Position numbers and translations under genes: made by a program. From an uncultured bacterium (GTDB taxonomy: Bacteria; Verrucomicrobiota; Lentisphaeria; Victivallales; UBA1829), in contig CASFTV010000008.1 of NCBI GenBank assembly GCA_949297765.1, positions 66,137-130,136 on the forward strand: 64,000 nt of DNA, read 5' to 3'. The notes beneath the pieces were generated by a model that was not told the origin of the DNA, searched no databases, and saw only the letters and a list, made by a program, of their open reading frames with translations. The stretch's first letter is position 1. Each line of letters opens with the position of its first letter. Positions 1 through 64,000 of this stretch are shown one piece after another.

Positions 1-258
1 GCGTTCGGCGTTCCGGGGCTGCCGGTGGACACCCATGTCAAACGGATCTCCCGGCTGACCGGGCTGGTGACAACCGACGATCCGGAAAAGATTGAAACGG
101 TGCTGTGCACGCATCTGAATCCCGGGTGCTGGAGTCAGTTTTCCCATCTTCTGATCGCGCTCGGGCGGACGGTCTGCAAAGCGAACCGCCCGGCGTGTGC
201 GGAATGCGCAATCCGGACCGTCTGCAGATACGGGAAACGCCATGTCGATCAAAAGTAA
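1..258 (+). CDS. nth: Endonuclease III, C-terminal part (cut by window edge)
   Basis: Base excision repair DNA glycosylase/AP lyase that removes oxidised pyrimidines; only the last 85 codons are present. The frame is open from base 1 and begins AFGVPGLPVDTHVKR, which matches the end of the helix-hairpin-helix region; the Asp of VDTHV is the conserved catalytic aspartate of the family. The C-terminus carries the four-cysteine [4Fe-4S] loop with C-x6-C-x2-C-x5-C spacing (CKANRPACAECAIRTVC). The stop lies inside the next gene, giving a 17-bp overlap and probable translational coupling. The N-terminal half lies outside the window. Confidence 0.93.
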   Translation, partial: AFGVPGLPVDTHVKRISRLTGLVTTDDPEKIETVLCTHLNPGCWSQFSHLLIALGRTVCKANRPACAECAIRTVCRYGKRHVDQK

Positions 259-928
259 ATTCCGTCAGATCAAGAAACTTCCGGACTGGTTCTACAAACC
301 GCTTGTATGGATTCTGCTGCTCTGGAAAGCAACGCTGCGCAAAGAGATCATTGATGAACCGGGGGAACTTTCTGATCCGCATCCTCCGGCGGTCGGCGTT
401 GCCTGGCACAACCGTCTTCTTTTCTTTCCGCTGCTGTTTCCGAAGGAGGTCCGCCGGATGACGTGTGCCGTTATCAGCGCCTCGCGCGACGGACAGTATA
501 TTGCCGATCTTGCCGGCCAGATGGGGGTCCGCAGCATCCGCGGCTCCAGCCGGAAAAAGGGATATTCCGCCCTGCACGGAGTTCTCAGCGAAATCAAAAC
601 GGGCAATTATGTCTGCTTCACGCCGGACGGCCCGCGCGGTCCCCGCTACCGGATGAGTCAGGGACCCATTTACGCGGCAAGTCACCTCGGGGTTCCGATT
701 ATTCCGCTGGCGATCAACTACGCCTCCTTCTGGGAGCTGAACAGCTGGGACCGCTTTCAGATCCCGAAACCGTTTTCAAAGGTGACGCTCCGGCTCGGGG
801 AAAAGATTGTCATTCCGCCGGACCTTTCTCCGGAAGAGCTGGAACGTTATCGTCTTCTTGTGGAACAGCGCCTCAACGAACTGTCGCTTTCCGGCGAATC
901 CGCTGCGGCGCCGGGGAGGAAATCATGA
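242..928 (+). CDS. DUF374 / lysophospholipid acyltransferase-like protein
   Basis: Predicted membrane-associated acyltransferase of 228 residues in the DUF374 (LPLAT-like) family, thought to transfer acyl groups in lipid A or phospholipid assembly; the exact substrate is unknown. Visible marks are VAWHNRLLFFPLL (the HxxxxF-like acyltransferase box, around residue 55), the SASRDGQYIA segment, RGSSRKKGYSAL and FTPDGPRGPRY, all typical of this family. The start at the ATG overlapping nth is preferred to an upstream GTG because MSIKSKFRQIKK begins as family members do. The stop overlaps the cinA start as ATGA. It belongs to the nth-to-nfo operon. Confidence 0.85.
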   Translation: MSIKSKFRQIKKLPDWFYKPLVWILLLWKATLRKEIIDEPGELSDPHPPAVGVAWHNRLLFFPLLFPKEVRRMTCAVISASRDGQYIADLAGQMGVRSIRGSSRKKGYSALHGVLSEIKTGNYVCFTPDGPRGPRYRMSQGPIYAASHLGVPIIPLAINYASFWELNSWDRFQIPKPFSKVTLRLGEKIVIPPDLSPEELERYRLLVEQRLNELSLSGESAAAPGRKS

Positions 929-2145
929 ACATTGCACTGCTCTGCATCGGTGACGAACTGCTGAAAGGCTCTACGATCAACACGAATCTGGCGTTTCTCG
1001 GGAGCCGTCTGCTGGAGATCGGGATCTATCCGGAACTGTCGCTGGAAATCCGCGACCGGAAAGAGGATATCCGCACAGCTCTTGACTACGCCTTTTCCCG
1101 AACCGACACCGTTCTCGTCTCCGGAGGGCTGGGGCCGACTGCCGACGATCTCACCAAGGAAGGCGTCGCAGAGTGGTTCGGAGTCCCCATGATCCGCCGC
1201 CCGGAAGCGGAACAGGCAATCCGGAATTACTGGAAAAACCGTCACTCCGGATGCGCGCCGGTTCACTGGATCCGTCAGGCGGAAATTCCGGAAGGAGCGG
1301 AGATCCTGCCGAACGGATTCGGTTCCGCACCGGGAATTCATCTGGAGCGCGGAGGGAAATCGGTCTTTCTCCTTCCGGGGCCTCCGCTGGAGCTGCAGCC
1401 GATGTTCGAGCGATCCGTTCTGCCGCGCCTGAAGGAGCATCTGGACAATCCCGTACAGACGGCGCTGTTCCGCATCGTCGGAGTCGGGGAATCGGAAATT
1501 GAAGACCTTCTGGAACCGCATCTGAATCCGGAAATTTCCGCCGCATACTGCGCATCGCCGGGAATGGTCAAGCTGTTTCTGACGACGCGGAACCGGAAAG
1601 AACTGGAGCGGTGTACAGACGCCGTCGGCTCGCTCTTCCGGGAAAATGTGCTTCCGCCGGGAATCACCTCCCTGCCGCAGGATGTTCTCCGGCTGCTCGC
1701 CGAACGCCGTCTTTTTCTGGCAACCGCGGAATCCTGCACGGGCGGACTGATCGCCGGACAGCTGACCGCCGTTCCCGGATCGTCGGAAACCTTCCTCGGC
1801 GGAGTAGTATCGTATGCAAATGAACTGAAAATGCGTTTTCTCGGCGTTTCGCAGAAGACCCTGGAAACGGAGGGGGCAGTCAGCCGGAAGTGCGCACAGG
1901 AGATGGTCGAAGGCATCGCGGCGAAAACCGGAGCCGATGCGGCAATCTCCGTGACCGGGATCGCCGGACCCGGAGGCGGATCGGCGGAAAAACCGGTCGG
2001 TCTGGTCTACATCGGAGTCAAACTTCATGCCCGGACCACTCTTCTCGAATGTCATTTCCAGGGCGGACGCACCCAGATCCGGGAACGGATGGCGACAAAA
2101 GCGCTCCATCTTCTGCGGTCCATGCTGATGGAGTCCGCGGAATGA
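925..2145 (+). CDS. cinA: CinA family nicotinamide-nucleotide amidase
   Basis: Two-domain CinA protein of 406 residues. The N-terminal MoCF-biosynthesis-like domain (about 1-170) shows IGDELLKG near the start and VSGGLGPTADD. The C-terminal domain (about 250-400) shows ATAESCTGGLI and SVTGIAGPGGG, the marks of the nicotinamide-nucleotide amidase that recycles pyridine nucleotide by deamidating NMN. Full-length CinA proteins are usually a little over 400 residues, so this one is complete. The start is set by GGGAGGA shortly upstream and by the ATGA overlap with the acyltransferase gene; the longer open frame upstream is a shadow. Its own stop overlaps the aat start in the same way. Confidence 0.95.
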   Translation: MNIALLCIGDELLKGSTINTNLAFLGSRLLEIGIYPELSLEIRDRKEDIRTALDYAFSRTDTVLVSGGLGPTADDLTKEGVAEWFGVPMIRRPEAEQAIRNYWKNRHSGCAPVHWIRQAEIPEGAEILPNGFGSAPGIHLERGGKSVFLLPGPPLELQPMFERSVLPRLKEHLDNPVQTALFRIVGVGESEIEDLLEPHLNPEISAAYCASPGMVKLFLTTRNRKELERCTDAVGSLFRENVLPPGITSLPQDVLRLLAERRLFLATAESCTGGLIAGQLTAVPGSSETFLGGVVSYANELKMRFLGVSQKTLETEGAVSRKCAQEMVEGIAAKTGADAAISVTGIAGPGGGSAEKPVGLVYIGVKLHARTTLLECHFQGGRTQIRERMATKALHLLRSMLMESAE

Positions 2146-2840
2146 CGGCGGAAGGGATGTTCCCGCCTCCGGACCGGGCCGATCCGGACGGATGTCTCGG
2201 TTATACGCCGGACCTGAACGTGCCGATGCTGATCGATGCTTATACGCACGGGATCTTTCCGTGGCCGATCCGGGAACGCGAGATTCTCTGGTTCACGCCC
2301 CCGATGCGCGGTGTTCTGTATCCGGAGCATCTGCACATTCCCCGGCGGCTGCGTCGGTCGCTCCGGCACCGCCATTTCCAGCTGACCATATCCCGACGTT
2401 TTGATGAGGTTCTCTCCCGCTGCTCCGCCGTTCCGCGGAAAGGGCAGGAAGGAACGTGGATCACCGGGAAAATCCGGCGTGCCTATCAGGCGTTCCATCG
2501 GGCCGGCTACGCCCACAGTTTCGAAACCTGGAACGAACGCGGCGAACTGGTCGGCGGCATGTACGGAGTCAGCCTCGGAGGCGTCTTCTGCGGGGAGAGC
2601 ATGTTCCATCAGGAATCCGACGCGTCGAAATTCGCTCTTCTTTCCGCCGTTCTGACGCTGAAGCAATGCGGCGTCCGGCTGATCGACACCCAGATTCTGA
2701 CGCCGCTTCTCGCCCGGTTCGGCGCACGGGAAATCCCCCGGGAACAGTTTCTGAAAGAACTGGAGGAACATCTCGGCGATCCGATCCCGGCGGATGTCCT
2801 GCGGGCGGGCATTGTCCGGGCGGAGGAGGTCGGCAGATGA
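2142..2840 (+). CDS. aat: Leucyl/phenylalanyl-tRNA--protein transferase
   Basis: Cytoplasmic enzyme of the N-end rule pathway that attaches Leu or Phe from aminoacyl-tRNA to N-terminal Arg or Lys of proteins marked for ClpS/ClpAP degradation. The 232-residue protein has the family signatures YTHGIFPWP and LWFTPPMRGVL near the N-terminus, then GTWITGKI, GYAHSFETW and GGMYGVSLGGVFCGESMF. Length is normal for Aat. The ATG overlaps the cinA stop as ATGA, and its stop overlaps the next start, so it is translated as part of the housekeeping operon. Confidence 0.96.
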   Translation: MTAEGMFPPPDRADPDGCLGYTPDLNVPMLIDAYTHGIFPWPIREREILWFTPPMRGVLYPEHLHIPRRLRRSLRHRHFQLTISRRFDEVLSRCSAVPRKGQEGTWITGKIRRAYQAFHRAGYAHSFETWNERGELVGGMYGVSLGGVFCGESMFHQESDASKFALLSAVLTLKQCGVRLIDTQILTPLLARFGAREIPREQFLKELEEHLGDPIPADVLRAGIVRAEEVGR

Positions 2841-4219
2841 TCCGGATTGCCGCACCATGGAGAATTCCCCTGATTCTGTTCACCGGAGCGTTCCTGCTGT
2901 TCCTTCTCTATGCCCTGCGCGGACTTGCAGAGCCGTCTCTGCTGATGCGGATTGATTCAGCGACCTATCTTGCCCCTGCACGCTCCCTGCTGGAGAAAGG
3001 AATTTACGCCTCGCCGGGAGGAGTCCCGACCGCGCTGCGCGTTCCGCTCTATCCGGTTTTTCTGGCGTTTGCCCTGCTGCTCGGCAGAGGAAGCCTTGCC
3101 TTCTGCATTCCGGTTCACTGTGCGCTTTCCGCACTGGCGGTTCCGCTGCTCTATCAGGCGGCGCTGGAGTTTACGGGAAGAAAACGGAGTGCGATAACGG
3201 CGGCGGTGCTGCTGATGCTCTCGCCGACGGAGATCGCATTTGCTCCGATGTTTCTCTCGGAAGGGCTGTTTGTGACACTGGTGTCTCTGGAGCTTCTGCT
3301 GTTTCTCCGGTTCGTCCGGCGGAAAAAAGACAGCGATCTGTTTCTCTCCGCGGCGACGGGAGCGTTTGCCGCGCTGACCCGTCCGCTGAATGTTCTCTGG
3401 ATTCTGCCGGCGGTGTTCGTGTCGTTTTTCGTCTCCGGGGCGACGGCGAGGCGGCGGATTCTCCGCGGAGGGATTGCGGGGCTTCTGTTTGTCCTGATTC
3501 TCGCACCGTGGGTAATCCGCAACCACCGGATCGGATCGGGCTGGCGGCTGGACGAGGTTTCGGCCGATTCGCTCCGCCACAATGCGTCGGTGGTGGAGAG
3601 CCGGATCAACGGCATTCCTGCGCAGTTCTACCGGGAACAGTACGCCATCACGTTCGAAAAGGAGTTCGCCGACCGCTCGAAATATCCGGACCGCAATGCC
3701 TGTCTGAGCTATGAGGAGCGGTATCTGAGCGACATTCTGATGCGCCATCCGGGGACCTATTTCCTTCTGTTTTTCAATCCTTCGAAGCTCGTGCCGGATG
3801 TGCCGACGTTCCTGGAGAATCTCAAGCTGACAACCGGAGGGCGCGGAACATGGGATGTCATCATCAAAGACGGCCTGTTTGCCGGCATCCGCCACTATTT
3901 CAACGGAAAACTGCACCTTCCGTTTCTCCTGACGCCGCTGATTCTTCTTCTGCTGGCCACCTATCTGGGGGCATTCTTCGAAGTGGTGAACGCACTCGTG
4001 AAGAAGGAGTGGATGACACCGCTTCTGTTTCTTCTGTTCTGCGTTTTTTATCTGATGGTGGTCGGTCCGGGAGGGTATCCGCGGTTCCAGCTTCCGGCGC
4101 TGCCGTTTCTGTGTCTGCTCTGCGGCCGGGCGGCGGACCGGATCCTGTCGCTGCGGGAATCTCGGCGCAAAGATGGTCTGAAATCGGAACGGAAAAACGA
4201 AAGGAGTGAAGCGTCATGA
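2837..4219 (+). CDS. GT39-like polytopic membrane glycosyltransferase
   Basis: Integral membrane protein of 460 residues with about 9-11 hydrophobic segments and a soluble loop around residues 230-330, the layout of the ArnT/PMT superfamily of polyprenyl-phosphate-sugar glycosyltransferases. A first-loop acidic motif (MRIDSATYLAPARSLLEKG, residues about 36-54) resembles the D-x-x-x-Y...A signature of GT39/GT83 enzymes, where the aspartate is catalytic. Substrate and acceptor cannot be told from sequence; the DUF374 acyltransferase in the same operon makes envelope glycolipid modification plausible. The basic C-terminus (ESRRKDGLKSERKNERSEAS) is probably cytosolic. Start and stop both overlap neighbours by ATGA. 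Confidence 0.7.
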   Translation: MIRIAAPWRIPLILFTGAFLLFLLYALRGLAEPSLLMRIDSATYLAPARSLLEKGIYASPGGVPTALRVPLYPVFLAFALLLGRGSLAFCIPVHCALSALAVPLLYQAALEFTGRKRSAITAAVLLMLSPTEIAFAPMFLSEGLFVTLVSLELLLFLRFVRRKKDSDLFLSAATGAFAALTRPLNVLWILPAVFVSFFVSGATARRRILRGGIAGLLFVLILAPWVIRNHRIGSGWRLDEVSADSLRHNASVVESRINGIPAQFYREQYAITFEKEFADRSKYPDRNACLSYEERYLSDILMRHPGTYFLLFFNPSKLVPDVPTFLENLKLTTGGRGTWDVIIKDGLFAGIRHYFNGKLHLPFLLTPLILLLLATYLGAFFEVVNALVKKEWMTPLLFLLFCVFYLMVVGPGGYPRFQLPALPFLCLLCGRAADRILSLRESRRKDGLKSERKNERSEAS

Positions 4220-5061
4220 AATATATCGGAGCCCATGTTTCCATTTCCGGAGGAGTTGAAAACGCCCCGCTGAACGCCCGGGAGATCGGCGCGAAGGCGT
4301 TTGCCATGTTCACCAAAAACCAGCGCCAGTGGAAGAGCGCCCCGTTGACGGAGGAGTCGATTGCCGCATTCCAGCGGAACTGCGCGGAATGCGGCTTCAC
4401 CCCGGATCGGATCCTGCCGCATGACGGATATCTCATCAACATGGGCAATCCGGATGCGGACAAGCGGAAACAGTCGCTGGAGGCCTTCATCGACGAGATG
4501 ACCCGGTGCATGCAGCTCGGGCTGGACCGTCTGAACTTTCATCCCGGCAGTTCGCTGAAACAGATTCCGGACGAAGCATGCCTCGACCTGATTGCCGACT
4601 GCGTCAACACCGCGCTGGAGGAGACGGAAGGAGTGACCGCGGTTCTGGAGAACACCGCCGGACAAGGCAGCAACCTCGGCTGGAAGTTCGAACATCTCGC
4701 CCGGATCATGGAACGGATCCGCGACACCTCCCGGATCGGCGTCTGCCTGGACACCTGCCACACCTTTGCCGCGGGATATGACCTCAAAACTCCGGAAGGC
4801 TACCGGAAGACGATGGAGGAATTCGACCGGATCATCGGCTTCCGCTATCTCCGCGGGGTCCATCTGAACGATTCGAAAAGTCTTCTCGGCGGCCGTCTGG
4901 ACCGTCACAACAGCATCGGCGCCGGAGAACTCGGAAACGGGACGTTCGAGCGTCTGATGAACGATCCGCGCTTCGAAGGGATCCCGATGGTTCTGGAAAC
5001 GATCGACGAATCCCTCTGGCCGCAGGAGATTCAGTCCCTTTACGCGATGATCCGCACCTGA
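4216..5061 (+). CDS. nfo: Deoxyribonuclease IV (AP endonuclease)
   Basis: Zinc-dependent endonuclease IV of 281 residues that cleaves 5' to abasic sites. The AP endonuclease family 2 marks are present in order: KYIGAHVSISGG at the N-terminus, FTKNQRQWKS, LNFHPGS, VLENTAGQGSNLG, GVCLDTCHTFAAGYDL, HLNDSK and RLDRHNSIGAGELG, covering the His, Glu and Asp residues that bind three zinc ions. It is the last gene of the overlapping operon that begins with or before nth, so two base excision repair enzymes bracket the operon. The start overlaps the upstream stop as ATGA. Confidence 0.97.
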   Translation: MKYIGAHVSISGGVENAPLNAREIGAKAFAMFTKNQRQWKSAPLTEESIAAFQRNCAECGFTPDRILPHDGYLINMGNPDADKRKQSLEAFIDEMTRCMQLGLDRLNFHPGSSLKQIPDEACLDLIADCVNTALEETEGVTAVLENTAGQGSNLGWKFEHLARIMERIRDTSRIGVCLDTCHTFAAGYDLKTPEGYRKTMEEFDRIIGFRYLRGVHLNDSKSLLGGRLDRHNSIGAGELGNGTFERLMNDPRFEGIPMVLETIDESLWPQEIQSLYAMIRT

Positions 5062-5150
5062 GCTCCGCCGTTCCCCGTCCCGCGCGCCCCCTCCGGACGG
5101 TTGACAGAATCCTTTCCGCGAACCGGAACATTCACAGAAAGGATAGTCTT

Positions 5151-6548
5151 ATGATTCGAAATTCGATCGGCGCGCCCGGACTGGTGAACCCGCAGTACCG
5201 CTACGCCCTGGAAGACTGGTGCAAATGCGACGACTGTTTCGCCGGGGAACGGGAAATCAAAGAGGCGGGAGAGACCTATCTCCCCCGGACAGAAGGACAG
5301 ATGGCGGATCCGCAGTTCGGCTCTCAACGCTATGAAGCCTACAAGTCCCGGGCGAACTATTTCAACTACTTTTTCTCCGCCGCGGCGACCATGCTGGGAA
5401 TCATGCACCGGGAACCGCCGGAAGCGGTCGAACTTCCGGAACGGATCCGCTCCCTCCGCCGCCGGGCGTCCAGCGACGGACTGCCGCTGACGGACACGCT
5501 CCGCCGTCTGAATCTGCTTCAGCTTGTCTATGGCCGCTGCGGAGTCCTGCTCGACGCTCCGCCGGAAACGCCGTCTCCCAATGCGGTTCCCGTGATGACC
5601 CTCTATCCGGCGCATCGGATTCTGGACTGGGAATGCGGAAACGGCCCCTCCTCTCCGCTGAGTTCCCTGCTGCTGGATGAATCCTGCTGGGAGCGCCGAA
5701 ACGGCCTCTGGACCTTCCAGCGACGGGTCCGGCTCTGCGCACTCTCACCCGAAGGAGAGTATTTCTCCGTTCTTCTGACGCCGGAAGAATATGCCTCGCT
5801 TTCCTCCGCGCCGCTGAATCTTTCCGAAGAATTCTTTCCGGAAATCCGCGGCCGGCGTCTGCGCCGGATTCCCTTTGTTTTCGCCAATGTGACGGATTCC
5901 TGTCCGGATGTGCAGAAACCGCCGCTTCTGGCGCTGGCGAATCTCTGCCTGGCGATCTACCGCGGCGAAGCGGATTACCGGCATGCCCTGTTCATGCAGG
6001 GGCAGTCCACGCTGTTCCTGAAGGGCTTTCAGCTCGACGGCCCCCCGATGATGGGCGCCGGAAACTACATCCACACAGAGTCGCCCGACGCCTCCGGAGG
6101 ATTTCTGGAAATCTCCGGGACCGGTCTTCAGGAGATGCGCGCTGCGCAGAACGACCTGCACGAGATGGCGCAGAACATGGGGATCTCGCTCGACAACTGG
6201 TCGAACAACGAATCGGGGGAAGCACTGAAGACCCGTCTCGCGGTGAAGACCGCCCTCATGCGCGCCATTGCGGAAACCGGCGAGAAAAGCCTCCAGCACC
6301 TCCTCCGCATCGCAGCCGAATGGAGCGGCGCCGATCCCGACGAGGTCGTGTTCAGCGTCAATCGGGACTTCAACGAGGGCGGCGTCTCCGCATCCGACGT
6401 TCTGGAACTCTGGAACGCCAAGAATGCCGGACTCCCCCTCTCCGCCCGCAGCATTCATGAGTGGCTGCGCCGGAACGATTTCACCGACGCCTCCTACGAC
6501 GAAGAACTCGAACGCATCCGGCAGGACGGGAAAACGCCGTCTGTCTGA
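5151..6548 (+). CDS. DUF4055 phage portal-like protein (orphan)
   Basis: Protein of 465 residues resembling the DUF4055 family, which in tailed phages sits at the portal position between terminase and head genes. Matching features are the early segment RYEAYKSRANYFNYFFSAAA followed by MLGIMHREPP, LVYGRCGVLLDAP, VQKPPLLALANLCLAIY and the later GEALKTRLAVKTALM region. An AAAGGA box lies 8 bases before the ATG. No terminase, capsid, tail or integrase gene is nearby: the left neighbour is nfo and the right is argB in the opposite direction. The reading frame is intact, which is unusual for a decayed prophage. It may be a domesticated portal or a trace of a larger element. Family assignment is from remembered motifs and not from a search. 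Confidence 0.65.
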   Translation: MIRNSIGAPGLVNPQYRYALEDWCKCDDCFAGEREIKEAGETYLPRTEGQMADPQFGSQRYEAYKSRANYFNYFFSAAATMLGIMHREPPEAVELPERIRSLRRRASSDGLPLTDTLRRLNLLQLVYGRCGVLLDAPPETPSPNAVPVMTLYPAHRILDWECGNGPSSPLSSLLLDESCWERRNGLWTFQRRVRLCALSPEGEYFSVLLTPEEYASLSSAPLNLSEEFFPEIRGRRLRRIPFVFANVTDSCPDVQKPPLLALANLCLAIYRGEADYRHALFMQGQSTLFLKGFQLDGPPMMGAGNYIHTESPDASGGFLEISGTGLQEMRAAQNDLHEMAQNMGISLDNWSNNESGEALKTRLAVKTALMRAIAETGEKSLQHLLRIAAEWSGADPDEVVFSVNRDFNEGGVSASDVLELWNAKNAGLPLSARSIHEWLRRNDFTDASYDEELERIRQDGKTPSV

Positions 6549-6572
6549 TTCTCCGTCCATCCGCCGTTCTTT

Positions 6573-6615
6573 CCCCGGCCGGCAATCTCCGCTCCGGGGG
6601 AAGAACTTCTTTTTT
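6573..6615 (+). terminator. Possible intrinsic terminator after the portal-like gene
   Basis: CCCCGG pairs with CCGGGG across a 15-base loop, followed after a short purine-rich stretch by CTTCTTTTTT. It lies between two convergent genes. The stem is short, so support is weak. Confidence 0.35.
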
Positions 6616-6628
6616 CCGTCTGAAGCAA

Positions 6629-7510
6629 TCAGCCTTTGACGATCTCGGTTCCGATTCCCTTGTCCGTAAAGATTTCCAGGAGAAGGGAGTGCGGAACCCG
6701 TCCGTCGATCATCTGCACCTCGCGGGTTCCGGCTTCCAGCGCGGCGACCGAACTGCGGATCTTCGGCAGCATCCCGCCCGAAAGAACCCCCTCGGCGATC
6801 AGACGCTCCACTTCGGAGGTCCGGATCGACGAAATCAGAGATTTTTCGTCGTTCGGATCGCGGAGAATTCCCGGAACGTCGCTCAGGAACACCAGTTTGC
6901 GCGCCTTGAGGGTCCGCGCGATGTCGCAGGCGGCCATATCCGCGTTGATGTTGTAGACCTGTCCGTAAAAGTCGGTCGCAAGCGGAGCGATCACGGGAAT
7001 GAAACCGTATTTCAGCGCATCGAGAATCGGATTCACATCCACGGCGATCACCTCGCCGACGTAACCGATATCGAGTTCCTCTCCGGTTTCCCGGTCACGG
7101 GAAGTGAGCTTCTTTGCGCGGAGCATCCGTTTTCCGGAGATCTGGCACCCTTTGCCTCCCGCCTCCAGAATCCCGTTGACCAGCAGGCGGTTCGTGTTGT
7201 TGTGCAGCACGTCGTCCACCACGGAAATAACCTCTTCGCTCGTAACGCGCAAACCGTTGATGAACTTCGTTTCGATATTGAGTTCCTTCAGACGCGCCGT
7301 AATGGCCTTCCCGCCCCCGTGCACCACAACGGGTTTCATTCCGGTCGCCTCCAGAAGAACGATATCCCTCATGGTCCGGCGGGTCAGCCCGGGATCCTCC
7401 ATCGCGCTGCCGCCGAATTTGATGACGACCAGATCATCCCGGAATTTCTGAATGTAGGGAAGCGCCTCGGTCAGGACTTCCGCGCGTTCCATTGCATGAC
7501 TGCTGTCCAT
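6629..7510 (-). CDS. argB: Acetylglutamate kinase
   Basis: Phosphorylates N-acetylglutamate in the second step of arginine synthesis. The 293-residue protein has VIKFGGSAM (ATP-binding lysine and glycine loop) near residue 30, VVHGGGKAI, FINGLRVT, a central DIGYVGEV segment and VFLSDVPGILRD near the C-terminal half, all characteristic of ArgB in the amino-acid kinase fold. The start at MDSSHAM is supported by GGGAGGA eight bases upstream. It follows argJ by 18 bases, so the two are co-transcribed. An extended N-terminal helix (AEVLTEALPYIQKF) suggests the hexameric, arginine-inhibited type, which is inference. Confidence 0.96.
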   Translation of the reverse strand: MDSSHAMERAEVLTEALPYIQKFRDDLVVIKFGGSAMEDPGLTRRTMRDIVLLEATGMKPVVVHGGGKAITARLKELNIETKFINGLRVTSEEVISVVDDVLHNNTNRLLVNGILEAGGKGCQISGKRMLRAKKLTSRDRETGEELDIGYVGEVIAVDVNPILDALKYGFIPVIAPLATDFYGQVYNINADMAACDIARTLKARKLVFLSDVPGILRDPNDEKSLISSIRTSEVERLIAEGVLSGGMLPKIRSSVAALEAGTREVQMIDGRVPHSLLLEIFTDKGIGTEIVKG

Positions 7511-7528
7511 TTTGTCATTCCTCCCGAA

Positions 7529-8752
7529 TCAGGTGTGATAGTCCGCATTGATCTTGACGTATTCATAAGAGACATCGGAGGTCCAGACCGTGAACGATCC
7601 ATGCCCCTCTCCGAGATCCAGCTTGACCGTGAACTCTCCGCGCTTCATCAGCTGGGCGAGTTCCGATTCCGGGGTTCCGGCGTCGATGCCGTTGCGGACC
7701 ACCGGCATCTCGTCGTAATCCAGAGAAACATTTTCCGGCGAGAAATTTGCGCCGGAGCGGCCCGCCGCCGCGAGAATGCGTCCCCAGTTCGGATCGCAGC
7801 CGAACCAGGCGGTTTTGCAGAGCAGGGAATTCGCGATCGTCCGGGCGCACATCTCCGCCTCCTGACGGGTCGCGGCTCCGCCGACCTCCACGCTGACAAA
7901 CTTCGTCGCCCCCTCTCCGTCCATCGCGATCGCGCGGGCGAGATGCTGGGCAACCATCGACAGGGCAACCTTGAAGTGAAGCGCATCCGGCGATCCTTCC
8001 CGGATCTCCACGCCGGAAGCACCGTTCGCCATCACGATCACGGTGTCGTTGGTGCTCATGTCTCCGTCAACGATCACCTTGTTGAAGGAGTCGTCAACAG
8101 CCTCCCCCAGCATGGAACCGAGCAGCTCACCGGAAATGGCGCAGTCGGTGGTGATGTAGCAGAGCATGGTCGCATGAGGAACGGTCATTTTCGGAGCGAT
8201 CATTCCGGCGCCCTTGCACATTCCGCCGATGGTGACCTTCCGGTCCCCGGAAACAAAGGAGAGCGCAATCTCCTTGGGTTTTGTATCGGTGGTCATGATC
8301 GCCTCTGCCGCTTCGGCGCCGCCGTCGGGCCGCAGCGCTTTCGCCGCCAGGACAATCCCGTGCTCGATCTTGTCCATCGGGAGCTGGTTGCCGATTCTTC
8401 CGGTGGAGGAGACCATCACCATTCCGGGATCAATCTTCAGTTCGCGCGCGGTGAGTTCCGCCATTTTTTCCGCATTCGCATACCCCTCGATTCCGGTGCA
8501 TGCGTTGGCGACGCCGCTGTTGATGATGACCGCCTGAATCTTCTCCTGGCGGAGGACACGTTCCCGGCAGAGCTGCACGGGCGCGGCCGGAAAAAGATTC
8601 GACGTGAACGTTCCGGAAAAGGAGCACGGCGTTCCGGAATAGATCAGCGCCATGTCGGGAGCCTGACTGCGCTTGAGTCCGGCGCAGACGCCCGCCGCCT
8701 GAAATCCGAGCGGGGAGGTCACCCCGCCGTTTTCAATGAAATCCATGTTCAT
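7529..8752 (-). CDS. argJ: Bifunctional ornithine acetyltransferase/N-acetylglutamate synthase
   Basis: ArgJ moves the acetyl group from N-acetylornithine to glutamate, giving the cyclic arginine pathway, and in bifunctional members also makes acetylglutamate from acetyl-CoA. The 407-residue precursor contains the autocleavage site IMTTDTKPKE, where the second Thr of the MTTDT core becomes the N-terminal nucleophile of the beta chain. GVTSPLGFQAAGVCAGLK near the N-terminus and GEGATKFVSV, DPNWGRILAAAGRSG near the C-terminus are typical. A GAGG box lies about 10 bases before the ATG. It is 12 bases downstream of queF and 18 bases upstream of argB. Whether it is mono- or bifunctional cannot be read from sequence. 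Confidence 0.96.
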   Translation of the reverse strand: MNMDFIENGGVTSPLGFQAAGVCAGLKRSQAPDMALIYSGTPCSFSGTFTSNLFPAAPVQLCRERVLRQEKIQAVIINSGVANACTGIEGYANAEKMAELTARELKIDPGMVMVSSTGRIGNQLPMDKIEHGIVLAAKALRPDGGAEAAEAIMTTDTKPKEIALSFVSGDRKVTIGGMCKGAGMIAPKMTVPHATMLCYITTDCAISGELLGSMLGEAVDDSFNKVIVDGDMSTNDTVIVMANGASGVEIREGSPDALHFKVALSMVAQHLARAIAMDGEGATKFVSVEVGGAATRQEAEMCARTIANSLLCKTAWFGCDPNWGRILAAAGRSGANFSPENVSLDYDEMPVVRNGIDAGTPESELAQLMKRGEFTVKLDLGEGHGSFTVWTSDVSYEYVKINADYHT

Positions 8753-8764
8753 TTTTCTGCAACC

Positions 8765-9253
8765 TCATATGTTGATTGAAATGGGTTTTTCTGTTTTCGG
8801 GGCGAGTTCCGGCATGGAGCCGTCCTCTGCGGCGACCGAAATCGCGATTCCGCCTCTCGGCCGGAACACGCCCTCCACCCGCATCCAGCGCGGGGAAAGC
8901 AGCCGGACCAGATCGGTCAGGATCCGGTTGACCGCCTCTTCATGGAACGTGGCGTGATTCCGGAAGGCGAACAGATACAGTTTCAGCGATTTGCTTTCCA
9001 CGCAGCGGCGGTCGGCAATATAGCGGACCCGGATGTGGCCGAAATCCGGCTGCCCGGTCACCGGACAGAGACTGGTGAATTCCGGACAGTCAAACTCTAT
9101 GACGTAATCATGTTCCGGGTAACGGTTTTCAAACGCCTCCAGTTTTGCTTTTTCCGGAGAATCGGGATATTCTTTGTGGTTGCGGTTCAGGAGTGTCAGC
9201 TCCCCGTGGGGAATTTTTGCCGGTTTTCCGGCGGTTTCAGGCTCTTTTTTCAT
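8765..9253 (-). CDS. queF: NADPH-dependent 7-cyano-7-deazaguanine reductase
   Basis: Reduces preQ0 to preQ1 in queuosine biosynthesis. The 162-residue protein is the short, unimodular QueF type. FTSLCPVTGQPDFGHI carries the catalytic cysteine that forms the thioimide with preQ0, and CVESKSLKLYLFAFRNH matches the ESKSLK(L/Y) signature of the family, followed by the FHE motif. It is the first gene of a minus-strand run with argJ and argB, an unexpected pairing of tRNA modification with arginine synthesis. I found no preQ1 riboswitch-like pseudoknot in the short upstream region. Confidence 0.95.
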   Translation of the reverse strand: MKKEPETAGKPAKIPHGELTLLNRNHKEYPDSPEKAKLEAFENRYPEHDYVIEFDCPEFTSLCPVTGQPDFGHIRVRYIADRRCVESKSLKLYLFAFRNHATFHEEAVNRILTDLVRLLSPRWMRVEGVFRPRGGIAISVAAEDGSMPELAPKTEKPISINI

Positions 9254-9304
9254 AAAAATCCGTACTTATTGTTCTGTTTTTTCAAAAACTTCTGCAACTT
9301 TCGC

Positions 9305-9333
9305 TTGAAGAGAACGGAAGTCTGCAATATATT
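9305..9333 (+). promoter_or_regulatory. Sigma70-like promoter for the TIGR04073 gene
   Basis: TTGAAG and TATATT separated by 17 bases, ending about 85 bases before the start codon. It lies in the divergent region between queF and the TIGR04073-type gene. Confidence 0.6.
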
Positions 9334-9417
9334 AGCTTATATTCTCAGGAATGCTACTGTCATTTCCGGCAGAAATGAAAAATTCTTTAAAAAAATATGC
9401 AAAACGAAGGAGAAAAC

Positions 9418-9852
9418 ATGAAATTCTGGAAGACAATGATGCTTGCGGCAGTCACCCTCTTCGTGATGGGAACCGTCGCGCCCGCGCTGGCGGTCGAGGA
9501 ACAGGAAGTCGACTCTTACGCGGAAAAAATCACCCGGAAACTGGGCCGCGGCATCGTCAATGTCGGTTTCGGAGCATTGGAAATTCCCCTGAAGATGTAC
9601 GAGGTCAACTTTGAGGAAGGCGGTCTGGCCGCCTGCACCTATGGTATTCTGTTCGGCGTTTACAACTTCGTCAAGAGAGAGATTGTCGGCGTGATCGACA
9701 TCGCCACGTTCCCGATGCCGCTGCCCGGATGCATGCCCGACGAGCGCGAGGCCGGATGGGGATACGGGCCGATCATGCGCCCCGAATGGATCATTACGCC
9801 GGAAAAGAACGTCTACAATATTGTGTATCCGAACTCGGCAACGCTGAACTGA
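9418..9852 (+). CDS. Exosortase system-associated protein, TIGR04073 type
   Basis: Small exported protein of 144 residues. The N-terminus MKFWKTMMLAAVTLFVMG, ending around APALA, is a Sec signal peptide. The mature part has the family pattern KLGRGIVNVGFGALEIP, then a glycine-rich hydrophobic stretch, VKREIVGVIDIATFPMPLPG and a C-terminal tail. TIGR04073 proteins are known mainly from Verrucomicrobiota and Lentisphaerota genomes with exosortase/PEP-CTERM systems; their role is unknown. The ATG used here follows GAAGGAG by 5 bases; a start seven codons upstream is less likely because that ribosome-binding site would fall inside the gene. No exosortase or PEP-CTERM protein is in the window. A strong terminator follows. 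Confidence 0.8.
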   Translation: MKFWKTMMLAAVTLFVMGTVAPALAVEEQEVDSYAEKITRKLGRGIVNVGFGALEIPLKMYEVNFEEGGLAACTYGILFGVYNFVKREIVGVIDIATFPMPLPGCMPDEREAGWGYGPIMRPEWIITPEKNVYNIVYPNSATLN

Positions 9853-9875
9853 CCGGTTCTGTTTCGAGTTTTCCG

Positions 9876-9909
9876 CCGGACGAACCACGGGGTTCGTCCG
9901 GTTTTGTTT
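9876..9909 (+). terminator. Strong intrinsic terminator
   Basis: Perfect 11-bp stem (CCGGACGAACC with its complement) around the loop ACGG, followed by TTTTGTTT. It ends the transcript of the TIGR04073-type gene before the oxidoreductase gene. Confidence 0.9.
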
Positions 9910-9939
9910 CGACAATCTGCAATCTGTCTGAGGGGCATC

Positions 9940-10950
9940 ATGTTCGGCAGTCCATCCAATAAAATCAAGGTCGGAGTCGTCGGGGTCGGCGTGCTCGGAA
10001 GATATCATACGAAAATTTACAGCGAATCGGCAAATGCTGAACTGGTCGGAGTCTGCGATGTGAGTCCGAAAGCCGCAGAGGCGGTCGCCAAAGAGTTCGG
10101 GACCAGGGCCTTCCCCTCCATGCGCGAGCTGGCGGAACAGTGCGAAGCGCTCAGCGTGGCGGTCCCCGCGACAGAGCATCATGCAACCGCCATGGAACTC
10201 ATGGCGATGAACAAACACATCCTCATGGAAAAGCCGATTGCCGTGACCGTTCCGGAAGCGGAGGAGATGGTCAAAACCGCGGAGGAACGCGGACTTGTCT
10301 TCGGCGTCGGCCACGTCGAACGCTTCAACCCGGCGATGGATTATCTTGAAAAACATCATTCGAATACGCTGTTTATTGAAGCGCACCGTCTGGCGAAGTA
10401 TCCGCCGCCGCGTCCCGGCCAGCATCGCAGAGGAACGGAAGTCAGCGTGGTGCTTGACCTGATGATCCACGATCTGGATCTCGTCCTGACGATGGTCGGC
10501 GCGCCGGTGGAACGAATTGATGCGGTCGGAATTCCGGTCCTCAGCAAGACCGAAGATATTGCGAATGTCCGCATCAAATTCTCGAACGGGGCGGTTGCCA
10601 ATGTCACGGCGAGCCGGATGAGTCCGGAGCCGATGCGGAAATTCCGCGTCTTCCAGACCGACTCCTACATCTCCATGGACTATGCCAACCACAGCGGAAA
10701 AATCTATCGGCGAGGGCTGATCGGCGTTTCCAAGAAGCAGATTGATCTTTGTGAAACGAATGCGCTCGCGGCGGAACTGGAGAATTTCATCGCCTGCGTT
10801 GCCGCAACAAAAGCGAACGGGGGAACCGTGGTCAAGCCGCGCGTCTCCGGACGGGACGGGCTGAATGCACTCGCGCTCGCCGTGCGGATTACCGACGAAA
10901 TTTCTTCCTACAACAACAAATACGGACTTTATAAACTGCGGAAACCCTGA
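9940..10950 (+). CDS. Gfo/Idh/MocA family oxidoreductase (GnnA-like)
   Basis: NAD(P)-dependent sugar dehydrogenase of 336 residues. The Rossmann fingerprint is VGVVGVGVLGRYHTKIY at residues about 10-26, followed by LMEKPIAVT (the EKP motif with catalytic lysine, near residue 95) and VGHVERFNPA. The GHVERFNP form is typical of UDP-GlcNAc 3-dehydrogenase (GnnA) and close relatives involved in lipid A amino sugars, so that role is suggested but not proven; lpx genes are not in the window. The ATG after GAGGGG is chosen over a start twelve codons upstream. The stop is one base before the ispE start, so the two genes are co-transcribed. Confidence 0.85.
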   Translation: MFGSPSNKIKVGVVGVGVLGRYHTKIYSESANAELVGVCDVSPKAAEAVAKEFGTRAFPSMRELAEQCEALSVAVPATEHHATAMELMAMNKHILMEKPIAVTVPEAEEMVKTAEERGLVFGVGHVERFNPAMDYLEKHHSNTLFIEAHRLAKYPPPRPGQHRRGTEVSVVLDLMIHDLDLVLTMVGAPVERIDAVGIPVLSKTEDIANVRIKFSNGAVANVTASRMSPEPMRKFRVFQTDSYISMDYANHSGKIYRRGLIGVSKKQIDLCETNALAAELENFIACVAATKANGGTVVKPRVSGRDGLNALALAVRITDEISSYNNKYGLYKLRKP

Positions 10951-10951
10951 G

Positions 10952-11794
10952 ATGTGTGTTGTCCGGGCGGTTTCCAAGATCAATCTTTATCTGCGGGTTC
11001 TCGGGCGCCTTCCGAGCGGGTATCATGAGATTGAAACGCTGTTCCTGCCGCTGAATTCCCCTTCCGATGAGCTGGAAATCGCATTCCGGGACGATGGGAG
11101 GGGAGAACTTGACATCGTTTCCGGCGTTCCGCTCCCGTCCGGCCGCGAAAATCTCTGCGGGAAAGCGGCGGAAGCGGTCTGTGCGGAACTTGGGATCCGT
11201 CCGTCGATTGCGATCCGTCTCCGCAAGCGCATTCCTGTTGCGGCGGGGATGGGGGGAGGAAGCTCCGATGCGGCCGCGGTCATCAATGCCGTGCAGAGCC
11301 GATATGGATTTCTTCCGGACCGCGGAGCGGCGGCGGCGCTCGCCTGCGGGGCGGATGTCCCGTTTTTTCTGGATCCGCATCCCGCGATCGGACGCGGGCT
11401 TGGAGAACAGCTCACTCCTCTGGACGGACTGCCGGAACCGCCGGTCCTGATTCTGCCGATGCCGTTTCCGATCCCGACGCCGTGGTCTTACCGCCATCGG
11501 GTCCCGACGGACGACTCCCGGTCGATCGACACGCTGATCAAGGCCCTCCGGGAATCTGATTATGAGCGCGCGGCGCATTTCCTGCGCAACGATCTTGCAA
11601 CGGCGGCATGGAGGAAATTCCCGCTGCTCACGCTGGCCGCAGACCATCTGAAGAGACTCGGCGCGCTGGGCGTGCAGATCACCGGAAGCGGACCGACCCT
11701 CTTTGCGCTGTTTGCCGATCCCCCTTCCCGCGACAGGGCCGCAGAGGAGCTGCGGACGCATCCGATTCCGGGGATAAGGACTCCGGTCTTCTGA
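10952..11794 (+). CDS. ispE: 4-diphosphocytidyl-2-C-methyl-D-erythritol kinase
   Basis: GHMP kinase of the MEP isoprenoid pathway, phosphorylating CDP-methylerythritol at the 2-OH. The 280-residue protein begins AVSKINLYLRVLGRLPSGYHEIET, the standard IspE N-terminus, and has the ATP-binding loop IPVAAGMGGGSSDAAA around residues 90-105 and a C-terminal QITGSGPTLFALF glycine motif. The ATG directly after the oxidoreductase stop is chosen because the usual IspE start motif follows immediately; the longer upstream frame overlaps the previous gene. Confidence 0.95.
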   Translation: MCVVRAVSKINLYLRVLGRLPSGYHEIETLFLPLNSPSDELEIAFRDDGRGELDIVSGVPLPSGRENLCGKAAEAVCAELGIRPSIAIRLRKRIPVAAGMGGGSSDAAAVINAVQSRYGFLPDRGAAAALACGADVPFFLDPHPAIGRGLGEQLTPLDGLPEPPVLILPMPFPIPTPWSYRHRVPTDDSRSIDTLIKALRESDYERAAHFLRNDLATAAWRKFPLLTLAADHLKRLGALGVQITGSGPTLFALFADPPSRDRAAEELRTHPIPGIRTPVF

Positions 11795-11804
11795 GCGGGA
11801 CCTC

Positions 11805-11833
11805 TTGACAAAACTCCTCCCGGATGCTATTGT
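11805..11833 (+). promoter_or_regulatory. Sigma70-like promoter for the AraC gene at 11857
   Basis: Consensus TTGACA, a 17-base spacer and TATTGT. It begins 10 bases after the ispE stop and would give a leader of roughly 15-20 bases. Confidence 0.7.
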
Positions 11834-11856
11834 TGACGAATCCGGGAGCAATGGAA

Positions 11857-12735
11857 ATGAAACGAACCAAAACCGTCGAGCTTTTCTCCTATACAAAAGC
11901 GGAATACTTCAAGGAAGCGGAGGAATTTCATCATATTTCGTCGGATTACGGACGGAAAATGATGTTTCCGCTCTGGCTGGAATACAGTCTCTCGCAGCGC
12001 TGGTATTCTCCGAAGGCCTTTTATTTTCATGAACATCCGATCAGCTGGCACATTGAACTTCCGTTTTCGGGGAATCTTCTGATCTCCGTAGACAATGGAG
12101 AGCCTTTTCTTGTGGAACCCGGAACTTTTTTTCTTCTTCCTTCCGGGGTTCCCAATCTTCTGCGCACGGGTCCGGCAGGCTACTGCAACAAGCTTTCCTT
12201 CAGTTTCAGCGGACCGTTCCTGACCTCGTTCATGGCAAACAGTGCGATGATGCCGCCCCATCCGGTCAAGCTGGACAACGTTGAGGAAGTCTCCCGGCTT
12301 GTCGCCCAAATCGCCGAACTGCTGAAAAAGAGCAATCCGAAAGATGCACCGAAAATCGCCGGGATGACCCTGGAGCTTCTGCTGACCCTCGAATCCGCTG
12401 CGGCTCATCCGCTTCCCCCGCCCCTTTGCGATGCGGTCTGCATTCTGGAATCGCAGATCCGTCATCCTTACAGGATTTCCGCTCTGGAACAGGAGCTCAA
12501 TCTGTCCAAGCCGCAGCTCCTGAAGCTCTTCCGGGATCATTTTCAGATGACGCCGAAACAATTCTTCCGCAAACGCAAAATGGAGCACGCCGCCCATCTC
12601 CTGAAAACCACCAATCTGACCGTCAAAGCGGTTTCCATAGAAGTCGGATACCCGGATCAGCTCTCCTTCTCCCATGAATTCAAAAAACACTTCGGAGCGG
12701 CGCCTCTGGAATACAGGAAAAATTTTTCAACATAA
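11857..12735 (+). CDS. AraC family transcriptional regulator (cassette 1)
   Basis: Regulator of 292 residues with an N-terminal cupin-like sensing domain (HEHPISWHIEL, LLISVDNGEPFLVEPGTFFLLPSG) and a C-terminal pair of helix-turn-helix units (ISALEQELNLSKPQLLKLFRD and LTVKAVSIEVGYPDQLSFSHEFKKHFG, ending in APLEYRK). The choice of ATG rests on GGGAG eight bases upstream; an ATG two codons earlier is too close to that site. It is followed on the same strand by a pseudopilin gene and a giant GH2-like gene, so it probably controls them in response to a breakdown product. The ligand is unknown. Confidence 0.9.
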   Translation: MKRTKTVELFSYTKAEYFKEAEEFHHISSDYGRKMMFPLWLEYSLSQRWYSPKAFYFHEHPISWHIELPFSGNLLISVDNGEPFLVEPGTFFLLPSGVPNLLRTGPAGYCNKLSFSFSGPFLTSFMANSAMMPPHPVKLDNVEEVSRLVAQIAELLKKSNPKDAPKIAGMTLELLLTLESAAAHPLPPPLCDAVCILESQIRHPYRISALEQELNLSKPQLLKLFRDHFQMTPKQFFRKRKMEHAAHLLKTTNLTVKAVSIEVGYPDQLSFSHEFKKHFGAAPLEYRKNFST

Positions 12736-12774
12736 GTTTTAAATAAAAAAACATAAATTGGCGGAAAAGACCCC

Positions 12775-12803
12775 TTGTTGTTCGCCTTGGAATATGCTAT
12801 AAT
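12775..12803 (+). promoter_or_regulatory. Promoter of pseudopilin gene 1
   Basis: TTGTTG, a 17-base spacer and a perfect TATAAT. CCCC precedes the -35 box, AATATGC precedes the -10 box and TATAG follows it. The promoter of pseudopilin gene 2 has nearly the same arrangement. Confidence 0.75.
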
Positions 12804-12842
12804 TATAGGTAATAAACCACCATTCATCATTTGGGAGGAACT

Positions 12843-13625
12843 ATGATTTTATTCAATCAACAACGGAAAAATAATTTCACCTTGATAGAGCTCCTTGTTG
12901 TGATTGCGATCATCGCGATCCTAGCGGCTCTCCTGCTGCCGGCACTGGACAGTGCAAGGAAAAAAGCACGGACCATCGGCTGTCTGAGCAATTTGAAAAC
13001 TCTGGGAACCGGATTCAATCAGTATACGATGGATTTCAACGACTACATCGCCTATCCCCTTGCTCCCGCCTCGGATTTAGCCGACGGGGTGTTCAGCGGA
13101 GGAAGCGCATTCAGCGACAACCGCGGATGGGGAGCGAACATCGCCGTCTATTTCATTTCCGGATATCGCGACCCGCTGGCATGGCCGAGTGCCAGCAAAC
13201 CGCTCGAAAAATGGAAGCCCTTCTACTGTCCGGTGGATGTCAAAGGACAGATTATCAAGGATGGAGGGGGTACCCTCCGTCCCCGCCTTTCCTATGCGAT
13301 TCCGATCGCCCTCAACAGGCATCAGACAATGTATGGAGTTAAAATTACAAATTCTTCTCTGAGGAACAGTTCAAGGATTGTCAATCTCACGGAACCGAAT
13401 GAAAAGAATTATGACTACTCGAAAAGCTGGGTCGGCGCCACAGGCGGCGGTATAATGGCATATCTGGTGTATAATTATAATCCGGCGCTCCCCACGCTGA
13501 CTCAGCGGCACAATCTGTACGCCGCAACGCTGTTCCTGGATGGGCATGCGGCCCTCGTTCCCCTCAGCCAGTATCAGGCGTCCTCCATCGGATTCGGGAA
13601 TCTGAGCAAGCTGGAACTGAAGTAG
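12843..13625 (+). CDS. Prepilin-type pseudopilin with H-X9-DG motif (cassette 1)
   Basis: Exported pseudopilin-like protein of 260 residues. Positively charged leader [11 protein letters not shown] is followed by [20 protein letters not shown], the type IV prepilin methylation helix, with the +5 glutamate at residue 16. The residue before the expected cleavage point is Asn, not the usual Gly. The C-terminal domain has the H-X9-DG pattern (His223, Asp233-Gly234), the mark of TIGR04294-type prepilins common in Planctomycetes, Verrucomicrobia and Lentisphaerota. GGGAGGA lies just before the ATG. It sits between an AraC regulator and a 1,813-residue secreted GH2-like protein. A hairpin downstream may partly end its transcript. 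Confidence 0.92.
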
Positions 13626-13777
13626 GGGGACTCTTTCAGGGTGGGGTGTATGTAAAAGGGGATTTCGTGCTCCGCACGACCAGCGTGTCGCCGCTGGACC
13701 GCGACAAGGACGGAGTCCTTGACCACGAGAAAAATGCGTCCGCATTTTTCCGCTTTGTGATTGAACGTAAATTCTGA
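13626..13777 (+). pseudogene. Possible C-terminal relic of an exported protein
   Basis: Without a start codon or ribosome-binding site, one frame is open here for about 50 codons and reads like the end of a secreted protein: GVYVKGDFVLRTTSVSPLD, then DRDKDGVLDHEKN (a calcium-binding DxDxDG-type loop), then FFRFVIERKF and a stop. The stretch fills most of the gap between the pseudopilin and the giant GH2-like gene. It could be the remnant of a displaced gene, or chance in GC-rich DNA. Confidence 0.3.
13730..13749 (+). terminator. Hairpin after pseudopilin 1
   Basis: AAAAATGCG and CGCATTTTT form a 9-bp perfect inverted repeat around a 2-base centre, with the T tract inside the 3' arm. It could terminate or attenuate transcription from the pseudopilin gene into the glycosidase gene. 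Confidence 0.5.
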
Positions 13778-13793
13778 CAGGGAGATTTTTTGT

Positions 13794-16700
13794 ATGCGTG
13801 CTGGGTTTCTGGTGTTGATTCTGTGTTGTGCCGGTTTTCTTACGGCCGGTGAATTCCGGGAAAAGGAGCATTTGCTTCTGTATGCGGATTTTGAAACCTC
13901 TGCGGAGCCCGTCTTCGCCGCAGATGGAAGTTCGGTGGATGCGGCCGCAGGAATGGATTTTGTCGCGGGGAAAAAGGGAAAGGGGATTCATTTCGGGAAG
14001 AAAAATCCGGAAACTCATGTGAGGTATCGTCTTGCCGAGCCGCTCGACAACCGGAAGGAATGGACGATCGCTTTTTATCTTCGGCCGGACAATCCCTCCG
14101 CCACGGACCGGAAGGAGTATAACTATCTGTTCCGAACCGACAACACCGGCTCCTGGAAGGATGGGAATATCATCGCGGGATTCTGCAAGTGGGGGTCGAT
14201 GAGAATTCAGCGTTTCGATTCCAGCCGGAAAGGGTTTGAAAGCCGCGTGTCCGCGTCGCTTTTCCCCGGGCAGAAATGGACGCATTTTGCTCTTGCCGCA
14301 AAGCAGGGGAAAATAACGCTGTTCGTCAACGGGAATCCCGCAGCGCTCGTTCCCGAAGAGATTTGTGCCTCAGGTTCGCCGCAGCATCTTCTGCGCATCG
14401 GTGCGCTGGATAAAAACGCGAGGTCCCGTTTCGCCGGAACGCTGGATGAACTGAAGGTGTTCAACAAGGCGCTGACCGCCGATCAGGTAAAGCTGATCAT
14501 GGAAACCGAGCCGGGAAGAAAGAACGGAAAGACTCCGCTGATCCAGTGTGCCTTCAACGGGAAAATCGACTGTATTTCCTCTGCCGGAGCCGTACTGGCA
14601 AACGCCGCCTATGTGGTGTTCCGTCCGGCGGTGATCGGCAAGGGGGCGTCGTTCATCCGTCACGGATACGACCGCGCGGGACGGCTCACGGTCTCGGATG
14701 TCTCCGGAACCAACGGGGATGAACTCTCGGCCGCGTTCTTCTTCATTCCGGGAACCGCTCCGGCAGCGGACAATCAGGAACGCGGACTTCTCGCCTCCCG
14801 GTCGGGAAAGCGGATGTGGTCTCTGTTCCGGAAAGGCGGAGAGCTGATCTTTGATGTTTCCGGCAAACGGATCTCCGCCGACATCTCCGGATGGAAAACC
14901 GATCAGCCGGTTCACATTGCCGCAGTTTACAGCCGTTCCGTGGGGAAGATGTCTCTTTTCCTGGATGGGAAAACCGCCGCATCCGCCGCGCTTCCGGCAT
15001 TCCCGCAGGCCGCGGCGAAATCGGTTCTGTTCATCGGCGACAGGCCGGAAGGGAACACCTACAGCATCACGCAGGCGGAAGGCGTCATCGACGAACTGCG
15101 GATTTTCTCTTCTGCGCTGACGCCGAAGGAGATCCAGGCGGAAATCGCCCGGAAGGACGATCCCTCCGTTCTCTCCGACTCCTCCGGGAAATGGGTGATT
15201 GCGGAGACTCCGGCAAACGCCCGGGAAGAGAAACTCTGGTCGCTCGACGGCGCCGAAACACGCCGGAATGCGTTCCGGACGGAAGTGACGCTGAATGCGC
15301 TCTGGCGTTTCCAGCTCACGCTTCCCGGCCGCAAGCCCTCGGCGGCCAAATGGCATTACATGGCCGTTCCCGGCCGCTACGCCGGATATGACAGCGGCAT
15401 GACCGATCATGTATTCCTGATGCGCGACCGCAATTTCAACGTCCTTGGCGAAGCCCTCTTCTGGGAAGGAGTCCGCGGATACAAACTGAGCGACAGCTTC
15501 TGGGAACGGAAACTGATTCTGGATCCCGCATGGAAATCGAAACACCTTGTCCTCCATTTCGACTCTTTTTCCGCGGAGACCGGTCTTCTTTTCGTGAACG
15601 GGAAATTTGTTGCGGAGCTCAAGGGAGAACACGCGCATACAGTTCCTCTGCCGCCGTCGCTGCTGCACTTTGATAAGCCGAATACGCTTCAGATTGCTCT
15701 TTCGGGCGCCTCCCAGCGCTGGGAATGGCGCGGACTCCGGAGCAACATTACGCTGCGAATCCTCTCCGATGTCACCATTCTCCATCCTCAGCTTCTCACG
15801 TCCGTCCGGGAGAAGACGCTGGGGGTCCGTGCAACGGTCTGCAACCGTTCCGGAAAGCCGCTCTCGCTCCGGCTCCGTGCGACGATCCGGGGAACCGGCG
15901 CGCCGGCACCGTTTGAAAGCAACACCATCCGGCTGCATCCGGGAGAGGAGAAGGAGATCGCGTTCTCGCAGAACTGGAGCAACCCGCTTCTGTGGGACTG
16001 GAAAAATCCCAATCTCTATACCTGTGTTCTGGACTGCGTCGATGCGGACGGGAAAACGCTGGATGAGACCTTCCCGATCCGGTTCGGATTCCGGGAATTT
16101 CGCATCGACGGGAAGAATTATACGCTCAATGGAAAGACGGTCCATCTGTTCAATGCGGATGAATGCATCAATTTCACCTGTGATGCGGAAAAAGTCCGGG
16201 AGATGCTCCGCGCATTGAAGCGCTTCGGCTACAACGCGATCCGTCTTTCCTTCGCCCGCCGCGAGGACATGAGCACACTTCTCCGGGTTGCCGACGAGGA
16301 AGGAATTCTGCTGATGGTCAATCTGATCGGAGTTTCCGGGACAACCTACGCCATGTGGAACTCTCCGGAAACGCAGGCGGCCCTGGAGCATCAGATGGCC
16401 TCCGACATCCCGGAATGGAACAATCATCCTTCGATCGTGATGTGGTATCTTTCGGTCAACTTTCTCGGCTATCCGGTGGATTATCATCCGTTGAAGATGG
16501 CCGACGGCTATCTTCCGCCCGCCAAGGCCGACCGGTTCCGCGTCGCCCGGAACGGAGAACGGATTCTGCGCAAATACGACACCACCCGTCCGTTTTTCTA
16601 TCAGGCGGGAGGCGCACACGGCCCCGTCATCAACTCCAACGCCTATTTCTGCTGGTGGCCGCAGGCGGAGCGGAGAACCTGGGCGGAGGAGTGGCGGAAG

Positions 16701-19235
16701 ATCGGGAAAAAGCCTCTGCACATCATTGAGACCTCCTTCCCCTATGTCTCCAGCATGACCGGTATGGACAAACAGTTCCGGGGAGTCTCCAAAGTGAAAT
16801 TCATCCACGAGAACGCGGCCCGCTATCTCGGGAACGACGGCTACGACGCTTCGCAGGAACTCGTCAACCGCTATTCCGCCGGCAGCCGCGACGGGAAATC
16901 GTTCCCCGGCGTTACGCTTTCCAGCTACCATTTCCGCTTCTTCGAACGCTACACCCGGATGAAAATCCTTCTGCTGAGCGACACGATCAAATACTGGCGC
17001 AGCTCCGGCATCTCGGGCATCTGTCCGTTCGGGGAATTCTCCTACGGATTTCAGCGCCTCAACTGCAAGAAGCGGGTTGATCCGGGCGACTTCCGGCGGC
17101 ACGGCTGGCATCCGGACATCCTCAAGAGCACCTATCAGCAGGATGCCGACTTCTCCAAGCCTCTCCCGTTCGGACTGGCGCTCCGCGACGCGTTCGCTCC
17201 CGTTCTTGTGTTCATCGGCGGAACGGAATCCGAACCGACGTCCGAACGTTCCTCCTATTTTGCGGGGACTCCGATCCGCCGCATGCTCTTCCTGATCAAT
17301 GACACGCTGGAGCGGAACGACTTTTCCGTCCGCCTGGCACTCAAGGGCGCCGACGGACGTTCCGCGGAAACGTCAACGGTCCGGCGGACGCTTGAACCGG
17401 GAGAGATCGCCCGGATCCCGATTGAATTCAACGCGCCCGCCGTCTCCGCCAAAACCCTCTTTACTCTGGAGGCGGAGACCATCCGACCCTCCGGCGTCCG
17501 GACCGACCGCGTGGAACTCTCCGTCTTTCCGCCCGTCAAACCGGCGCGGCAGGGAACGATCGCCCTCTACGACGCAGAAAATTCCAAAACCGATCTTGCC
17601 AATGCCGGAATCCGTTTCCGTGATGCGGCATCTCTGCGCTCCCTTGACGGAATTGATCTTCTGATTATCGGGAAAAATGCGCTTCTGAAACCGGAGTTCT
17701 TCCGCTGGGCAAAAAAGGTCCGCCTCGGATCGGCAAAACTCAATCTACTTCTTCTGGAGCAGACCGCGGAAGGACTTGCCAAGCTCGGATTTCTCACCCG
17801 GGCGGTTGATGCGCGCAACGTGTTCAAGATTTCGAACGAGGCATTTCCCCGTTCGCTCTCCGACCGGGAACTCTCCAACTGGGACGGTCCCTCCACCCTT
17901 GTCCCGAACAAGCCGCTTCCGGCACCGGAAGACTTTATCTCCATCCCCGAACAGCTCTGGCGGTGGAACACGATCAACACCGTGGCATCCACACCGATCC
18001 GCCGGCCGGGGACCGGACGAACGGTCTCTTACCTGAGCTGCGGACTGGATCTTGCCTACTCCGCGCTGCTGGAAGTTCCCACGCCGAACGGGATTCTGCT
18101 CCTCTGTCAGATGGAGCTTTCCGGAAGGACCGGGCGCGAACCGGCCGCCGCACAGCTTCTGGCGGAACTTGCGGAACACGGTTCCACCCGCCGGACACTT
18201 CCGCCGGTCGCGGGAAAACGGGCGGAGGAGTGTTCCGATCTGCTGGAATTCGTCCGGAACGGAGGAACGGCTCTCGTGACAAATCCCGCGCCGGAACTGC
18301 TCTCCCGGCTGGGACTTTCCATGAAAAAAGGCTCCGCGTTTGAATTCCGGAAAACCGAGGCGGGAGAAGCACTCCTCGGCGATCTCTCCCGCCGCGACCT
18401 GTTCTTCTCCTCCCCGCTCCCGTTCACGGCGGTTTCCGGCGACGGGGTCATCGCACTGACGGAGCCGGCGGCGGTCTCCTGCCGGAAACTCGGAAAAGGA
18501 ACCCTCTATTTCGCCTGCTTCGACCGAACACATCTGAATAAGCGGCTTGCGGAAACAAAAGCCATCAGCCGGAGCATCTCCGACTACTGGGCGCAGCATG
18601 TGATGCTCGAACGCATCCAGCAGATCGAAAGCCGTCTGCTCGGAGAGACGCCGCCGAACCTCGCGGCCCGTCTGGAAGAGCCGTACAAAGCCGACGATCT
18701 CCTCTCCCTCAACGGCTCCTGGCACTTCCGTCTGGATCCCTCCGACTCCGGGAAGAAGCGCGGATGGCAGAATACCGCCTCCTTCGGAAACGACTGGACC
18801 ACAATCCAGGTTCCCGCCTTCTGGGAATCGCAGAGGATTCCGGCAAAATTCGGAAACACCGCCTCCTATGACGGAGTCGCCTGGTATGCCAGACAACTCG
18901 TTCTTCCGGAACCGTTCCGCAACCGCGATTTGCTCTTCTCCGTCAATGCAATCGACGATCTGGACGAGACTTATGTGAACGGCGTCCGGATCGGGTCGAC
19001 GGATGAGACAACGAAAGGCTACTGGGCGGCGCCGCGGAACTACCGCATCCCGGCCGCCCTGACAAAATCCGGAAAGCTGACCATCATCATCCGCGTCACC
19101 GATCTGCGCGGCGACGGCGGAATTCCGGAGCCGGTCTCCCTGATCGGACGCAACAGCGGCGGCGGAACGCTCTCCTTCCCCTACGATCCCGAAACGTTCC
19201 CGACCTATCACACGGAAAGTGCAATCCGCTGGTAG
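13794..19235 (+). CDS. Giant secreted GH2-like multidomain protein with two LamG domains (cassette 1)
   Basis: Secreted protein of 1,813 residues with signal peptide MRAGFLVLILCCAGFLTAG. Two concanavalin-type LamG domains (about 25-240 and 250-455; both contain the FxGxLDELKVF/VIDELRIF end motif) precede a GH2 sugar-binding domain (about 490-660), an Ig-like GH2 domain (about 660-770) and a TIM barrel (about 775-1110). A Rossmann-like region (about 1250-1560) and a final jelly-roll with GSWHFRLDP (about 1636-1813) follow. In ordinary GH2 enzymes the acid/base is the Glu of WSLGNE; here the aligned stretch is MWYLSVNFLG (883-892) with no Glu. Glu979 in HIIETSFP sits where the nucleophile is expected. 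The ATG follows GGGAG. Paralogous to the 1,777-residue protein further right. Target polymer unknown. Confidence 0.85.
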   Translation: MRAGFLVLILCCAGFLTAGEFREKEHLLLYADFETSAEPVFAADGSSVDAAAGMDFVAGKKGKGIHFGKKNPETHVRYRLAEPLDNRKEWTIAFYLRPDNPSATDRKEYNYLFRTDNTGSWKDGNIIAGFCKWGSMRIQRFDSSRKGFESRVSASLFPGQKWTHFALAAKQGKITLFVNGNPAALVPEEICASGSPQHLLRIGALDKNARSRFAGTLDELKVFNKALTADQVKLIMETEPGRKNGKTPLIQCAFNGKIDCISSAGAVLANAAYVVFRPAVIGKGASFIRHGYDRAGRLTVSDVSGTNGDELSAAFFFIPGTAPAADNQERGLLASRSGKRMWSLFRKGGELIFDVSGKRISADISGWKTDQPVHIAAVYSRSVGKMSLFLDGKTAASAALPAFPQAAAKSVLFIGDRPEGNTYSITQAEGVIDELRIFSSALTPKEIQAEIARKDDPSVLSDSSGKWVIAETPANAREEKLWSLDGAETRRNAFRTEVTLNALWRFQLTLPGRKPSAAKWHYMAVPGRYAGYDSGMTDHVFLMRDRNFNVLGEALFWEGVRGYKLSDSFWERKLILDPAWKSKHLVLHFDSFSAETGLLFVNGKFVAELKGEHAHTVPLPPSLLHFDKPNTLQIALSGASQRWEWRGLRSNITLRILSDVTILHPQLLTSVREKTLGVRATVCNRSGKPLSLRLRATIRGTGAPAPFESNTIRLHPGEEKEIAFSQNWSNPLLWDWKNPNLYTCVLDCVDADGKTLDETFPIRFGFREFRIDGKNYTLNGKTVHLFNADECINFTCDAEKVREMLRALKRFGYNAIRLSFARREDMSTLLRVADEEGILLMVNLIGVSGTTYAMWNSPETQAALEHQMASDIPEWNNHPSIVMWYLSVNFLGYPVDYHPLKMADGYLPPAKADRFRVARNGERILRKYDTTRPFFYQAGGAHGPVINSNAYFCWWPQAERRTWAEEWRKIGKKPLHIIETSFPYVSSMTGMDKQFRGVSKVKFIHENAARYLGNDGYDASQELVNRYSAGSRDGKSFPGVTLSSYHFRFFERYTRMKILLLSDTIKYWRSSGISGICPFGEFSYGFQRLNCKKRVDPGDFRRHGWHPDILKSTYQQDADFSKPLPFGLALRDAFAPVLVFIGGTESEPTSERSSYFAGTPIRRMLFLINDTLERNDFSVRLALKGADGRSAETSTVRRTLEPGEIARIPIEFNAPAVSAKTLFTLEAETIRPSGVRTDRVELSVFPPVKPARQGTIALYDAENSKTDLANAGIRFRDAASLRSLDGIDLLIIGKNALLKPEFFRWAKKVRLGSAKLNLLLLEQTAEGLAKLGFLTRAVDARNVFKISNEAFPRSLSDRELSNWDGPSTLVPNKPLPAPEDFISIPEQLWRWNTINTVASTPIRRPGTGRTVSYLSCGLDLAYSALLEVPTPNGILLLCQMELSGRTGREPAAAQLLAELAEHGSTRRTLPPVAGKRAEECSDLLEFVRNGGTALVTNPAPELLSRLGLSMKKGSAFEFRKTEAGEALLGDLSRRDLFFSSPLPFTAVSGDGVIALTEPAAVSCRKLGKGTLYFACFDRTHLNKRLAETKAISRSISDYWAQHVMLERIQQIESRLLGETPPNLAARLEEPYKADDLLSLNGSWHFRLDPSDSGKKRGWQNTASFGNDWTTIQVPAFWESQRIPAKFGNTASYDGVAWYARQLVLPEPFRNRDLLFSVNAIDDLDETYVNGVRIGSTDETTKGYWAAPRNYRIPAALTKSGKLTIIIRVTDLRGDGGIPEPVSLIGRNSGGGTLSFPYDPETFPTYHTESAIRW

Positions 19236-19287
19236 TCAGCACATTTCAACGGATCATAACCACCGGGCCGCGCGGCGGAATCCATGT

Positions 19288-19986
19288 TCAGGCAAAGAAA
19301 TTTCCGTCGCGCAGTTCCAGAATCCGGTCGGCAAGCGCGGCAACGGTCCGGTCGTGTGTCACCATGACGATTGTCATCGTGCCGGTCTCATGGAGTGAGC
19401 GGAAAATATCGAGGATTCCCTTTCCGGTCACGGAATCCAGATTTCCCGTAGGTTCATCGGCAAGCAGCAGTTCCGGTTCGTTCTGCAGCGCCCGCGCGAT
19501 CGCCGCCCGCTGCTGCTCTCCTCCGGACAGTTCGTTCGGCCGGTGCATCAGCCGATGGGCAAGTCCGACCTTTTCCAGCAGCGCTGCCGCCCGCTCCCGG
19601 CACGCCCGCGCCGGACGGCCGTCCAGCATTCCGGGCAGCATCGCGTTCTCCAGAACGGTCAGTTCCGGCAGCAGGTGGTAGGACTGAAACACAAATCCGA
19701 TTTTTTTTCTGCGGAACACCACCGTCTGCCGGGCGGACATCGCCGTGGTATCCGCGCCGTCGATCAGCACCCGTCCGGAATCGGGCCGGGAGATCGTCCC
19801 GACGATGTCAAGCAGCGTGGTCTTTCCGCTTCCCGACGCGCCGACCAGCGCCAGCCACTCTCCGCGGCGGGCGGAAAAGGAGACCCCCTTCAGCACGTCG
19901 ATTTTCGCGGACGCGATCCGGAATGATTTTGTCACCATCTGAACCGAAAGGAACGGTTCCTCTCTGGAAAAAAGCTCTTTACTCAT
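19288..19986 (-). CDS. lolD: LolD-type lipoprotein-releasing ABC transporter ATPase
   Basis: ATPase of 232 residues that powers release of lipoproteins from the inner membrane. Walker A GASGSGKTTLLDIVG, signature LSGGEQQRAAIARAL and Walker B LLLADEPTGNLD are all present, with a PDSGRVLIDG segment typical of the LolD/MacB group. The start MSKELF overlaps the permease stop by 8 bases; an upstream ATG in the same frame would lie well inside the permease gene. It is the last gene of a proC-lolC-lolD run. Confidence 0.93.
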   Translation of the reverse strand: MSKELFSREEPFLSVQMVTKSFRIASAKIDVLKGVSFSARRGEWLALVGASGSGKTTLLDIVGTISRPDSGRVLIDGADTTAMSARQTVVFRRKKIGFVFQSYHLLPELTVLENAMLPGMLDGRPARACRERAAALLEKVGLAHRLMHRPNELSGGEQQRAAIARALQNEPELLLADEPTGNLDSVTGKGILDIFRSLHETGTMTIVMVTHDRTVAALADRILELRDGNFFA

Positions 19987-21244
19987 ACCGCAAGGCTCCC
20001 GCGGGATCAAGGTTGGCCGCCCGGAACGCCGGAACAACTCCGCCGAACGTGCAGAGCAGAATGGAGATCGCGGCGATCCAGAGCACGTCCCCTACAACAA
20101 TATGCGCCGGAAGCTCGCTGAAAAAGTAGAACTCCCTCGGAAAGATCTCCTGTCCGGTGAGGAAACGCAGCGCCCGCAGAATCGCCATGCGGTAGTGCAC
20201 CACCAGCACACCGAGTCCGATTCCGCAGACCGTCCCGATCAGGCCGACAAAGAATCCCTGAAGGATGAAAATCCGCATCACACTTCCCGACGACGCCCCC
20301 ATGGATTTCAGAACCCCGATCTCCCGGGTTTTCTGAATCACCGTTGTAATCAGCGTGTTCGTAATGCTGAACGCGGCGACAAGCACGATGAACACCAGCA
20401 GGAAAAACTGCATATTCTTCTCCACATTCAGAACTCCGAGAAGACGGCCGTTCAGCTCCTGCCACGAATACACCCGGCAGTTGGGCAGATACCTTCTCAC
20501 ACCGTCCAGGAACTCCTCCATGTGAAACGGATCCGCCGTCCAGACATACACCCCCGTGGCCGCGCCGAGCGGAAGGCCGAACAGTTCATCCGCATCCTCC
20601 AGATTCAGGAAAATCACATCGCGGTCGAAATCATACTTTCCGAACGCGAACGTCCCGGAGACCTTGAATTCGCCGGGAAGATAGGTTCTGTCGCTCAGGG
20701 CCAGTTTCCCCTGTTCATCGCGGCGAACCAGTCCGGCGAGGCGCGAGGGCGAATGCAGAAGCACCTTCTCTCCCGGAGAGATTCCAAGATCGCGCGCCGT
20801 CAGATAACTGACCATCATCTCTCCGCGCTCCAGCGAGAATGTCCCGTTCTCGACCGTCTCTTCGACCTTGAACTGTCTTGCTCCGGCGTCCGGATCAAAC
20901 GCCACCAGCTGCTTCGGGACAAACCGTTCGCCGATCTGCAGCAGGACCGGTGCCGCCACCACCGGAAGCGCCGATCCGCCGTTCTTCTCGACCGCCGCAC
21001 GGACAGTCTCCGGATCGACGATGCAGCCGCCCGACGCCGAATAGATCTGCGCATGCGACGTTGTATCCAGCAGTTTCTCCTTCATCTTGTCGGAGAATCC
21101 GGTCATCACCGCCAGCACCACAATCAGGACCCCGACCCCGAGCGCCACACCGATCACCGAAATCAGCGTAATGACCGAAACCGCACTGCGCTTCGGTTTG
21201 AAATACTTCCATGCAAGAAACAGATCCGCGGACCCTGTCATCAT
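19979..21244 (-). CDS. lolC: LolC/E-type lipoprotein-releasing permease
   Basis: Inner-membrane permease of 421 residues with four membrane segments: one near residues 25-50 (SVITLISVIGVALGVGVLIVV), then a large periplasmic MacB-like domain (about 50-270), then three C-terminal segments (FFLLVFIVLVAAFSITNTLI, a second around FFVGLIGTVCGIGLGVL, and a third near AHIVVGDVLWIAAISIL). EIGVLKSMGASSGSVMRIF is the coupling-helix region that contacts LolD. Single-permease Lol systems are usual outside Gammaproteobacteria, so this is probably a homodimer (LolF-like); I see no second permease gene. The start overlaps the proC stop as ATGA. Confidence 0.92.
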   Translation of the reverse strand: MMTGSADLFLAWKYFKPKRSAVSVITLISVIGVALGVGVLIVVLAVMTGFSDKMKEKLLDTTSHAQIYSASGGCIVDPETVRAAVEKNGGSALPVVAAPVLLQIGERFVPKQLVAFDPDAGARQFKVEETVENGTFSLERGEMMVSYLTARDLGISPGEKVLLHSPSRLAGLVRRDEQGKLALSDRTYLPGEFKVSGTFAFGKYDFDRDVIFLNLEDADELFGLPLGAATGVYVWTADPFHMEEFLDGVRRYLPNCRVYSWQELNGRLLGVLNVEKNMQFFLLVFIVLVAAFSITNTLITTVIQKTREIGVLKSMGASSGSVMRIFILQGFFVGLIGTVCGIGLGVLVVHYRMAILRALRFLTGQEIFPREFYFFSELPAHIVVGDVLWIAAISILLCTFGGVVPAFRAANLDPAGALRYE

Positions 21245-22062
21245 GCCGGATCCTCTTTCTGTTTTGCAGCGGCCGCACCCAGTTCTGCGGACCGGTCGGC
21301 GGCCGCGATCACCGCCTGTGCAACCGTTGCGGCAAACCGCCCCTTCGCCAGTTCCATCACTCCGCGCGACGTGGTTCCCGCCGGCGAGATCACCGCATCG
21401 CGAAGCACGCCGACCGGCGTTCCGGCTTCCCGCGCCAGTTTCGCAGATCCGAGAACCGTCTGCACCGCCAGTTCCAGCGCACTCTCCCGCGGCAGCCCGG
21501 CGTAGACTCCTCCGTCCGCGAGCGCCTGAATGAATTCCAGTACAAACGCAGGTCCGCTCCCGCTGAGTCCGGTAACGGCATCCAGCTGTTTCTCCTCCAC
21601 CCTCCGGCAGACACCGACCGCCGACAGCAGAGTCTCCGCTTTCGCAAGATCCTTCTCCTCCACACACGAACGGGCCGCAATGCAGCTCATTCCTTCGCCT
21701 ACCAGCGCCGGTGTATTCGGCATCACCCGGATCACGCGCTTCGTCCCGGTCAGATTCTCCAGCGAAGAGATCGTCACGCCGGCGACGATCGAAATCACCA
21801 GCCGGTCTCCGATCGCCTCCCGGAACGCCCTCACCGCCTCCGTCAGATACTGCGGCTTGACCGCCAGAAGGATCACCTCCGCCCCTTCCAGCGCCTCAGC
21901 CGGACTGGAGCAGATCTTTCCCCCCGTCGCCTCCCGGAAATGTTCCGAAGCCGCAGCGGACGGATCAAACGCATGGATTTCCCATCCGAGTTTCTTCCGG
22001 ACCATCCCGCCCGCAATCGCGGTCGCCATTTTCCCCGCGCCGATAAAACAGATTCCCTGCAT
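21241..22062 (-). CDS. proC: Pyrroline-5-carboxylate reductase
   Basis: Final enzyme of proline synthesis, 273 residues. N-terminal Rossmann motif FIGAGKMATAIAGG, then VILLAVKPQ, IRVMPNTPALVGEG, and the C-terminal TGLSGSGPAFVLEFIQALADGGV with GTTSRGVMEL are all ProC signatures. The start MQGICF follows CAGGAGG, while the ATG nine codons upstream lacks such a site. It lies upstream of lolC with ATGA overlap, an odd but tight coupling of amino-acid synthesis and lipoprotein export genes. Confidence 0.95.
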   Translation of the reverse strand: MQGICFIGAGKMATAIAGGMVRKKLGWEIHAFDPSAAASEHFREATGGKICSSPAEALEGAEVILLAVKPQYLTEAVRAFREAIGDRLVISIVAGVTISSLENLTGTKRVIRVMPNTPALVGEGMSCIAARSCVEEKDLAKAETLLSAVGVCRRVEEKQLDAVTGLSGSGPAFVLEFIQALADGGVYAGLPRESALELAVQTVLGSAKLAREAGTPVGVLRDAVISPAGTTSRGVMELAKGRFAATVAQAVIAAADRSAELGAAAAKQKEDPA

Positions 22063-22214
22063 GAGCCGCCTCCTGAAAAATAAAATCAATCTCTCGTTCC
22101 GGGAAATATAGCATCATCCGCGGAAAAAAAAAGTCTTGCGGGAAAATTTGGCGAAAAAGCCCGGGGTCTGTGCGAATACCGCGGATGTCCGGCGGGGGAT
22201 CAGGCGCCGACCCC

Positions 22215-22505
22215 TCAATTTCCGGCGGCTTCCTTCCGGCGGCGGATCAGGTAATACTGCGTCAGCACCAGATCGGAAAACACCATCAGCGTATTGAGAA
22301 GATAGAGCCAGAAAACATGGTCGTAATGCCCGATTCCCGGAATTTTGTTGAGGATCCCGCTGATGTAACCGATCAGAATCAGATACATGAACAGAAGGCT
22401 TTTTCCGGCAGGATTCTTGACCCGGATCGTCTTGAGCAGAGCGAACGGCCAGCTCGCGCCGAAACAGATCAGCATGACGGCCTCGAACACATTGAAATGA
22501 TTCAT
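22215..22505 (-). CDS. Small PQ-loop/SemiSWEET-like membrane protein
   Basis: Protein of 96 residues with three hydrophobic segments, reading FGASWPFALLKTIRVKNPAG in the first and GKSLLFMYLILIGYISGI in the second. The WPF/P-x-x-x-K-T pattern and three-helix size match bacterial half-transporters of the PQ-loop/SemiSWEET group, which dimerise to move sugars or other small solutes. The substrate is unknown. It begins 13 bases after the MarR gene on the same strand, so it is likely co-transcribed with that regulator. Confidence 0.6.
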   Translation of the reverse strand: MNHFNVFEAVMLICFGASWPFALLKTIRVKNPAGKSLLFMYLILIGYISGILNKIPGIGHYDHVFWLYLLNTLMVFSDLVLTQYYLIRRRKEAAGN

Positions 22506-22518
22506 GATAAGGTCGATC

Positions 22519-23031
22519 CTATCTGGTATGCTTCAGAAGTTTTGCCTGATAGGACGAGGGATCTTCCTCGACAAGTTTTTCCGCAAGAGCTTCTAGGACA
22601 CCGATGATCTTTTCCGCTTCCTCCATTCCGATCTCGCGGCACATGCGGACGGCGATGCCGGTATAGGCGGACTCCACCTCCCGGATCTTCTTCTTGCTGT
22701 ATTCCGAAAGCGAAATGTTGACGCTTCTCCGGTTGCTTTCGCAGCGGTTCCGGGTAAGTAGGCCGCGCTGGACCATGTTTTCCACCATCCCGCAGACCGC
22801 AGCGCTGGTGACATTGAGCGTTTCTGCAATGGTTTTCAGCATCACGCCTTCCGGTGAAACGGTGGAGGTCTTCACATACACGGCGTGCAGAAGCCGCATC
22901 TGCTGAATGGTCAAATTCCAGTTTTCCCGGTCTCTGGCCGCGACAAGATAACTGCATCTGTCGCGCATCAGATCCGTCAGAGAGAACGCCGCTTTCCAGA
23001 AACGAGTCCCGGCTGCTTCGGATTCATTCAT
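22519..23031 (-). CDS. MarR family transcriptional regulator
   Basis: Winged-helix regulator of 170 residues. The DNA-binding region is visible as LTIQQMRLLHAVYVK, then LKTIAETLNVTSAAVCGMVENMVQRGLLTR (recognition helix near residues 70-100) and the wing ESNRRSVNISLSE. A GAAGGAAG box lies 7 bases before the ATG. It is divergent from the hydrogenase operon across 467 bases, and is followed by the PQ-loop gene. It could regulate itself, the PQ-loop gene or the hydrogenase; nothing in the sequence settles which. Confidence 0.85.
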   Translation of the reverse strand: MNESEAAGTRFWKAAFSLTDLMRDRCSYLVAARDRENWNLTIQQMRLLHAVYVKTSTVSPEGVMLKTIAETLNVTSAAVCGMVENMVQRGLLTRNRCESNRRSVNISLSEYSKKKIREVESAYTGIAVRMCREIGMEEAEKIIGVLEALAEKLVEEDPSSYQAKLLKHTR

Positions 23032-23106
23032 GAAACTCTTCCTTCAATTGTATGATTGTATGTTTATGGTTCGTTATATGATTCATCAAATAGTTCATTT
23101 CTTATA

Positions 23107-23134
23107 AATATAATGTCAGATAAATTATTTTCAA
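23107..23134 (-). promoter_or_regulatory. Promoter of the MarR gene
   Basis: On the minus strand TTGAAA, a 16-base spacer and TATATT. The leader between it and the ATG is AT-rich, with direct repeats of TTGTATG and the short palindrome ATGATTCAT, possible self-regulation sites. Confidence 0.6.
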
Positions 23135-23386
23135 CCCTTTTCGTGCAATATTTCATGCTTCTCCGGAGAAATTCTGCTGCAGCAGTCCGTTACAAATGAA
23201 CGGCTTGAAACAGACCGTCCCTCCGACGCGCAACGCGCTTCCGATCTTCCGGAAAAAACACCGGAAATACAAATTAGACAAAACTATCACGGTGCAATAT
23301 TGCTGTGAATTTGTGAAAAATACGGATTTTCATTCATTTTCAGTGAATTTTTTTAGAAAAAAGATTTATAAAAATTTTTTTGGTGT
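23135..23386. other. Gene-free AT-rich stretch between MarR and the hydrogenase operon
   Basis: I see no credible gene here; the open frame from 23196 has no ribosome-binding site and reads as low-complexity Lys/Phe. Structure present: the palindrome CTGCTGCAGCAG near 23174, the inverted repeat TTCCGG/CCGGAA around 23247-23266, and TTGTGAAAAAT with ATTTTCA at 23311-23329, which partly resembles a Rex-type half-site pair. Confidence 0.5.
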
Positions 23387-23415
23387 TTGCAATTTCACAA
23401 AAGAGGTTCTATTCT
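23387..23415 (+). promoter_or_regulatory. Candidate promoter of the hydrogenase operon
   Basis: TTGCAA, a 17-base spacer and TATTCT, about 85 bases before the first start codon. The spacer contains TTTCACAA, which matches one half of a Rex site; the other half is poor. Confidence 0.45.
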
Positions 23416-23498
23416 ACCTTTTATGAAAGAAACTTCTTACCGAACGGGAAACATGACTTCCCAGGAAGTTCTTAACTTTGTCAGGAGGCCTATAGAGA

Positions 23499-24029
23499 AT
23501 GAGCTGCAACTGCACGAACAACGCCGTCTGCGCGGCCGGGACACCGGAACGGGCAGAAAAGTACAAGGAGCTGGAGGAGTATATCGCCTCCATTCCGCTG
23601 GACCGTTTTCCGGACCGGAAACGGGGATATCTGATTCAGATTCTTCACAAAGCCCAGCATATTTTCGGCTATCTTCCGGAAGATGTCCAGAAGTACATCG
23701 CGGAACGGCTGAAGATTTCCCATGCGGAAGTATACGGGGTCATCAGCTTCTACAGTTATTTCACGGACAAGCCTGTGGGCCGCTACAAGATCAACGTCTG
23801 CATCGGGACGGCCTGCTTCGTCAAGGGAGCGGGCAAGGTGCTTGAAGAGTTCAAACGCCAGCTCAACATCAAGGAAGGGGAGACCTCCGAGGACGGCAAA
23901 TTCTTTCTCGGCTCCCTGCGCTGCGTCGGGGCGTGCAGTCTCGCGCCGGTCGTGATGGTCAACGACCGCGTCTACGGCAACATGACCGCGGAACGGGTCG
24001 CGGAGGTTCTCAAGGAATGCCGGGACTGA
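23499..24029 (+). CDS. NADH-linked [FeFe] hydrogenase, NuoE-like [2Fe-2S] subunit
   Basis: Subunit of 176 residues homologous to NuoE/HndA/HydC. After a Cys-rich leader, the helical domain (ILHKAQHIFGYLPEDVQKYIAERL) leads into a thioredoxin-like [2Fe-2S] domain with ligands in CIGTACFVKG (about residue 108) and CVGACSLAPV (about residue 148), the C-x4-C...C-x3-C pattern of the family. It passes electrons between the flavin subunit and the catalytic subunit of a soluble trimeric hydrogenase. AGGAGG lies 10 bases upstream. It is first in a three-gene operon with the NuoF-like and catalytic subunits. Confidence 0.94.
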   Translation: MSCNCTNNAVCAAGTPERAEKYKELEEYIASIPLDRFPDRKRGYLIQILHKAQHIFGYLPEDVQKYIAERLKISHAEVYGVISFYSYFTDKPVGRYKINVCIGTACFVKGAGKVLEEFKRQLNIKEGETSEDGKFFLGSLRCVGACSLAPVVMVNDRVYGNMTAERVAEVLKECRD

Positions 24030-24082
24030 CCCCGCCGCCATCCGATGTTCCAGAAATCCGAGTTTAACAGGGAAGTGATGAA

Positions 24083-25933
24083 ATGACGAAAACAATCCAG
24101 TCTCCAAGTGAATTGCAGGAACGGGCCGCCGCGTTGAGAAATGCCGTCCGTCCGCCCGTCAAACTGCTGGTCTCCATGGGAACCTGCGGAATCGCCGCGG
24201 GAACAACCGAGGTTCTGAAAGCCATCCGCACCGAAGTCGCGGAACGGAAACTTGAAAACGCCGTCGAGATCGTCGAAGTGGGCTGCATGGGGCTCTGCTA
24301 TGCGGAGCCGGTCATCATGCTGGTCGACCGGGAATCGGGAAAACGGCTGATCTACGGCGATGTCACGCCGCAGCAGATTCCGGCGATTCTCTCCGCGGGA
24401 ACCGATGCGGCCGCCCCCGGCACCCGCACGCTGGAACGCTCCTGGTACTATCCGGAAACGGAAACTCCCGCCCCCGGAGAACTCCAGGCCCGCATCGTTC
24501 TGCGCAACACCGGATGCATCAATCCGGAAAACATTGACGAATACATCATGAACGACGGCTACTCCGCCCTCGCCAAAGTCGTAACGGAAATGACGCCGGA
24601 CGAGGTCGTCAAACTGATCTCCGACTCCGGTCTGCGCGGACGCGGAGGCGGCGGATTCCCCACCGGACGCAAATGGTCGCTCGCCGCGGCTCAGCCGCCC
24701 GGAGAAAAATTCATCATCTGCAACGCCGATGAAGGCGACCCCGGCGCATTCATGGACCGTGCCGTTCTCGAAGGCGATCCGCACAGCGTTCTGGAAGCGA
24801 TGGCCATCGGCGGCTATGCCATCGGCGCGGGAACCGGCGTGATCTACATCCGCGCCGAGTATCCGCTGGCCGTGAAGCGTCTGGAAATCGCGATCCGGCA
24901 GGCGGAAGAATACGGATTCCTCGGGAAAAACATCTTCGGCAGCGGATTCGACTTCAACATTGAAATCAAATTCGGCGCGGGCGCATTCGTCTGCGGCGAG
25001 GAGACCGCGCTGATCCACTCGATCGAAGGCAAGCGCGGCGAGCCGACCGTCAAACCGCCGTTCCCGGCGGTGTCGGGCCTCTGGGGAAAACCGACCATCG
25101 TCAACAATGTGGAAACCTACGCCTGCATTGCGGCGATCGTCCGCAAGGGGGCGGACTGGTTCCGCTCAATCGGAACACAGGGTTCGCCCGGAACCAAGGT
25201 GTTCGCGCTCGCGGGAAAGATCACCAAAGTCGGACTGGCCGAAGTCCCGATGGGCACCACGCTGCGCCAGATCATCTACGAGATCGGCGACGGCATCAAA
25301 AACGGACGCCAGTTCAAGGCGGTTCAGACGGGCGGACCCTCGGGCGGCTGCATCACCGCAAAGAATCTTGATCTCCCGATCGACTACGAAGCGCTGAAGG
25401 CGATCGGCTCCATGATGGGATCCGGCGGAATGATCGTGATGGACGAGGACGACTGCATGGTCAACATTGCGAAATTCTTCCTGGAGTTCACGCTGGACGA
25501 ATCGTGCGGCAAATGCACGCCGTGCCGCGTGGGCAACCGCCGCATGTACGAACTGCTGGAGGAGATCACCGACGGACGCGGAACGATGGAAACGATCGCC
25601 AAGCTCAAACAGCTCTCCGCGACGATCAAGGACACCGCGCTCTGCGGACTCGGCCAGACCGCGCCGAATCCGGTTCTTTCGACCATGAGCAACTTCGAAG
25701 ACGAATATCTTGCCCACGTCCGGGAGTCGCGCTGTCCGGCGGGCGCCTGCACGAAGCTGATTCACTACGAAGTCACCGACCGCTGCGTCGGCTGCGGACT
25801 CTGTCTCCAGCGCTGCCCGGTCAACGCCATCACCGGCGAGCGCCGCGAGCGGCATCTGATCGACCAGAGCCGCTGCATCAAATGCGGCGTCTGCTTCATG
25901 GCGTGCAAGTTCCATGCGATCGAGAAGCGATAA
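24083..25933 (+). CDS. NADH-linked [FeFe] hydrogenase, NuoF-like flavin subunit (HydB/HndC type)
   Basis: Subunit of 616 residues. Domains in order: an N-terminal thioredoxin-like [2Fe-2S] domain (MGTCGIAAG with GCMGLCYAEP, about 30-115), an NADH/FMN domain (GLRGRGGGGFPTGRKW near residue 185 and NADEGDPGAFMDR, CGEETALIHSIEG), an SLBB segment, the N3-type [4Fe-4S] site ESCGKCTPCRVG, and a C-terminal pair of [4Fe-4S] motifs (CVGCGLCLQRCPVNAI and CIKCGVCFMACKFHAI). This is the full HydB layout of electron-bifurcating hydrogenases, which couple NADH and reduced ferredoxin to H2 production. Bifurcation is inferred from subunit architecture. Confidence 0.95.
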   Translation: MTKTIQSPSELQERAAALRNAVRPPVKLLVSMGTCGIAAGTTEVLKAIRTEVAERKLENAVEIVEVGCMGLCYAEPVIMLVDRESGKRLIYGDVTPQQIPAILSAGTDAAAPGTRTLERSWYYPETETPAPGELQARIVLRNTGCINPENIDEYIMNDGYSALAKVVTEMTPDEVVKLISDSGLRGRGGGGFPTGRKWSLAAAQPPGEKFIICNADEGDPGAFMDRAVLEGDPHSVLEAMAIGGYAIGAGTGVIYIRAEYPLAVKRLEIAIRQAEEYGFLGKNIFGSGFDFNIEIKFGAGAFVCGEETALIHSIEGKRGEPTVKPPFPAVSGLWGKPTIVNNVETYACIAAIVRKGADWFRSIGTQGSPGTKVFALAGKITKVGLAEVPMGTTLRQIIYEIGDGIKNGRQFKAVQTGGPSGGCITAKNLDLPIDYEALKAIGSMMGSGGMIVMDEDDCMVNIAKFFLEFTLDESCGKCTPCRVGNRRMYELLEEITDGRGTMETIAKLKQLSATIKDTALCGLGQTAPNPVLSTMSNFEDEYLAHVRESRCPAGACTKLIHYEVTDRCVGCGLCLQRCPVNAITGERRERHLIDQSRCIKCGVCFMACKFHAIEKR

Positions 25934-25961
25934 CCTGTTTCCGGAAGGAGAAACCCATATT

Positions 25962-27698
25962 ATGGAAGTGAATCTGAAAATCAACGATCAGCCGGTTTCC
26001 GTCGAGTCCGGGAGCACGATTCTCGAAGCGGCGGAAAAGCTTGAAATCCGCATTCCGACGCTCTGTCATTTCAAGATGGACTGTTTTCACGTCGAACACA
26101 AATGCGGCTCCTGCCGGATCTGTGTGGTGGAGGTGAAAGGCCGTCCGAATCTGGCGCCCGCCTGCTGCACGCCCGTGATGGAGGGGATGGAGGTCAAAAC
26201 CAACACGCTCCGCGTGATCAACGCACGCAGAACGATTCTGGATCTGCTGCTGTCGGATCACCCGAAGGACTGCCTGATCTGCCCGAAGAACCTGCACTGC
26301 AAGCTCCAGAAGCTCGCGCAGGAGATGGGACTGCACCATCTGCTCTACAAAGGGGAGCAGTCGACCTACAACAAAGATCTCTCCAGCTACGCGATCGCCC
26401 GCGACCTCGACAAGTGCATCATGTGCCGGAGATGCGAAACCGCGTGCAACACCATTCAGACGGTCGGCGTGCTTTCAGCGGTCGGCCGCGGTTTCAACAC
26501 CGTGGTGGCTCCGGCGGGACAGCGCCCGCTGACGGAGACGGAATGCGTCTTCTGCGGACAGTGTGTGCAGGCCTGCCCGGTCGGCGCCCTCAGCGAGATG
26601 GATTACAAGTATGACGTCTGGCGCGCGCTCAACGATCCGACAAAGACCGTTGTCGTGCAGACCGCTCCGGCGGTCCGGGTGGCGATCGGCGAGGCGTTCG
26701 GACTGGAACCCGGTTCCATCAGCACCGGAAAGATGGTCACCGCCCTCCGCATGCTCGGATTCGACAAGGTCTTCGACACCGACTTCGCCGCCGACCTCAC
26801 TATCATGGAGGAAACCACCGAACTGATTGAGCGCGTGAAAAGCGGAAAGAACCTGCCGATCCTGACAAGCTGCTGTCCGGGCTGGGTGAAATTCCTGGAG
26901 CATCAGTTCCCGAAACTCATCTACATGCCGTCGACAGCCAAGTCGCCGCAGCAGATGATGGGAGCAGTGCTGAAGAGCTACTACGCGGAGAAAATCGGCG
27001 TGAAACCGGCGGACCTGATCGTGGTCTCGGTGATGCCGTGCCTCTCGAAGAAATACGAGGCGAAACGCGAGGAATTCTCGCACGACGGAGTCCCGGATGT
27101 CGATATCGTCATCTCGACCCGCGAACTCGCCGACATGATTCTGGAAGCCGGTATCGTGTTCCAGGATCTGGAGGAGCAGGAATACGACTCCCCGCTCGGG
27201 GAATCCACCGGCGCCGCAGTGATCTTCGGCGCAAGCGGCGGCGTGCTGGAAGCGGCGCTCCGGACCGCGGCCGACTGGATCGCGGGACAGGATCTGGAAC
27301 AGATCGAATTCACCGCGGTCCGCGGACTCGAAGGAATCAAGGAGGCCGAGGTGGAAGTCGCCGGATTGAAACTCAAGGCGGCCGTCTGTTCCGGTCTTGG
27401 AAACGCACGCAAGCTCCTGGAGAAGATTGAACGCGGCGAGGCGGATTATCAGGCAATTGAAATCATGGCCTGTCCCGGCGGCTGCCTCAACGGCGGCGGA
27501 CAGCCGTATCATCAGGGCGACACCTCGATCCTGAAGAAGCGTCTGGACGCCCTCTATCAGGAAGACCGCAACAAGCCGCTGCGCAAGTCGCACAAGAACC
27601 CCTCCATTCTCAAGCTCTACGAGGAGTTCCTGGGAGAGCCCGGAAGCCATCTGGCGCACCATCTCCTGCACACGACCTACGTCAACCGGAAAAAATAA
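25962..27698 (+). CDS. hydA: NADH-dependent [FeFe] hydrogenase catalytic subunit (group A, HydA/HndD)
   Basis: Catalytic subunit of 578 residues, close to the length of HndD. An N-terminal [2Fe-2S] domain (CHFKMDCFHVEHKCGSCRIC) is followed by a His-Cys3 [4Fe-4S] region (HPKDCLICPKNLHCKLQ), two [4Fe-4S] motifs (CIMCRRCETACN and CVFCGQCVQACPVGAL) and the H-cluster domain with all three signatures: TSCCPGWVKF (Cys304-305), MPCLSKKYE (Cys360) and MACPGGCLNGGGQP (Cys504, Cys508). The start is set by GGAAGGAG upstream. The maturases HydE, HydF and HydG, needed for activity, are not in the window. A strong terminator follows. Confidence 0.97.
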   Translation: MEVNLKINDQPVSVESGSTILEAAEKLEIRIPTLCHFKMDCFHVEHKCGSCRICVVEVKGRPNLAPACCTPVMEGMEVKTNTLRVINARRTILDLLLSDHPKDCLICPKNLHCKLQKLAQEMGLHHLLYKGEQSTYNKDLSSYAIARDLDKCIMCRRCETACNTIQTVGVLSAVGRGFNTVVAPAGQRPLTETECVFCGQCVQACPVGALSEMDYKYDVWRALNDPTKTVVVQTAPAVRVAIGEAFGLEPGSISTGKMVTALRMLGFDKVFDTDFAADLTIMEETTELIERVKSGKNLPILTSCCPGWVKFLEHQFPKLIYMPSTAKSPQQMMGAVLKSYYAEKIGVKPADLIVVSVMPCLSKKYEAKREEFSHDGVPDVDIVISTRELADMILEAGIVFQDLEEQEYDSPLGESTGAAVIFGASGGVLEAALRTAADWIAGQDLEQIEFTAVRGLEGIKEAEVEVAGLKLKAAVCSGLGNARKLLEKIERGEADYQAIEIMACPGGCLNGGGQPYHQGDTSILKKRLDALYQEDRNKPLRKSHKNPSILKLYEEFLGEPGSHLAHHLLHTTYVNRKK

Positions 27699-27714
27699 CC
27701 GCAGACAGAACGGG

Positions 27715-27749
27715 GCGCGGCGGAGGCAACTCCGTCCGCGCTCTTTTTT
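27715..27749 (+). terminator. Intrinsic terminator of the hydrogenase operon
   Basis: GCGCGGCGGAG pairs with CTCCGTCCGCGC (one bulged T) around GCAA, followed by a run of seven T. It lies between convergent genes. Confidence 0.88.
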
Positions 27750-28654
27750 TATTCGCTCCAGCTCCTCCGGTTCCGCTTCCGGTATCCTGACGGAGAAACG
27801 CCGAACACCCGCCGGAACGCGGTCGAAAAGTAGAGCGGACTCCGGTAGCCGAGCCGTCCGGCGATCTCCTTCATGGAAAGAGCCGTATGCGCGACAAGCC
27901 GTTCAGCGGACTCCATCCGCAGTTTGTTGCGGTACTCCAGCGGGGAGGCGCCGAGATGCCGCTGGAACAGACGCATCAGCTGATGAACCTCCATTCCGTG
28001 CTCTCCGGCCAGATCCCGGATCGTGGATCCGGCGGATGTCTCGCGCATCGCCCGGAGGATGCGGGCAAGCGGCTCGGGCAGGGAATCCATGCGACCGCCT
28101 CCGCATTCCGATGCGAAACCGGCGATCAGGCGGTAGACCATCGACGAAATTTCTGCGGCGTCTTCCGTCTTATGGGATTCCATCCGTTCCGCAATCGCGC
28201 GGATCCGCGCAAGAAACGGACCGGGATCGGAAAGACGGTAACGATTGCGTCCGGGCAGATGCAGCTGCAGATCCAGTTCCCGTGCAAGCGTTCCGCAGAT
28301 CATCAGGCGGCAGCGGTGGAAGCTCTCCGTTCCGCGGGTGTGGAAGACCACGTCGGACCCCGGATGCATCAGGTAGATTTCTCCGGGAGAAACCGTCTCC
28401 GTAACGCCGTCCTGCGTATAGCGCAGAAGGCCGGAAAGGAGGTATTCAAAGGTCAGGTCGGCATTGTTTTCAAACCGGAACCATCCGCCGACGGAGCGTT
28501 TGACCTCCGAATAATAGCGGGGCCAGAGGAGCGTTCCATACGGCAGAGGACCGTCGTTCCAGCTGGCAATAACGACTTTCCGGTTCTCCGGAAACCAGTC
28601 TTCGCGGTAATAGTCCGTACTGTTTTTCCGCCACGAAACTTTTTGAATCTTCAT
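27749..28654 (-). CDS. AraC family transcriptional regulator
   Basis: Regulator of 301 residues. The N-terminal part is a cupin-like sensor (YLLSGLLRYTQDGVTETVSPGEIYLMHPGS), and the C-terminal part holds two helix-turn-helix units: STIRDLAGEHGMEVHQLMRLFQRHLG and LSMKEIAGRLGYRSPLYFSTAFRRVFG, ending SPSGYRKR. It is divergent from the CapA/hydrolase/CE15 operon and convergent with the hydrogenase operon. The natural target is therefore the esterase operon on its right; the inducer is unknown. Confidence 0.92.
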   Translation of the reverse strand: MKIQKVSWRKNSTDYYREDWFPENRKVVIASWNDGPLPYGTLLWPRYYSEVKRSVGGWFRFENNADLTFEYLLSGLLRYTQDGVTETVSPGEIYLMHPGSDVVFHTRGTESFHRCRLMICGTLARELDLQLHLPGRNRYRLSDPGPFLARIRAIAERMESHKTEDAAEISSMVYRLIAGFASECGGGRMDSLPEPLARILRAMRETSAGSTIRDLAGEHGMEVHQLMRLFQRHLGASPLEYRNKLRMESAERLVAHTALSMKEIAGRLGYRSPLYFSTAFRRVFGVSPSGYRKRNRRSWSE

Positions 28655-28813
28655 TTCGGTTTTCGTTCCTTTTTCAGATAATTTTGTTCAAAAAACGAAT
28701 GTTTTCAAGGGTTTTCCTTCTTTTTTTATAAAAAAAATGTTTTATGGTAATCGCAAGGAAGCACTGCGGCGGAAACGGAAATGAGCCGGAACACCTTATC
28801 AGGAGAACACGAG

Positions 28814-30052
28814 ATGATAACAGAAAAGGGCATTTGGAAGATTCGGGAACAGGAGGGAAAGACTCTGTTCCAAGCCGTTCTTGCGGGCGATGTCTGTCCG
28901 CAGGGTCCCGGGACACAGGCGGACTGGAGCGCGATTCTCTCTCCGCTCTCCTCCTTCCTCGGGGATGCGGAACTCCGGATTGTCCAGTGGGAAACCCCTC
29001 TGGCGGAACAGGAAGCGCCGATTCCGAAAAGCGGGCCGAATCTCAACAACAGCCCGGAATCGGCGGAACTTGCCCGCGCGGCGGGTTTCCATGTCGCCCT
29101 TCTTGCCAACAACCATGTCGGCGATCACGGACCCGACGCCGTGCTTCAGACAATGGAGCATCTTCACCGGAACGGAATCCGGACCGTCGGAGCAGGCCGG
29201 AATCTGGACGAGGCGGACCGGCCGCTGGATTTCCGCGCAGGAGGGAAAACCATCCGGATCCTGAACTTCTGCGAGCATGAATTCGGCACGGCGGAAGAGG
29301 ATTTTCCGGGTTCCGCGCCGATCCGTCCGTTCCGGAACTGCCGGGCGATCCGGAAGGCCGCCGGGGAAGCCGATTTTGTCATCGTGGCTCTTCACGGCGG
29401 ACACGAGTACAATCCGTATCCCTCTCCGCGCCTTCAGGAACTCTGCCGGGAGTATGCCGACGCCGGAGCCGATCTGGTCTTCAACTGCCATACCCACTGT
29501 CCGGAGGGGATCGAAACGCACAACGGAACGCCGATCCTCTACTCGCCGGGCAATTTCTATTTCCCGAAGCACTTCGGCAAAAACAACTTGTGGCAGTACG
29601 GATATCTGACAAAAGCGCTGTTTGACGGTCGCGGAGTCCATGCGCTGGCGATTGAGCCGTACTCTTTTGACGCCGCTCATGTCACCCCGCTGGAAGGCGC
29701 TCTGCGGGAGAAGTTCTTCCGCTATCTGGAGACACTCAGCGGACCGCTCGCCGATCCGCACCGGATGCAGGCTCTGTTCGAAGCGTGGAGTTCGCGGTAC
29801 GGAAAGAACTATTTCGAAGGATGTGTTTCCGCTCTCCCGGAAAACTGGAAACAGACCGGCGATCCCGATGTCATCGCCCAATATCTCGGTTTCCGCAACA
29901 TCTTCACCTGCGAATCCCACAACGACATGGTCCGCTGCTATCTGAAACTGGTCGAAGAGAAGCGTCTCGAAGAAGCGGGAAAACTGCTTCCGCATATCGA
30001 ATCCCTGCAACGTCCGGAATGGCTCCCGAACGGGGAAAACCAAACCGTCTGA
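28814..30052 (+). CDS. CapA family metallophosphatase-like protein
   Basis: Protein of 412 residues with the PGA_cap (CapA) calcineurin-like fold. Metal-binding motifs appear in order: AGDVC near residue 23, VQWETPL (in place of the usual NLE), LLANNHVGDHG, VALHGGHEY and FNCHTHCPEGIE (in place of GHHPH). CapA relatives act in poly-gamma-glutamate synthesis, but many relatives in carbohydrate operons are of unknown function. No signal peptide is seen, so it is probably cytosolic. The ATG after AGGAG is preferred to one eleven codons upstream. First gene of a three-gene operon with two esterase-like hydrolases. Confidence 0.75.
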   Translation: MITEKGIWKIREQEGKTLFQAVLAGDVCPQGPGTQADWSAILSPLSSFLGDAELRIVQWETPLAEQEAPIPKSGPNLNNSPESAELARAAGFHVALLANNHVGDHGPDAVLQTMEHLHRNGIRTVGAGRNLDEADRPLDFRAGGKTIRILNFCEHEFGTAEEDFPGSAPIRPFRNCRAIRKAAGEADFVIVALHGGHEYNPYPSPRLQELCREYADAGADLVFNCHTHCPEGIETHNGTPILYSPGNFYFPKHFGKNNLWQYGYLTKALFDGRGVHALAIEPYSFDAAHVTPLEGALREKFFRYLETLSGPLADPHRMQALFEAWSSRYGKNYFEGCVSALPENWKQTGDPDVIAQYLGFRNIFTCESHNDMVRCYLKLVEEKRLEEAGKLLPHIESLQRPEWLPNGENQTV

Positions 30053-30066
30053 AAAGGAGGACCCGC

Positions 30067-31041
30067 ATGAAACCGCAAAACCGGCGTTTTAATTCCGTCA
30101 TGGAGGTCTCCGTCTGGCAGGCCGAAGCACGGCGCGAGCTGACGGATCTGCTCGGCATCACCGAACTGCTTGCCGAACCGCGCTTCCCGCTCGCCCCCCG
30201 TTCACTCTGGAAACGGGAAAACGAACTTGGCACCATTGAAAAAATCGTCTTCTGCTCGGAGGACGGTTTCGAGAACAGGATTTATCTCTGTCTTCCGCAC
30301 GGCGCACGACCGCCGTACCGGGCGTTCCTGTGTCTGCAGGGACACTCCACCGGCATGCACACCTCCATCGGCGTCGACTGGCACGACGAAACCACGCCGA
30401 TCCGGATTGAAGGCGACCGGGATTTCGCTCTCGGCTGCATGCGGCGCGGCATTCCGGCGGTCGCCCTGGAACAGCGGTACATGGGGGAGAACAGCACCGA
30501 TCCCGAACACAAACCGGCGTGCTATCAGCCCGCGATGTGTGCGCTGCTGCGGGGGAGAACCGCCCTCGGAGAACGCATCTTCGATGTGGACCGGATCATC
30601 GACTATCTGGCGTCGCGGGGGGATTTCGATCTCTCCCGGCTCGGCATTCTGGGCAACTCGGGCGGAGGGACAACCTCCATGTTCGCCGGAGCGGTCCTGC
30701 CCCGGCTGACCCATATTCTTCCATCGTGTTCCTTCTCCTCGTTCGCGGACAGCATCGGCGCGATGTACCACTGTTCCTGCAACTACATTCCCGGTCTTCT
30801 CTGCTACGGAGAAAGTGCCGATGTTCTCGGGCTGATCGCACCGCGTCCGCTTGTGGTCGTCTCCGGCAGCGAGGACCAAATCTTTCCACTGGGTCCGGCG
30901 CAGCGGCAGTTCGCCCGTCTGCAGGAGATCTACGCCGCCGCGGGCGCCCCCGGACGCTGCCGGCACGTCATCGGCAACGGCGGACACCGTTTCTACGCCG
31001 ATGACGCCTGGAACGCCATGCTCCCGTTCTGGAACGAATAA
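30067..31041 (+). CDS. Alpha/beta hydrolase, acetyl-esterase-like
   Basis: Hydrolase of 324 residues. The nucleophile elbow GNSGGG has Ser198; the acid is probably the Asp of VVSGSEDQIFP and the histidine lies in GNGGHRFYAD near the C-terminus. FLCLQGHSTGMHTSIG contains the oxyanion-loop region. The fold resembles the Abhydrolase_7/acetyl xylan esterase group. GGAGG lies shortly before the ATG, 14 bases after the CapA-like gene. No signal peptide, so it would act on imported oligosaccharides. Exact ester specificity is not readable. Confidence 0.75.
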   Translation: MKPQNRRFNSVMEVSVWQAEARRELTDLLGITELLAEPRFPLAPRSLWKRENELGTIEKIVFCSEDGFENRIYLCLPHGARPPYRAFLCLQGHSTGMHTSIGVDWHDETTPIRIEGDRDFALGCMRRGIPAVALEQRYMGENSTDPEHKPACYQPAMCALLRGRTALGERIFDVDRIIDYLASRGDFDLSRLGILGNSGGGTTSMFAGAVLPRLTHILPSCSFSSFADSIGAMYHCSCNYIPGLLCYGESADVLGLIAPRPLVVVSGSEDQIFPLGPAQRQFARLQEIYAAAGAPGRCRHVIGNGGHRFYADDAWNAMLPFWNE

Positions 31042-31088
31042 AAAACAGACTCATTTCCAAACAGAACGACCAGAAAGGAAACACCATC

Positions 31089-32270
31089 ATGACTCTTGCA
31101 GCAAAGCGCGCATCCACGCTTCCGGATCTTCCGTCCCCGCTGGAGGGCTGCGAAACCGCCGCGGACTGGACCTGCCGCCGGAGAGAGGAAATTCTCCGGC
31201 TCTTTGAAACGCTGATGTTCGGGAAGATTCCGCCCCGGCCGGAATCGGTCCGCTTCGAAATCAGACGCCGGAAGGAGAATGTGTTCGGCGGACGGGGAAG
31301 CCGCCGCGAAGTCACTCTTCACCTTCAGAACGGACGCAGACAGCACTCCGTTGACATTCTCTGGTATCTCCCGAACCGGAACGGGAAACGGATTCCGGCC
31401 GTCGTCGGCCTGAACTTCATGGGCAACGCCGCCGCGACCGAGGAGACCGATCTTCCTCCCGATTCCACCGAATTCAAACCGGGACAGCAGGCGCACCGCT
31501 GGCAGATCCCGATGCTGCTCGACGCCGGAATCTCCCTGATTACGGCGCCGCGCAACAGCTTCTTCCATGACGACCGCGACGGACGCCGGACCAGCATTTT
31601 CCGTCTGTTCCACCGCCCGCAGGAACTGACCCGGACACACCGCGAATTCACGGCAATCAGCGCATGGGCGTGGGGCTGTTCCCTTCTCCTTGATCTCGCG
31701 CTGACCGAACCGGACATTGATCCCCGGCAGATCTGGGTGCACGGTCATTCCCGGCTCGGCAAAACCGCCCTCTGGGCCGCCGCCAACGATCCGCGGTTCG
31801 CCGGAGCGGTCAGCAACGATTCCGGCTGCTGCGGAGCCGCTCTCACCCGCGACCGGCATCCTGCTTCCGAATCCCTCTCCTTCATCACAAAGACTTTCCC
31901 GTGGTGGTTTCAGAGCGCGCTGGATGCGTATGCAGCCCGCGAGGAGGAACTGCCTCTCGACCAGCACTTTCTCGCCGCGCTGACCGCTCCCCGGCCGCTG
32001 CTGATCGCCAGTGCCGCGGAGGATGTCTGGGCGGACCCCTTCAATGAGTACCGCGGAGCGAAAGCGGTCGGAAGCGTCTACCGTCTTTTCGGCGCGCGCG
32101 GCATCGGATCCGCTCCGTTTCCGAAACCGGAAGCCCCGATTTTCGGCGACCGGGTCGGCTACTATCTGCGGACCGGGAAACATGACGTCACCGCCACCGA
32201 CTGGACCTTCGTTCTGGAGTTTCTCCGCCGCAACGCCCCGGACTCCGCCGGACAGAAGAAAAACTCATAA
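31089..32270 (+). CDS. CE15-like glucuronoyl methylesterase
   Basis: Protein of 393 residues similar to carbohydrate esterase family 15, which cleaves esters between glucuronic acid of xylan and lignin or methyl groups. Visible marks: HGHSRLGKTALWAAANDPRF with nucleophile Ser221 (family motif GxSRxGK), SGCCGAALTRDRHPASESL (matching the SGxxGxAL...E region holding the acidic residue), LPLDQHFLAALTAPRPLLI and the C-terminal GKHDVTATDW with the catalytic His. Most known CE15 enzymes are exported, but this one starts MTLAAKRASTLPDL and has no signal peptide. Last gene of the CapA operon; a hairpin follows. Confidence 0.82.
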   Translation: MTLAAKRASTLPDLPSPLEGCETAADWTCRRREEILRLFETLMFGKIPPRPESVRFEIRRRKENVFGGRGSRREVTLHLQNGRRQHSVDILWYLPNRNGKRIPAVVGLNFMGNAAATEETDLPPDSTEFKPGQQAHRWQIPMLLDAGISLITAPRNSFFHDDRDGRRTSIFRLFHRPQELTRTHREFTAISAWAWGCSLLLDLALTEPDIDPRQIWVHGHSRLGKTALWAAANDPRFAGAVSNDSGCCGAALTRDRHPASESLSFITKTFPWWFQSALDAYAAREEELPLDQHFLAALTAPRPLLIASAAEDVWADPFNEYRGAKAVGSVYRLFGARGIGSAPFPKPEAPIFGDRVGYYLRTGKHDVTATDWTFVLEFLRRNAPDSAGQKKNS

Positions 32271-32290
32271 AAAGAAAAAACCATACAAAA

Positions 32291-32330
32291 CGCCCGGACC
32301 TCTCCGTATTCCGAAAGGTCCGGGCGATCG
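32291..32330. terminator. Bidirectional terminator between convergent genes
   Basis: Perfect 11-bp stem CGCCCGGACCT with its complement. On the minus strand it is followed by TTTTG and on the plus strand by a weaker CTTTTCC, so it can serve both the CE15-like gene and the minus-strand GH42-like gene. Confidence 0.8.
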
Positions 32331-32360
32331 CTTTTCCCGGAAGAGGGAGAAAACTCCTTC

Positions 32361-35300
32361 TCAGTATTCGAGCCGGAAATCCTTCAGGATGTGAACCCGG
32401 TCGCCGCCGGCATAGCTCAGACTGATGATCTCGGCGATGACCGGAAGATCCTCCGCCTGGAAATTTGCAAGCCGGTCAAGCGGGAGCTCCACCTCGTTCC
32501 AGTCGGCGGGATTCTTGAACCAGGAGACCTGCTGGGAAAAGATCTGTGCGGTCATATTGGACCCCTGCGTTGCCGAAGAGACCTGTTTGCCGTCCCGTTT
32601 CCCGAACATCGTCATCCAGACATATCCGCTCTTCGGATACTGTTTTCCCCATTGATCCTTCCCGTGTTTGAGCTGGAACCGGAGAACGGCGTTTTTCAGA
32701 CGGTCCTCCGGAATGCGGAGGGACCTGCCATCCCGCACCTTCAGGGAGACCGAAGCGGGACCGCAGACCAGGGTTCCGTCCTTCTGCCATCCGCAGCTTT
32801 TCTCCGTGCTGACCGCCTCGAAGAGCTTCTGCATCGGAATGCTTGTACGGAAAGATTTCGTAAATCTCGTCGGTAGGGACGAGATTCCCACCACGATCGG
32901 CACCGATTCCCCGCAGCCGGATTCGATCCGCAGAGATTTCAGCTTTTTCGCCGGCTGCGGATTGTTCCATTCATAGAGGAAGAATCCGTTTCCGAATTTC
33001 TGCCAGGCGGTCTGTTCCTGAACGGCGGGCGGATTGTTCCGGATCCGCCAGTCGCCGATCTCCTTCCCGACGACGATGGGAACGGTCACCGAGGAACCGT
33101 CCTCGTATGTGAAATGATACTTCATGGCCGTCTCTCCCGCTTTTCCGTGCGTGACGGCATGGAGGAAGGCGACACCGCGGAACTGGCCCTCCAGTGGAAT
33201 CTCCGCCGTCTGCACCGGTGCATCGGGAAGATTTTTCGACTTCAGGGCAATACAGGTCCGGTTCTGATTGAAGTCAAAGCGGATCAGTTCAAACTGGATA
33301 TTGCGGAACACCACCCCGTGCCACGGAACGCCGAGAAGATTTTTCCCCTTGGAATCGAACCATGCGGTATCGGTTTTCCACCCCTGCTGATTGTCGTATC
33401 CGTAGTTGACGAACTTGACGATGTCCACCGGTTTTGATGGACGGACATATCCTTTTTTCTGCAGCTCCGCAGAGGCGCTCTTCCACTCCTTTTCGGCCTG
33501 TTCGGGCGTGACGGCGGGAGCTGTTCCGAAGCGGGCGGTGAGCGTCTTCCCGGGACCGGAAACAAGAATCAGGAGATCCTTCGGCGGCAGGAGAAGAACG
33601 GCGGTGTCGCCGCGGACCGGCCAGCTCTTTTTCCCGATCGGATCAACCAGAGCCGCATTCTTGAACTCCGGAGCGGAGGCGCGGGTCAGAACCGGCAGTT
33701 CATTGAAGTTGACGAACGCCCAGCCGGTCAGATTTCCGCTGCGGAATTTGTAAACCGCAACACCGGAGGGCCGCTCCTCGCTGCCGGACCGGCGGAGAAG
33801 CACGTTCGGAGAAATTCCAGCTTCTTTGAGATACGGACGGATCGTCTCCGCGATTCCATAATCAGTATAGCTCCCGGCAACGGCGATGATCTTTCCCTTT
33901 CCGAGATCCAGCGACGCAATCCGCACCTGATCTCCAAACCGGGAAAGAACCTTCCACGGGGCCTTTCCAAACAACAGACTGAAGTCGTTTTTGAACGGAA
34001 TCCCCGTTTTCGGATCGCGTTCCATGTTTCCGGATTCCTTCTTCAGAGTCAGCGGGAGGAGCGGTTTGGAGAGCGGGAAATCATATTCGTCGCAGTTCAT
34101 CATTGCGCCGTTTGCAATCAGGAGACCGCCGTTCCGGACGAACTTCCGCAAAGCGGCGGTCGTTGCCGGATCGACGTTCTTCACATCGAACGCAAGCAGG
34201 ACCTTGTAACGGTCAAGACGGTGTTCCGGGAGCTGTTCCTCCAGCACCGCATCCACCGGGATCTGAAGGAAGCGCATGGCGGAAATTCCCTGCAGATAGC
34301 CGTCCATCCGGTCGTTGTTCGCCCGCAGAGTCGGATAGGAGAACAGGACCGCGACTTCAGCCTTCTCCCGGTTTTTCCGCGGCTGAAAGATGTCGGAAAC
34401 CGACGCGATCTCCCGCCGGACTTCCGGAAGCGCCCGCCAGCTTTCCGGCGAGACGCAGAGCGGGTGACGCAGTCCATAGGTAATGGTCGGCATGACCCAC
34501 GGTGCAAAATAGCAGCCCCACTGCCACATGTTGACCATGCAGCTGCCCTGGATCATCTCATACCAGAAGGCTTTTTTGAACGGGCGGTAACGGTCGCCCA
34601 TGCCGTCGAAATAGGCTTCGGTGGTGACAATCGGCTTCCGGTCGGCCAGCGCGAGCGTGAACGCGCCCCGTCCGAGCAATTTCCGCAGCTCCGCATTCGG
34701 CGAGAAGTGCTCCGCGACCGGCTGCTCCGGATCGATCTGTTCGCCCTGCGAGAAGGTGAAATTTCCGGTTCCTGTGCTGATGAAGTCCATATTCCGGTTG
34801 ATCTTGTACAAATTGAAATTGTTCCAGTTTGCGAGATAGGCGCTTGAATGAACCTGCCCGAACGTGAGCGCACCGGGATCGAGCTTCCGCAGCATCTCTC
34901 CTGCCTCCGCGAAAAAGGCGGCGACCAGATCCTCCTGGTATTTCGCATACTCGATCACCGCGGCTTTTCCCCCTTTGCTCCGATCCAGTTTGTCGAACGA
35001 GGGGAAGTTCGTGTGCCATGCGGCGTTCAGGCGTTCAATCGTGGAATATTTCTTTCTCATTGCCTCCTTGAACTTCCATGCGTTCACCGGGCTGAAATCC
35101 CGGAAGTCCGCCTCGTTGAACAGCTTGTAGGCGAACGGCTGGATTCCCGCGGAGAGGGCGGCTTCCGCCTCATGACGGAACAGTTTCAGCACCGCTTCGC
35201 GTCCCTCTTTCGTTCCGAACTGGAAACGGAACGCAAATCCCGGATGGGTATCTTTGGAAGCGAAAACCTTATACGGATCCAGAAACGCCGAAAACGCCTC

Positions 35301-35816
35301 CCGGTTCTGGGAGATGCGGGCAATGTATCCGCCGTGAAAGTCGAGATAGACCGGAATGTCTTTCGCGCTGGCGATCAGGTTGTGGAAATCGTCATACTCC
35401 CGACGCGTCTTCATCTCGCGGAAGCGCTCCAGCTTGTACTTTTTCGTCATTTCCATATATTCGTCGAAGGGATCCTTCGCCGAATACCCCTTGTACTCCG
35501 GCGCGAGGGCCCGCCACGAGACATTCCCATGCTCCCGGAAATTGAGCGCATTGAAACCGCATTTTTCAAACATGTCCATGCAGATCTGCTGACCGTAGAG
35601 CCACCCGTACTTCTGGATCCATTTTCCCTGGAACTGATGTTTGTGACGGTACCACTCGATCATGCTTCCCCAGTGGGTTGTCGTGCTGATCAGGAAGACC
35701 GGTTTCCCGTCTTTGCCGACCAGATCGCCCTCCGCGTTCGGATGAACATGCCGCTCTGCCAGAACGGTCGCGGCGGAACATGCCAGAATCAGGCACAAAA
35801 AGAGACTCTGCTTCAT
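32361..35816 (-). CDS. Giant secreted GH42-like glycosidase (cassette 2)
   Basis: Secreted protein of 1,151 residues with signal peptide MKQSLFLCLILACSAATVLA. A clan GH-A TIM barrel fills about residues 25-450: LFNEADF carries the presumed acid/base Glu235 and VTTEAYFDG the presumed nucleophile Glu400. About 480-720 looks like the GH42 trimerisation (GATase-like) domain (VAVLFSYPTLRANN, RKFVRNGGLLIANG, LGKGKIIAVAGSY). The remaining 400 residues hold beta-rich domains I cannot assign, ending in a carbohydrate-binding-like segment. It lies 59 bases after pseudopilin 2 on the same strand with no terminator between, so the two are probably co-transcribed. The start follows GGAGAG. Confidence 0.8.
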   Translation of the reverse strand: MKQSLFLCLILACSAATVLAERHVHPNAEGDLVGKDGKPVFLISTTTHWGSMIEWYRHKHQFQGKWIQKYGWLYGQQICMDMFEKCGFNALNFREHGNVSWRALAPEYKGYSAKDPFDEYMEMTKKYKLERFREMKTRREYDDFHNLIASAKDIPVYLDFHGGYIARISQNREAFSAFLDPYKVFASKDTHPGFAFRFQFGTKEGREAVLKLFRHEAEAALSAGIQPFAYKLFNEADFRDFSPVNAWKFKEAMRKKYSTIERLNAAWHTNFPSFDKLDRSKGGKAAVIEYAKYQEDLVAAFFAEAGEMLRKLDPGALTFGQVHSSAYLANWNNFNLYKINRNMDFISTGTGNFTFSQGEQIDPEQPVAEHFSPNAELRKLLGRGAFTLALADRKPIVTTEAYFDGMGDRYRPFKKAFWYEMIQGSCMVNMWQWGCYFAPWVMPTITYGLRHPLCVSPESWRALPEVRREIASVSDIFQPRKNREKAEVAVLFSYPTLRANNDRMDGYLQGISAMRFLQIPVDAVLEEQLPEHRLDRYKVLLAFDVKNVDPATTAALRKFVRNGGLLIANGAMMNCDEYDFPLSKPLLPLTLKKESGNMERDPKTGIPFKNDFSLLFGKAPWKVLSRFGDQVRIASLDLGKGKIIAVAGSYTDYGIAETIRPYLKEAGISPNVLLRRSGSEERPSGVAVYKFRSGNLTGWAFVNFNELPVLTRASAPEFKNAALVDPIGKKSWPVRGDTAVLLLPPKDLLILVSGPGKTLTARFGTAPAVTPEQAEKEWKSASAELQKKGYVRPSKPVDIVKFVNYGYDNQQGWKTDTAWFDSKGKNLLGVPWHGVVFRNIQFELIRFDFNQNRTCIALKSKNLPDAPVQTAEIPLEGQFRGVAFLHAVTHGKAGETAMKYHFTYEDGSSVTVPIVVGKEIGDWRIRNNPPAVQEQTAWQKFGNGFFLYEWNNPQPAKKLKSLRIESGCGESVPIVVGISSLPTRFTKSFRTSIPMQKLFEAVSTEKSCGWQKDGTLVCGPASVSLKVRDGRSLRIPEDRLKNAVLRFQLKHGKDQWGKQYPKSGYVWMTMFGKRDGKQVSSATQGSNMTAQIFSQQVSWFKNPADWNEVELPLDRLANFQAEDLPVIAEIISLSYAGGDRVHILKDFRLEY

Positions 35817-35875
35817 TGGTTGAACTCTCCGTATGTTTCAGATGATGTTAATTTCTGTCTGGCCGACGGATGGGG

Positions 35876-36652
35876 TCACAGAGTAATGGGCAGAACGTTC
35901 TCATCCCAGATTTTCTGTCCCGCCACGACAACCGCTCTTCTCAATCCGTCGATTTTATTGGAGCGCGCGCTGCCGTCGACCATGAGGGAATTTGCCGTTC
36001 CGGAATGACGCAGGATCACACGGCATTCCGTAAAGGAAAAGAAGAAATACTGCGGACTTGCGCCGGTTGTCACCGGTGCGGTGCTGTGCACATCCGCCAG
36101 AAGAATCGTCTGCGAAGGAGCCTTCTGGGGAACCCACCCCAGACGCTCCTTTGTCCCGAACTGGGTCATTTTAATCCAGTATGTTCCCAGATACCCGCCG
36201 TTCCGCCAGTCCTGCCAGACGCCGGAAAGAGAACCGTTCATGCCGTAAACTTCCAGATGCGGAGAAGACGGATCGGAAGATTTTCCCTCCTCCACAGCGG
36301 GACAGCGGTAGGTCTTATAGCTTTTGTATCCCTTCTGCGCATCAGGAGCCCAGTTTCCGGACCACTGATAGCCGGTATAGGTTTCCGGCTCGTTGTAAAG
36401 CTTCAGCAGTCTTGCCCAGGAGTTTCCATGCCATTTCGGCGGCGGAACATACTCATCGCATCCGCCGGCGTAGGTTGCGAAGAAAACCCCCAGCTGCTTC
36501 TGCTGCGACAGACAGCTCACGCCAAGCGCTCTTTTCCGGGCCAGCCCAAGCGCCGGAAGCAGCATTGCCGCAAGAATCGCGATGATCGCAATCACGATCA
36601 GGAGTTCTATAAGAGTAAACCCTCTTTTTTTCGAAAAATCAATCGCATCCAT
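35876..36652 (-). CDS. Prepilin-type pseudopilin with H-X9-DG motif (cassette 2)
   Basis: Pseudopilin-like protein of 258 residues. Leader [11 protein letters not shown] precedes [20 protein letters not shown], with canonical Gly11 before the cleavage site and Glu16 at +5. The H-X9-DG motif is His216 to Asp226-Gly227. The internal ATG is chosen because AAGG lies 8 bases upstream; an ATG eleven codons earlier (36685) would add [11 protein letters not shown] and has only an A-rich leader, so it remains possible. Upstream of the 1,151-residue secreted glycosidase and divergent from an AraC gene. Its promoter overlaps the AraC promoter on the other strand. Confidence 0.9.
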
Positions 36653-36693
36653 CTTCACCGCCTTCGTTTCATTTTTTTCTTTCAAAAAGCCGT

Positions 36694-36721
36694 TTGACCT
36701 TTCGCTATATTATAGTATATT
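36694..36721 (+). promoter_or_regulatory. Promoter of the AraC gene at 36785, overlapping the pseudopilin promoter
   Basis: TTGACC, a 16-base spacer and TATATT. Its -10 box is one base away from the -10 box of the opposite-strand pseudopilin promoter, so both cannot be occupied together. Confidence 0.55.
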
Positions 36722-36737
36722 TCAGGAAAGAAATCAA
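36709..36737 (-). promoter_or_regulatory. Promoter of pseudopilin gene 2
   Basis: On the minus strand CCCC, TTGATT, a 17-base spacer ending AATATAC, a perfect TATAAT, then ATAG. Nearly the same arrangement as the promoter of pseudopilin gene 1. Confidence 0.7.
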
Positions 36738-36784
36738 GGGGTTTTTTCAATCACAAATTAGAATCATCAATCCAGTGGCGAAAT

Positions 36785-37645
36785 ATGAAAAACAATACAT
36801 GGCTTGCGGGAGAACACCCTAGAAATGAGTCAGATTACACCGCACCCCTGTTTATAGAATCCACGGGGATCTCCACGGGAATAAAGGGAAAAAACAATTA
36901 CATAAGTGGACATATCGCTCAAGGAGGATTCACCTGGATCCTCTCCGGAACCATTGAGCGGACCGTGGGAACCCGGCAGATTCTCGCCGGACCGGGGCAC
37001 TTCTTCTTCAATGTTTCCGGAGAGGAGGTTTTTTTCCGGGTCGTTTCGGAAAGGTGTGTCTGGCGCTGGGTGGCGCTTTCCGGTCCGCTTTCGGATGCGA
37101 TCCTCCTCTCCTACCGCTATGCGCGCCATCAGATCCCCGACCATCCGTATCCGACGGAGCTGTTTGCAAAACTGGACGAACTGATGAGCAGATCCTCTCC
37201 GTTTCACACCCGGCTCAAAGCGGCGCTGATCCTGGAAATTCTCGCCTACGCGACAGGAGCGGGATCCGAACTGGGGGAAAGTCCGAAAATCATCGACCGC
37301 GGCCTTTCCCTTATCAAACGGGAACTTTCCAATCCGGATCTCTGCGTGGACTATCTCTGTCAGCATCTCGGCATCTCCCCCGCAACGCTGACGCGGATTT
37401 TCCGGCAGGAAATCCGTCTTTCTCCCGGCCGCTACATTCTCAATCTCCGTTTGAAGGAGGCGATGTCCCTGCTCTCCGGAACCGATCTTCCCGTTTTGGA
37501 AATCACCGCCCAATGCGGTTTTCGCGATCCGAAGACCTTCTCCCGCTTTATCAAACGGGCAACGGGAACCGGTCCGCTCGCCTATCGGAAGGCGACCCGG
37601 AAACAGAACATCGCAGAAAGCGAGGATTCCGGGAAATCCCTCTGA
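36785..37645 (+). CDS. AraC family transcriptional regulator (cassette 2)
   Basis: Regulator of 286 residues. N-terminal sensor part includes FTWILSGTIERTVGTRQILAG; C-terminal DNA-binding part has LCVDYLCQHLGISPATLTRIFRQE and LPVLEITAQCGFRDPKTFSRFIKRATG, ending GPLAYRKA. No clear Shine-Dalgarno is visible before the ATG (GTGGCGAAAT), so translation may be weak. It is divergent from pseudopilin 2 and the 1,151-residue glycosidase, its likely targets, and ends 8 bases from another convergent AraC gene. Confidence 0.92.
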   Translation: MKNNTWLAGEHPRNESDYTAPLFIESTGISTGIKGKNNYISGHIAQGGFTWILSGTIERTVGTRQILAGPGHFFFNVSGEEVFFRVVSERCVWRWVALSGPLSDAILLSYRYARHQIPDHPYPTELFAKLDELMSRSSPFHTRLKAALILEILAYATGAGSELGESPKIIDRGLSLIKRELSNPDLCVDYLCQHLGISPATLTRIFRQEIRLSPGRYILNLRLKEAMSLLSGTDLPVLEITAQCGFRDPKTFSRFIKRATGTGPLAYRKATRKQNIAESEDSGKSL

Positions 37646-37653
37646 TCCGGCCT

Positions 37654-38538
37654 TCACCCCTGCAGCCGCCCCGAACAGACCCGCCGGTATTCGCGGGGCG
37701 AGCAGCCGAAATAACGGGAAAACCGCACCGAAAAATAGTTGCTGTCCGAGAATCCGTGGGCAAAGGCGATGGAGGAGATCGAGTCCGTTTTCTCCCTAAG
37801 ATCCTTTGCGGCCCGCTCCAGCCGGAGAGTGTTCAGATACTCTCCCGGACTCCTCCCCAGCGCACTCCGGAACAGACGGCACAGGGAGGAGACGGAACAG
37901 TGACCGCGACGAGCCAGCTCCGTCAGGGACAGTTCCTCCATGTAGTGCTGCTTCATAAACTCCAGAAGACGGCTGAGATTGCTGATTTCCGAAAGCGATT
38001 TCCTTTCCGCCCCGGAAAATGCCCGACAGATCAGAATACACAATTCCAGAAACAACGCCTCGTTCATCGCACGGCATCCGGAGGAACGCATCGTCTGTTC
38101 CCGCAGCATCCGGGAAAAAATGGATTCGCATTGTTCCAGCTCTTCGGAATTGAGGGTCAGACGGTTGCGGAAACGATATTTTTCCTGAAACGTCACATTG
38201 TTTTCAAAGAAGATGTTGTATCCGATGGAATCGGTCAGATCCCCCCATTTCCTTCTCCACTCATGGAGATGGAAAATCAGATTGGCAATGGAGAAGTTCT
38301 TCAGCTGTTCGTATCCGTGCGACGCGCCGTACGGGATCAGAAACACATCTCCCCTGCGCACCGGATATGTCCCGTTTTCCGTCACATGCCTTCCTTCTCC
38401 GGAACAGACAACGACCAGCTCGTCAAAGTCATGATAGTGCCAGCAGTCCGACAACTGATCTTTGTAGTTCTGCGGAGAACAGCAGACCGTGAAGGTCCCA
38501 AGATATTTCTCCGGAATCAGGAAAAGAGATTTCTGCAT
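37654..38538 (-). CDS. AraC family transcriptional regulator (cassette 3)
   Basis: Regulator of 294 residues. A clear cupin sensor precedes the DNA-binding half: WHYHDFDELVVVCSGEGRHV (metal- or sugar-binding cupin box), then PVRRGDVFLIPYGASHGYE. The C-terminal helix-turn-helix pair is LSLTELARRGHCSVSSLCRLFRSALG and DSISSIAFAHGFSDSNYFSVRFSRYFG, ending SPREYRR. This form resembles RhaR/MelR-type sugar regulators. It is divergent from pseudopilin 3, the 1,777-residue GH2-like gene and the GH106-like gene. AGGAAG lies just before the ATG. Confidence 0.93.
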   Translation of the reverse strand: MQKSLFLIPEKYLGTFTVCCSPQNYKDQLSDCWHYHDFDELVVVCSGEGRHVTENGTYPVRRGDVFLIPYGASHGYEQLKNFSIANLIFHLHEWRRKWGDLTDSIGYNIFFENNVTFQEKYRFRNRLTLNSEELEQCESIFSRMLREQTMRSSGCRAMNEALFLELCILICRAFSGAERKSLSEISNLSRLLEFMKQHYMEELSLTELARRGHCSVSSLCRLFRSALGRSPGEYLNTLRLERAAKDLREKTDSISSIAFAHGFSDSNYFSVRFSRYFGCSPREYRRVCSGRLQG

Positions 38539-38560
38539 GTCGCTTCCTGTTTTTTTGGAT

Positions 38561-38588
38561 AAAATACCATTTTTGACCGGATATTCAA
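38561..38588 (-). promoter_or_regulatory. Promoter of the AraC gene at 38538
   Basis: On the minus strand TTGAAT, a 16-base spacer and TATTTT, about 22 bases before the start codon. Confidence 0.5.
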
Positions 38589-38631
38589 GATTTTTGCATG
38601 AATTTTTAAGGTTTTAAAGGTTATTTTGTTG

Positions 38632-38643
38632 TATAATTATAGC
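38632..38643 (+). promoter_or_regulatory. -10 element of pseudopilin gene 3
   Basis: TATAATTATAGC, identical over TATAATTATAG to the sequence at pseudopilin gene 1. The -35 position (AGGTTT at 17 bases) is poor, so an activator, possibly the divergent AraC protein, may be needed. Confidence 0.55.
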
Positions 38644-38683
38644 CATTCGCACAAAACAACCCCGAAAAAAGGAGACAGGGATT

Positions 38684-39358
38684 ATGCGGCGCAGGCGTTT
38701 TTTCTCTCTTGTGGAACTTCTCGTGGTAATCGCGATCATTGCGATTCTTGCGGGAATGCTTCTGCCCGCCCTGAACAAAGCAAGAAGAAAAGCTCATCAG
38801 ACACAATGTCTCGGAAATGAGAAACAGATCGCCAACGCGGTTCAAATGTATGTGGCGGATCACAACGACTATCTGCCGGTCCTGAGCACCGATCCCCCGA
38901 CCAACCGCGTCACCTGCTGGCGATGGGAAATTTCCCCGTATCTGAATCTGAACATCACCGATTCCGATCCATTTGGAAGCGCTCTGCTGTACACCGGAAT
39001 CTTCCGCTGTCCGCTGGTCTACGAAGACGGATACCTCTCCGGATACGCATGGAACATCCGGATGGGCACCAGCGACTCCAACGCGCTGGGTAGAAAAAGA
39101 CTCGGAACCATCAAGCAGGCCGCCGAAAGCATTCTCTTCGGCGACACCACCGACTGGTATAAAAGCAACATCGCCGAACAGGGACAGCTCTGGTTCCCCG
39201 GATGCACCTGGGGCGGACCGAATCCCGCGGTCGGGAACCGCCATGAAAACGGGATCAATGTCGGCATGGCCGACGGGCACGTCGCCTGGATGCGCCAGAG
39301 CGTCCTGATGGCCGGAAAAAACGGCAAACAGAACTATTACTATCTGGAAACCCGCTGA
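38684..39358 (+). CDS. Prepilin-type pseudopilin with H-X9-DG motif (cassette 3)
   Basis: Pseudopilin-like protein of 224 residues. Very short leader MRRRRF, then [20 protein letters not shown]; Glu11 is the +5 residue, and Phe6 replaces the normal Gly before the cleavage point. The C-terminal H-X9-DG motif spans His187 to Asp197-Gly198 ([17 protein letters not shown]). AGGAG lies 9 bases before the ATG. It is 43 bases upstream of the 1,777-residue GH2-like gene with no terminator, so they form one transcript. Confidence 0.92.
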
Positions 39359-39401
39359 ATTCCGGGTCCATCCTTTCAGCAAACACAACAGGGAGTCTTT
39401 C

Positions 39402-42400
39402 ATGCAAATCCATTGTCGCCGTATCGGGCGCGGAATGATTCTGTCCGCCCTGATTCTCGCCCACCTTTCCCTTTCCGCCGGAGAAGGCGCCGCCGTTCCG
39501 CCGCCGGAAGGGACTCTTCTTCTGCAGGATTTCCGAACCCTCTCTCCGGACGCGCCTCTGCCGGACGGATGGAAAACAAGCGGGAAGGTCCGAATCCGGA
39601 AAACCGGTTCCGCCGCCGCTCTCGCGCTCCCCGGAGGAGCCCGGGCCGACCGGGATCTGAAACTGCCGGAGGGAATGAAAAAACTGCAGTTTTCCTGTCG
39701 TTACAAAGCGGAAAATATCGTCACGGGAAAAGAGGGATGGCAGGATGGACGCATCGCCCTCGCCTTCCTCGACGACAGCGGCAAACTGTGCGGCAAATGG
39801 CCCGAAGTTCCTCATGCAAAAGGAAATACGCAGTGGGTTTTCTTCTCCCGCGTCTACGATATTCCGGACGGGGCAACCCGTTTCCGTGTCACCCCCGTCA
39901 ATTTTGGAACGGCGGGGGAATTTCTCTGTTCGGAACTTCAAGTCACACCGCTGGAAGGCAGAGATCTTCTCTGTTTTGAAAACTTTCTGGGCTACGACAA
40001 CGGACAGGCGCCCGGCGACCGGAAAAGCGGAACCGTCCGGCGGGAGGGAATTCGTGCATCGCTTCTTCTTTCCGGACCCGGCTACTTTCCCCGGGACATC
40101 CCGATTCCCCGGGGGACAACTCATCTGGAGTTCTCCTGCGACTACCGGACAAACGGACTGGTCCCCGGCAAAGAAGGATGGCAGGACGGACGCGTCGCAC
40201 TGGATTTCCTCACAGCGGAAAAGAAGCACTGCGGTCCGTGGCCGGAAATTCCCCATGGGAAAGGGACAAGCGCCTGGAAGCATTTTTCAAGGATCTACCG
40301 GGTTCCGGAAGGAGCGGTTTTCTTCCGGATCATGCCGGCGCATTTCGGTGTCTCCGGAAGTTTCGAATGCACGAATCTGCGTCTGGTCCGGGCCGGAAAG
40401 ACCGATGTTCCGAAACCGGCGGCGTTTGTCCCCGATCCGGAGCTGAAACGGGCGTGGAGGGAATCGAGTCTCACACAGGAACGAATCTGCCTGAACTCGC
40501 TCTGGCAGTTCTATCCGGTGCATGAGAAACAAGAAGAGGAACGCATTCCCGATCCCGGAACCGGATGGGGATGGTTCAAGATCCCCGGAATCTGGCCGAG
40601 GGAAGACACCTGGGATTTCCTCAGTCCGGAACAGGAGATCCTCGTCAGCAAACTCCAGGAACAGGACCTGATCAAGCTGACAGCCGCATGGTATAAACGG
40701 ACAATCCGGATCCCGGCGGCATGGAAAGGACGGAAAATCCGCCTCGATTTCCGCCTGCTCCAGAGCTATGCAAAGGTTTTCGTGGACGGAAAGGAGGCGG
40801 GAGACCTTCTCTTTCCCGGCGGACGCCTTGACCTGACGGATCATCTCATTCCCGGGAAACTGCAGGAACTCACGATTCTGGTCAAGGCTCGTCCGCTGAA
40901 AAAACGCGTGGTCTTCTCCGCCGCCGACCGGGCGATGGAGGAGAGCGGAACCATTCAGAGAAAAGGAATCACGGGAGATCTCTTTCTGGAAGCCGTCCCG
41001 GCGGACGGACCGAAACTCCGCGACATCCGGGTCTATTCCCATGTCGGGAAGGGAGAAATCACCTTTGACTTCGCCGCGGAAGCTCTTCCGCCCGACACGA
41101 TTCTGCAGGCGACTCTCCAGGAAGCCGGACTCTCGACCGGTCCGTTTCCGGATACGCCCGCCATTTCTCTTCCGCCGGTTCCGTTCTCCTCTGCCGTCCG
41201 GACAGACGGACGGTTCCGGATCCGGCAGTCCTGCTCCCTGAAAACCTGGGATCTCGACACTCCCCAGAATCAATACACGGTGAAACTCCTTCTGAAAGAC
41301 CGCTCCGGCCGCGTTCTGGAAGAAACCCTTCCGGTCCGTTTCGGCTACCGGGAATTCACCGTTTCCGGCCGCGACTTTCTGCTGAACGGGAAAAAAATCC
41401 ATCTGCGGGGAAACTCGCTTCATCATCCCAGCGGATTTGCCGCGCAGTCCCGCTACTCGACCTGCCGCAAAACCCTGGAACGCCTCAAAAAATTCGGCTA
41501 CAACTTTTTCCAGACCACAAATTACGGCTTTGCTCCCGGATATGTCGGATATCTGGAAGCACTCTACCGCGCGGCCGACGATGTCGGCATGGTCTGCTCC
41601 TTTCCGCTTCCGCACCTTTCCACCATCGACTGGCAGATCGGCGACTCCCGTCTCTTCGGACAATATCTCGCCCTCACGACCCGCCTGATGGAGCTGGTCG
41701 GCAACAATCCCTCCATCGTTCTCTACGCGATGAATCACAACGCAACCGGATACGAAGGCGATCAGAATCCGCTGGAAATCGACGGGAAGACCATGCCGGA
41801 TGTCTGGAACAGTGCAACGCGGCAGAAAGCTCTCACGGTCGCGAACCGGATCAAGCAGCTGGATCCCTCGCGCGTGGTCTACAATCACTCCTCCGGCAAT
41901 CTGGGCGAATGCTACACCCTGAACATCTACCTGAACTGGTCGCCGCTTCAGGAACGCAGCGACTGGCTCGAACACTGGAGAAAAGAAGGTGAAAAACCCG
42001 TGATTTTCGTTGAATGGGGCATGCCGCACGTCTCCAGTTTTTCCAACTACCGCGGTCCGAAGTTCATCTGGACCACCCGCGACCTCTTCCAGATCTGGGA
42101 CGCGGAATACGCCGCCGCATATTTCGGAGAGAGCGCCTACACAATGGAAAAAGAGAACCGCGCCTCCCTGCTGGATCAGCAGAAACGCCACCGGATCGGG
42201 AAGGCGCATCAGTGGTCGGCGCTTGTCCGCTCCTCGGGACTGGAATTCCTGAAGCGCGGCTATCTGGACATCCTCTCCGAATTCGTGTACGACAACTGGC
42301 GGAGCCACCGCGCCAACGGCTGTTCCGCCATGATTCTCTGGGATCACGACAGCCAGTGGTTCCTCCATCCGATGCGTGCGAAGGAGGCCCCGGACCGCTA

Positions 42401-44735
42401 CCGGAATCTGGAACAGCCCGGAATCGTCCCGGACCGGATCCAGCCCGCCGTCCTGCAGCTCTACGGCAAACTGGAAGACGGATATCTCTATTCCTCCTTT
42501 GACCATCCCGGCATCCCGACACAGCTCGGAGAAACGATTCTGCGCTGGAACCAGCCCTTCTGCGCCTTCCTCGGCGGGAAAATCGGCGATTTTTCGGAAA
42601 AAAGCCATATCCTGCATCCGGGGGATCGGCTTGAAAAAAGCTGCGTCCTTCTGAACGACACCCGCCGCGACGGCGTGGTCAAAGGACGTCTGACACTCTC
42701 CGGAACAGACTGGTCTCAGAATTTCTCCGTCCCGGTTGCGGCCGGGGAACGGAAGGATGTCCCTGTCTCCATTCCCCTCCCGGACCGCCTCCCGCCGGGA
42801 CGGTATGAACTCCGCGCGGAATTCTCTCTGGAATGCCAGCCTCCCGCCTCCATCGGGAAGCCGCAACGCCTCGTCCAGAAGGATGTGTTCCCGATCCATC
42901 TTCTTCCCCGGCCCGAACGCCCGGATTCCGACATTCTCGTGTTCGATCCCGCAGGGAAAACGACCGCCGTTCTGAAACGCCTGAATCTCCGGCACCGCGC
43001 AATCGGGAAGGAAGAACTTGCACAGGGAACATTTCTCCGGAATCTTTCCCGACCGGAGAAAACCGTTCTCGTGATCGGGCGCGAAGCTCTGGACGACCCG
43101 GAGGTCCGCCTGCCCGCCGCCGACGCTCTCCGCTCCGGGTTGACCATTCTGATTATGGAACAGAGTGCAAAGGCGCTGGCGGACCGGCTCGGATTCCGCG
43201 TCAACGAAATCGGACTTCGAGAGGTGTTCCCGGTCGGCTCCGGCCACCCTCTCCTCCGGGGGCTGAACGCGGATCTGCTGAAGAACTGGCGCGGCGAATC
43301 AACCATGACGCCGCCTTATTTCGACGGATACCGGAAAGAGATTCCGCTCACGCTCTGGAACGGATTTCAGAATCCGCGGGTCTGGCGGAACCGGAACCGC
43401 GGAGTCACCGCCGGAGTGCTGATCGAAAAACCTGAACGGGGCAGCTTTCTTCCCGTTCTCGCCGGCGGATTCGATCTGCAGTACACGCCGCTCCTCGAAT
43501 GGCGCCGCGGAAAAGGCTCGGTGATCTTCTGCCAGATGGAGATCTCCGGACGCACAGAGAACGATCCCGCCGCCGACCGTCTGTTCGTGAATCTTCTTTC
43601 CCGTCCCGCCGTCCACACCCCGGGACCCCGAGAGCTGCTCTATTCCGGGAATCCGGAGGGAGCCGCCCTTCTGAACGAGCTCGGACATCGCGCGAAACCG
43701 TATGCCCGCGACTCGAAACCGGGAAACAACACCATTCTGGTTCTCGGCCCCGGATTCGACCGGACTATTCAAGCGCAGGAGCTTCGCAGACAGGGCATCG
43801 ACATCGTCACATTCGGTCTTTCCGCGGAGGAATCCAACCGCGTGATCGGCAGACCGGGAGCCTTTGCCGAACGGACGGTCCTTCCCGATCCCGCACTCTG
43901 CAAAACCGGCAGCGGACTCCTTGCCGGTGTAACGCGGGCGGATCTCTACTGGCGCGGCGAAATCCCGATCGCGGCCTGCACCGGAACAGAAGAGGGAAAC
44001 GGGAACGAAGCTCTTGTCGTCATTCCGCGTTCCGACGGAACCGGAGCCCTTGCAATGCTTCAGGCGACGCCGGACCTCTTTGAAAAGAGCGACCGCCGCT
44101 ATTTCCGGAAAACGATCCGCCGGAACCGCTATCTCGCGGGCCGCCTTCTCTACAATCTCGGCGCCCGGACGGACGACGGACTGGTCCGGATCCTGACACA
44201 CCCCGGAACCATCCGGATTCATCCCCTGTTCCCCGGCTGGAAAGGAATCGGCGATGCGGAGAAACGCGGCAGGGAACAAGGCTTCTTCCGCGCCGGATAC
44301 GGAATTTCGTCGTGGCGGGATGTGGAGGTTCCCGGAATGTTCAATCTCCAGTTCCGCGATGTCCCCGCGATCGGCTGGTTCTGGTACGCGCTGGATTTTG
44401 AAATGCCCGGGCACTTCGCGCCGGGGCCGATCGCGCTCGAACTGGGCGGAATCGACGATGAATCCTGGGTCTGGCTGAACGGAAATTTTCTCGGGGAAGT
44501 CTCCGAAAAAACCCATCCGGGAACCTACTGGCATCTCAGCCGCCGCTACGACCTGAAACGGTCCATGCTGCGCTTCTCCGGGAAAAACCGTCTGACCATC
44601 CTCGTCAACAATCTGCGCGGCTCCGGCGGTCTGACCGGCCTTCCGCGCCTGAGTACCACCCCTCTCTACGGCACCGGTTTCTACATTCAGGATCTGAAAC
44701 CGGAAGATGATCCCTACCGCTATTACCACTGGTGA
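39402..44735 (+). CDS. Giant secreted GH2-like multidomain protein with duplicated N-terminal module (cassette 3)
   Basis: Secreted protein of 1,777 residues; MQIHCRRIGRGMILSALILA begins a signal peptide ending near SAGEG. Two tandem copies of a beta-rich module (about 40-185 and 189-335) share KEGWQDGRIAL/KEGWQDGRVAL at a spacing of about 147 residues and are probably carbohydrate-binding. A GH2 jelly-roll (about 355-545), Ig-like domain and TIM barrel follow. The acid/base site reads IVLYAMNHNATG (772-783), with no Glu where GH2 enzymes have NE; Glu871 in VIFVEWGMPH fits the nucleophile. The 1150-1500 region matches the other giant protein (CQMEISGRT versus CQMELSGRT), and a jelly-roll ends the protein. 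Substrate unknown. Confidence 0.83.
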   Translation: MQIHCRRIGRGMILSALILAHLSLSAGEGAAVPPPEGTLLLQDFRTLSPDAPLPDGWKTSGKVRIRKTGSAAALALPGGARADRDLKLPEGMKKLQFSCRYKAENIVTGKEGWQDGRIALAFLDDSGKLCGKWPEVPHAKGNTQWVFFSRVYDIPDGATRFRVTPVNFGTAGEFLCSELQVTPLEGRDLLCFENFLGYDNGQAPGDRKSGTVRREGIRASLLLSGPGYFPRDIPIPRGTTHLEFSCDYRTNGLVPGKEGWQDGRVALDFLTAEKKHCGPWPEIPHGKGTSAWKHFSRIYRVPEGAVFFRIMPAHFGVSGSFECTNLRLVRAGKTDVPKPAAFVPDPELKRAWRESSLTQERICLNSLWQFYPVHEKQEEERIPDPGTGWGWFKIPGIWPREDTWDFLSPEQEILVSKLQEQDLIKLTAAWYKRTIRIPAAWKGRKIRLDFRLLQSYAKVFVDGKEAGDLLFPGGRLDLTDHLIPGKLQELTILVKARPLKKRVVFSAADRAMEESGTIQRKGITGDLFLEAVPADGPKLRDIRVYSHVGKGEITFDFAAEALPPDTILQATLQEAGLSTGPFPDTPAISLPPVPFSSAVRTDGRFRIRQSCSLKTWDLDTPQNQYTVKLLLKDRSGRVLEETLPVRFGYREFTVSGRDFLLNGKKIHLRGNSLHHPSGFAAQSRYSTCRKTLERLKKFGYNFFQTTNYGFAPGYVGYLEALYRAADDVGMVCSFPLPHLSTIDWQIGDSRLFGQYLALTTRLMELVGNNPSIVLYAMNHNATGYEGDQNPLEIDGKTMPDVWNSATRQKALTVANRIKQLDPSRVVYNHSSGNLGECYTLNIYLNWSPLQERSDWLEHWRKEGEKPVIFVEWGMPHVSSFSNYRGPKFIWTTRDLFQIWDAEYAAAYFGESAYTMEKENRASLLDQQKRHRIGKAHQWSALVRSSGLEFLKRGYLDILSEFVYDNWRSHRANGCSAMILWDHDSQWFLHPMRAKEAPDRYRNLEQPGIVPDRIQPAVLQLYGKLEDGYLYSSFDHPGIPTQLGETILRWNQPFCAFLGGKIGDFSEKSHILHPGDRLEKSCVLLNDTRRDGVVKGRLTLSGTDWSQNFSVPVAAGERKDVPVSIPLPDRLPPGRYELRAEFSLECQPPASIGKPQRLVQKDVFPIHLLPRPERPDSDILVFDPAGKTTAVLKRLNLRHRAIGKEELAQGTFLRNLSRPEKTVLVIGREALDDPEVRLPAADALRSGLTILIMEQSAKALADRLGFRVNEIGLREVFPVGSGHPLLRGLNADLLKNWRGESTMTPPYFDGYRKEIPLTLWNGFQNPRVWRNRNRGVTAGVLIEKPERGSFLPVLAGGFDLQYTPLLEWRRGKGSVIFCQMEISGRTENDPAADRLFVNLLSRPAVHTPGPRELLYSGNPEGAALLNELGHRAKPYARDSKPGNNTILVLGPGFDRTIQAQELRRQGIDIVTFGLSAEESNRVIGRPGAFAERTVLPDPALCKTGSGLLAGVTRADLYWRGEIPIAACTGTEEGNGNEALVVIPRSDGTGALAMLQATPDLFEKSDRRYFRKTIRRNRYLAGRLLYNLGARTDDGLVRILTHPGTIRIHPLFPGWKGIGDAEKRGREQGFFRAGYGISSWRDVEVPGMFNLQFRDVPAIGWFWYALDFEMPGHFAPGPIALELGGIDDESWVWLNGNFLGEVSEKTHPGTYWHLSRRYDLKRSMLRFSGKNRLTILVNNLRGSGGLTGLPRLSTTPLYGTGFYIQDLKPEDDPYRYYHW

Positions 44736-44741
44736 GACCCC

Positions 44742-47384
44742 ATGAAACAGACCACCTCCTTTTCCCTCCCGCAACCCGGCATCTATCCCTTCTGGTTCTG
44801 GAACGGAGTCATGGAAGAGTCGGAACTTTCCCGCCAGCTCCGTCTGTTTCAGCAGTCCGGCTGCCGGGGAGCCGCCATCCACTGCCGGACCGGGAACCGG
44901 ATCGAATATCTCTCGGACCGCTGGCTGGAACTCTGCCGCTTCACGGCGGAGGAATCACGCCGCATCGGATTCAAGCTCTGGCTCTACGATGAAGCCGGAT
45001 ACCCGAGCGGAAACGCAAACGGAACCGTCCAGAAAGGACACCCGGAACTGGAACAGAGCTACCTTCAGTTTGAATACAGCGGGGCGGACCCGGAAGCTCC
45101 GGCGGAATGGTCGTTCCTGCCCGGAACGCGGACCCGGGTCAGGGAACAGGATCTCCCGCCCGGCACACCGCTGCTGCGCTTTCTTCTGCGGCACAATCCG
45201 CGGCATGTGGATGTGTTCCATCCGGAGAGCTGCCGCCGCTTTCTCCGTTTCACGCACGAACGGTATGAAACGGTGCTGAAGGAGTTTTTCGGAGAGGTGA
45301 TCGAAGCGGTCTATACGGACGATGAAAGTTATCTGATGTCGGGGTTCTACGGCCTTGCATGGTCGCCGGTGCTGAACGAGGAGTTCCGGAAGAGATACGG
45401 GGAAGAGCTTTCGGCGTTTCTCCCTCTTCTGGTGGAGGATCTCCCCGGCGCGGAGGAGCTCCGGATCCGCTACCGGAAAACGGCGGAAGAACTTTTCCTG
45501 AAGAACTTCATTCTGCCGCAGCGGGAATTCTGCCACCGGAACGGACTGTTCTACACCGGACACCTTGCCTGTGATGAAGGGCCGTTCAGCAATGTGGTCT
45601 CCCATTTCACCTCCCCGTTCCGCTATCTGGATCTGCTGGATATCCCCGCGATCGACGATTATCTCTGCGATCGGAACGATCAGGATTACCTGGGGCAGCG
45701 AACCGCGGGAAAAGAGGACCGGTACATGAAATTTACGGACATCCGCGTCCATCCGCTGATGATCTACAAATCGGCGGCGTCCGTCGCGCGGCAGTTCCAC
45801 GGAGGACTGTTCTCCTGCGAATGTCTGACCTTTCTCGGCTGGAACCGGAAACCGGAGTTCTGGGATCTGCAGATGCGATTTGAAATCGGCATGGGCGTCA
45901 ATGTGTTCACGCCGCACGCATTTTATTACACGATCGGAGGGGAAGCAAAGGAGGACTGCCCTCCGAGCTATTTCTATCAGCAGCCGGGATATGAACAGTT
46001 CCGTCCCCTCTTCGAGAGCTGGATTCACAGTGCGGAGATTCTGCGGCGCGGAACCTTCCACGCGGATGTTCTGCTGATCTTCCCGGAACAGATCTATTCC
46101 GCGGTCCGCGGCTCCGATCTGATCGGCTCCTTCCGGGAACGCCTGCCGCGGCAGACGCCGGAGCTGCAGACCATTGAGGAGGAACTCTCCCGGACCGAAT
46201 TTGATCTGATGCGCCGCCACGTGGGATTCGACTGCGCTCCAGAGGAGTTTCTGACGGAACGCGCCCGCGTGGAAGGACCTCTTCTCCGTCTCGGCGAGTG
46301 CACTTATCCGATTCTGCTGATCCCGGAAACGCTTCCGCTCTCCCCGGAAACCGAAACGCTTCTGGAATCCTTCCGGAAAAACGGGGGCAGAATCCTCAAA
46401 ACCGGAGAGCGGATGCTCCTGGCGCCGGATCTGGACATTCAGGGAGAGGGAACCGAAAAAATTCTGCTCCACACCCGGGATCTGGAAGATGCGCGCGAAT
46501 ACCATCTGCTCAATCTTGCGGGGAAACCGCTGCAGCCGCATCTGAACATTCCCGGGGAGTTTCTGCTGTACGATCCCGTCTCGCAGACAGGTTCGGTCTG
46601 CCGGGATGCTCTGCCCGACAGCATGATTCTTCCTCCGGGCGGATCGTGTTTTCTTCTGCGCCCGGAGTTCTCCTGTCCGCGGATTCCGTTCGAAGAGTCG
46701 GTGTTCCGGGGCGGAGAGACGATCCGGAGCGATGCGGAATTTGTCCGGGCGTTTCCGCGGCAGCCGAACATTCTCCGCCTTCCTGAAGGGGAATCGGAAT
46801 TCTTCGTCCGGACAGGAGCTGCAGTCCATGCGATCTATTCAGAAAACCTCCGCACCTCCCCGCTCCGGATCAACGGACTCCTCCCCGGTCCTCCGGATCT
46901 TCCCAGCCATCCGGCCGATCTCTGCTACATGGGGAAAACGCTTCCGGAAGGAATGATCCGCTCCGGACGGAACCGGATTTCGGGGGCGGAAAACATCCTG
47001 TATCTTGCGGGAAAGTTCCGGGTCTCCCGGGACAACAGGCTCCTTCCGCCTGTTCCGATTCAGCCGGGAGATCTCTCCGGTCAGGGATATCCGTTCTACT
47101 GGGGCGGAGTGGAGTATCACTTCACATTCCGCGGAAACGCCGCATTTCTGGAGCTGACGATGAACGGATATGCCGAAGTCTGCCTGAACGGGCAATCCGT
47201 CGGCACGGTCTGGCGCTCCGGAAGCCGGATCGCCGTCTCCGGCCGCACGACCGACGCGACAAATACCGTCAGCATTCTTCTGTTCCATTCTCCGGCGCCG
47301 TTCCTGTGCGGCGAAAAAGAATCGTTCGGCGTTTTCCGGTGTGAGGTCGTCCGTCCCGGCGCTCAGAAGAGTTTTTCGAAATAA
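44742..47384 (+). CDS. GH106-like glycoside hydrolase, cytosolic
   Basis: Protein of 880 residues related to a GH106-like group (alpha-L-rhamnosidase and relatives). Visible features: IYPFWFWNGVMEESELSRQL at the N-terminus, AAIHCRTGNRIEYLSDRW, WLYDEAGYPSGNANG, a central VYTDDESYL with Asp193, Asp194 and Glu195 as candidate catalytic or metal-binding acids, and a C-terminal jelly-roll (ELTMNGYAEVCLNGQSVGTVW) like the sugar-binding domain of GH2. There is no signal peptide, so it should act on imported oligosaccharides released by the secreted enzyme encoded just upstream. It starts 6 bases after that gene. Its last 22 bases overlap the convergent ROK gene. Confidence 0.65.
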   Translation: MKQTTSFSLPQPGIYPFWFWNGVMEESELSRQLRLFQQSGCRGAAIHCRTGNRIEYLSDRWLELCRFTAEESRRIGFKLWLYDEAGYPSGNANGTVQKGHPELEQSYLQFEYSGADPEAPAEWSFLPGTRTRVREQDLPPGTPLLRFLLRHNPRHVDVFHPESCRRFLRFTHERYETVLKEFFGEVIEAVYTDDESYLMSGFYGLAWSPVLNEEFRKRYGEELSAFLPLLVEDLPGAEELRIRYRKTAEELFLKNFILPQREFCHRNGLFYTGHLACDEGPFSNVVSHFTSPFRYLDLLDIPAIDDYLCDRNDQDYLGQRTAGKEDRYMKFTDIRVHPLMIYKSAASVARQFHGGLFSCECLTFLGWNRKPEFWDLQMRFEIGMGVNVFTPHAFYYTIGGEAKEDCPPSYFYQQPGYEQFRPLFESWIHSAEILRRGTFHADVLLIFPEQIYSAVRGSDLIGSFRERLPRQTPELQTIEEELSRTEFDLMRRHVGFDCAPEEFLTERARVEGPLLRLGECTYPILLIPETLPLSPETETLLESFRKNGGRILKTGERMLLAPDLDIQGEGTEKILLHTRDLEDAREYHLLNLAGKPLQPHLNIPGEFLLYDPVSQTGSVCRDALPDSMILPPGGSCFLLRPEFSCPRIPFEESVFRGGETIRSDAEFVRAFPRQPNILRLPEGESEFFVRTGAAVHAIYSENLRTSPLRINGLLPGPPDLPSHPADLCYMGKTLPEGMIRSGRNRISGAENILYLAGKFRVSRDNRLLPPVPIQPGDLSGQGYPFYWGGVEYHFTFRGNAAFLELTMNGYAEVCLNGQSVGTVWRSGSRIAVSGRTTDATNTVSILLFHSPAPFLCGEKESFGVFRCEVVRPGAQKSFSK

Positions 47385-48505
47385 AGCCGCGCCGCGCCGA
47401 GCGCCACATGGCGGTCTCCCAGTTCAGAGATCGAGATCGACATTCCGCCGCGCCGCGCTGGAGGAACATGAAAATCCAGACGCCGCAGCAGCTCTCCATA
47501 GAGGAATCCTCCTGCGCGGCACTGTCCTCCGTAAAAGATCAGCGCATCCGGATGATACATCTGCAGAAGGAACGCAACCGCGAACGCATCGTAGTCGGCC
47601 GCCCGGCGGAGCAGATCCATCGCCTCCCGGTTGCCTGCGGCGGCGAGCGTATCGAGGGTCCGGGCGTCCACAGCCTTCCCCGGGAAACGCTCCTTTGCGA
47701 TCTCCGCGAGCGACCGGCCGCCCGCAAACGCCTCAATGCAGCCCGACTCCCCGCAGACACAGGTCCGCTGAATTCCCGGCAGATACAAATGCCCGATATA
47801 TCCCGTCGGACGGTCCGGGCGGTTCGGCAGGAGCGTATGCTCGGAAATGATCGCCGCGCCGATGCCGACGCCGATCCCCACCACAATCAGATTTCCGGTC
47901 CCCGCATAGGGGCCGAAATGATATTCCGCCCATGCCGCGGCCGCGCGCGAAGTCATCAGGAAGAACCGCACGCCGAACTCGGCTTCCAGGCGGTCACGGA
48001 GATTCAGATCCGTCCCCCGTTTCAGGCCGAGATTTCCGGCGGAAACCAGCACCCCCGTCTCCGAATCAATGTTGCCGGAGACCCCCAGTCCGATCCCCTT
48101 CAGCTGCGAGGCGGGAAGAGAACTCTCCGCAAGCGACTCCCGGATAAAGTTCACCACCGCTCTGTAAAACGTTTCTCCATCGGCACACTCGGGCGCAGGA
48201 ACGGTCCGTTCAAAAAGACGGTGGAACATCAGATCCGTGAACAGCACTCTCCAGTGGTCGCCGCTGAGATCGAATCCTCCGAGGAATCCGCTCTCCGGAT
48301 TGAATACAAGACATCCGGTCGGCCGGCCGCGGCCGCTCGGCGACGAACGGTGAAACGCCAGAATCCCCTCCTCGATCATCGCATCCACATTCTTGCAGAC
48401 GGTTCCCCACGCAAGGCCGGTCGCGGCCTGAATCGCCTTTTTTGAAGATTTTCCTCCGTCCCGCCGCACCGCATCCAGAATCTGTATTTTCACCCGTTCC
48501 CGCAT
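47363..48505 (-). CDS. ROK family transcriptional repressor
   Basis: NagC/XylR-type regulator of 380 residues. N-terminal winged helix (SSKKAIQAATGLAWGTVCKNVDAMIEEGIL, then SGRGRPTG, the typical wing) is fused to a ROK sugar-kinase-like domain with LGGFDLSGDH, VVGIGVGIGAAII and the zinc motif CVCGESGCIEAF. Such proteins release DNA when a sugar or sugar phosphate binds. AAAGGAAAA precedes the ATG; the longer open frame upstream is a shadow. Its promoter carries a 16-base palindrome, probably its own operator. Neighbours are the GH106-like gene (convergent, 22-bp overlap) and the AraC/GH38 pair (divergent). Confidence 0.92.
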   Translation of the reverse strand: MRERVKIQILDAVRRDGGKSSKKAIQAATGLAWGTVCKNVDAMIEEGILAFHRSSPSGRGRPTGCLVFNPESGFLGGFDLSGDHWRVLFTDLMFHRLFERTVPAPECADGETFYRAVVNFIRESLAESSLPASQLKGIGLGVSGNIDSETGVLVSAGNLGLKRGTDLNLRDRLEAEFGVRFFLMTSRAAAAWAEYHFGPYAGTGNLIVVGIGVGIGAAIISEHTLLPNRPDRPTGYIGHLYLPGIQRTCVCGESGCIEAFAGGRSLAEIAKERFPGKAVDARTLDTLAAAGNREAMDLLRRAADYDAFAVAFLLQMYHPDALIFYGGQCRAGGFLYGELLRRLDFHVPPARRGGMSISISELGDRHVALGAARLYFEKLF

Positions 48506-48535
48506 TGGCCGTTTTCCTTTTGTTCTCAATCGGGG

Positions 48536-48564
48536 AAAATAGAACGGAATCTTCCGTTTTTCAA
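48536..48564 (-). promoter_or_regulatory. ROK promoter with a palindromic operator in the spacer
   Basis: On the minus strand TTGAAA, a 17-base spacer and TATTTT. The palindrome AACGGAAGATTCCGTT (7-base perfect arms, 48543-48558) fills all but one base of the spacer, the position expected for a self-repressing operator. Confidence 0.7.
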
Positions 48565-48638
48565 GCCGGTTTGACAAATTTTCCTTTCTTCCGGCCGGAA
48601 AAGAGCCACCTTTCCGCCGCGATTGCGCCAAACCGTTC

Positions 48639-48666
48639 TTGAAACCTTCTGTTTCCGTGATATATT
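48639..48666 (+). promoter_or_regulatory. Promoter of the AraC gene at 48688
   Basis: TTGAAA, a 16-base spacer and TATATT, ending 21 bases before the ATG. It is divergent from the ROK promoter. Confidence 0.6.
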
Positions 48667-48687
48667 CGCCCGCAACGGAGAATTTCC

Positions 48688-49554
48688 ATGACGGACGACG
48701 ATTTCCGCAAAACAACACTCTTCCGGTCCCCTTCGGCGGGAGAACGCCTCCCGCTGAATCTCCATATCTGCAATTTTGCCATTGTGGAAGGGAAACACTA
48801 CGGCATCCGGCTCCACCGCCACACGGAATCCGAACTGATGCTGCCGCTGGAAGGCTTCTACCGCGCCCGCCTGAACGGCGTTCCGCTCCGGATTTCCCCG
48901 GGCAGCGTCGTTCTGATCCAGCCCGGCGATCTCCATGAAGATCTCTGCCGGGGACGTTTCCGCTTCGCCGCCTTCCGTTTCCAGTTTGAAGATCCCGACG
49001 GTTTTCCCCGGGCAATCCCGGTCTTCCGTCGGGAACTCCCGCCGGAACGCCGGATCTTCCCGCTGCGGAAAGAGAGTCTTCCCGCGGAACTCTTCCGGCA
49101 GACCGTCCGGCACGCCGCAGATGAAAATTTTTTCCGGCGCATCGCCCTCGGCCATTTGGCGGAAAGTTTCTTCTGGGAACTCCTTGCAACTCTTCCGGCG
49201 GATTTTCTGGCGGAGAATTTCTGCACCGCCTTCCAGACCAGCGCACTGCTTTCCCGCCTGGAACGGTTCTTTTCCACCCACATGAGCGGAACGATGACCG
49301 GCGATCGGATCGCCGCCGCTCTCGGCATGAGCCGCCGCGTGCTGGAATACAAGCTGAAGCGGGCGGGACTCCCCTCGCCGCTGCGGCTGTTCAACCGCTG
49401 CCGGATCCGGGAGGCGGTCCATCTGCTGAAATACGAAGGACTCAATGTGGCGCAGACTGCGGAACGTCTTGGTTTCGCTTCCCCGTATCATTTCTCCCGC
49501 GTCTTCAAATCCATTGCGGGATTTCCGCCGTCGAAGAGCCTTCCCCACCCGTAA
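48688..49554 (+). CDS. AraC family transcriptional regulator next to the mannosidase
   Basis: Regulator of 288 residues. Cupin-type sensor: LHRHTESELMLPLEGFYRAR with the His-His-Glu pattern, then ISPGSVVLIQPGDLHEDL. DNA-binding half: MTGDRIAAALGMSRRVLEYKLKRAG and LNVAQTAERLGFASPYHFSRVFKSIAG, ending PPSKSLP. A GGAG lies before the ATG. It is followed on the same strand by a GH38 alpha-mannosidase after 103 bases, the likely target, and is divergent from the ROK repressor, giving a possible two-signal control. Confidence 0.92.
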   Translation: MTDDDFRKTTLFRSPSAGERLPLNLHICNFAIVEGKHYGIRLHRHTESELMLPLEGFYRARLNGVPLRISPGSVVLIQPGDLHEDLCRGRFRFAAFRFQFEDPDGFPRAIPVFRRELPPERRIFPLRKESLPAELFRQTVRHAADENFFRRIALGHLAESFFWELLATLPADFLAENFCTAFQTSALLSRLERFFSTHMSGTMTGDRIAAALGMSRRVLEYKLKRAGLPSPLRLFNRCRIREAVHLLKYEGLNVAQTAERLGFASPYHFSRVFKSIAGFPPSKSLPHP

Positions 49555-49657
49555 TTTTCGCAAACAGACATGTCTTTTCGTTCCGCGCCATTCCGGAAAC
49601 GCTTTTTCCGCGCTATACTACCGGAAGCGAACAAAAACCACACGAAAGGGCATCCGT

Positions 49658-52291
49658 ATGGAATTTTATTATTTCTGCTCCAGTCACTGGGACCGCGAAT
49701 GGTACCGTCCGTTTCAGTACTTCCGCGGAATGCTGCTGGAAAACGCGGAGAAAATCCTCGACGTTCTGGAAAACGATCCGGCATTTCAATGCTTTGTCTT
49801 CGACGGGCAGACAATCGTTCTGGAGGATATTACGGAAATCCGTCCGGACTGGAAGGAACGATTGAAAGAACAGATCGGCCGCGGACGGCTGAAGATCGGT
49901 CCCTGGTACCTGATGCCCGATGAACTGCTGCCGTCGGGCGAGGCGCTGATCCGCAATCTCCTGCGCGGACGGCGCATCGCCGGGGAATACGGAGTCGATC
50001 CATGGCCCGTCGGCTATCTTCCCGACACCTTCGGCCACATTGCGCAGATGCCGCAGATCCTCCGGGAATTCGGCATGGAAATCGCAGTCGGATGGCGCGG
50101 AATTGATGAAACTCTTCCTCCTTTTCTCCGCTGGGCGGCACCGGACGGTTCCGTCTGCCGTCTTCTGCATCTTCCGTACAGCGGCTACGGCGACTTTTCC
50201 TTCGTCCGCATGGAAAAGGATTTCGACACCGCCTTCCGGAAAATGGTCGAACGGGAACGCGCCGTCTACGGCGAAACCTTCCTTCTGAGCGACGCATTCG
50301 ACCATCAGGAAATTCCCGCCGATGCCCCCGCCGTCCTCCGCCGAATCGGGGAACTCTATCCTGACGCCAGGATCCATTGGACCGATTTCACCGATCCGGT
50401 ATTCCGGGACCTTTCGGAACGCCTCCCGCTCGTGCGCGGAGAACAGATCTGCACCTGCCGGGGAGTCCGGAGTTCCGGCATTCAGATCCCCGCCACGCTC
50501 TCGTCCCGAGTCGACCTCAAACTGGCCAATGACGGTCTCCAGAACACGCTGGAACTTGAAATGGAACCGGCGGCGGTCCATCTTCGGGAGGAATTTTCCC
50601 GGAATCTGCGGGGAATGCTGGATCTCGCCTGGAAACTCTGTCTTCAGAATCAGCCGCACGACTCCATCTGCGGCTGTTCCGTGGATGCGGTCCACGCCGT
50701 GATGGCGTCGCGGACCGCAGAAGCGCACCAGATCTGCGACTATCTGCGCGATCAGCTGATCCTTCAGGATCGAACCGCCCTCACCGGCGAACTCATGGGC
50801 GGATACTCGTCCGCGGAGGACGGGCGCTGCACGCTGCGTGTCTTCAATCCGCTTCCGTTCTCCCGGCAGGAGGTGTTCTCCATCCCGGTGGAATTCATCG
50901 GGGAAACCTATCCGGCAATGTTTGCGGAGCCGAGAAGTTCGGAATCGCGCAACGCCTTCCATCTGTTCACGGAAAACGGGGAAGAGATCCCCTACGCGGT
51001 AACGGAGATTCAGCGCAATGTCCGGAAATCGGAATACCGCCAGAAGTACCGGACCTTCCAGATCTATACGCTGACGGCCGAACTCCGCCTGAAAGCCCAT
51101 GACTGGACAACGTTCCGGATCGAACCCGCCGGACGGCCCGTCCGGTATTTCGGCTCTCTGCGGACGGGCAGCTGTTCCGCGGAAAACGAATTCCTCGCGC
51201 TGGAGATCCTTCCGGACGGCCGGTTCAATGTCAGGGACAAGCGGTCGGGGCGGATCTGCTCCGGACTCAACAACTTCCTGATCGACCGGGAGAGCGGAGA
51301 CGGATGGGGACATGTCCGTCCGCTCTGCAGCACGGAACTGATCGCCTCCTCCCGCGCACAAACGGTCGTGACGGAAGACAATTCCCTGCGGACCGTCTTC
51401 GAAATCACCCGTTTCTACGAACTCCCGGAAGAGGTTTTGTTCGGCGGAACCGTCAACGCCGCATACGGCGCCACCCGTCTTTCGGACCACCGGCGAAGTC
51501 TGTGCATCACAAGCCGGATCACTCTTTCCCGGAATTCGCCGGAACTCCGCGTTGTCACATCGCTGCACAACACCATCCGGGACTGCCGTCTCCGTCTCCG
51601 CATTCCGACCGGAATTCCCGGCTCCTGGTTTGCCAGTCAGGCGTTTGTCTTCCTCGACCGCGCCCCCGGACGGGAATCCGGCGATGAAACCCGCGATTTC
51701 CGGGAAACCGAACCCCTCGAAAAAAACTTCAGCGGCATCGCCGGAAAACGCGACGCCGGCGGCGGCATCGCCATTCTCTCCGCAGGCGGACTCCATGAGA
51801 TCTCCGGAACCGAATCCGGCGACCTCCTCGTCACCCTCTTCCGCGCATTCCGCCGCACGGTCGGAACCGAGGGAGAAACCGACGGCGAACTCCAGCGCGA
51901 TCTCCGCTTCGATTACGCCTACCGTTTCTTTTCCCGCGAGAGCAATGCCGATCTCCACCGGCATCTCCTGCTTCTCCGCACACAGCCGATCGCCTATACG
52001 CTCTGCTCGGCGGCGGTCCGGGCGGAAAATCCCCACACCGCCCTCCTTTCGCTGGAAGGAGCTCTCTCCTTTTCCGCTCTGAAACCGGCGGAAGACGGCT
52101 CGGGAAACATCATTCTGCGCCTGGTCAATCTCTCCGGGGAACCCGGACGGGCCGCCATCCGTCTCTCCGCGCCGCACCGGATCACGGAATGCACAATGGC
52201 GGAAACCCCGGGCGCTCTCATCGCCGAACAGAGTTCCCTTTTCTCCGTGGAACTTCCGCCATGGAAAACCGGAACTTTCCGGATCTCATGA
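49658..52291 (+). CDS. Alpha-mannosidase, GH38 family
   Basis: Retaining alpha-mannosidase of 877 residues. The zinc site and catalytic residues are visible: SSHWDREWY (His10, Asp12), GYLPDTFGHIAQMPQI with nucleophile Asp123, and NQPHDSICGCS (His334, Asp335). Central and C-terminal beta domains follow (LRVFNPLPFSRQEVFSIPVE; EFLALEILPDGRFNVRDKRSG). No signal peptide, so it is cytosolic and would trim imported mannose-containing oligosaccharides. The ATG after GAAAGGG gives the standard short GH38 N-terminus; the longer open frame is a shadow inside the AraC gene. Confidence 0.94.
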   Translation: MEFYYFCSSHWDREWYRPFQYFRGMLLENAEKILDVLENDPAFQCFVFDGQTIVLEDITEIRPDWKERLKEQIGRGRLKIGPWYLMPDELLPSGEALIRNLLRGRRIAGEYGVDPWPVGYLPDTFGHIAQMPQILREFGMEIAVGWRGIDETLPPFLRWAAPDGSVCRLLHLPYSGYGDFSFVRMEKDFDTAFRKMVERERAVYGETFLLSDAFDHQEIPADAPAVLRRIGELYPDARIHWTDFTDPVFRDLSERLPLVRGEQICTCRGVRSSGIQIPATLSSRVDLKLANDGLQNTLELEMEPAAVHLREEFSRNLRGMLDLAWKLCLQNQPHDSICGCSVDAVHAVMASRTAEAHQICDYLRDQLILQDRTALTGELMGGYSSAEDGRCTLRVFNPLPFSRQEVFSIPVEFIGETYPAMFAEPRSSESRNAFHLFTENGEEIPYAVTEIQRNVRKSEYRQKYRTFQIYTLTAELRLKAHDWTTFRIEPAGRPVRYFGSLRTGSCSAENEFLALEILPDGRFNVRDKRSGRICSGLNNFLIDRESGDGWGHVRPLCSTELIASSRAQTVVTEDNSLRTVFEITRFYELPEEVLFGGTVNAAYGATRLSDHRRSLCITSRITLSRNSPELRVVTSLHNTIRDCRLRLRIPTGIPGSWFASQAFVFLDRAPGRESGDETRDFRETEPLEKNFSGIAGKRDAGGGIAILSAGGLHEISGTESGDLLVTLFRAFRRTVGTEGETDGELQRDLRFDYAYRFFSRESNADLHRHLLLLRTQPIAYTLCSAAVRAENPHTALLSLEGALSFSALKPAEDGSGNIILRLVNLSGEPGRAAIRLSAPHRITECTMAETPGALIAEQSSLFSVELPPWKTGTFRIS

Positions 52292-52337
52292 AAGAAAAAC
52301 GATTTTCTCCGCAGAGAAATCCGGCCCGGCGGTCCGG

Positions 52338-54356
52338 TCAGCCGTTTCTCCGCTTGAGAACCGTACTTCCGGAAGGGGGCAGAAGAAGTTCCGTGATTTC
52401 TCCCGTTCCGTTCCAGAGATCCTCCATCGGGAACGGAAGCGGGAAACGCTGCTCCTCCGGCGTGAGATTCAGCAGGAAATAATATTCCGTTTCGTCCTTC
52501 CCGATGCGGCGGCTGACGGCGAAAGATTCGGGAATCCCGGAAAGAACCGGAGAAATTCCGCATTCCGCCAGGAGATCGCCGTAGAAACCGGTCAGGAACT
52601 CCAGTCCGGTCCGGGCGCCGATATAGACGGCCTTCCCTTTTCCGAACCGGTTCGAGGTCAGCGCGGGCGATCCCGCATAGAATTCGGAATTGTAGACCGC
52701 CAGCACATCCGCCCCCTCCGCATGGAGATATTCCGCATAGTCCCGGACTTCATGGCGGATGCCGTTGTAATCGAACGACTGCTTCACCTGCGGTTCCAGT
52801 CCGTCGATGTCCTCGCTCCAGACGCCGAACAGCTCACGCAGCTCCTTTCCGCCCGGATTCCCGCCGAGAAAACAGGCGTTGTTCTCATCGACGTATGCGG
52901 AAAGATAGGTCATGACCAGCGTTCCGCCGCCGCGGACAAACGCCTTCAGGCGCTCCGCCACCCCGTTCCGGAGCAGGAACAGCATCGGCGCAACGATGAG
53001 CTTGTAATTCCCGAACTCACACATGCTGTCGATGACCGCCAGATCGACATTGTGCTTCCAGAGCGCTCGATAGTGCAGATCGACCGTTTTCTCATACTGC
53101 TTGACGGAATCTCCGCCGAAGCCGGAGGTGGTGTTGAGCGCCCAGAGCGCCTCCCAGTCAAACAGCACAGCGGCCTCCTGCGAACGGCGGGAGTCGACGA
53201 TCTCCGCAATCTTGTTCAGCCGGGCGCCGTACTCCGCCACGGTTTTGAACACCAGAGTCTGATCGGAGCCGTCGTGTCCGACAACAGCGCCATGGATCTT
53301 TTCCGCGTTTCCGCGTCCTTTGCGCCACTGGAAATACATGGTTCCGTCGGCGCCGTGACCGAGCGCCAGGTGCATCTCCCGGACAAACTCATTGGGCCGG
53401 CGCAGCTTCGTGTACGGATGGTAATTCGGTATTCCGGGACAGGTTTCAAACAGCAGGAACGGCTTGTCCAGCATGGTATAGTGCATGTCGTGCAGGAAGG
53501 AGAAACGGGCGGCCTCGCGTTCGACATCGCCGATATACCAGTCCGGATAACAGTCGTCCCCGATGAAGTCGCACTCTCCGGCGACCGCCCAGTAGTTAAG
53601 CGGACCGAACGTTCCCATCATGTTGGTGGACAGCGGCTTGTCGGAATAACGGCGGACCGCGGCGATCTCCATCCGGAAGAAGTCAAGAATATTCTCCGTC
53701 ACAAACCGCATCCAGTCGAGACGGGCGATATCCAGCGCGGGATCCTCCGGGCAGACCTGTCCCCAGTCCGTGAAACGATGCCCCCAGAACGCCGACCAGT
53801 AACAGTCGTTGAGATTCTCCAGCGACCCGTAGCGCTTCTTCAAAAACGCATGAAACTTCTCCACGCAGCGGCCGCAGCGGCAGACCGTGGAATACTCATT
53901 GCTGATGTGCCAGCCCGCCAGAGCCGGATGATTGTGATAGCGTTCCGCAAGTTTTTCATCCATCCGCGCCGTCCCCGCCCGGTAGACCGGATCGTTGAGA
54001 CAGGCACTCTGACGGCTCATCCACGGCGCCCGGCTTCCATCCGCACGGACCACTCCCGTTTCCGGATAGCGCTGCCCCATCCATCCCGGACGGGCGGCGG
54101 AAGGGGTCGCCAGAAAAATCCTTTTCCCGTGTTCGGCACAGCGGTCCATGATCGAATCCAGCCAGGAGAAGTCAAAGACCCCTTCCTCCACTTCGATCTG
54201 CCCCCAGGAAAAGATTCCCAGCGAAAAGGTATTGCATCCGGCGCGGTCCATCAGTTCGAAATCGCGGTCGATGATCTCCGGATGGCGCGGCAGCCACTGA
54301 TCCGGATTCCAGTCGCCTCCATGCAGAATAAACGGAAAATCCCTGAGTATCGTCAT
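52338..54356 (-). CDS. Beta-galactosidase, GH42 family
   Basis: Protein of 672 residues with the GH42 layout: TIM barrel (about 1-390), trimerisation domain (about 395-600) and small C-terminal beta domain. Acid/base Glu154 is in WHISNEYS and nucleophile Glu304 in LLFETCPG. Four cysteines (119, 159, 161, 164) match the zinc-binding set of GH42 enzymes. FILHGGDWNPDQW is the typical start. No signal peptide, so it is cytosolic. It is convergent with the GH38 gene across 46 bases, with no clear terminator between them. Confidence 0.95.
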   Translation of the reverse strand: MTILRDFPFILHGGDWNPDQWLPRHPEIIDRDFELMDRAGCNTFSLGIFSWGQIEVEEGVFDFSWLDSIMDRCAEHGKRIFLATPSAARPGWMGQRYPETGVVRADGSRAPWMSRQSACLNDPVYRAGTARMDEKLAERYHNHPALAGWHISNEYSTVCRCGRCVEKFHAFLKKRYGSLENLNDCYWSAFWGHRFTDWGQVCPEDPALDIARLDWMRFVTENILDFFRMEIAAVRRYSDKPLSTNMMGTFGPLNYWAVAGECDFIGDDCYPDWYIGDVEREAARFSFLHDMHYTMLDKPFLLFETCPGIPNYHPYTKLRRPNEFVREMHLALGHGADGTMYFQWRKGRGNAEKIHGAVVGHDGSDQTLVFKTVAEYGARLNKIAEIVDSRRSQEAAVLFDWEALWALNTTSGFGGDSVKQYEKTVDLHYRALWKHNVDLAVIDSMCEFGNYKLIVAPMLFLLRNGVAERLKAFVRGGGTLVMTYLSAYVDENNACFLGGNPGGKELRELFGVWSEDIDGLEPQVKQSFDYNGIRHEVRDYAEYLHAEGADVLAVYNSEFYAGSPALTSNRFGKGKAVYIGARTGLEFLTGFYGDLLAECGISPVLSGIPESFAVSRRIGKDETEYYFLLNLTPEEQRFPLPFPMEDLWNGTGEITELLLPPSGSTVLKRRNG

Positions 54357-54449
54357 TTCATTCGTCTCCCTTGTTGAAGAGAATATATCCGTATCTTTCG
54401 ACAGAATCCATCGCCGGAATGCTTTTTCCGGAATCTTTTTCCATACCTC

Positions 54450-54477
54450 TTGACATCTCCGAAAAATCCGGTATATT
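54450..54477 (+). promoter_or_regulatory. Promoter of the glycosyltransferase gene
   Basis: Consensus TTGACA, a 16-base spacer and TATATT, about 46 bases before the start codon. Confidence 0.7.
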
Positions 54478-54523
54478 GAGATGTCCTGTTTTTCTCCTGA
54501 ATCCGTTATCGACGAGGGCTCCG

Positions 54524-55519
54524 ATGAAACTGATCATGATTGCCTCTCCCGGAAAGCTGGACCGCTATCTGGAAGATTTTACAGAATCCATTTCCCGAAC
54601 TGGCATTGACACCCGGTTCCAGTCGCTGTCGGAACTGAACGGGAACCGTTTTCCTGTTTTCTGGCGCTCACCGGAAATCAAACGGCATGAATCCTTGCGG
54701 AAACTCGTAAAGGAAGAGAAACCGGATGTTCTGATATTCAACTCCTCCAAACCGCGGTTTGACTTCCGGAAAGTACGGGAATTTTTCCGCGGCCGGATTG
54801 TTGTCTACGATATGGAAGGTCCGAATTTTCCCGCCTTCGACCGGGCGGACAAATGGATTCAGCTGGTTGACCTGGTCGTAACAACATCCCGATATTCGTG
54901 CCGGAAACTGCAGACAGAAGGATATTCCAATGTGGTGTATCTCCCGCATGGAGTCAATCCGCGGAAATTTTATCCGGAAGAGGTAAGCAACCCGGTTTTT
55001 CACAGAGAACGCATCTTCATCGGCCGCCCGTCACCACACCGGATCGAATGTTTTGAATCCCTTCTCAACTCCGATCTTCCCGTCACGCTGTACGGTAAAA
55101 AGTGGCATGCGGTTCCCAACCTTTCCCCCGGTCAGAGCGCCGCACTCTTTCCGCTTGCAGAAAACATTTACGGAGATTCTCTGCGCCAGGCGGTTTCCGG
55201 AGCCGCACTCTTCATCAACGTCCAGCAGGACCAGTTCAAGGATCTGCATACGCTGGTCAACATGCAGGTATTCATCGTCTCGGCATGCCGGACCAGCCTC
55301 CTGACCGAATATGTGGAAGAACTCGAAGAGCTGTTCGAGCCGGAACGGGAGATCTCCATCTTCCGCAACCCGGAGGAACTCTGCGAGAAAGCACGCTTCC
55401 TCCAGAAAAATCCCGCCACAGCCCGAACGATGGCGGAAGCCGCCTTTCAGCGCACTCTCCGGGATCACACGCTGGACCATCGTGCCCAGGCATTCCGACA
55501 GCTCCTCGACGCTCTCTGA
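54524..55519 (+). CDS. CgeB-like glycosyltransferase
   Basis: Protein of 331 residues with a GT-B layout. The N-terminal half has a Rossmann-like core (KLIMIASPGKLDRYL, DVLIFNSS, VVYDMEGPNFP) and the C-terminal half carries VVYLPHGVNPRKFYP, IFIGRPSPHRIE and VTLYGKKWH, then SGAALFINVQQDQFKDLHTLVNM and a final FRNPEELCEKARFL, which match CgeB/Glyco_trans_1_2 proteins of spore or surface glycosylation. Sugar donor and acceptor unknown. It stands alone between its own promoter and a hairpin. The start after GAGGG is favoured over the longer upstream frame, which runs across the promoter. Confidence 0.75.
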   Translation: MKLIMIASPGKLDRYLEDFTESISRTGIDTRFQSLSELNGNRFPVFWRSPEIKRHESLRKLVKEEKPDVLIFNSSKPRFDFRKVREFFRGRIVVYDMEGPNFPAFDRADKWIQLVDLVVTTSRYSCRKLQTEGYSNVVYLPHGVNPRKFYPEEVSNPVFHRERIFIGRPSPHRIECFESLLNSDLPVTLYGKKWHAVPNLSPGQSAALFPLAENIYGDSLRQAVSGAALFINVQQDQFKDLHTLVNMQVFIVSACRTSLLTEYVEELEELFEPEREISIFRNPEELCEKARFLQKNPATARTMAEAAFQRTLRDHTLDHRAQAFRQLLDAL

Positions 55520-55537
55520 TCCATCACCCGAAATCCC

Positions 55538-55566
55538 TTTTTTCAACCGTGCAGCGGTTGAAAAAA
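55538..55566. repeat. Perfect inverted repeat with T-rich 5' arm
   Basis: TTTTTTCAACCG and CGGTTGAAAAAA, 12-bp perfect arms around a 5-base loop. The polarity (T first, A last) is wrong for an intrinsic terminator on either strand. Confidence 0.7.
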
Positions 55567-55602
55567 GTCCCCCGGAAAGGTTTGGAAAAGAAAGAGCGCG
55601 AG

Positions 55603-55636
55603 AAGGAAAAAACCTTTCCTCAAAAGGTTTTTCCTT
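55603..55636. terminator. Bidirectional terminator hairpin before ilvE
   Basis: AAGGAAAAAACCTTT and AAAGGTTTTTCCTT pair with one bulged A. The 3' arm is T-rich read from either strand, so it can serve the glycosyltransferase gene and ilvE. Confidence 0.6.
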
Positions 55637-55670
55637 CCCGCATCATCCCCCCCGCCCGGACAGCACCACT

Positions 55671-56708
55671 CTACTGAATTTTCATCATCCAGTTGTGCGT
55701 ATCGGGCAAATCGCCATGCTGAATGCCGGTCATCCGGTCATACAGCTTATGAAGCACGGGTCCGCAGGTCTCCCCATACTGGAACACCGTATCGCCCATT
55801 ACAATTTTCGAAATCGGCGTAATCACGACGGCGGTTCCGCAGGCGCCGACTTCCGCGAAATCGGCCAGTTCACTTTTGCGCACCTTCCGGAGTTCGACCG
55901 GAATGTTCAAATCCTTTGCAATTTCCTGCAGCGACATATTGGTAATACTGTGCAGGATGGAACGGGAAACGGGGGTCACATAACGACCGTCCTTTGTAAT
56001 CGCGAAGAAGTTGCTGGTACCGAATTCATCAATGAATTCATGTTCCTTCGGATCAAAGAAAAGGGTAATCGGAAACCCTCTGTCCTTGGCGACTTTGCTG
56101 GGTTTAAGACTTGCCGCATAGTTTCCGGCGAATTTCACATGTCCGGTTCCGCGGGGAGCGGCGCGGTCGTAATCCTCAATGACGAGCGCTTCGACGGGAG
56201 TGATTCCCCCCTTGTAATACGCGCCGACGGGAGTGACAAGAATGAGGAAATCATACATTTTGCTCGGAGCCACGCCGATCTGCGCGCCGGTGCCGATCAG
56301 CAGCGGGCGGATGTAGAGAGCCCCTCCGGTTCCGTACGGCGGCACATAATCCATATTGTCCCGGACGACCATTTCGATCATCTTGAGATACAGCTCCATC
56401 GGGATTTCCGGAGCGAGCATGTATTCGGCGGCGAGGTTCATCCGTTTGACATTTTCCCAGGGACGGAGGCAGCGGACCGAGCCATCTTTCTGACGGAAGC
56501 ACTTCAGACCTTCGAACGCGGCCTGTCCGTAATGCAGGCAGGTTGCCGCGACGGACATCGTAATCACCGGCTCCGTATGCAGAACAGGTTCGGACCACGC
56601 GCCGTCCTTCCATGTGGAGCGGACGTGGGAATTGGTCGGCATGTAAGCAAACCCCAGGGAGGACCAGTTGATGTCCCCGGGCGCCATCTTGGGTAGTGAC
56701 TCTGACAT
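55671..56708 (-). CDS. ilvE: Branched-chain amino acid aminotransferase
   Basis: PLP-dependent aminotransferase of 345 residues, fold type IV, that makes or degrades Leu, Ile and Val. CLHYGQAAFEGLKCFRQKDG and VRCLRPWENVKRMNLAAEYM mark the substrate-side loop; the PLP lysine is in GHVKFAGNYAASL; EFGTSNFFAITKDG and CGTAVVITPI are the phosphate-binding regions. Length fits the eukaryote-type (II) BCAT. The ATG after GAAGGA is chosen; the open frame upstream reads as Phe-rich noise. The upstream region has TTGTTT and TATAAA at 15 bases on the minus strand, a possible promoter. Confidence 0.95.
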   Translation of the reverse strand: MSESLPKMAPGDINWSSLGFAYMPTNSHVRSTWKDGAWSEPVLHTEPVITMSVAATCLHYGQAAFEGLKCFRQKDGSVRCLRPWENVKRMNLAAEYMLAPEIPMELYLKMIEMVVRDNMDYVPPYGTGGALYIRPLLIGTGAQIGVAPSKMYDFLILVTPVGAYYKGGITPVEALVIEDYDRAAPRGTGHVKFAGNYAASLKPSKVAKDRGFPITLFFDPKEHEFIDEFGTSNFFAITKDGRYVTPVSRSILHSITNMSLQEIAKDLNIPVELRKVRKSELADFAEVGACGTAVVITPISKIVMGDTVFQYGETCGPVLHKLYDRMTGIQHGDLPDTHNWMMKIQ

Positions 56709-56854
56709 GATGCGTTCTATCCTTCCGTGATTTAGTTTCACCGTGACACTATAATTTATACTCCCGTTGCGCGATAAACAATAGAGGAAAACAAATCTTT
56801 TTTCAAAAAAGTGAAAAAAAAGCATATTTCTTGATGCGAAGAACGGAAAAATAA

Positions 56855-56882
56855 TTGAAAAATGAAAAATCATCGCTAAATT
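56855..56882 (+). promoter_or_regulatory. Candidate promoter of the Pal-like gene
   Basis: TTGAAA, a 16-base spacer and TAAATT in AT-rich DNA, about 50 bases before the ATG. Confidence 0.45.
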
Positions 56883-56932
56883 GTAAAGGTATCAGAAAAC
56901 CAGAAAGAAAACAGTCAAACAGGGAGAAGAGT

Positions 56933-57568
56933 ATGTCATTGATGAAACGGATGATCGGCGGAGCGGCGGCAGTCGCCCTTGTCCTCGGAGCGACCGGATG
57001 CGCCTGGTTCGAAAGCGGCGAGGATGAAAGCCTTGAAATGTTCAAAGTCAAAGGGTCCGCAGACGGAGGAGTCCGCGGCACAGCGGGAGACAATACGGCG
57101 CCTTCCGGCGGCTCGGCAGACATCACCAGCGTCGGCGGCATCAACGGCGCGGACGCGGCAGGAGCCGGAGACTGGAACTCCTCGACACCCGGTCCCTATG
57201 ACGATTTCGGCCGTCCGATTCCCGGCGTCACGCTGCCGATCGTCTACTTCCCGTTCGACAGCTCCCGGATCGCAAGCGCCGAGGCTCCGAAGCTGGATGA
57301 AATCGCCTCCTACCTGACGAGCAATCCGGGAACCGGTGTGGTCATCGAAGGCAACTGCGACAGCCGCGGAAGCGATGAATACAACCGCGCCCTCGGCGAA
57401 CGCAGAGCGCTCGCCGCAAAGGAATATCTGCGCGGAAAGGGAATCGACGAATCCAGAATCCGCACCATCAGCTACGGCGAGGAACGGCCCGCGGTTCAGG
57501 GAGATGACGAAGAGTCGCGTTCCAAAAACCGCCGCGACGAATTTGTCGCCGTCACTCTGCGGAAATAA
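56933..57568 (+). CDS. pal: Pal-like OmpA-domain lipoprotein
   Basis: Outer-membrane lipoprotein of 211 residues. The signal peptide ends in lipobox LGATGC (Cys23 lipidated). A Gly/Ser/Asp-rich linker (about 30-90) leads to the OmpA peptidoglycan-binding domain: VYFPFDSSRI, VVIEGNCDSRGSDEYNRALGERRA (the NxxL..RA diaminopimelate-binding region) and a final SKNRRDEFV. It anchors the outer membrane to peptidoglycan, as in the Tol-Pal system; tol genes are not in the window. AGGGAG precedes the ATG. A terminator follows. Confidence 0.9.
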   Translation: MSLMKRMIGGAAAVALVLGATGCAWFESGEDESLEMFKVKGSADGGVRGTAGDNTAPSGGSADITSVGGINGADAAGAGDWNSSTPGPYDDFGRPIPGVTLPIVYFPFDSSRIASAEAPKLDEIASYLTSNPGTGVVIEGNCDSRGSDEYNRALGERRALAAKEYLRGKGIDESRIRTISYGEERPAVQGDDEESRSKNRRDEFVAVTLRK

Positions 57569-57589
57569 CCGTTTTTTTCCACGAATCTG

Positions 57590-57622
57590 ACGCCGGGCGG
57601 AAACTCTTCCCCGGCGTTTCTT
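57590..57622 (+). terminator. Intrinsic terminator after the Pal-like gene
   Basis: ACGCCGGG pairs with CCCGGCGT around a 12-base loop, followed by TTTCTTCTGTTT. It ends just before the DUF985 gene. Confidence 0.75.
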
Positions 57623-57633
57623 CTGTTTCAGAT

Positions 57634-58122
57634 ATGGCATCCGCACAGGAAATCGCACAGGCACTGGGACTTCAGGAACATTGCGAGGGAGGCATGTTCC
57701 GGGAGCTGTTCCGTTCCGTCGTCCGCACACATGCGACCAAACAGCGGCGGGCCGCAACCAGTATTTTCTATCTGCTGCGCGGGAAGGAGATCTCCCGCTG
57801 GCACATGGTCAAGTCCGACGAGATCTGGATGTACCACGCCGGTTCACCCGCCATCCAGCTTCTGCTGCTCCCCGACGGGACGTTTGAAGAGCGGATTGTC
57901 GGCCCCGATGTCCTCGGCGGCGAGTTTCCCCAGAGTCTCATTCCCGCATGGACATGGCAGAGCACCGTCCTTCTCGACCGGTCCGAGGAAAGCTGGGGAT
58001 TGTTCGGCGCGGTCGTCTGCCCCGGCTTTGAATATGAAGATTATGCGGAAGGTTCCGCGGAAGAGCTCATTCAACGGTATCCCGAAGCCAAAGACCGCAT
58101 TCTGGAACTCGGGCTTGCATGA
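57634..58122 (+). CDS. DUF985 cupin-superfamily protein
   Basis: Protein of 162 residues in the DUF985 (Cupin_5) family. Characteristic stretches: LGLQEHCEGGMFRELFRS near the N-terminus, TSIFYLLRGKEISRWHMVKSDEIWMYHAG (cupin box with His and Glu residues), VVCPGFEYEDYAEGS near the C-terminus. Function is unknown for the family; a small-molecule isomerase or metal-binding role has been suggested. No clear Shine-Dalgarno precedes the ATG, which lies soon after a terminator hairpin, so initiation may be leaderless or from an unseen promoter. Confidence 0.85.
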   Translation: MASAQEIAQALGLQEHCEGGMFRELFRSVVRTHATKQRRAATSIFYLLRGKEISRWHMVKSDEIWMYHAGSPAIQLLLLPDGTFEERIVGPDVLGGEFPQSLIPAWTWQSTVLLDRSEESWGLFGAVVCPGFEYEDYAEGSAEELIQRYPEAKDRILELGLA

Positions 58123-58148
58123 TCCGACCCCAACCAAAGAGAGAAACT

Positions 58149-58877
58149 ATGAAAAAAACAGATTACTTCGGAATCGCATTTCTGGTTCTTCTGGCCCTGC
58201 TCATTGTATTTTTCCCGGTCAACCACACCTTTCTGGCAAAACTCACCCGGAACGGCTGTATTTTCAACGGTTCGTTTGAATGGACCGGATTCACGCTGAA
58301 AGGGCTCGACCAGTTCGGAAACGTGACAAAGGCGGCGCCCTATCTGATGGGGTTCCTGAAATTCGCTCTTCTGGCGATGTTCGGCGAGATGGTCAAGAAC
58401 CGGATCAAAACCGGGTTCTGGCATACGGATCTTTTCCTTGTCCGCACAATTACCTGGGGCGTATTCGGCATGATTATGACGATGGCCTTTGCCCTGTTCG
58501 CGGGAGGGGTTGCAAGCGTCATGGGAACTCCGCTGTGGTTCGGCGGAAAGGAGATGGGGGATCTCGGAAACAAGCTGATTTTCGCAATTTCAACCTCGTT
58601 CTGGATGAATCTGATTTTCGCCTATCCGATGATGCTCGGCCATGAATGGTTCAACGTGGTGTTTGCAAAGCGCAGGTTTGTCGGCGGGACCGAGTTTCTC
58701 GGCCTGATCGACAAGCACGCATGGGGATCCTTCATTCCGAAAACGATTCTCTATTTCTGGCTTCCGGCGCACTTCATCACGTTTCTCCTGCCGGCGGAAT
58801 ACCGCGTGCTGATGGGCGCGTTCCTGAGCATGGCGCTCGGATTCTTCCTGACCATCCGATCTGTCAAAAAATCTTAA
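58149..58877 (+). CDS. Multi-pass membrane protein of unknown function
   Basis: Protein of 242 residues with about six hydrophobic segments (FGIAFLVLLALLIVFFP, LMGFLKFALLAMFGEMV, WGVFGMIMTMAFALFAGG, FAISTSFWMNLIFAYP, ILYFWLPAHFITFLLPA, GAFLSMALGFFLTI). The stretch ASVMGTPLWFGGKEMGD and the ISTSFWMNLIF segment recur in uncharacterised proteins of anaerobes, as far as I recall, but I cannot name a family. GAGAG precedes the ATG. It lies 26 bases after the DUF985 gene and 24 bases before paaK. Confidence 0.75.
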   Translation: MKKTDYFGIAFLVLLALLIVFFPVNHTFLAKLTRNGCIFNGSFEWTGFTLKGLDQFGNVTKAAPYLMGFLKFALLAMFGEMVKNRIKTGFWHTDLFLVRTITWGVFGMIMTMAFALFAGGVASVMGTPLWFGGKEMGDLGNKLIFAISTSFWMNLIFAYPMMLGHEWFNVVFAKRRFVGGTEFLGLIDKHAWGSFIPKTILYFWLPAHFITFLLPAEYRVLMGAFLSMALGFFLTIRSVKKS

Positions 58878-58901
58878 TTTCATAGAGAAAAGGTGTGAAT
58901 T

Positions 58902-60212
58902 ATGGAAACGGAATTCTGGCAGCGCGACATTGAACTGATGAGCCGCGCGGATCTGGAGGCATTCCAGCTCGGATGCCTGAAAAAAACCCTGAAACTGGCG
59001 GCGCACTCCCCCTTTTATTCGAACATTCTGACCGAATCCGTCATTGATTCGATCCGGACGCTGGACGACATCCGCCGTCTTCCGCTGGTGGACAAACAGA
59101 CTCTCCGGGACAATTTCCCGTACGGTTTTCTTGCAAAGCCGATGACGGAAATCGTCCGTCTTCACTCCTCCTCCGGGACAACCGGCACACCGACCGTGGT
59201 CTTCCACACCCAGCACGATCTGGACCTCTGGGCGAACATGACCGCCCGTTCAGCCTTCATGGCGGGCGCCCGGCCGGACGACGTCTTCCAGAACATCATG
59301 GGCTACGGCCTCTTCACCGGCGGACTCGGATTCCATTACGGAATGGAAAAACTCGGCGCCCTGGTCATCCCGAGCGCGGCAGGAAACTCGAAACGGCAGA
59401 TCTGGTTCATGCAGACCTTCGGGACAACGGTCTGCCACATTCTTCCGAGCTACTCCATGCGTCTTCTGAGCTTCTTCCCGGAGTGCGGAATCCGCCCGAA
59501 GGACCTGAAACTGCGGATCTTCTTCATCGGCGCGGAACCCCACTCCGACGCGCTCCGCAGACAGATTGAAGAGGCATTCGGAGTCCAGGCCTTCAATTCG
59601 TACGGACTCTCCGAGATGTGCGGCCCCGGACTCGCCTTCGAATGCCGCGAACGCAACAACGGCATGCACCTCTGGGAAGACCAGTACCTGATGGAGATCA
59701 TCGACCCGGCAACCGGCGAAGTGCTGCCCGACGGAGAAGAGGGCGAACTTGTCCTGACCTCCCTCCAGCGCGAGGCCATGCCGCTGATCCGCTACCGGAC
59801 CCATGACCTGACGCGGATCATCCCGGAACCCTGCCCCTGCGGCCGCACACACCGCCGGATCGCACGCTTCAAGGGCCGGTCCGACGACATGCTCATCATC
59901 AACGGCGTCAACATCTTCCCGCAGCAGATCGAAAAGGCGGTCATGAGCGTTCCGGAGATCGGCGCACACTACATCATCGAAGTTTCGAAGGAAAATCTTC
60001 TCGACCGGATCCATGTGAAGGTCGAAGTCAACCCGAACAGCTTCTCCGGATCGCTGGATCAGATGGACGGCATCCGGCGGAAGGTGATCGATGCACTGAA
60101 GACGGAACTGGGCGTGAATCCCCGCGTGGACCTGGTCGCGCCGAACTCCCTGCCGGAACAGGAGGGCAAGGCGAAACGCGTGTTCGACCTCCGCGAAAAA
60201 GATTATCTGTAA
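58902..60212 (+). CDS. paaK: Phenylacetate--CoA ligase
   Basis: AMP-forming acyl-CoA ligase of 436 residues, the normal PaaK length. The P-loop HSSSGTTGTPTVVFHTQ, the motif SYGLSEMCGPG, YRTHDLT near residue 300 and LIINGVNIFPQQIE are all PaaK signatures. It activates phenylacetate or another aryl acid; in gut anaerobes it often takes part in aromatic amino-acid fermentation, perhaps with indolepyruvate ferredoxin oxidoreductase, which is not in the window. It precedes a small membrane protein and leuS on the same strand. Confidence 0.93.
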   Translation: METEFWQRDIELMSRADLEAFQLGCLKKTLKLAAHSPFYSNILTESVIDSIRTLDDIRRLPLVDKQTLRDNFPYGFLAKPMTEIVRLHSSSGTTGTPTVVFHTQHDLDLWANMTARSAFMAGARPDDVFQNIMGYGLFTGGLGFHYGMEKLGALVIPSAAGNSKRQIWFMQTFGTTVCHILPSYSMRLLSFFPECGIRPKDLKLRIFFIGAEPHSDALRRQIEEAFGVQAFNSYGLSEMCGPGLAFECRERNNGMHLWEDQYLMEIIDPATGEVLPDGEEGELVLTSLQREAMPLIRYRTHDLTRIIPEPCPCGRTHRRIARFKGRSDDMLIINGVNIFPQQIEKAVMSVPEIGAHYIIEVSKENLLDRIHVKVEVNPNSFSGSLDQMDGIRRKVIDALKTELGVNPRVDLVAPNSLPEQEGKAKRVFDLREKDYL

Positions 60213-60221
60213 GAGCGCGCG

Positions 60222-60512
60222 ATGGATCAGATCGAATTCACTCCGCAGGAAGAAAAGGTGTTCGGGCGCAGCGGTGATTTCCGTGTGCTTCCGCGCTACC
60301 GCCGGGCCGCAGCCGCGACCGCCCTTCTCTTCATGCTGCTGTTCCTTGCTCTGGCGGCGGCGACCCGGAATGCCTGGATCGTCGCGGTCTGTGCGGTGCT
60401 GTATGCAGGAATCACCCTCGCGGAGAAACTCGCCTATGCAAACGCCCTCGCCGCGTACAAAGGCGTCATCGTGAAACTGGCGAAACGGATACAGGAACTG
60501 AACCATAAATAA
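60222..60512 (+). CDS. Small membrane protein of unknown function
   Basis: Protein of 96 residues with two adjacent hydrophobic segments (AAATALLFMLLFLALAAA and WIVAVCAVLYAGITLA) between a polar N-terminus and a basic C-terminal helix (KGVIVKLAKRIQELNHK). I do not recognise a family. It sits 9 bases after paaK and 9 bases before leuS, so it is co-transcribed with both. A conserved gene between paaK and leuS could be checked in relatives. Confidence 0.7.
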   Translation: MDQIEFTPQEEKVFGRSGDFRVLPRYRRAAAATALLFMLLFLALAAATRNAWIVAVCAVLYAGITLAEKLAYANALAAYKGVIVKLAKRIQELNHK

Positions 60513-60521
60513 GGATTGAAA

Positions 60522-63086
60522 ATGGAAAACAGAGAATACGATTTCTCCGCCATCGAAAAGAAATGGCAGAAATACTGGGCCGACCACAAAACGTTCAAGG
60601 CAACCGAAATCCCCGGAAAAGAAAAACTCTATGTTCTGGACATGTTCCCCTATCCCAGCGGCGCCGGACTCCATGTGGGCCATCCGGAAGGCTACACCGC
60701 CACCGATATTTTCTGCCGCTTCAAACGGATGCGCGGATTCAACGTCCTCCATCCGATGGGCTGGGATGCGTTCGGACTGCCCGCGGAACAGTACGCGGTG
60801 GAAACGGGAACCCATCCGTCGATCACCACGAAGAAGAATGTTGAAACGTTCAAGCGGCAGATCCAGTCCCTCGGATTCAGCTACGACTGGGACCGCGAAA
60901 TCAACACCACCGACGAAACCTACTACCGCTGGACCCAGTGGATCTTCCTCCAGCTCTATAAAAAAGGCCTCGCCTATATTGACGAAGTCCCCGTGAACTG
61001 GTGTCCCGCCCTCGGCACCGTCCTCGCCAACGAAGAGGTCATCGACGGCCGGAGCGAACGCGGAAACCATCCCGTCATCCGGAAACCCATGAAACAGTGG
61101 ATGCTCAAGATCACCGACTACGCCGAACGCCTGCTCGCCGATCTCGACCAGCTCGACTGGCCGGAAGGCATCAAGGAGATGCAGCGCAACTGGATCGGAA
61201 AGTCCGAAGGCGCCGAAGTGGTGTTCCGGATCGACGGAACGGACAAGCAGGTCACGGTCTTCACGACCCGTCCCGACACCCTGTTCGGCGCGACCTATCT
61301 GGTTCTCTCTCCGGAGCATGAGCTGGTCGATGCGATCACCACGCCGGACCAGCGCGCCGCCGTCACGGAATATCAGAAGAAGGCCGCACTCAAAAGCGAC
61401 CTGGAGCGGACCGACCTCAACAAGGACAAGACCGGTGCATTCACAGGTGCGTATGCGGTCAATCCGGTCAACGGGGAAAAACTGCCGGTCTGGATCTCCG
61501 ACTACGTTCTCTCCTCCTACGGGACGGGCGCGATCATGGCGGTCCCTGCGCACGATACCCGCGACTTTGAATTCGCCTGCAAGTTCGGCCTCCCGATCCG
61601 CTGCATCATTGAGCCGTCCGCGGCGGACGCCGAAGCGGCGGGACTCCGTCTTGACGACATCCTCGCAGGAAAGGTCTGCTGGACCGGAGACGGCGTCAGC
61701 TTCAACTCCGCCAACGATCAGGGCCTCGTCCTCAACGGCATGCACGTCAAGGAGGCGAAGAAGGCCACGATCGACTGGCTCTCGGAACGGAAGGCCGGCA
61801 AACTCACGGTCAACTACAAACTCCGCGACTGGCTCTTCAGCCGTCAGCGCTACTGGGGCGAACCGTTCCCCGTCATCCACATGGAAGATGGCTCCATCCG
61901 CCTGGTCGACGAGAAGGATCTCCCCGTCACGCTGCCGCCGCTCGACGATTTCAAACCGGCGGGAACCGGTGAATCTCCGCTCGCCAAAGCCGGAGAGTGG
62001 CTCGATTACACCGATCCGGTCACCGGCATGAAGGGCCGGCGCGAAACCAACACCATGCCCCAGTGGGCGGGTTCCTGCTGGTACTATCTGCGCTACATCG
62101 ACCCGCACAACGACAAATGCTTCGTCGATCCGGAAAAGGAAAAATACTGGATGCCGGTCGATCTCTATGTCGGCGGCGCCGAACACGCGGTTCTCCATCT
62201 GCTCTACGCCCGCTTCTGGCACAAGGTGCTGTATGACATCGGCGCGGTCTCCACACCGGAGCCGTTCCACAAGCTGATCAATCAGGGAATGATCCTCGGA
62301 CTCTCCTACAAGGACTCCCGCGGCGCCCTCGTCCCGATGGACAAGGTCCTCAAGGGAGAAAACGGGCCCGTCCACAAGGAGACCGGAGAAAAGCTGACGG
62401 AATTTCCCGCAAAAATGTCGAAATCGCTGAAAAACGTGGTCAACCCGGACGACGTGATCCGGGAATACGGTGCGGATTCGATGCGTCTTTACGAAATGTT
62501 CATGGGTCCGCTTCAGGCGGTGAAACCCTGGAGCACTCAGGGTGTGGAGGGCGTCTTCCGCTTCCTGAAACGCTCCTGGCGCATGGTTGCGCAGACCGAA
62601 ATCGTGGACACCCCTCTCACTCCGGCGCAGGAAAAACTCCTCCACGCCACCATCCGGAAAGTCACGGAAGACACCGAAACGCTGAACTTCAACACCGCGA
62701 TCAGCCAGATGATGATCTTCCTCAACGAATTCTCCAAGCTGGATCGGATGCCGCGCGAGGCCGCCGAAACCTACGCGAAACTGCTCTGCCCCTACGCCCC
62801 GCACATCGCGGAGGAAATGTGGGAAATTCTCGGCCATGATGCGCCGCTCTCCCTTGCCCCGTGGCCCGAATTCGATGAATCCAAACTCAAAGAGGATGAA
62901 ATCGAAATCATGGTCCAGATTCAGGGGAAACCGCGCGTCCGCATGATGATGCCGACCGGCGCCGATCCGGATACGATGCGCGAACTGGCCCTTGCCAATC
63001 CGCAGGTGCAGAAAGCCATCGAGGGCAAACAGCTCGTCAAAGCGATCTGTGTGCCGAAACGGATTGTGAATCTGGTGGTGAAATAA
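60522..63086 (+). CDS. leuS: Leucyl-tRNA synthetase
   Basis: Class I aminoacyl-tRNA synthetase of 854 residues. The HIGH-type motif is in [18 protein letters not shown] near residue 45; the CP1 editing domain (about 225-420) includes [23 protein letters not shown] and [15 protein letters not shown]; the leucine-specific insert is followed by [16 protein letters not shown]. The anticodon-binding domain and a C-terminal extension ([14 protein letters not shown]) complete it. ATG after AAGGA is chosen over a TTG two codons upstream. A strong terminator follows. Confidence 0.97.
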
Positions 63087-63114
63087 GAAACCGGGAAACC
63101 GGTTTGAACCACAG

Positions 63115-63141
63115 GGCGTCCGGAAAACCGGACGCCTTTTT
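63115..63141 (+). terminator. Intrinsic terminator of leuS
   Basis: Perfect 9-bp stem GGCGTCCGG with its complement around AAAA, followed by TTTTTG. It lies between convergent leuS and uvrC. Confidence 0.92.
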
Positions 63142-63151
63142 GTTGTACGGT

Positions 63152-64000
63152 TCAGCGGTGCGTCCGCAGAAACTCATAAATGGTTTCGGCGAATTCCGAA
63201 CCGATTCCGGAGACGCGGCCGGCGATCTCCTGCGCGGAGGCTTTCCGGATCATTGCAACAGAGCCGAATTCCTTCAGAAGAGCATTGCGGCGAACCTCTC
63301 CCAGTCCGGGGATCTCATCGAGCAGCGATTCCGAAATACGTTTGAGCCGGAGCTGGCGGTTGTAGGAAACCGCAAAACGGTGGGCCTCGTCGCGCAGGGC
63401 CTGCAGAACCTTCAGGGCGGGACGGTTCCGGTCAAGCACCAGCGGATCGCTGCGCCCCGGCAGAAAAATCTCTTCGTTCCGTTTCGCCAGGCCGACAACG
63501 GGAAACGGCGGGCAGTCAATGGAGATCAATGCGTCGAGCGCGAGATGGAGCTGCCCTTTTCCGCCGTCCACCATCAGCAGGTCGGGAAGCGGGCGCTGCT
63601 CGCGGAGAAGGCGTGAAAAATACCGTTTGACGACCTCGTTCATCATCGCAAAATCGTTCTGGCCTTCGACGGTTTTAATCCGGAAACGGCGGTAGGAGTT
63701 TTTGTCGGGGCGCCCTTCACGGAAACAGACCAGGCTCGCGACCGCGAAGGTCGTTCCGAGATTGGAAATGTCGAATCCGACGATCACGCGCGGAGGATCC
63801 TTCAGCCGCAGCGCTCTTTGCAGATCGGCCACGGCCTCCATGCCGGCGTCATTCGGCAGTTCGGCATGCTCGAAAGAGCGCGACCGGACAAGCGATTGAA
63901 GATTCGCAAGAATGTCCCGGAGAGCGGCGGCCTTCTCGAACGCTTTTTCCGCGGCGGCCTTTTTCATTTTTTCCTTGAGCTCCTCCGCGGTTTCCCGGAT
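63152..64000 (-). CDS. uvrC: Excinuclease ABC subunit C, C-terminal part (cut by window edge)
   Basis: Nucleotide excision repair nuclease; the last 282 codons are present and the frame runs off the right edge. The edge lies in the UVR motif (IRETAEELKEKM, then EKAFEKAAALRD), which binds UvrB. The RNase H-like 5'-incision domain follows with acidic residues in VIVGFDISN and LMVDGGKGQ and the histidine of RDEAHRFAV. The C-terminus is a tandem helix-hairpin-helix (IPGLGEVRRNALLKEFGSV and VSGIGSEFAETIYEFL). The N-terminal GIY-YIG domain is outside the window. Confidence 0.95.
   Translation of the reverse strand: MRETAEELKEKMKKAAAEKAFEKAAALRDILANLQSLVRSRSFEHAELPNDAGMEAVADLQRALRLKDPPRVIVGFDISNLGTTFAVASLVCFREGRPDKNSYRRFRIKTVEGQNDFAMMNEVVKRYFSRLLREQRPLPDLLMVDGGKGQLHLALDALISIDCPPFPVVGLAKRNEEIFLPGRSDPLVLDRNRPALKVLQALRDEAHRFAVSYNRQLRLKRISESLLDEIPGLGEVRRNALLKEFGSVAMIRKASAQEIAGRVSGIGSEFAETIYEFLRTHR

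Follow-up and report, generated by a model that had tools for sequence, protein, structure and literature searches.

The window, a stretch of 64,000 nucleotides, is taken from genome G000 of genus g1 (C8:66137-130136), a draft of 4.23 Mb in 92 contigs that is 98% complete. It carries one gene of a phage virion, together with two upstream elements:

5098-5106, + strand: nine-base element CGGTTGACA, promoter-like or activator-site-like, 44 nt ahead of the portal start
5137-5143, + strand: ribosome-binding site of the portal gene, GAAAGGA, read from the sequence
5151-6548, + strand: portal protein gene, orphan unit 1 of a dispersed virion set (phrog_145, E 2.1e-93; DUF4055, E 4.2e-17)

The portal reading frame starts with ATG and encodes 465 amino acids with no internal stop. 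It matches the PHROG portal family phrog_145 over essentially its full length (residues 12-461 of 465 on profile positions 13-467 of 493), and Pfam DUF4055 over residues 258-391; the match to Pfam SPP1_portal (E 3e-4) lies under the family cut-off. The family profile matches portal chains in the PDB down to E 4e-33, and the best annotated phage matches have 36% identity over 97-98%. The first-pass annotation had regarded a better family than DUF4055 as a point against its assignment; phrog_145 is such a family, but it is likewise one of portals. Upstream lies the gene for AP endonuclease (nfo), and downstream are those for an argB-type amino-acid kinase, ArgJ and QueF. A CinA-family gene (competence-damaged protein domain) occupies positions 463-2145, ~3 kb upstream of the portal. 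The description of an intact portal gene with its own ribosome-binding site amid housekeeping genes is thus correct, and the statement that no other phage gene lies within the 64 kb agrees both with the annotated reading frames of the window and with searches for terL, capsid, tube and tip, all of which were negative there.

The idea of a single intact portal did not survive a search of the rest of the genome. The portal itself is present in one copy, but the terminase, capsid and tail genes that the annotation had proposed to look for are all present at other loci, so that genes for TerL, TerS, scaffold, capsid, adaptor, neck, terminator-like, tube, tip and fibre proteins are dispersed in G000. 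They form at least eight virion units including that of the portal, on contigs C8, C30, C1 (two), C4, C3, C5 and C6. The virion genes are not contiguous as in an ordinary prophage; the units lie far apart with host genes between them. The units outside the window are:

C30:1327-2736: terL, a complete orphan gene, to which a weak terminase match gave the lead
C30, upstream of terL with overlapping frames: its unit partners, an Hc1-like gene, Neck1 and a tail-terminator-like gene
C1:407355-408269: capsid, 57% identical to that of the prophage in genome G041
C1, with the capsid: scaffold, a decoration-like gene and adaptor Ad1
C4:137036: tail tube, accompanied by a chaperone-like gene and, at the tape-measure position, one of 100 aa
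C1:289969-290913: tail tip (tip1), with two more genes behind
C5:84207-84533: TerS, 108 aa, found by means of the element; aligns with prophage TerS over ~100 residues
C3:79527-80699: fibre locus, 390 aa, the first ~52 residues like a prophage fibre (E 0.002)
C6, starting at 57901: collagen-like fibre locus (phrog tail fibre, E 2e-15), with a second fibre-like gene next to it

Portal, TerL, TerS, scaffold, capsid, Ad1, Neck1 (phrog_169, E 6e-24), tube and tip1 are assigned as Caudoviricete-derived particle proteins by significant similarity. The names Hc1-like, tail-terminator-like, decoration-like and mini-tape-measure are given from position and weak similarity, with E 0.015 in the case of the terminator-like gene. 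PHROGs contained no useful match for the Hc1-like, decoration-like, tip2 and tip3 proteins, which are named by position and similarity to relatives. The 100-aa gene matches phrog_1538 at E 0.022, and its position and ends resemble the G041 tape measure; its identification as a tape measure is weak.

The unit search was guided by the G041 prophage and by phage contigs. An initial search for TerL with Pfam PF03237 gave one sub-threshold match of 20.1 bits, later recognized as the orphan terL, and PF03354 gave none. A scan of viral contigs with the tube alignment returned only two short contigs, and the later tail genes were therefore taken from G041. Against the PDB the capsid profile weakly matched two phage capsids (E 0.005 and 0.04) and the TerL profile matched nothing. 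The capsid and tip1 were modelled with AlphaFold at a mean pLDDT of 34 and 49, respectively, too poor for use, and nothing is drawn from the models; a Foldseek search with that of tip1 had no match at E <=0.001, and a phage baseplate protein headed its list at E 0.06. A gp7-type head protein, sought in nine genomes, was not found in G000, G017 or G023, and in G010 there is a weak match of 47 aa (E 4e-4) in the list of reading frames. No full-length tape measure was found in G000 with the partial phage tape measure of contig L068 as query, nor were lysis genes or a regulator, the element scan described below covering 41% of the genome. At L278:4207-5965 (G000:C5) the TerS-like gene lies immediately ahead of ftsA and an ftsZ-like gene.

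The nearest relatives found are the prophage of G041 (Lentisphaerae bacterium GWF2_44_16) and phage contigs L059, L068 and L146. Identity between the G041 prophage and the G000 set is 63% for TerL, 57% for the major capsid protein, 56-59% for the tube and 48% for the portal. In the prophage and phage contigs the genes are contiguous in the order terS-terL-portal-gp7-scaffold-capsid and, after a contig break, terminator-tube-tape measure-tip, whereas in G000 they are dispersed. Two further differences in arrangement are that terL follows the tail terminator in G000 and that the Hc1-like unit carries an element of its own. The prophage tape measure is 566 aa long, compared with 100 aa for the candidate in G000. 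Just upstream of the prophage TerS is a phage glucosyltransferase-like gene (L012:5884-6618; phrog_842, E 4e-16). A further, near-identical prophage occurs in two species of genus g6 (L013 in G029, L014 in G028), with terL 50-51% and portal ~30-31% identical to that of the window, and has these two genes separated by a long tape-measure-like one.

A portal match is present in seven of 61 genomes. These are G000, three species of genus g8 (the draft genomes G010, G017 and G023) and three genomes with a prophage-type copy (G041 at 48-49% identity, G028 and G029 at 31%). The g8 orthologues are intact, stand alone, and are 60-62% identical to the window portal. A strong capsid match occurs in five of the 61 genomes; rows in G007, G012 and G041 with E 0.03-0.06 were treated as chance. 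TerL matches at E 0.001 occur in 22 of the 61, six of them with >=50% identity, to which a 47-aa piece at a contig end in G017 is added; the other TerL rows are other terminases at 24-30% identity. The tail tube was matched in 5/198, and tip1 in all four genomes searched.

The g8 drafts were searched for the five units found first, and each has all five amid host genes, with a mostly identical set of neighbours across the species. The main partners within units are the same in G000 and g8, and the chromosomal positions differ between the two genera. In g8, Neck1 was not seen in the terL unit, nor a tape-measure-like gene behind the tube. The g8 tip operon extends further, through tip4, a gene for a repeat-rich fibre and one of 125 aa; the fibre (L184:13209-14405, L185:5626-6606, L186:5347-6903) varies in length between species (398, 326 and 518 aa) and contains repeats of one motif. 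Portal, capsid and tube were without a match in the three other g1 species searched, from which it follows that the virion set is dispensable. The first-pass annotation had foreseen as an adverse outcome a gene restricted to this strain and decayed in relatives; the intact, solitary orthologues in three g8 species speak against this, while the three congeners searched do indeed have no portal.

The DNA ligase gene ligA served as a yardstick for the distance between the genera. The G000 and g8 proteins are 60% identical, and this type is confined to g1 and g8 among 46 genomes, the others being at ~30%. At the ligA loci examined (L187-L193) the NAD-dependent DNA ligase is 60-61% identical between g1 and g8 and ~30% in other relatives; three g1 genomes have a second, more ordinary ligA match. 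Because of the restricted distribution of this ligA type, g1 and g8 look like close kin, and the three other g1 species have probably lost the virion set.

The virion head and tube genes are under purifying selection in g8. Omega was calculated by NG86 among the three g8 species, values against G000 being mostly saturated and left out. It is lowest for capsid (0.013-0.069), terL (0.045-0.063, the G017 values coming from 51 codons), portal (0.047-0.073) and tube (0.053-0.104), all in the range of the host genes ligA (0.035-0.068), ahpC (0.034-0.081) and dxs (0.10-0.15). Selection on the portal in relatives, for which the annotation had suggested a check, is thereby confirmed. Values are higher for the scaffold (0.09-0.14), tip1 (0.10-0.14), Ad1 (0.10-0.25), the decoration-like (0.12-0.29) and Hc1-like (0.19-0.21) genes, tip2, tip3 and the chaperone-like gene (0.14-0.29), the fibre (0.20-0.23) and tip4 (0.28-0.35). 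The head and tube genes overall span 0.013-0.29.

The synonymous divergence of the units tracks that of their host neighbours. Between G023 and G017 it is 0.23 for the capsid, compared with 0.21 for pyrH and 0.48 for the flavoprotein gene, and 0.93 for the portal, compared with 1.03 for ligA and 1.08 for ahpC. For most units the order of divergence is also that of ligA, i.e. G023-G017, then G010, then G000. The joint divergence of unit and neighbour fits vertical inheritance of the units; the lack of the set in the three g1 congeners speaks against it. TerL was also placed in a tree of 45 rows, made up of the 40 best long matches among 80 viral loci, of two prophage copies and of the three orphan proteins of full length; the orphans form one clade (100/99) adjoining the G041 prophage (99/88).

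The units share a nine-base element. It was first spotted by eye as GGTTGACA before three G000 units. In the form CGGTTGACA it precedes the first gene of 19 of the 20 units (five per genome, four genomes), the sole inexact case being the G010 tip unit with CAGTTGACA. It is present at all eight known G000 units and at 15/15 g8 unit heads examined, one of these with a single base changed. The window holds one exact copy, that at the portal. A scan of 1,725,342 distinct bases of G000 (41% of the genome) gave 16 exact sites. In eight cases a start codon with a ribosome-binding site comes 36-57 nt later, and every one of these eight sites heads a virion unit. Behind the other eight there is no reading frame of >=60 aa with a ribosome-binding site and start; one of the exact copies outside the virion units, at L232:18280 (G000:C1:318280), is intergenic-looking, with no gene with a ribosome-binding site behind it. 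From the rate of these eight other sites on both strands, the expected chance of a site in a 41-nt window is ~1/10,000, and its occurrence at all five units found by homology is therefore not due to chance. A chance motif was rejected also on the grounds that the element, seen at three G000 units, held at the other two and at fifteen g8 units, and that its use as a probe led to three new virion units (terS and the two fibre loci).

Element-type sequence at operon heads is common to the G000 units, the G041 prophage, L059 and L068. In G041 this kind of element (core TTGAC) precedes terS, portal, scaffold (as exact CGGTTGACA), tube, tip1 and fibre, and is absent before terL, gp7, capsid, decoration, tape measure, tip2 and tip3; the region upstream of the terminator is masked. 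TAGTTGACA stands before the scaffold in L059 and L068, and before the tube in L068, and no element was found upstream of scaffold or tube in L146 or of the scaffold in L071. TTGACA is a common -35 hexamer, and the prophage matches are therefore weaker evidence than those in the host genomes. The element most likely originated in the ancestral phage as a promoter, or an activator site, for late transcription, and the genome of that phage would have come apart at its late transcription units.

The identities of the genes, their dispersal in four genomes, the kept composition of the units, the purifying selection, the divergence alongside neighbours and the shared element are best explained by a domesticated siphophage. 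Its late genes would have been parted between transcription units and spread around the chromosome, and would now make a DNA-carrying particle like a gene-transfer agent (GTA); we give this a probability of roughly 0.7. As each unit starts behind a copy of CGGTTGACA, the units are probably co-activated. In some cells a host regulator would read the element and activate every unit. The head of what would be a small particle would be formed by capsid, scaffold and portal, with TerS and TerL packing DNA, while Ad1, the Hc1-like protein, Neck1 and the terminator would connect the head to a short tube, and tip and fibres would attach to the target cell. Since no phage genome remains, the portal-terminase motor would fill the head with stretches of host DNA, which the particle would carry into other cells, a transfer that we infer from the gene content. 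The dispersal of the units excludes their packaging as one piece, and since no single fragment holds all of them the packed DNA would have to be mostly other host DNA. In siphophages the length of the tail follows that of the tape measure, and a very short tail is thus predicted from the weakly identified 100-aa candidate. Quick-changing fibres beside a nearly fixed capsid would fit targets that shift while the machine stays constant. We also lean, somewhat less firmly, towards the view that this is an 'exploded' GTA, an independent viriform lineage in Lentisphaeria in which each late unit was relocated and the tape measure shrank from 566 to 100 aa; the relocated units may have stayed functional because each keeps the ancestral late promoter element.

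Fragmented assembly could in principle scatter the pieces of one prophage onto wrong contigs, as all four genomes are in ~92-230 contigs and the G000 terL unit begins 216 bases from a contig end. Yet the portal lies 71 kb inside a 132-kb contig, the capsid and tip units are ~118 kb apart on one 413-kb contig, and the same host neighbours (ligA-ahpC, radical SAM, queC with the flavoprotein gene, dxs) recur in three separate g8 drafts, making an artefact extremely improbable. The same low standing is given to the idea that the units belong to an element that still moves, its late genes scattered in pieces and dependent on a helper phage for expression. Activation of the units by a related phage is conceivable, given the resemblance of their element to those upstream of G041 prophage genes, but no integrase or mobile-element repeat was noticed at the units in the lists of reading frames, and the joint divergence of unit and neighbour fits vertical descent.

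A more serious alternative, though still an improbable one, is that the genes are the remains of an old prophage, scattered by chromosome rearrangement and functionless today. The failure to find gp7 and a long tape measure, the three congeners without the set and the fast change of tip and fibre genes are all in keeping with this. However, among the units found none is broken by a stop, except for the contig-end terL of G017, unit composition and upstream element are kept across two genera with 60% identity in ligA, and omega in the host-gene range for portal, terL, capsid and tube, sustained at so low a level, is not given by decay. Slightly better placed, and yet unlikely, is a domesticated dispersed particle with another use such as killing rivals or carrying protein, to which DNA packing would be incidental. 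Domesticated phage particles with other roles exist, host-keyed fibres would change fast as seen here, and the mini tape measure points to a tail that has changed greatly. A killing tail needs neither TerL, TerS nor portal, however, and all three are kept, with terL and portal among the more conserved genes.

Few gene-transfer agents are known. A full-text search of one library gave no GTA report for Lentisphaeria and none of a phage whose core genes are spread out as single units. Gut GTA activity is described in Oscillospiraceae and Ruminococcaceae in the excerpted text of PMC12946183, in which Lentisphaerae, Victivallales and Verrucomicrobia are unmentioned. In the Bartonella screen outlined in the excerpts of PMC9662315 the criterion was TerL and capsid within 5 kb; phage-cluster screens would miss the G000 set, as its units each look like an isolated orphan. 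If the preferred reading is true, gut bacteria of a group with none reported in the literature searched have a gene-exchange system, and a phage genome has dissolved into a host regulon. With the element as a sequence signature, the regulator and the parts still missing can be sought in a testable way; under the 'exploded' reading the element would make the whole regulon readable from sequence.

Gene-transfer agents, with which the first-pass annotation had compared the portal, are the proper comparison. The GTA features listed in the excerpted sections of PMC9662315 include caudoviricete-derived proteins, multi-locus endogenisation and mostly vertical inheritance with co-diversification of agent and host, and also the packing of mostly random host DNA, a head too small for the agent's own genome, and delivery to cells. 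Caudoviricete-derived particle proteins and genes endogenised in the host at multiple loci are present here, and vertical inheritance would fit the joint divergence of units and neighbours, if not the three congeners that lack the set; on these grounds we call the system GTA-like, a term set short of a proven GTA for a system known here from its genes. Pseudomonas phage PaMx25 (Nipunavirus, Queuovirinae) has a portal of the same family, with 36% identity over 97% of the query, and a similar order of head and connector genes, but is a complete phage genome of 57.9 kb. BaGTA (Bartonella) and BhGTA (Brachyspira) are, as is proposed for the G000 set, independent domestications of tailed phages, in other bacterial phyla; according to the excerpts of PMC9662315 the BaGTA genes occupy one region of ~79 kb and those of BhGTA are likely dispersed. 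Another parallel is to RcGTA and the Rhodogtaviriformidae, the alphaproteobacterial type I agents, where Caudoviricete-derived genes are likewise fixed at several host loci (five for RcGTA in the same excerpts); vertical descent would be a further common trait. The progenitor phage appears to be another one by portal and TerL family; in the TerL tree of viral loci, prophages and orphan proteins the G000 protein groups with Lentisphaerae phage and prophage sequences. In RcGTA most of the structural genes lie in one main cluster, whereas in G000 terL, portal, capsid, tube and tip each stand separately, joined by the nine-base element.
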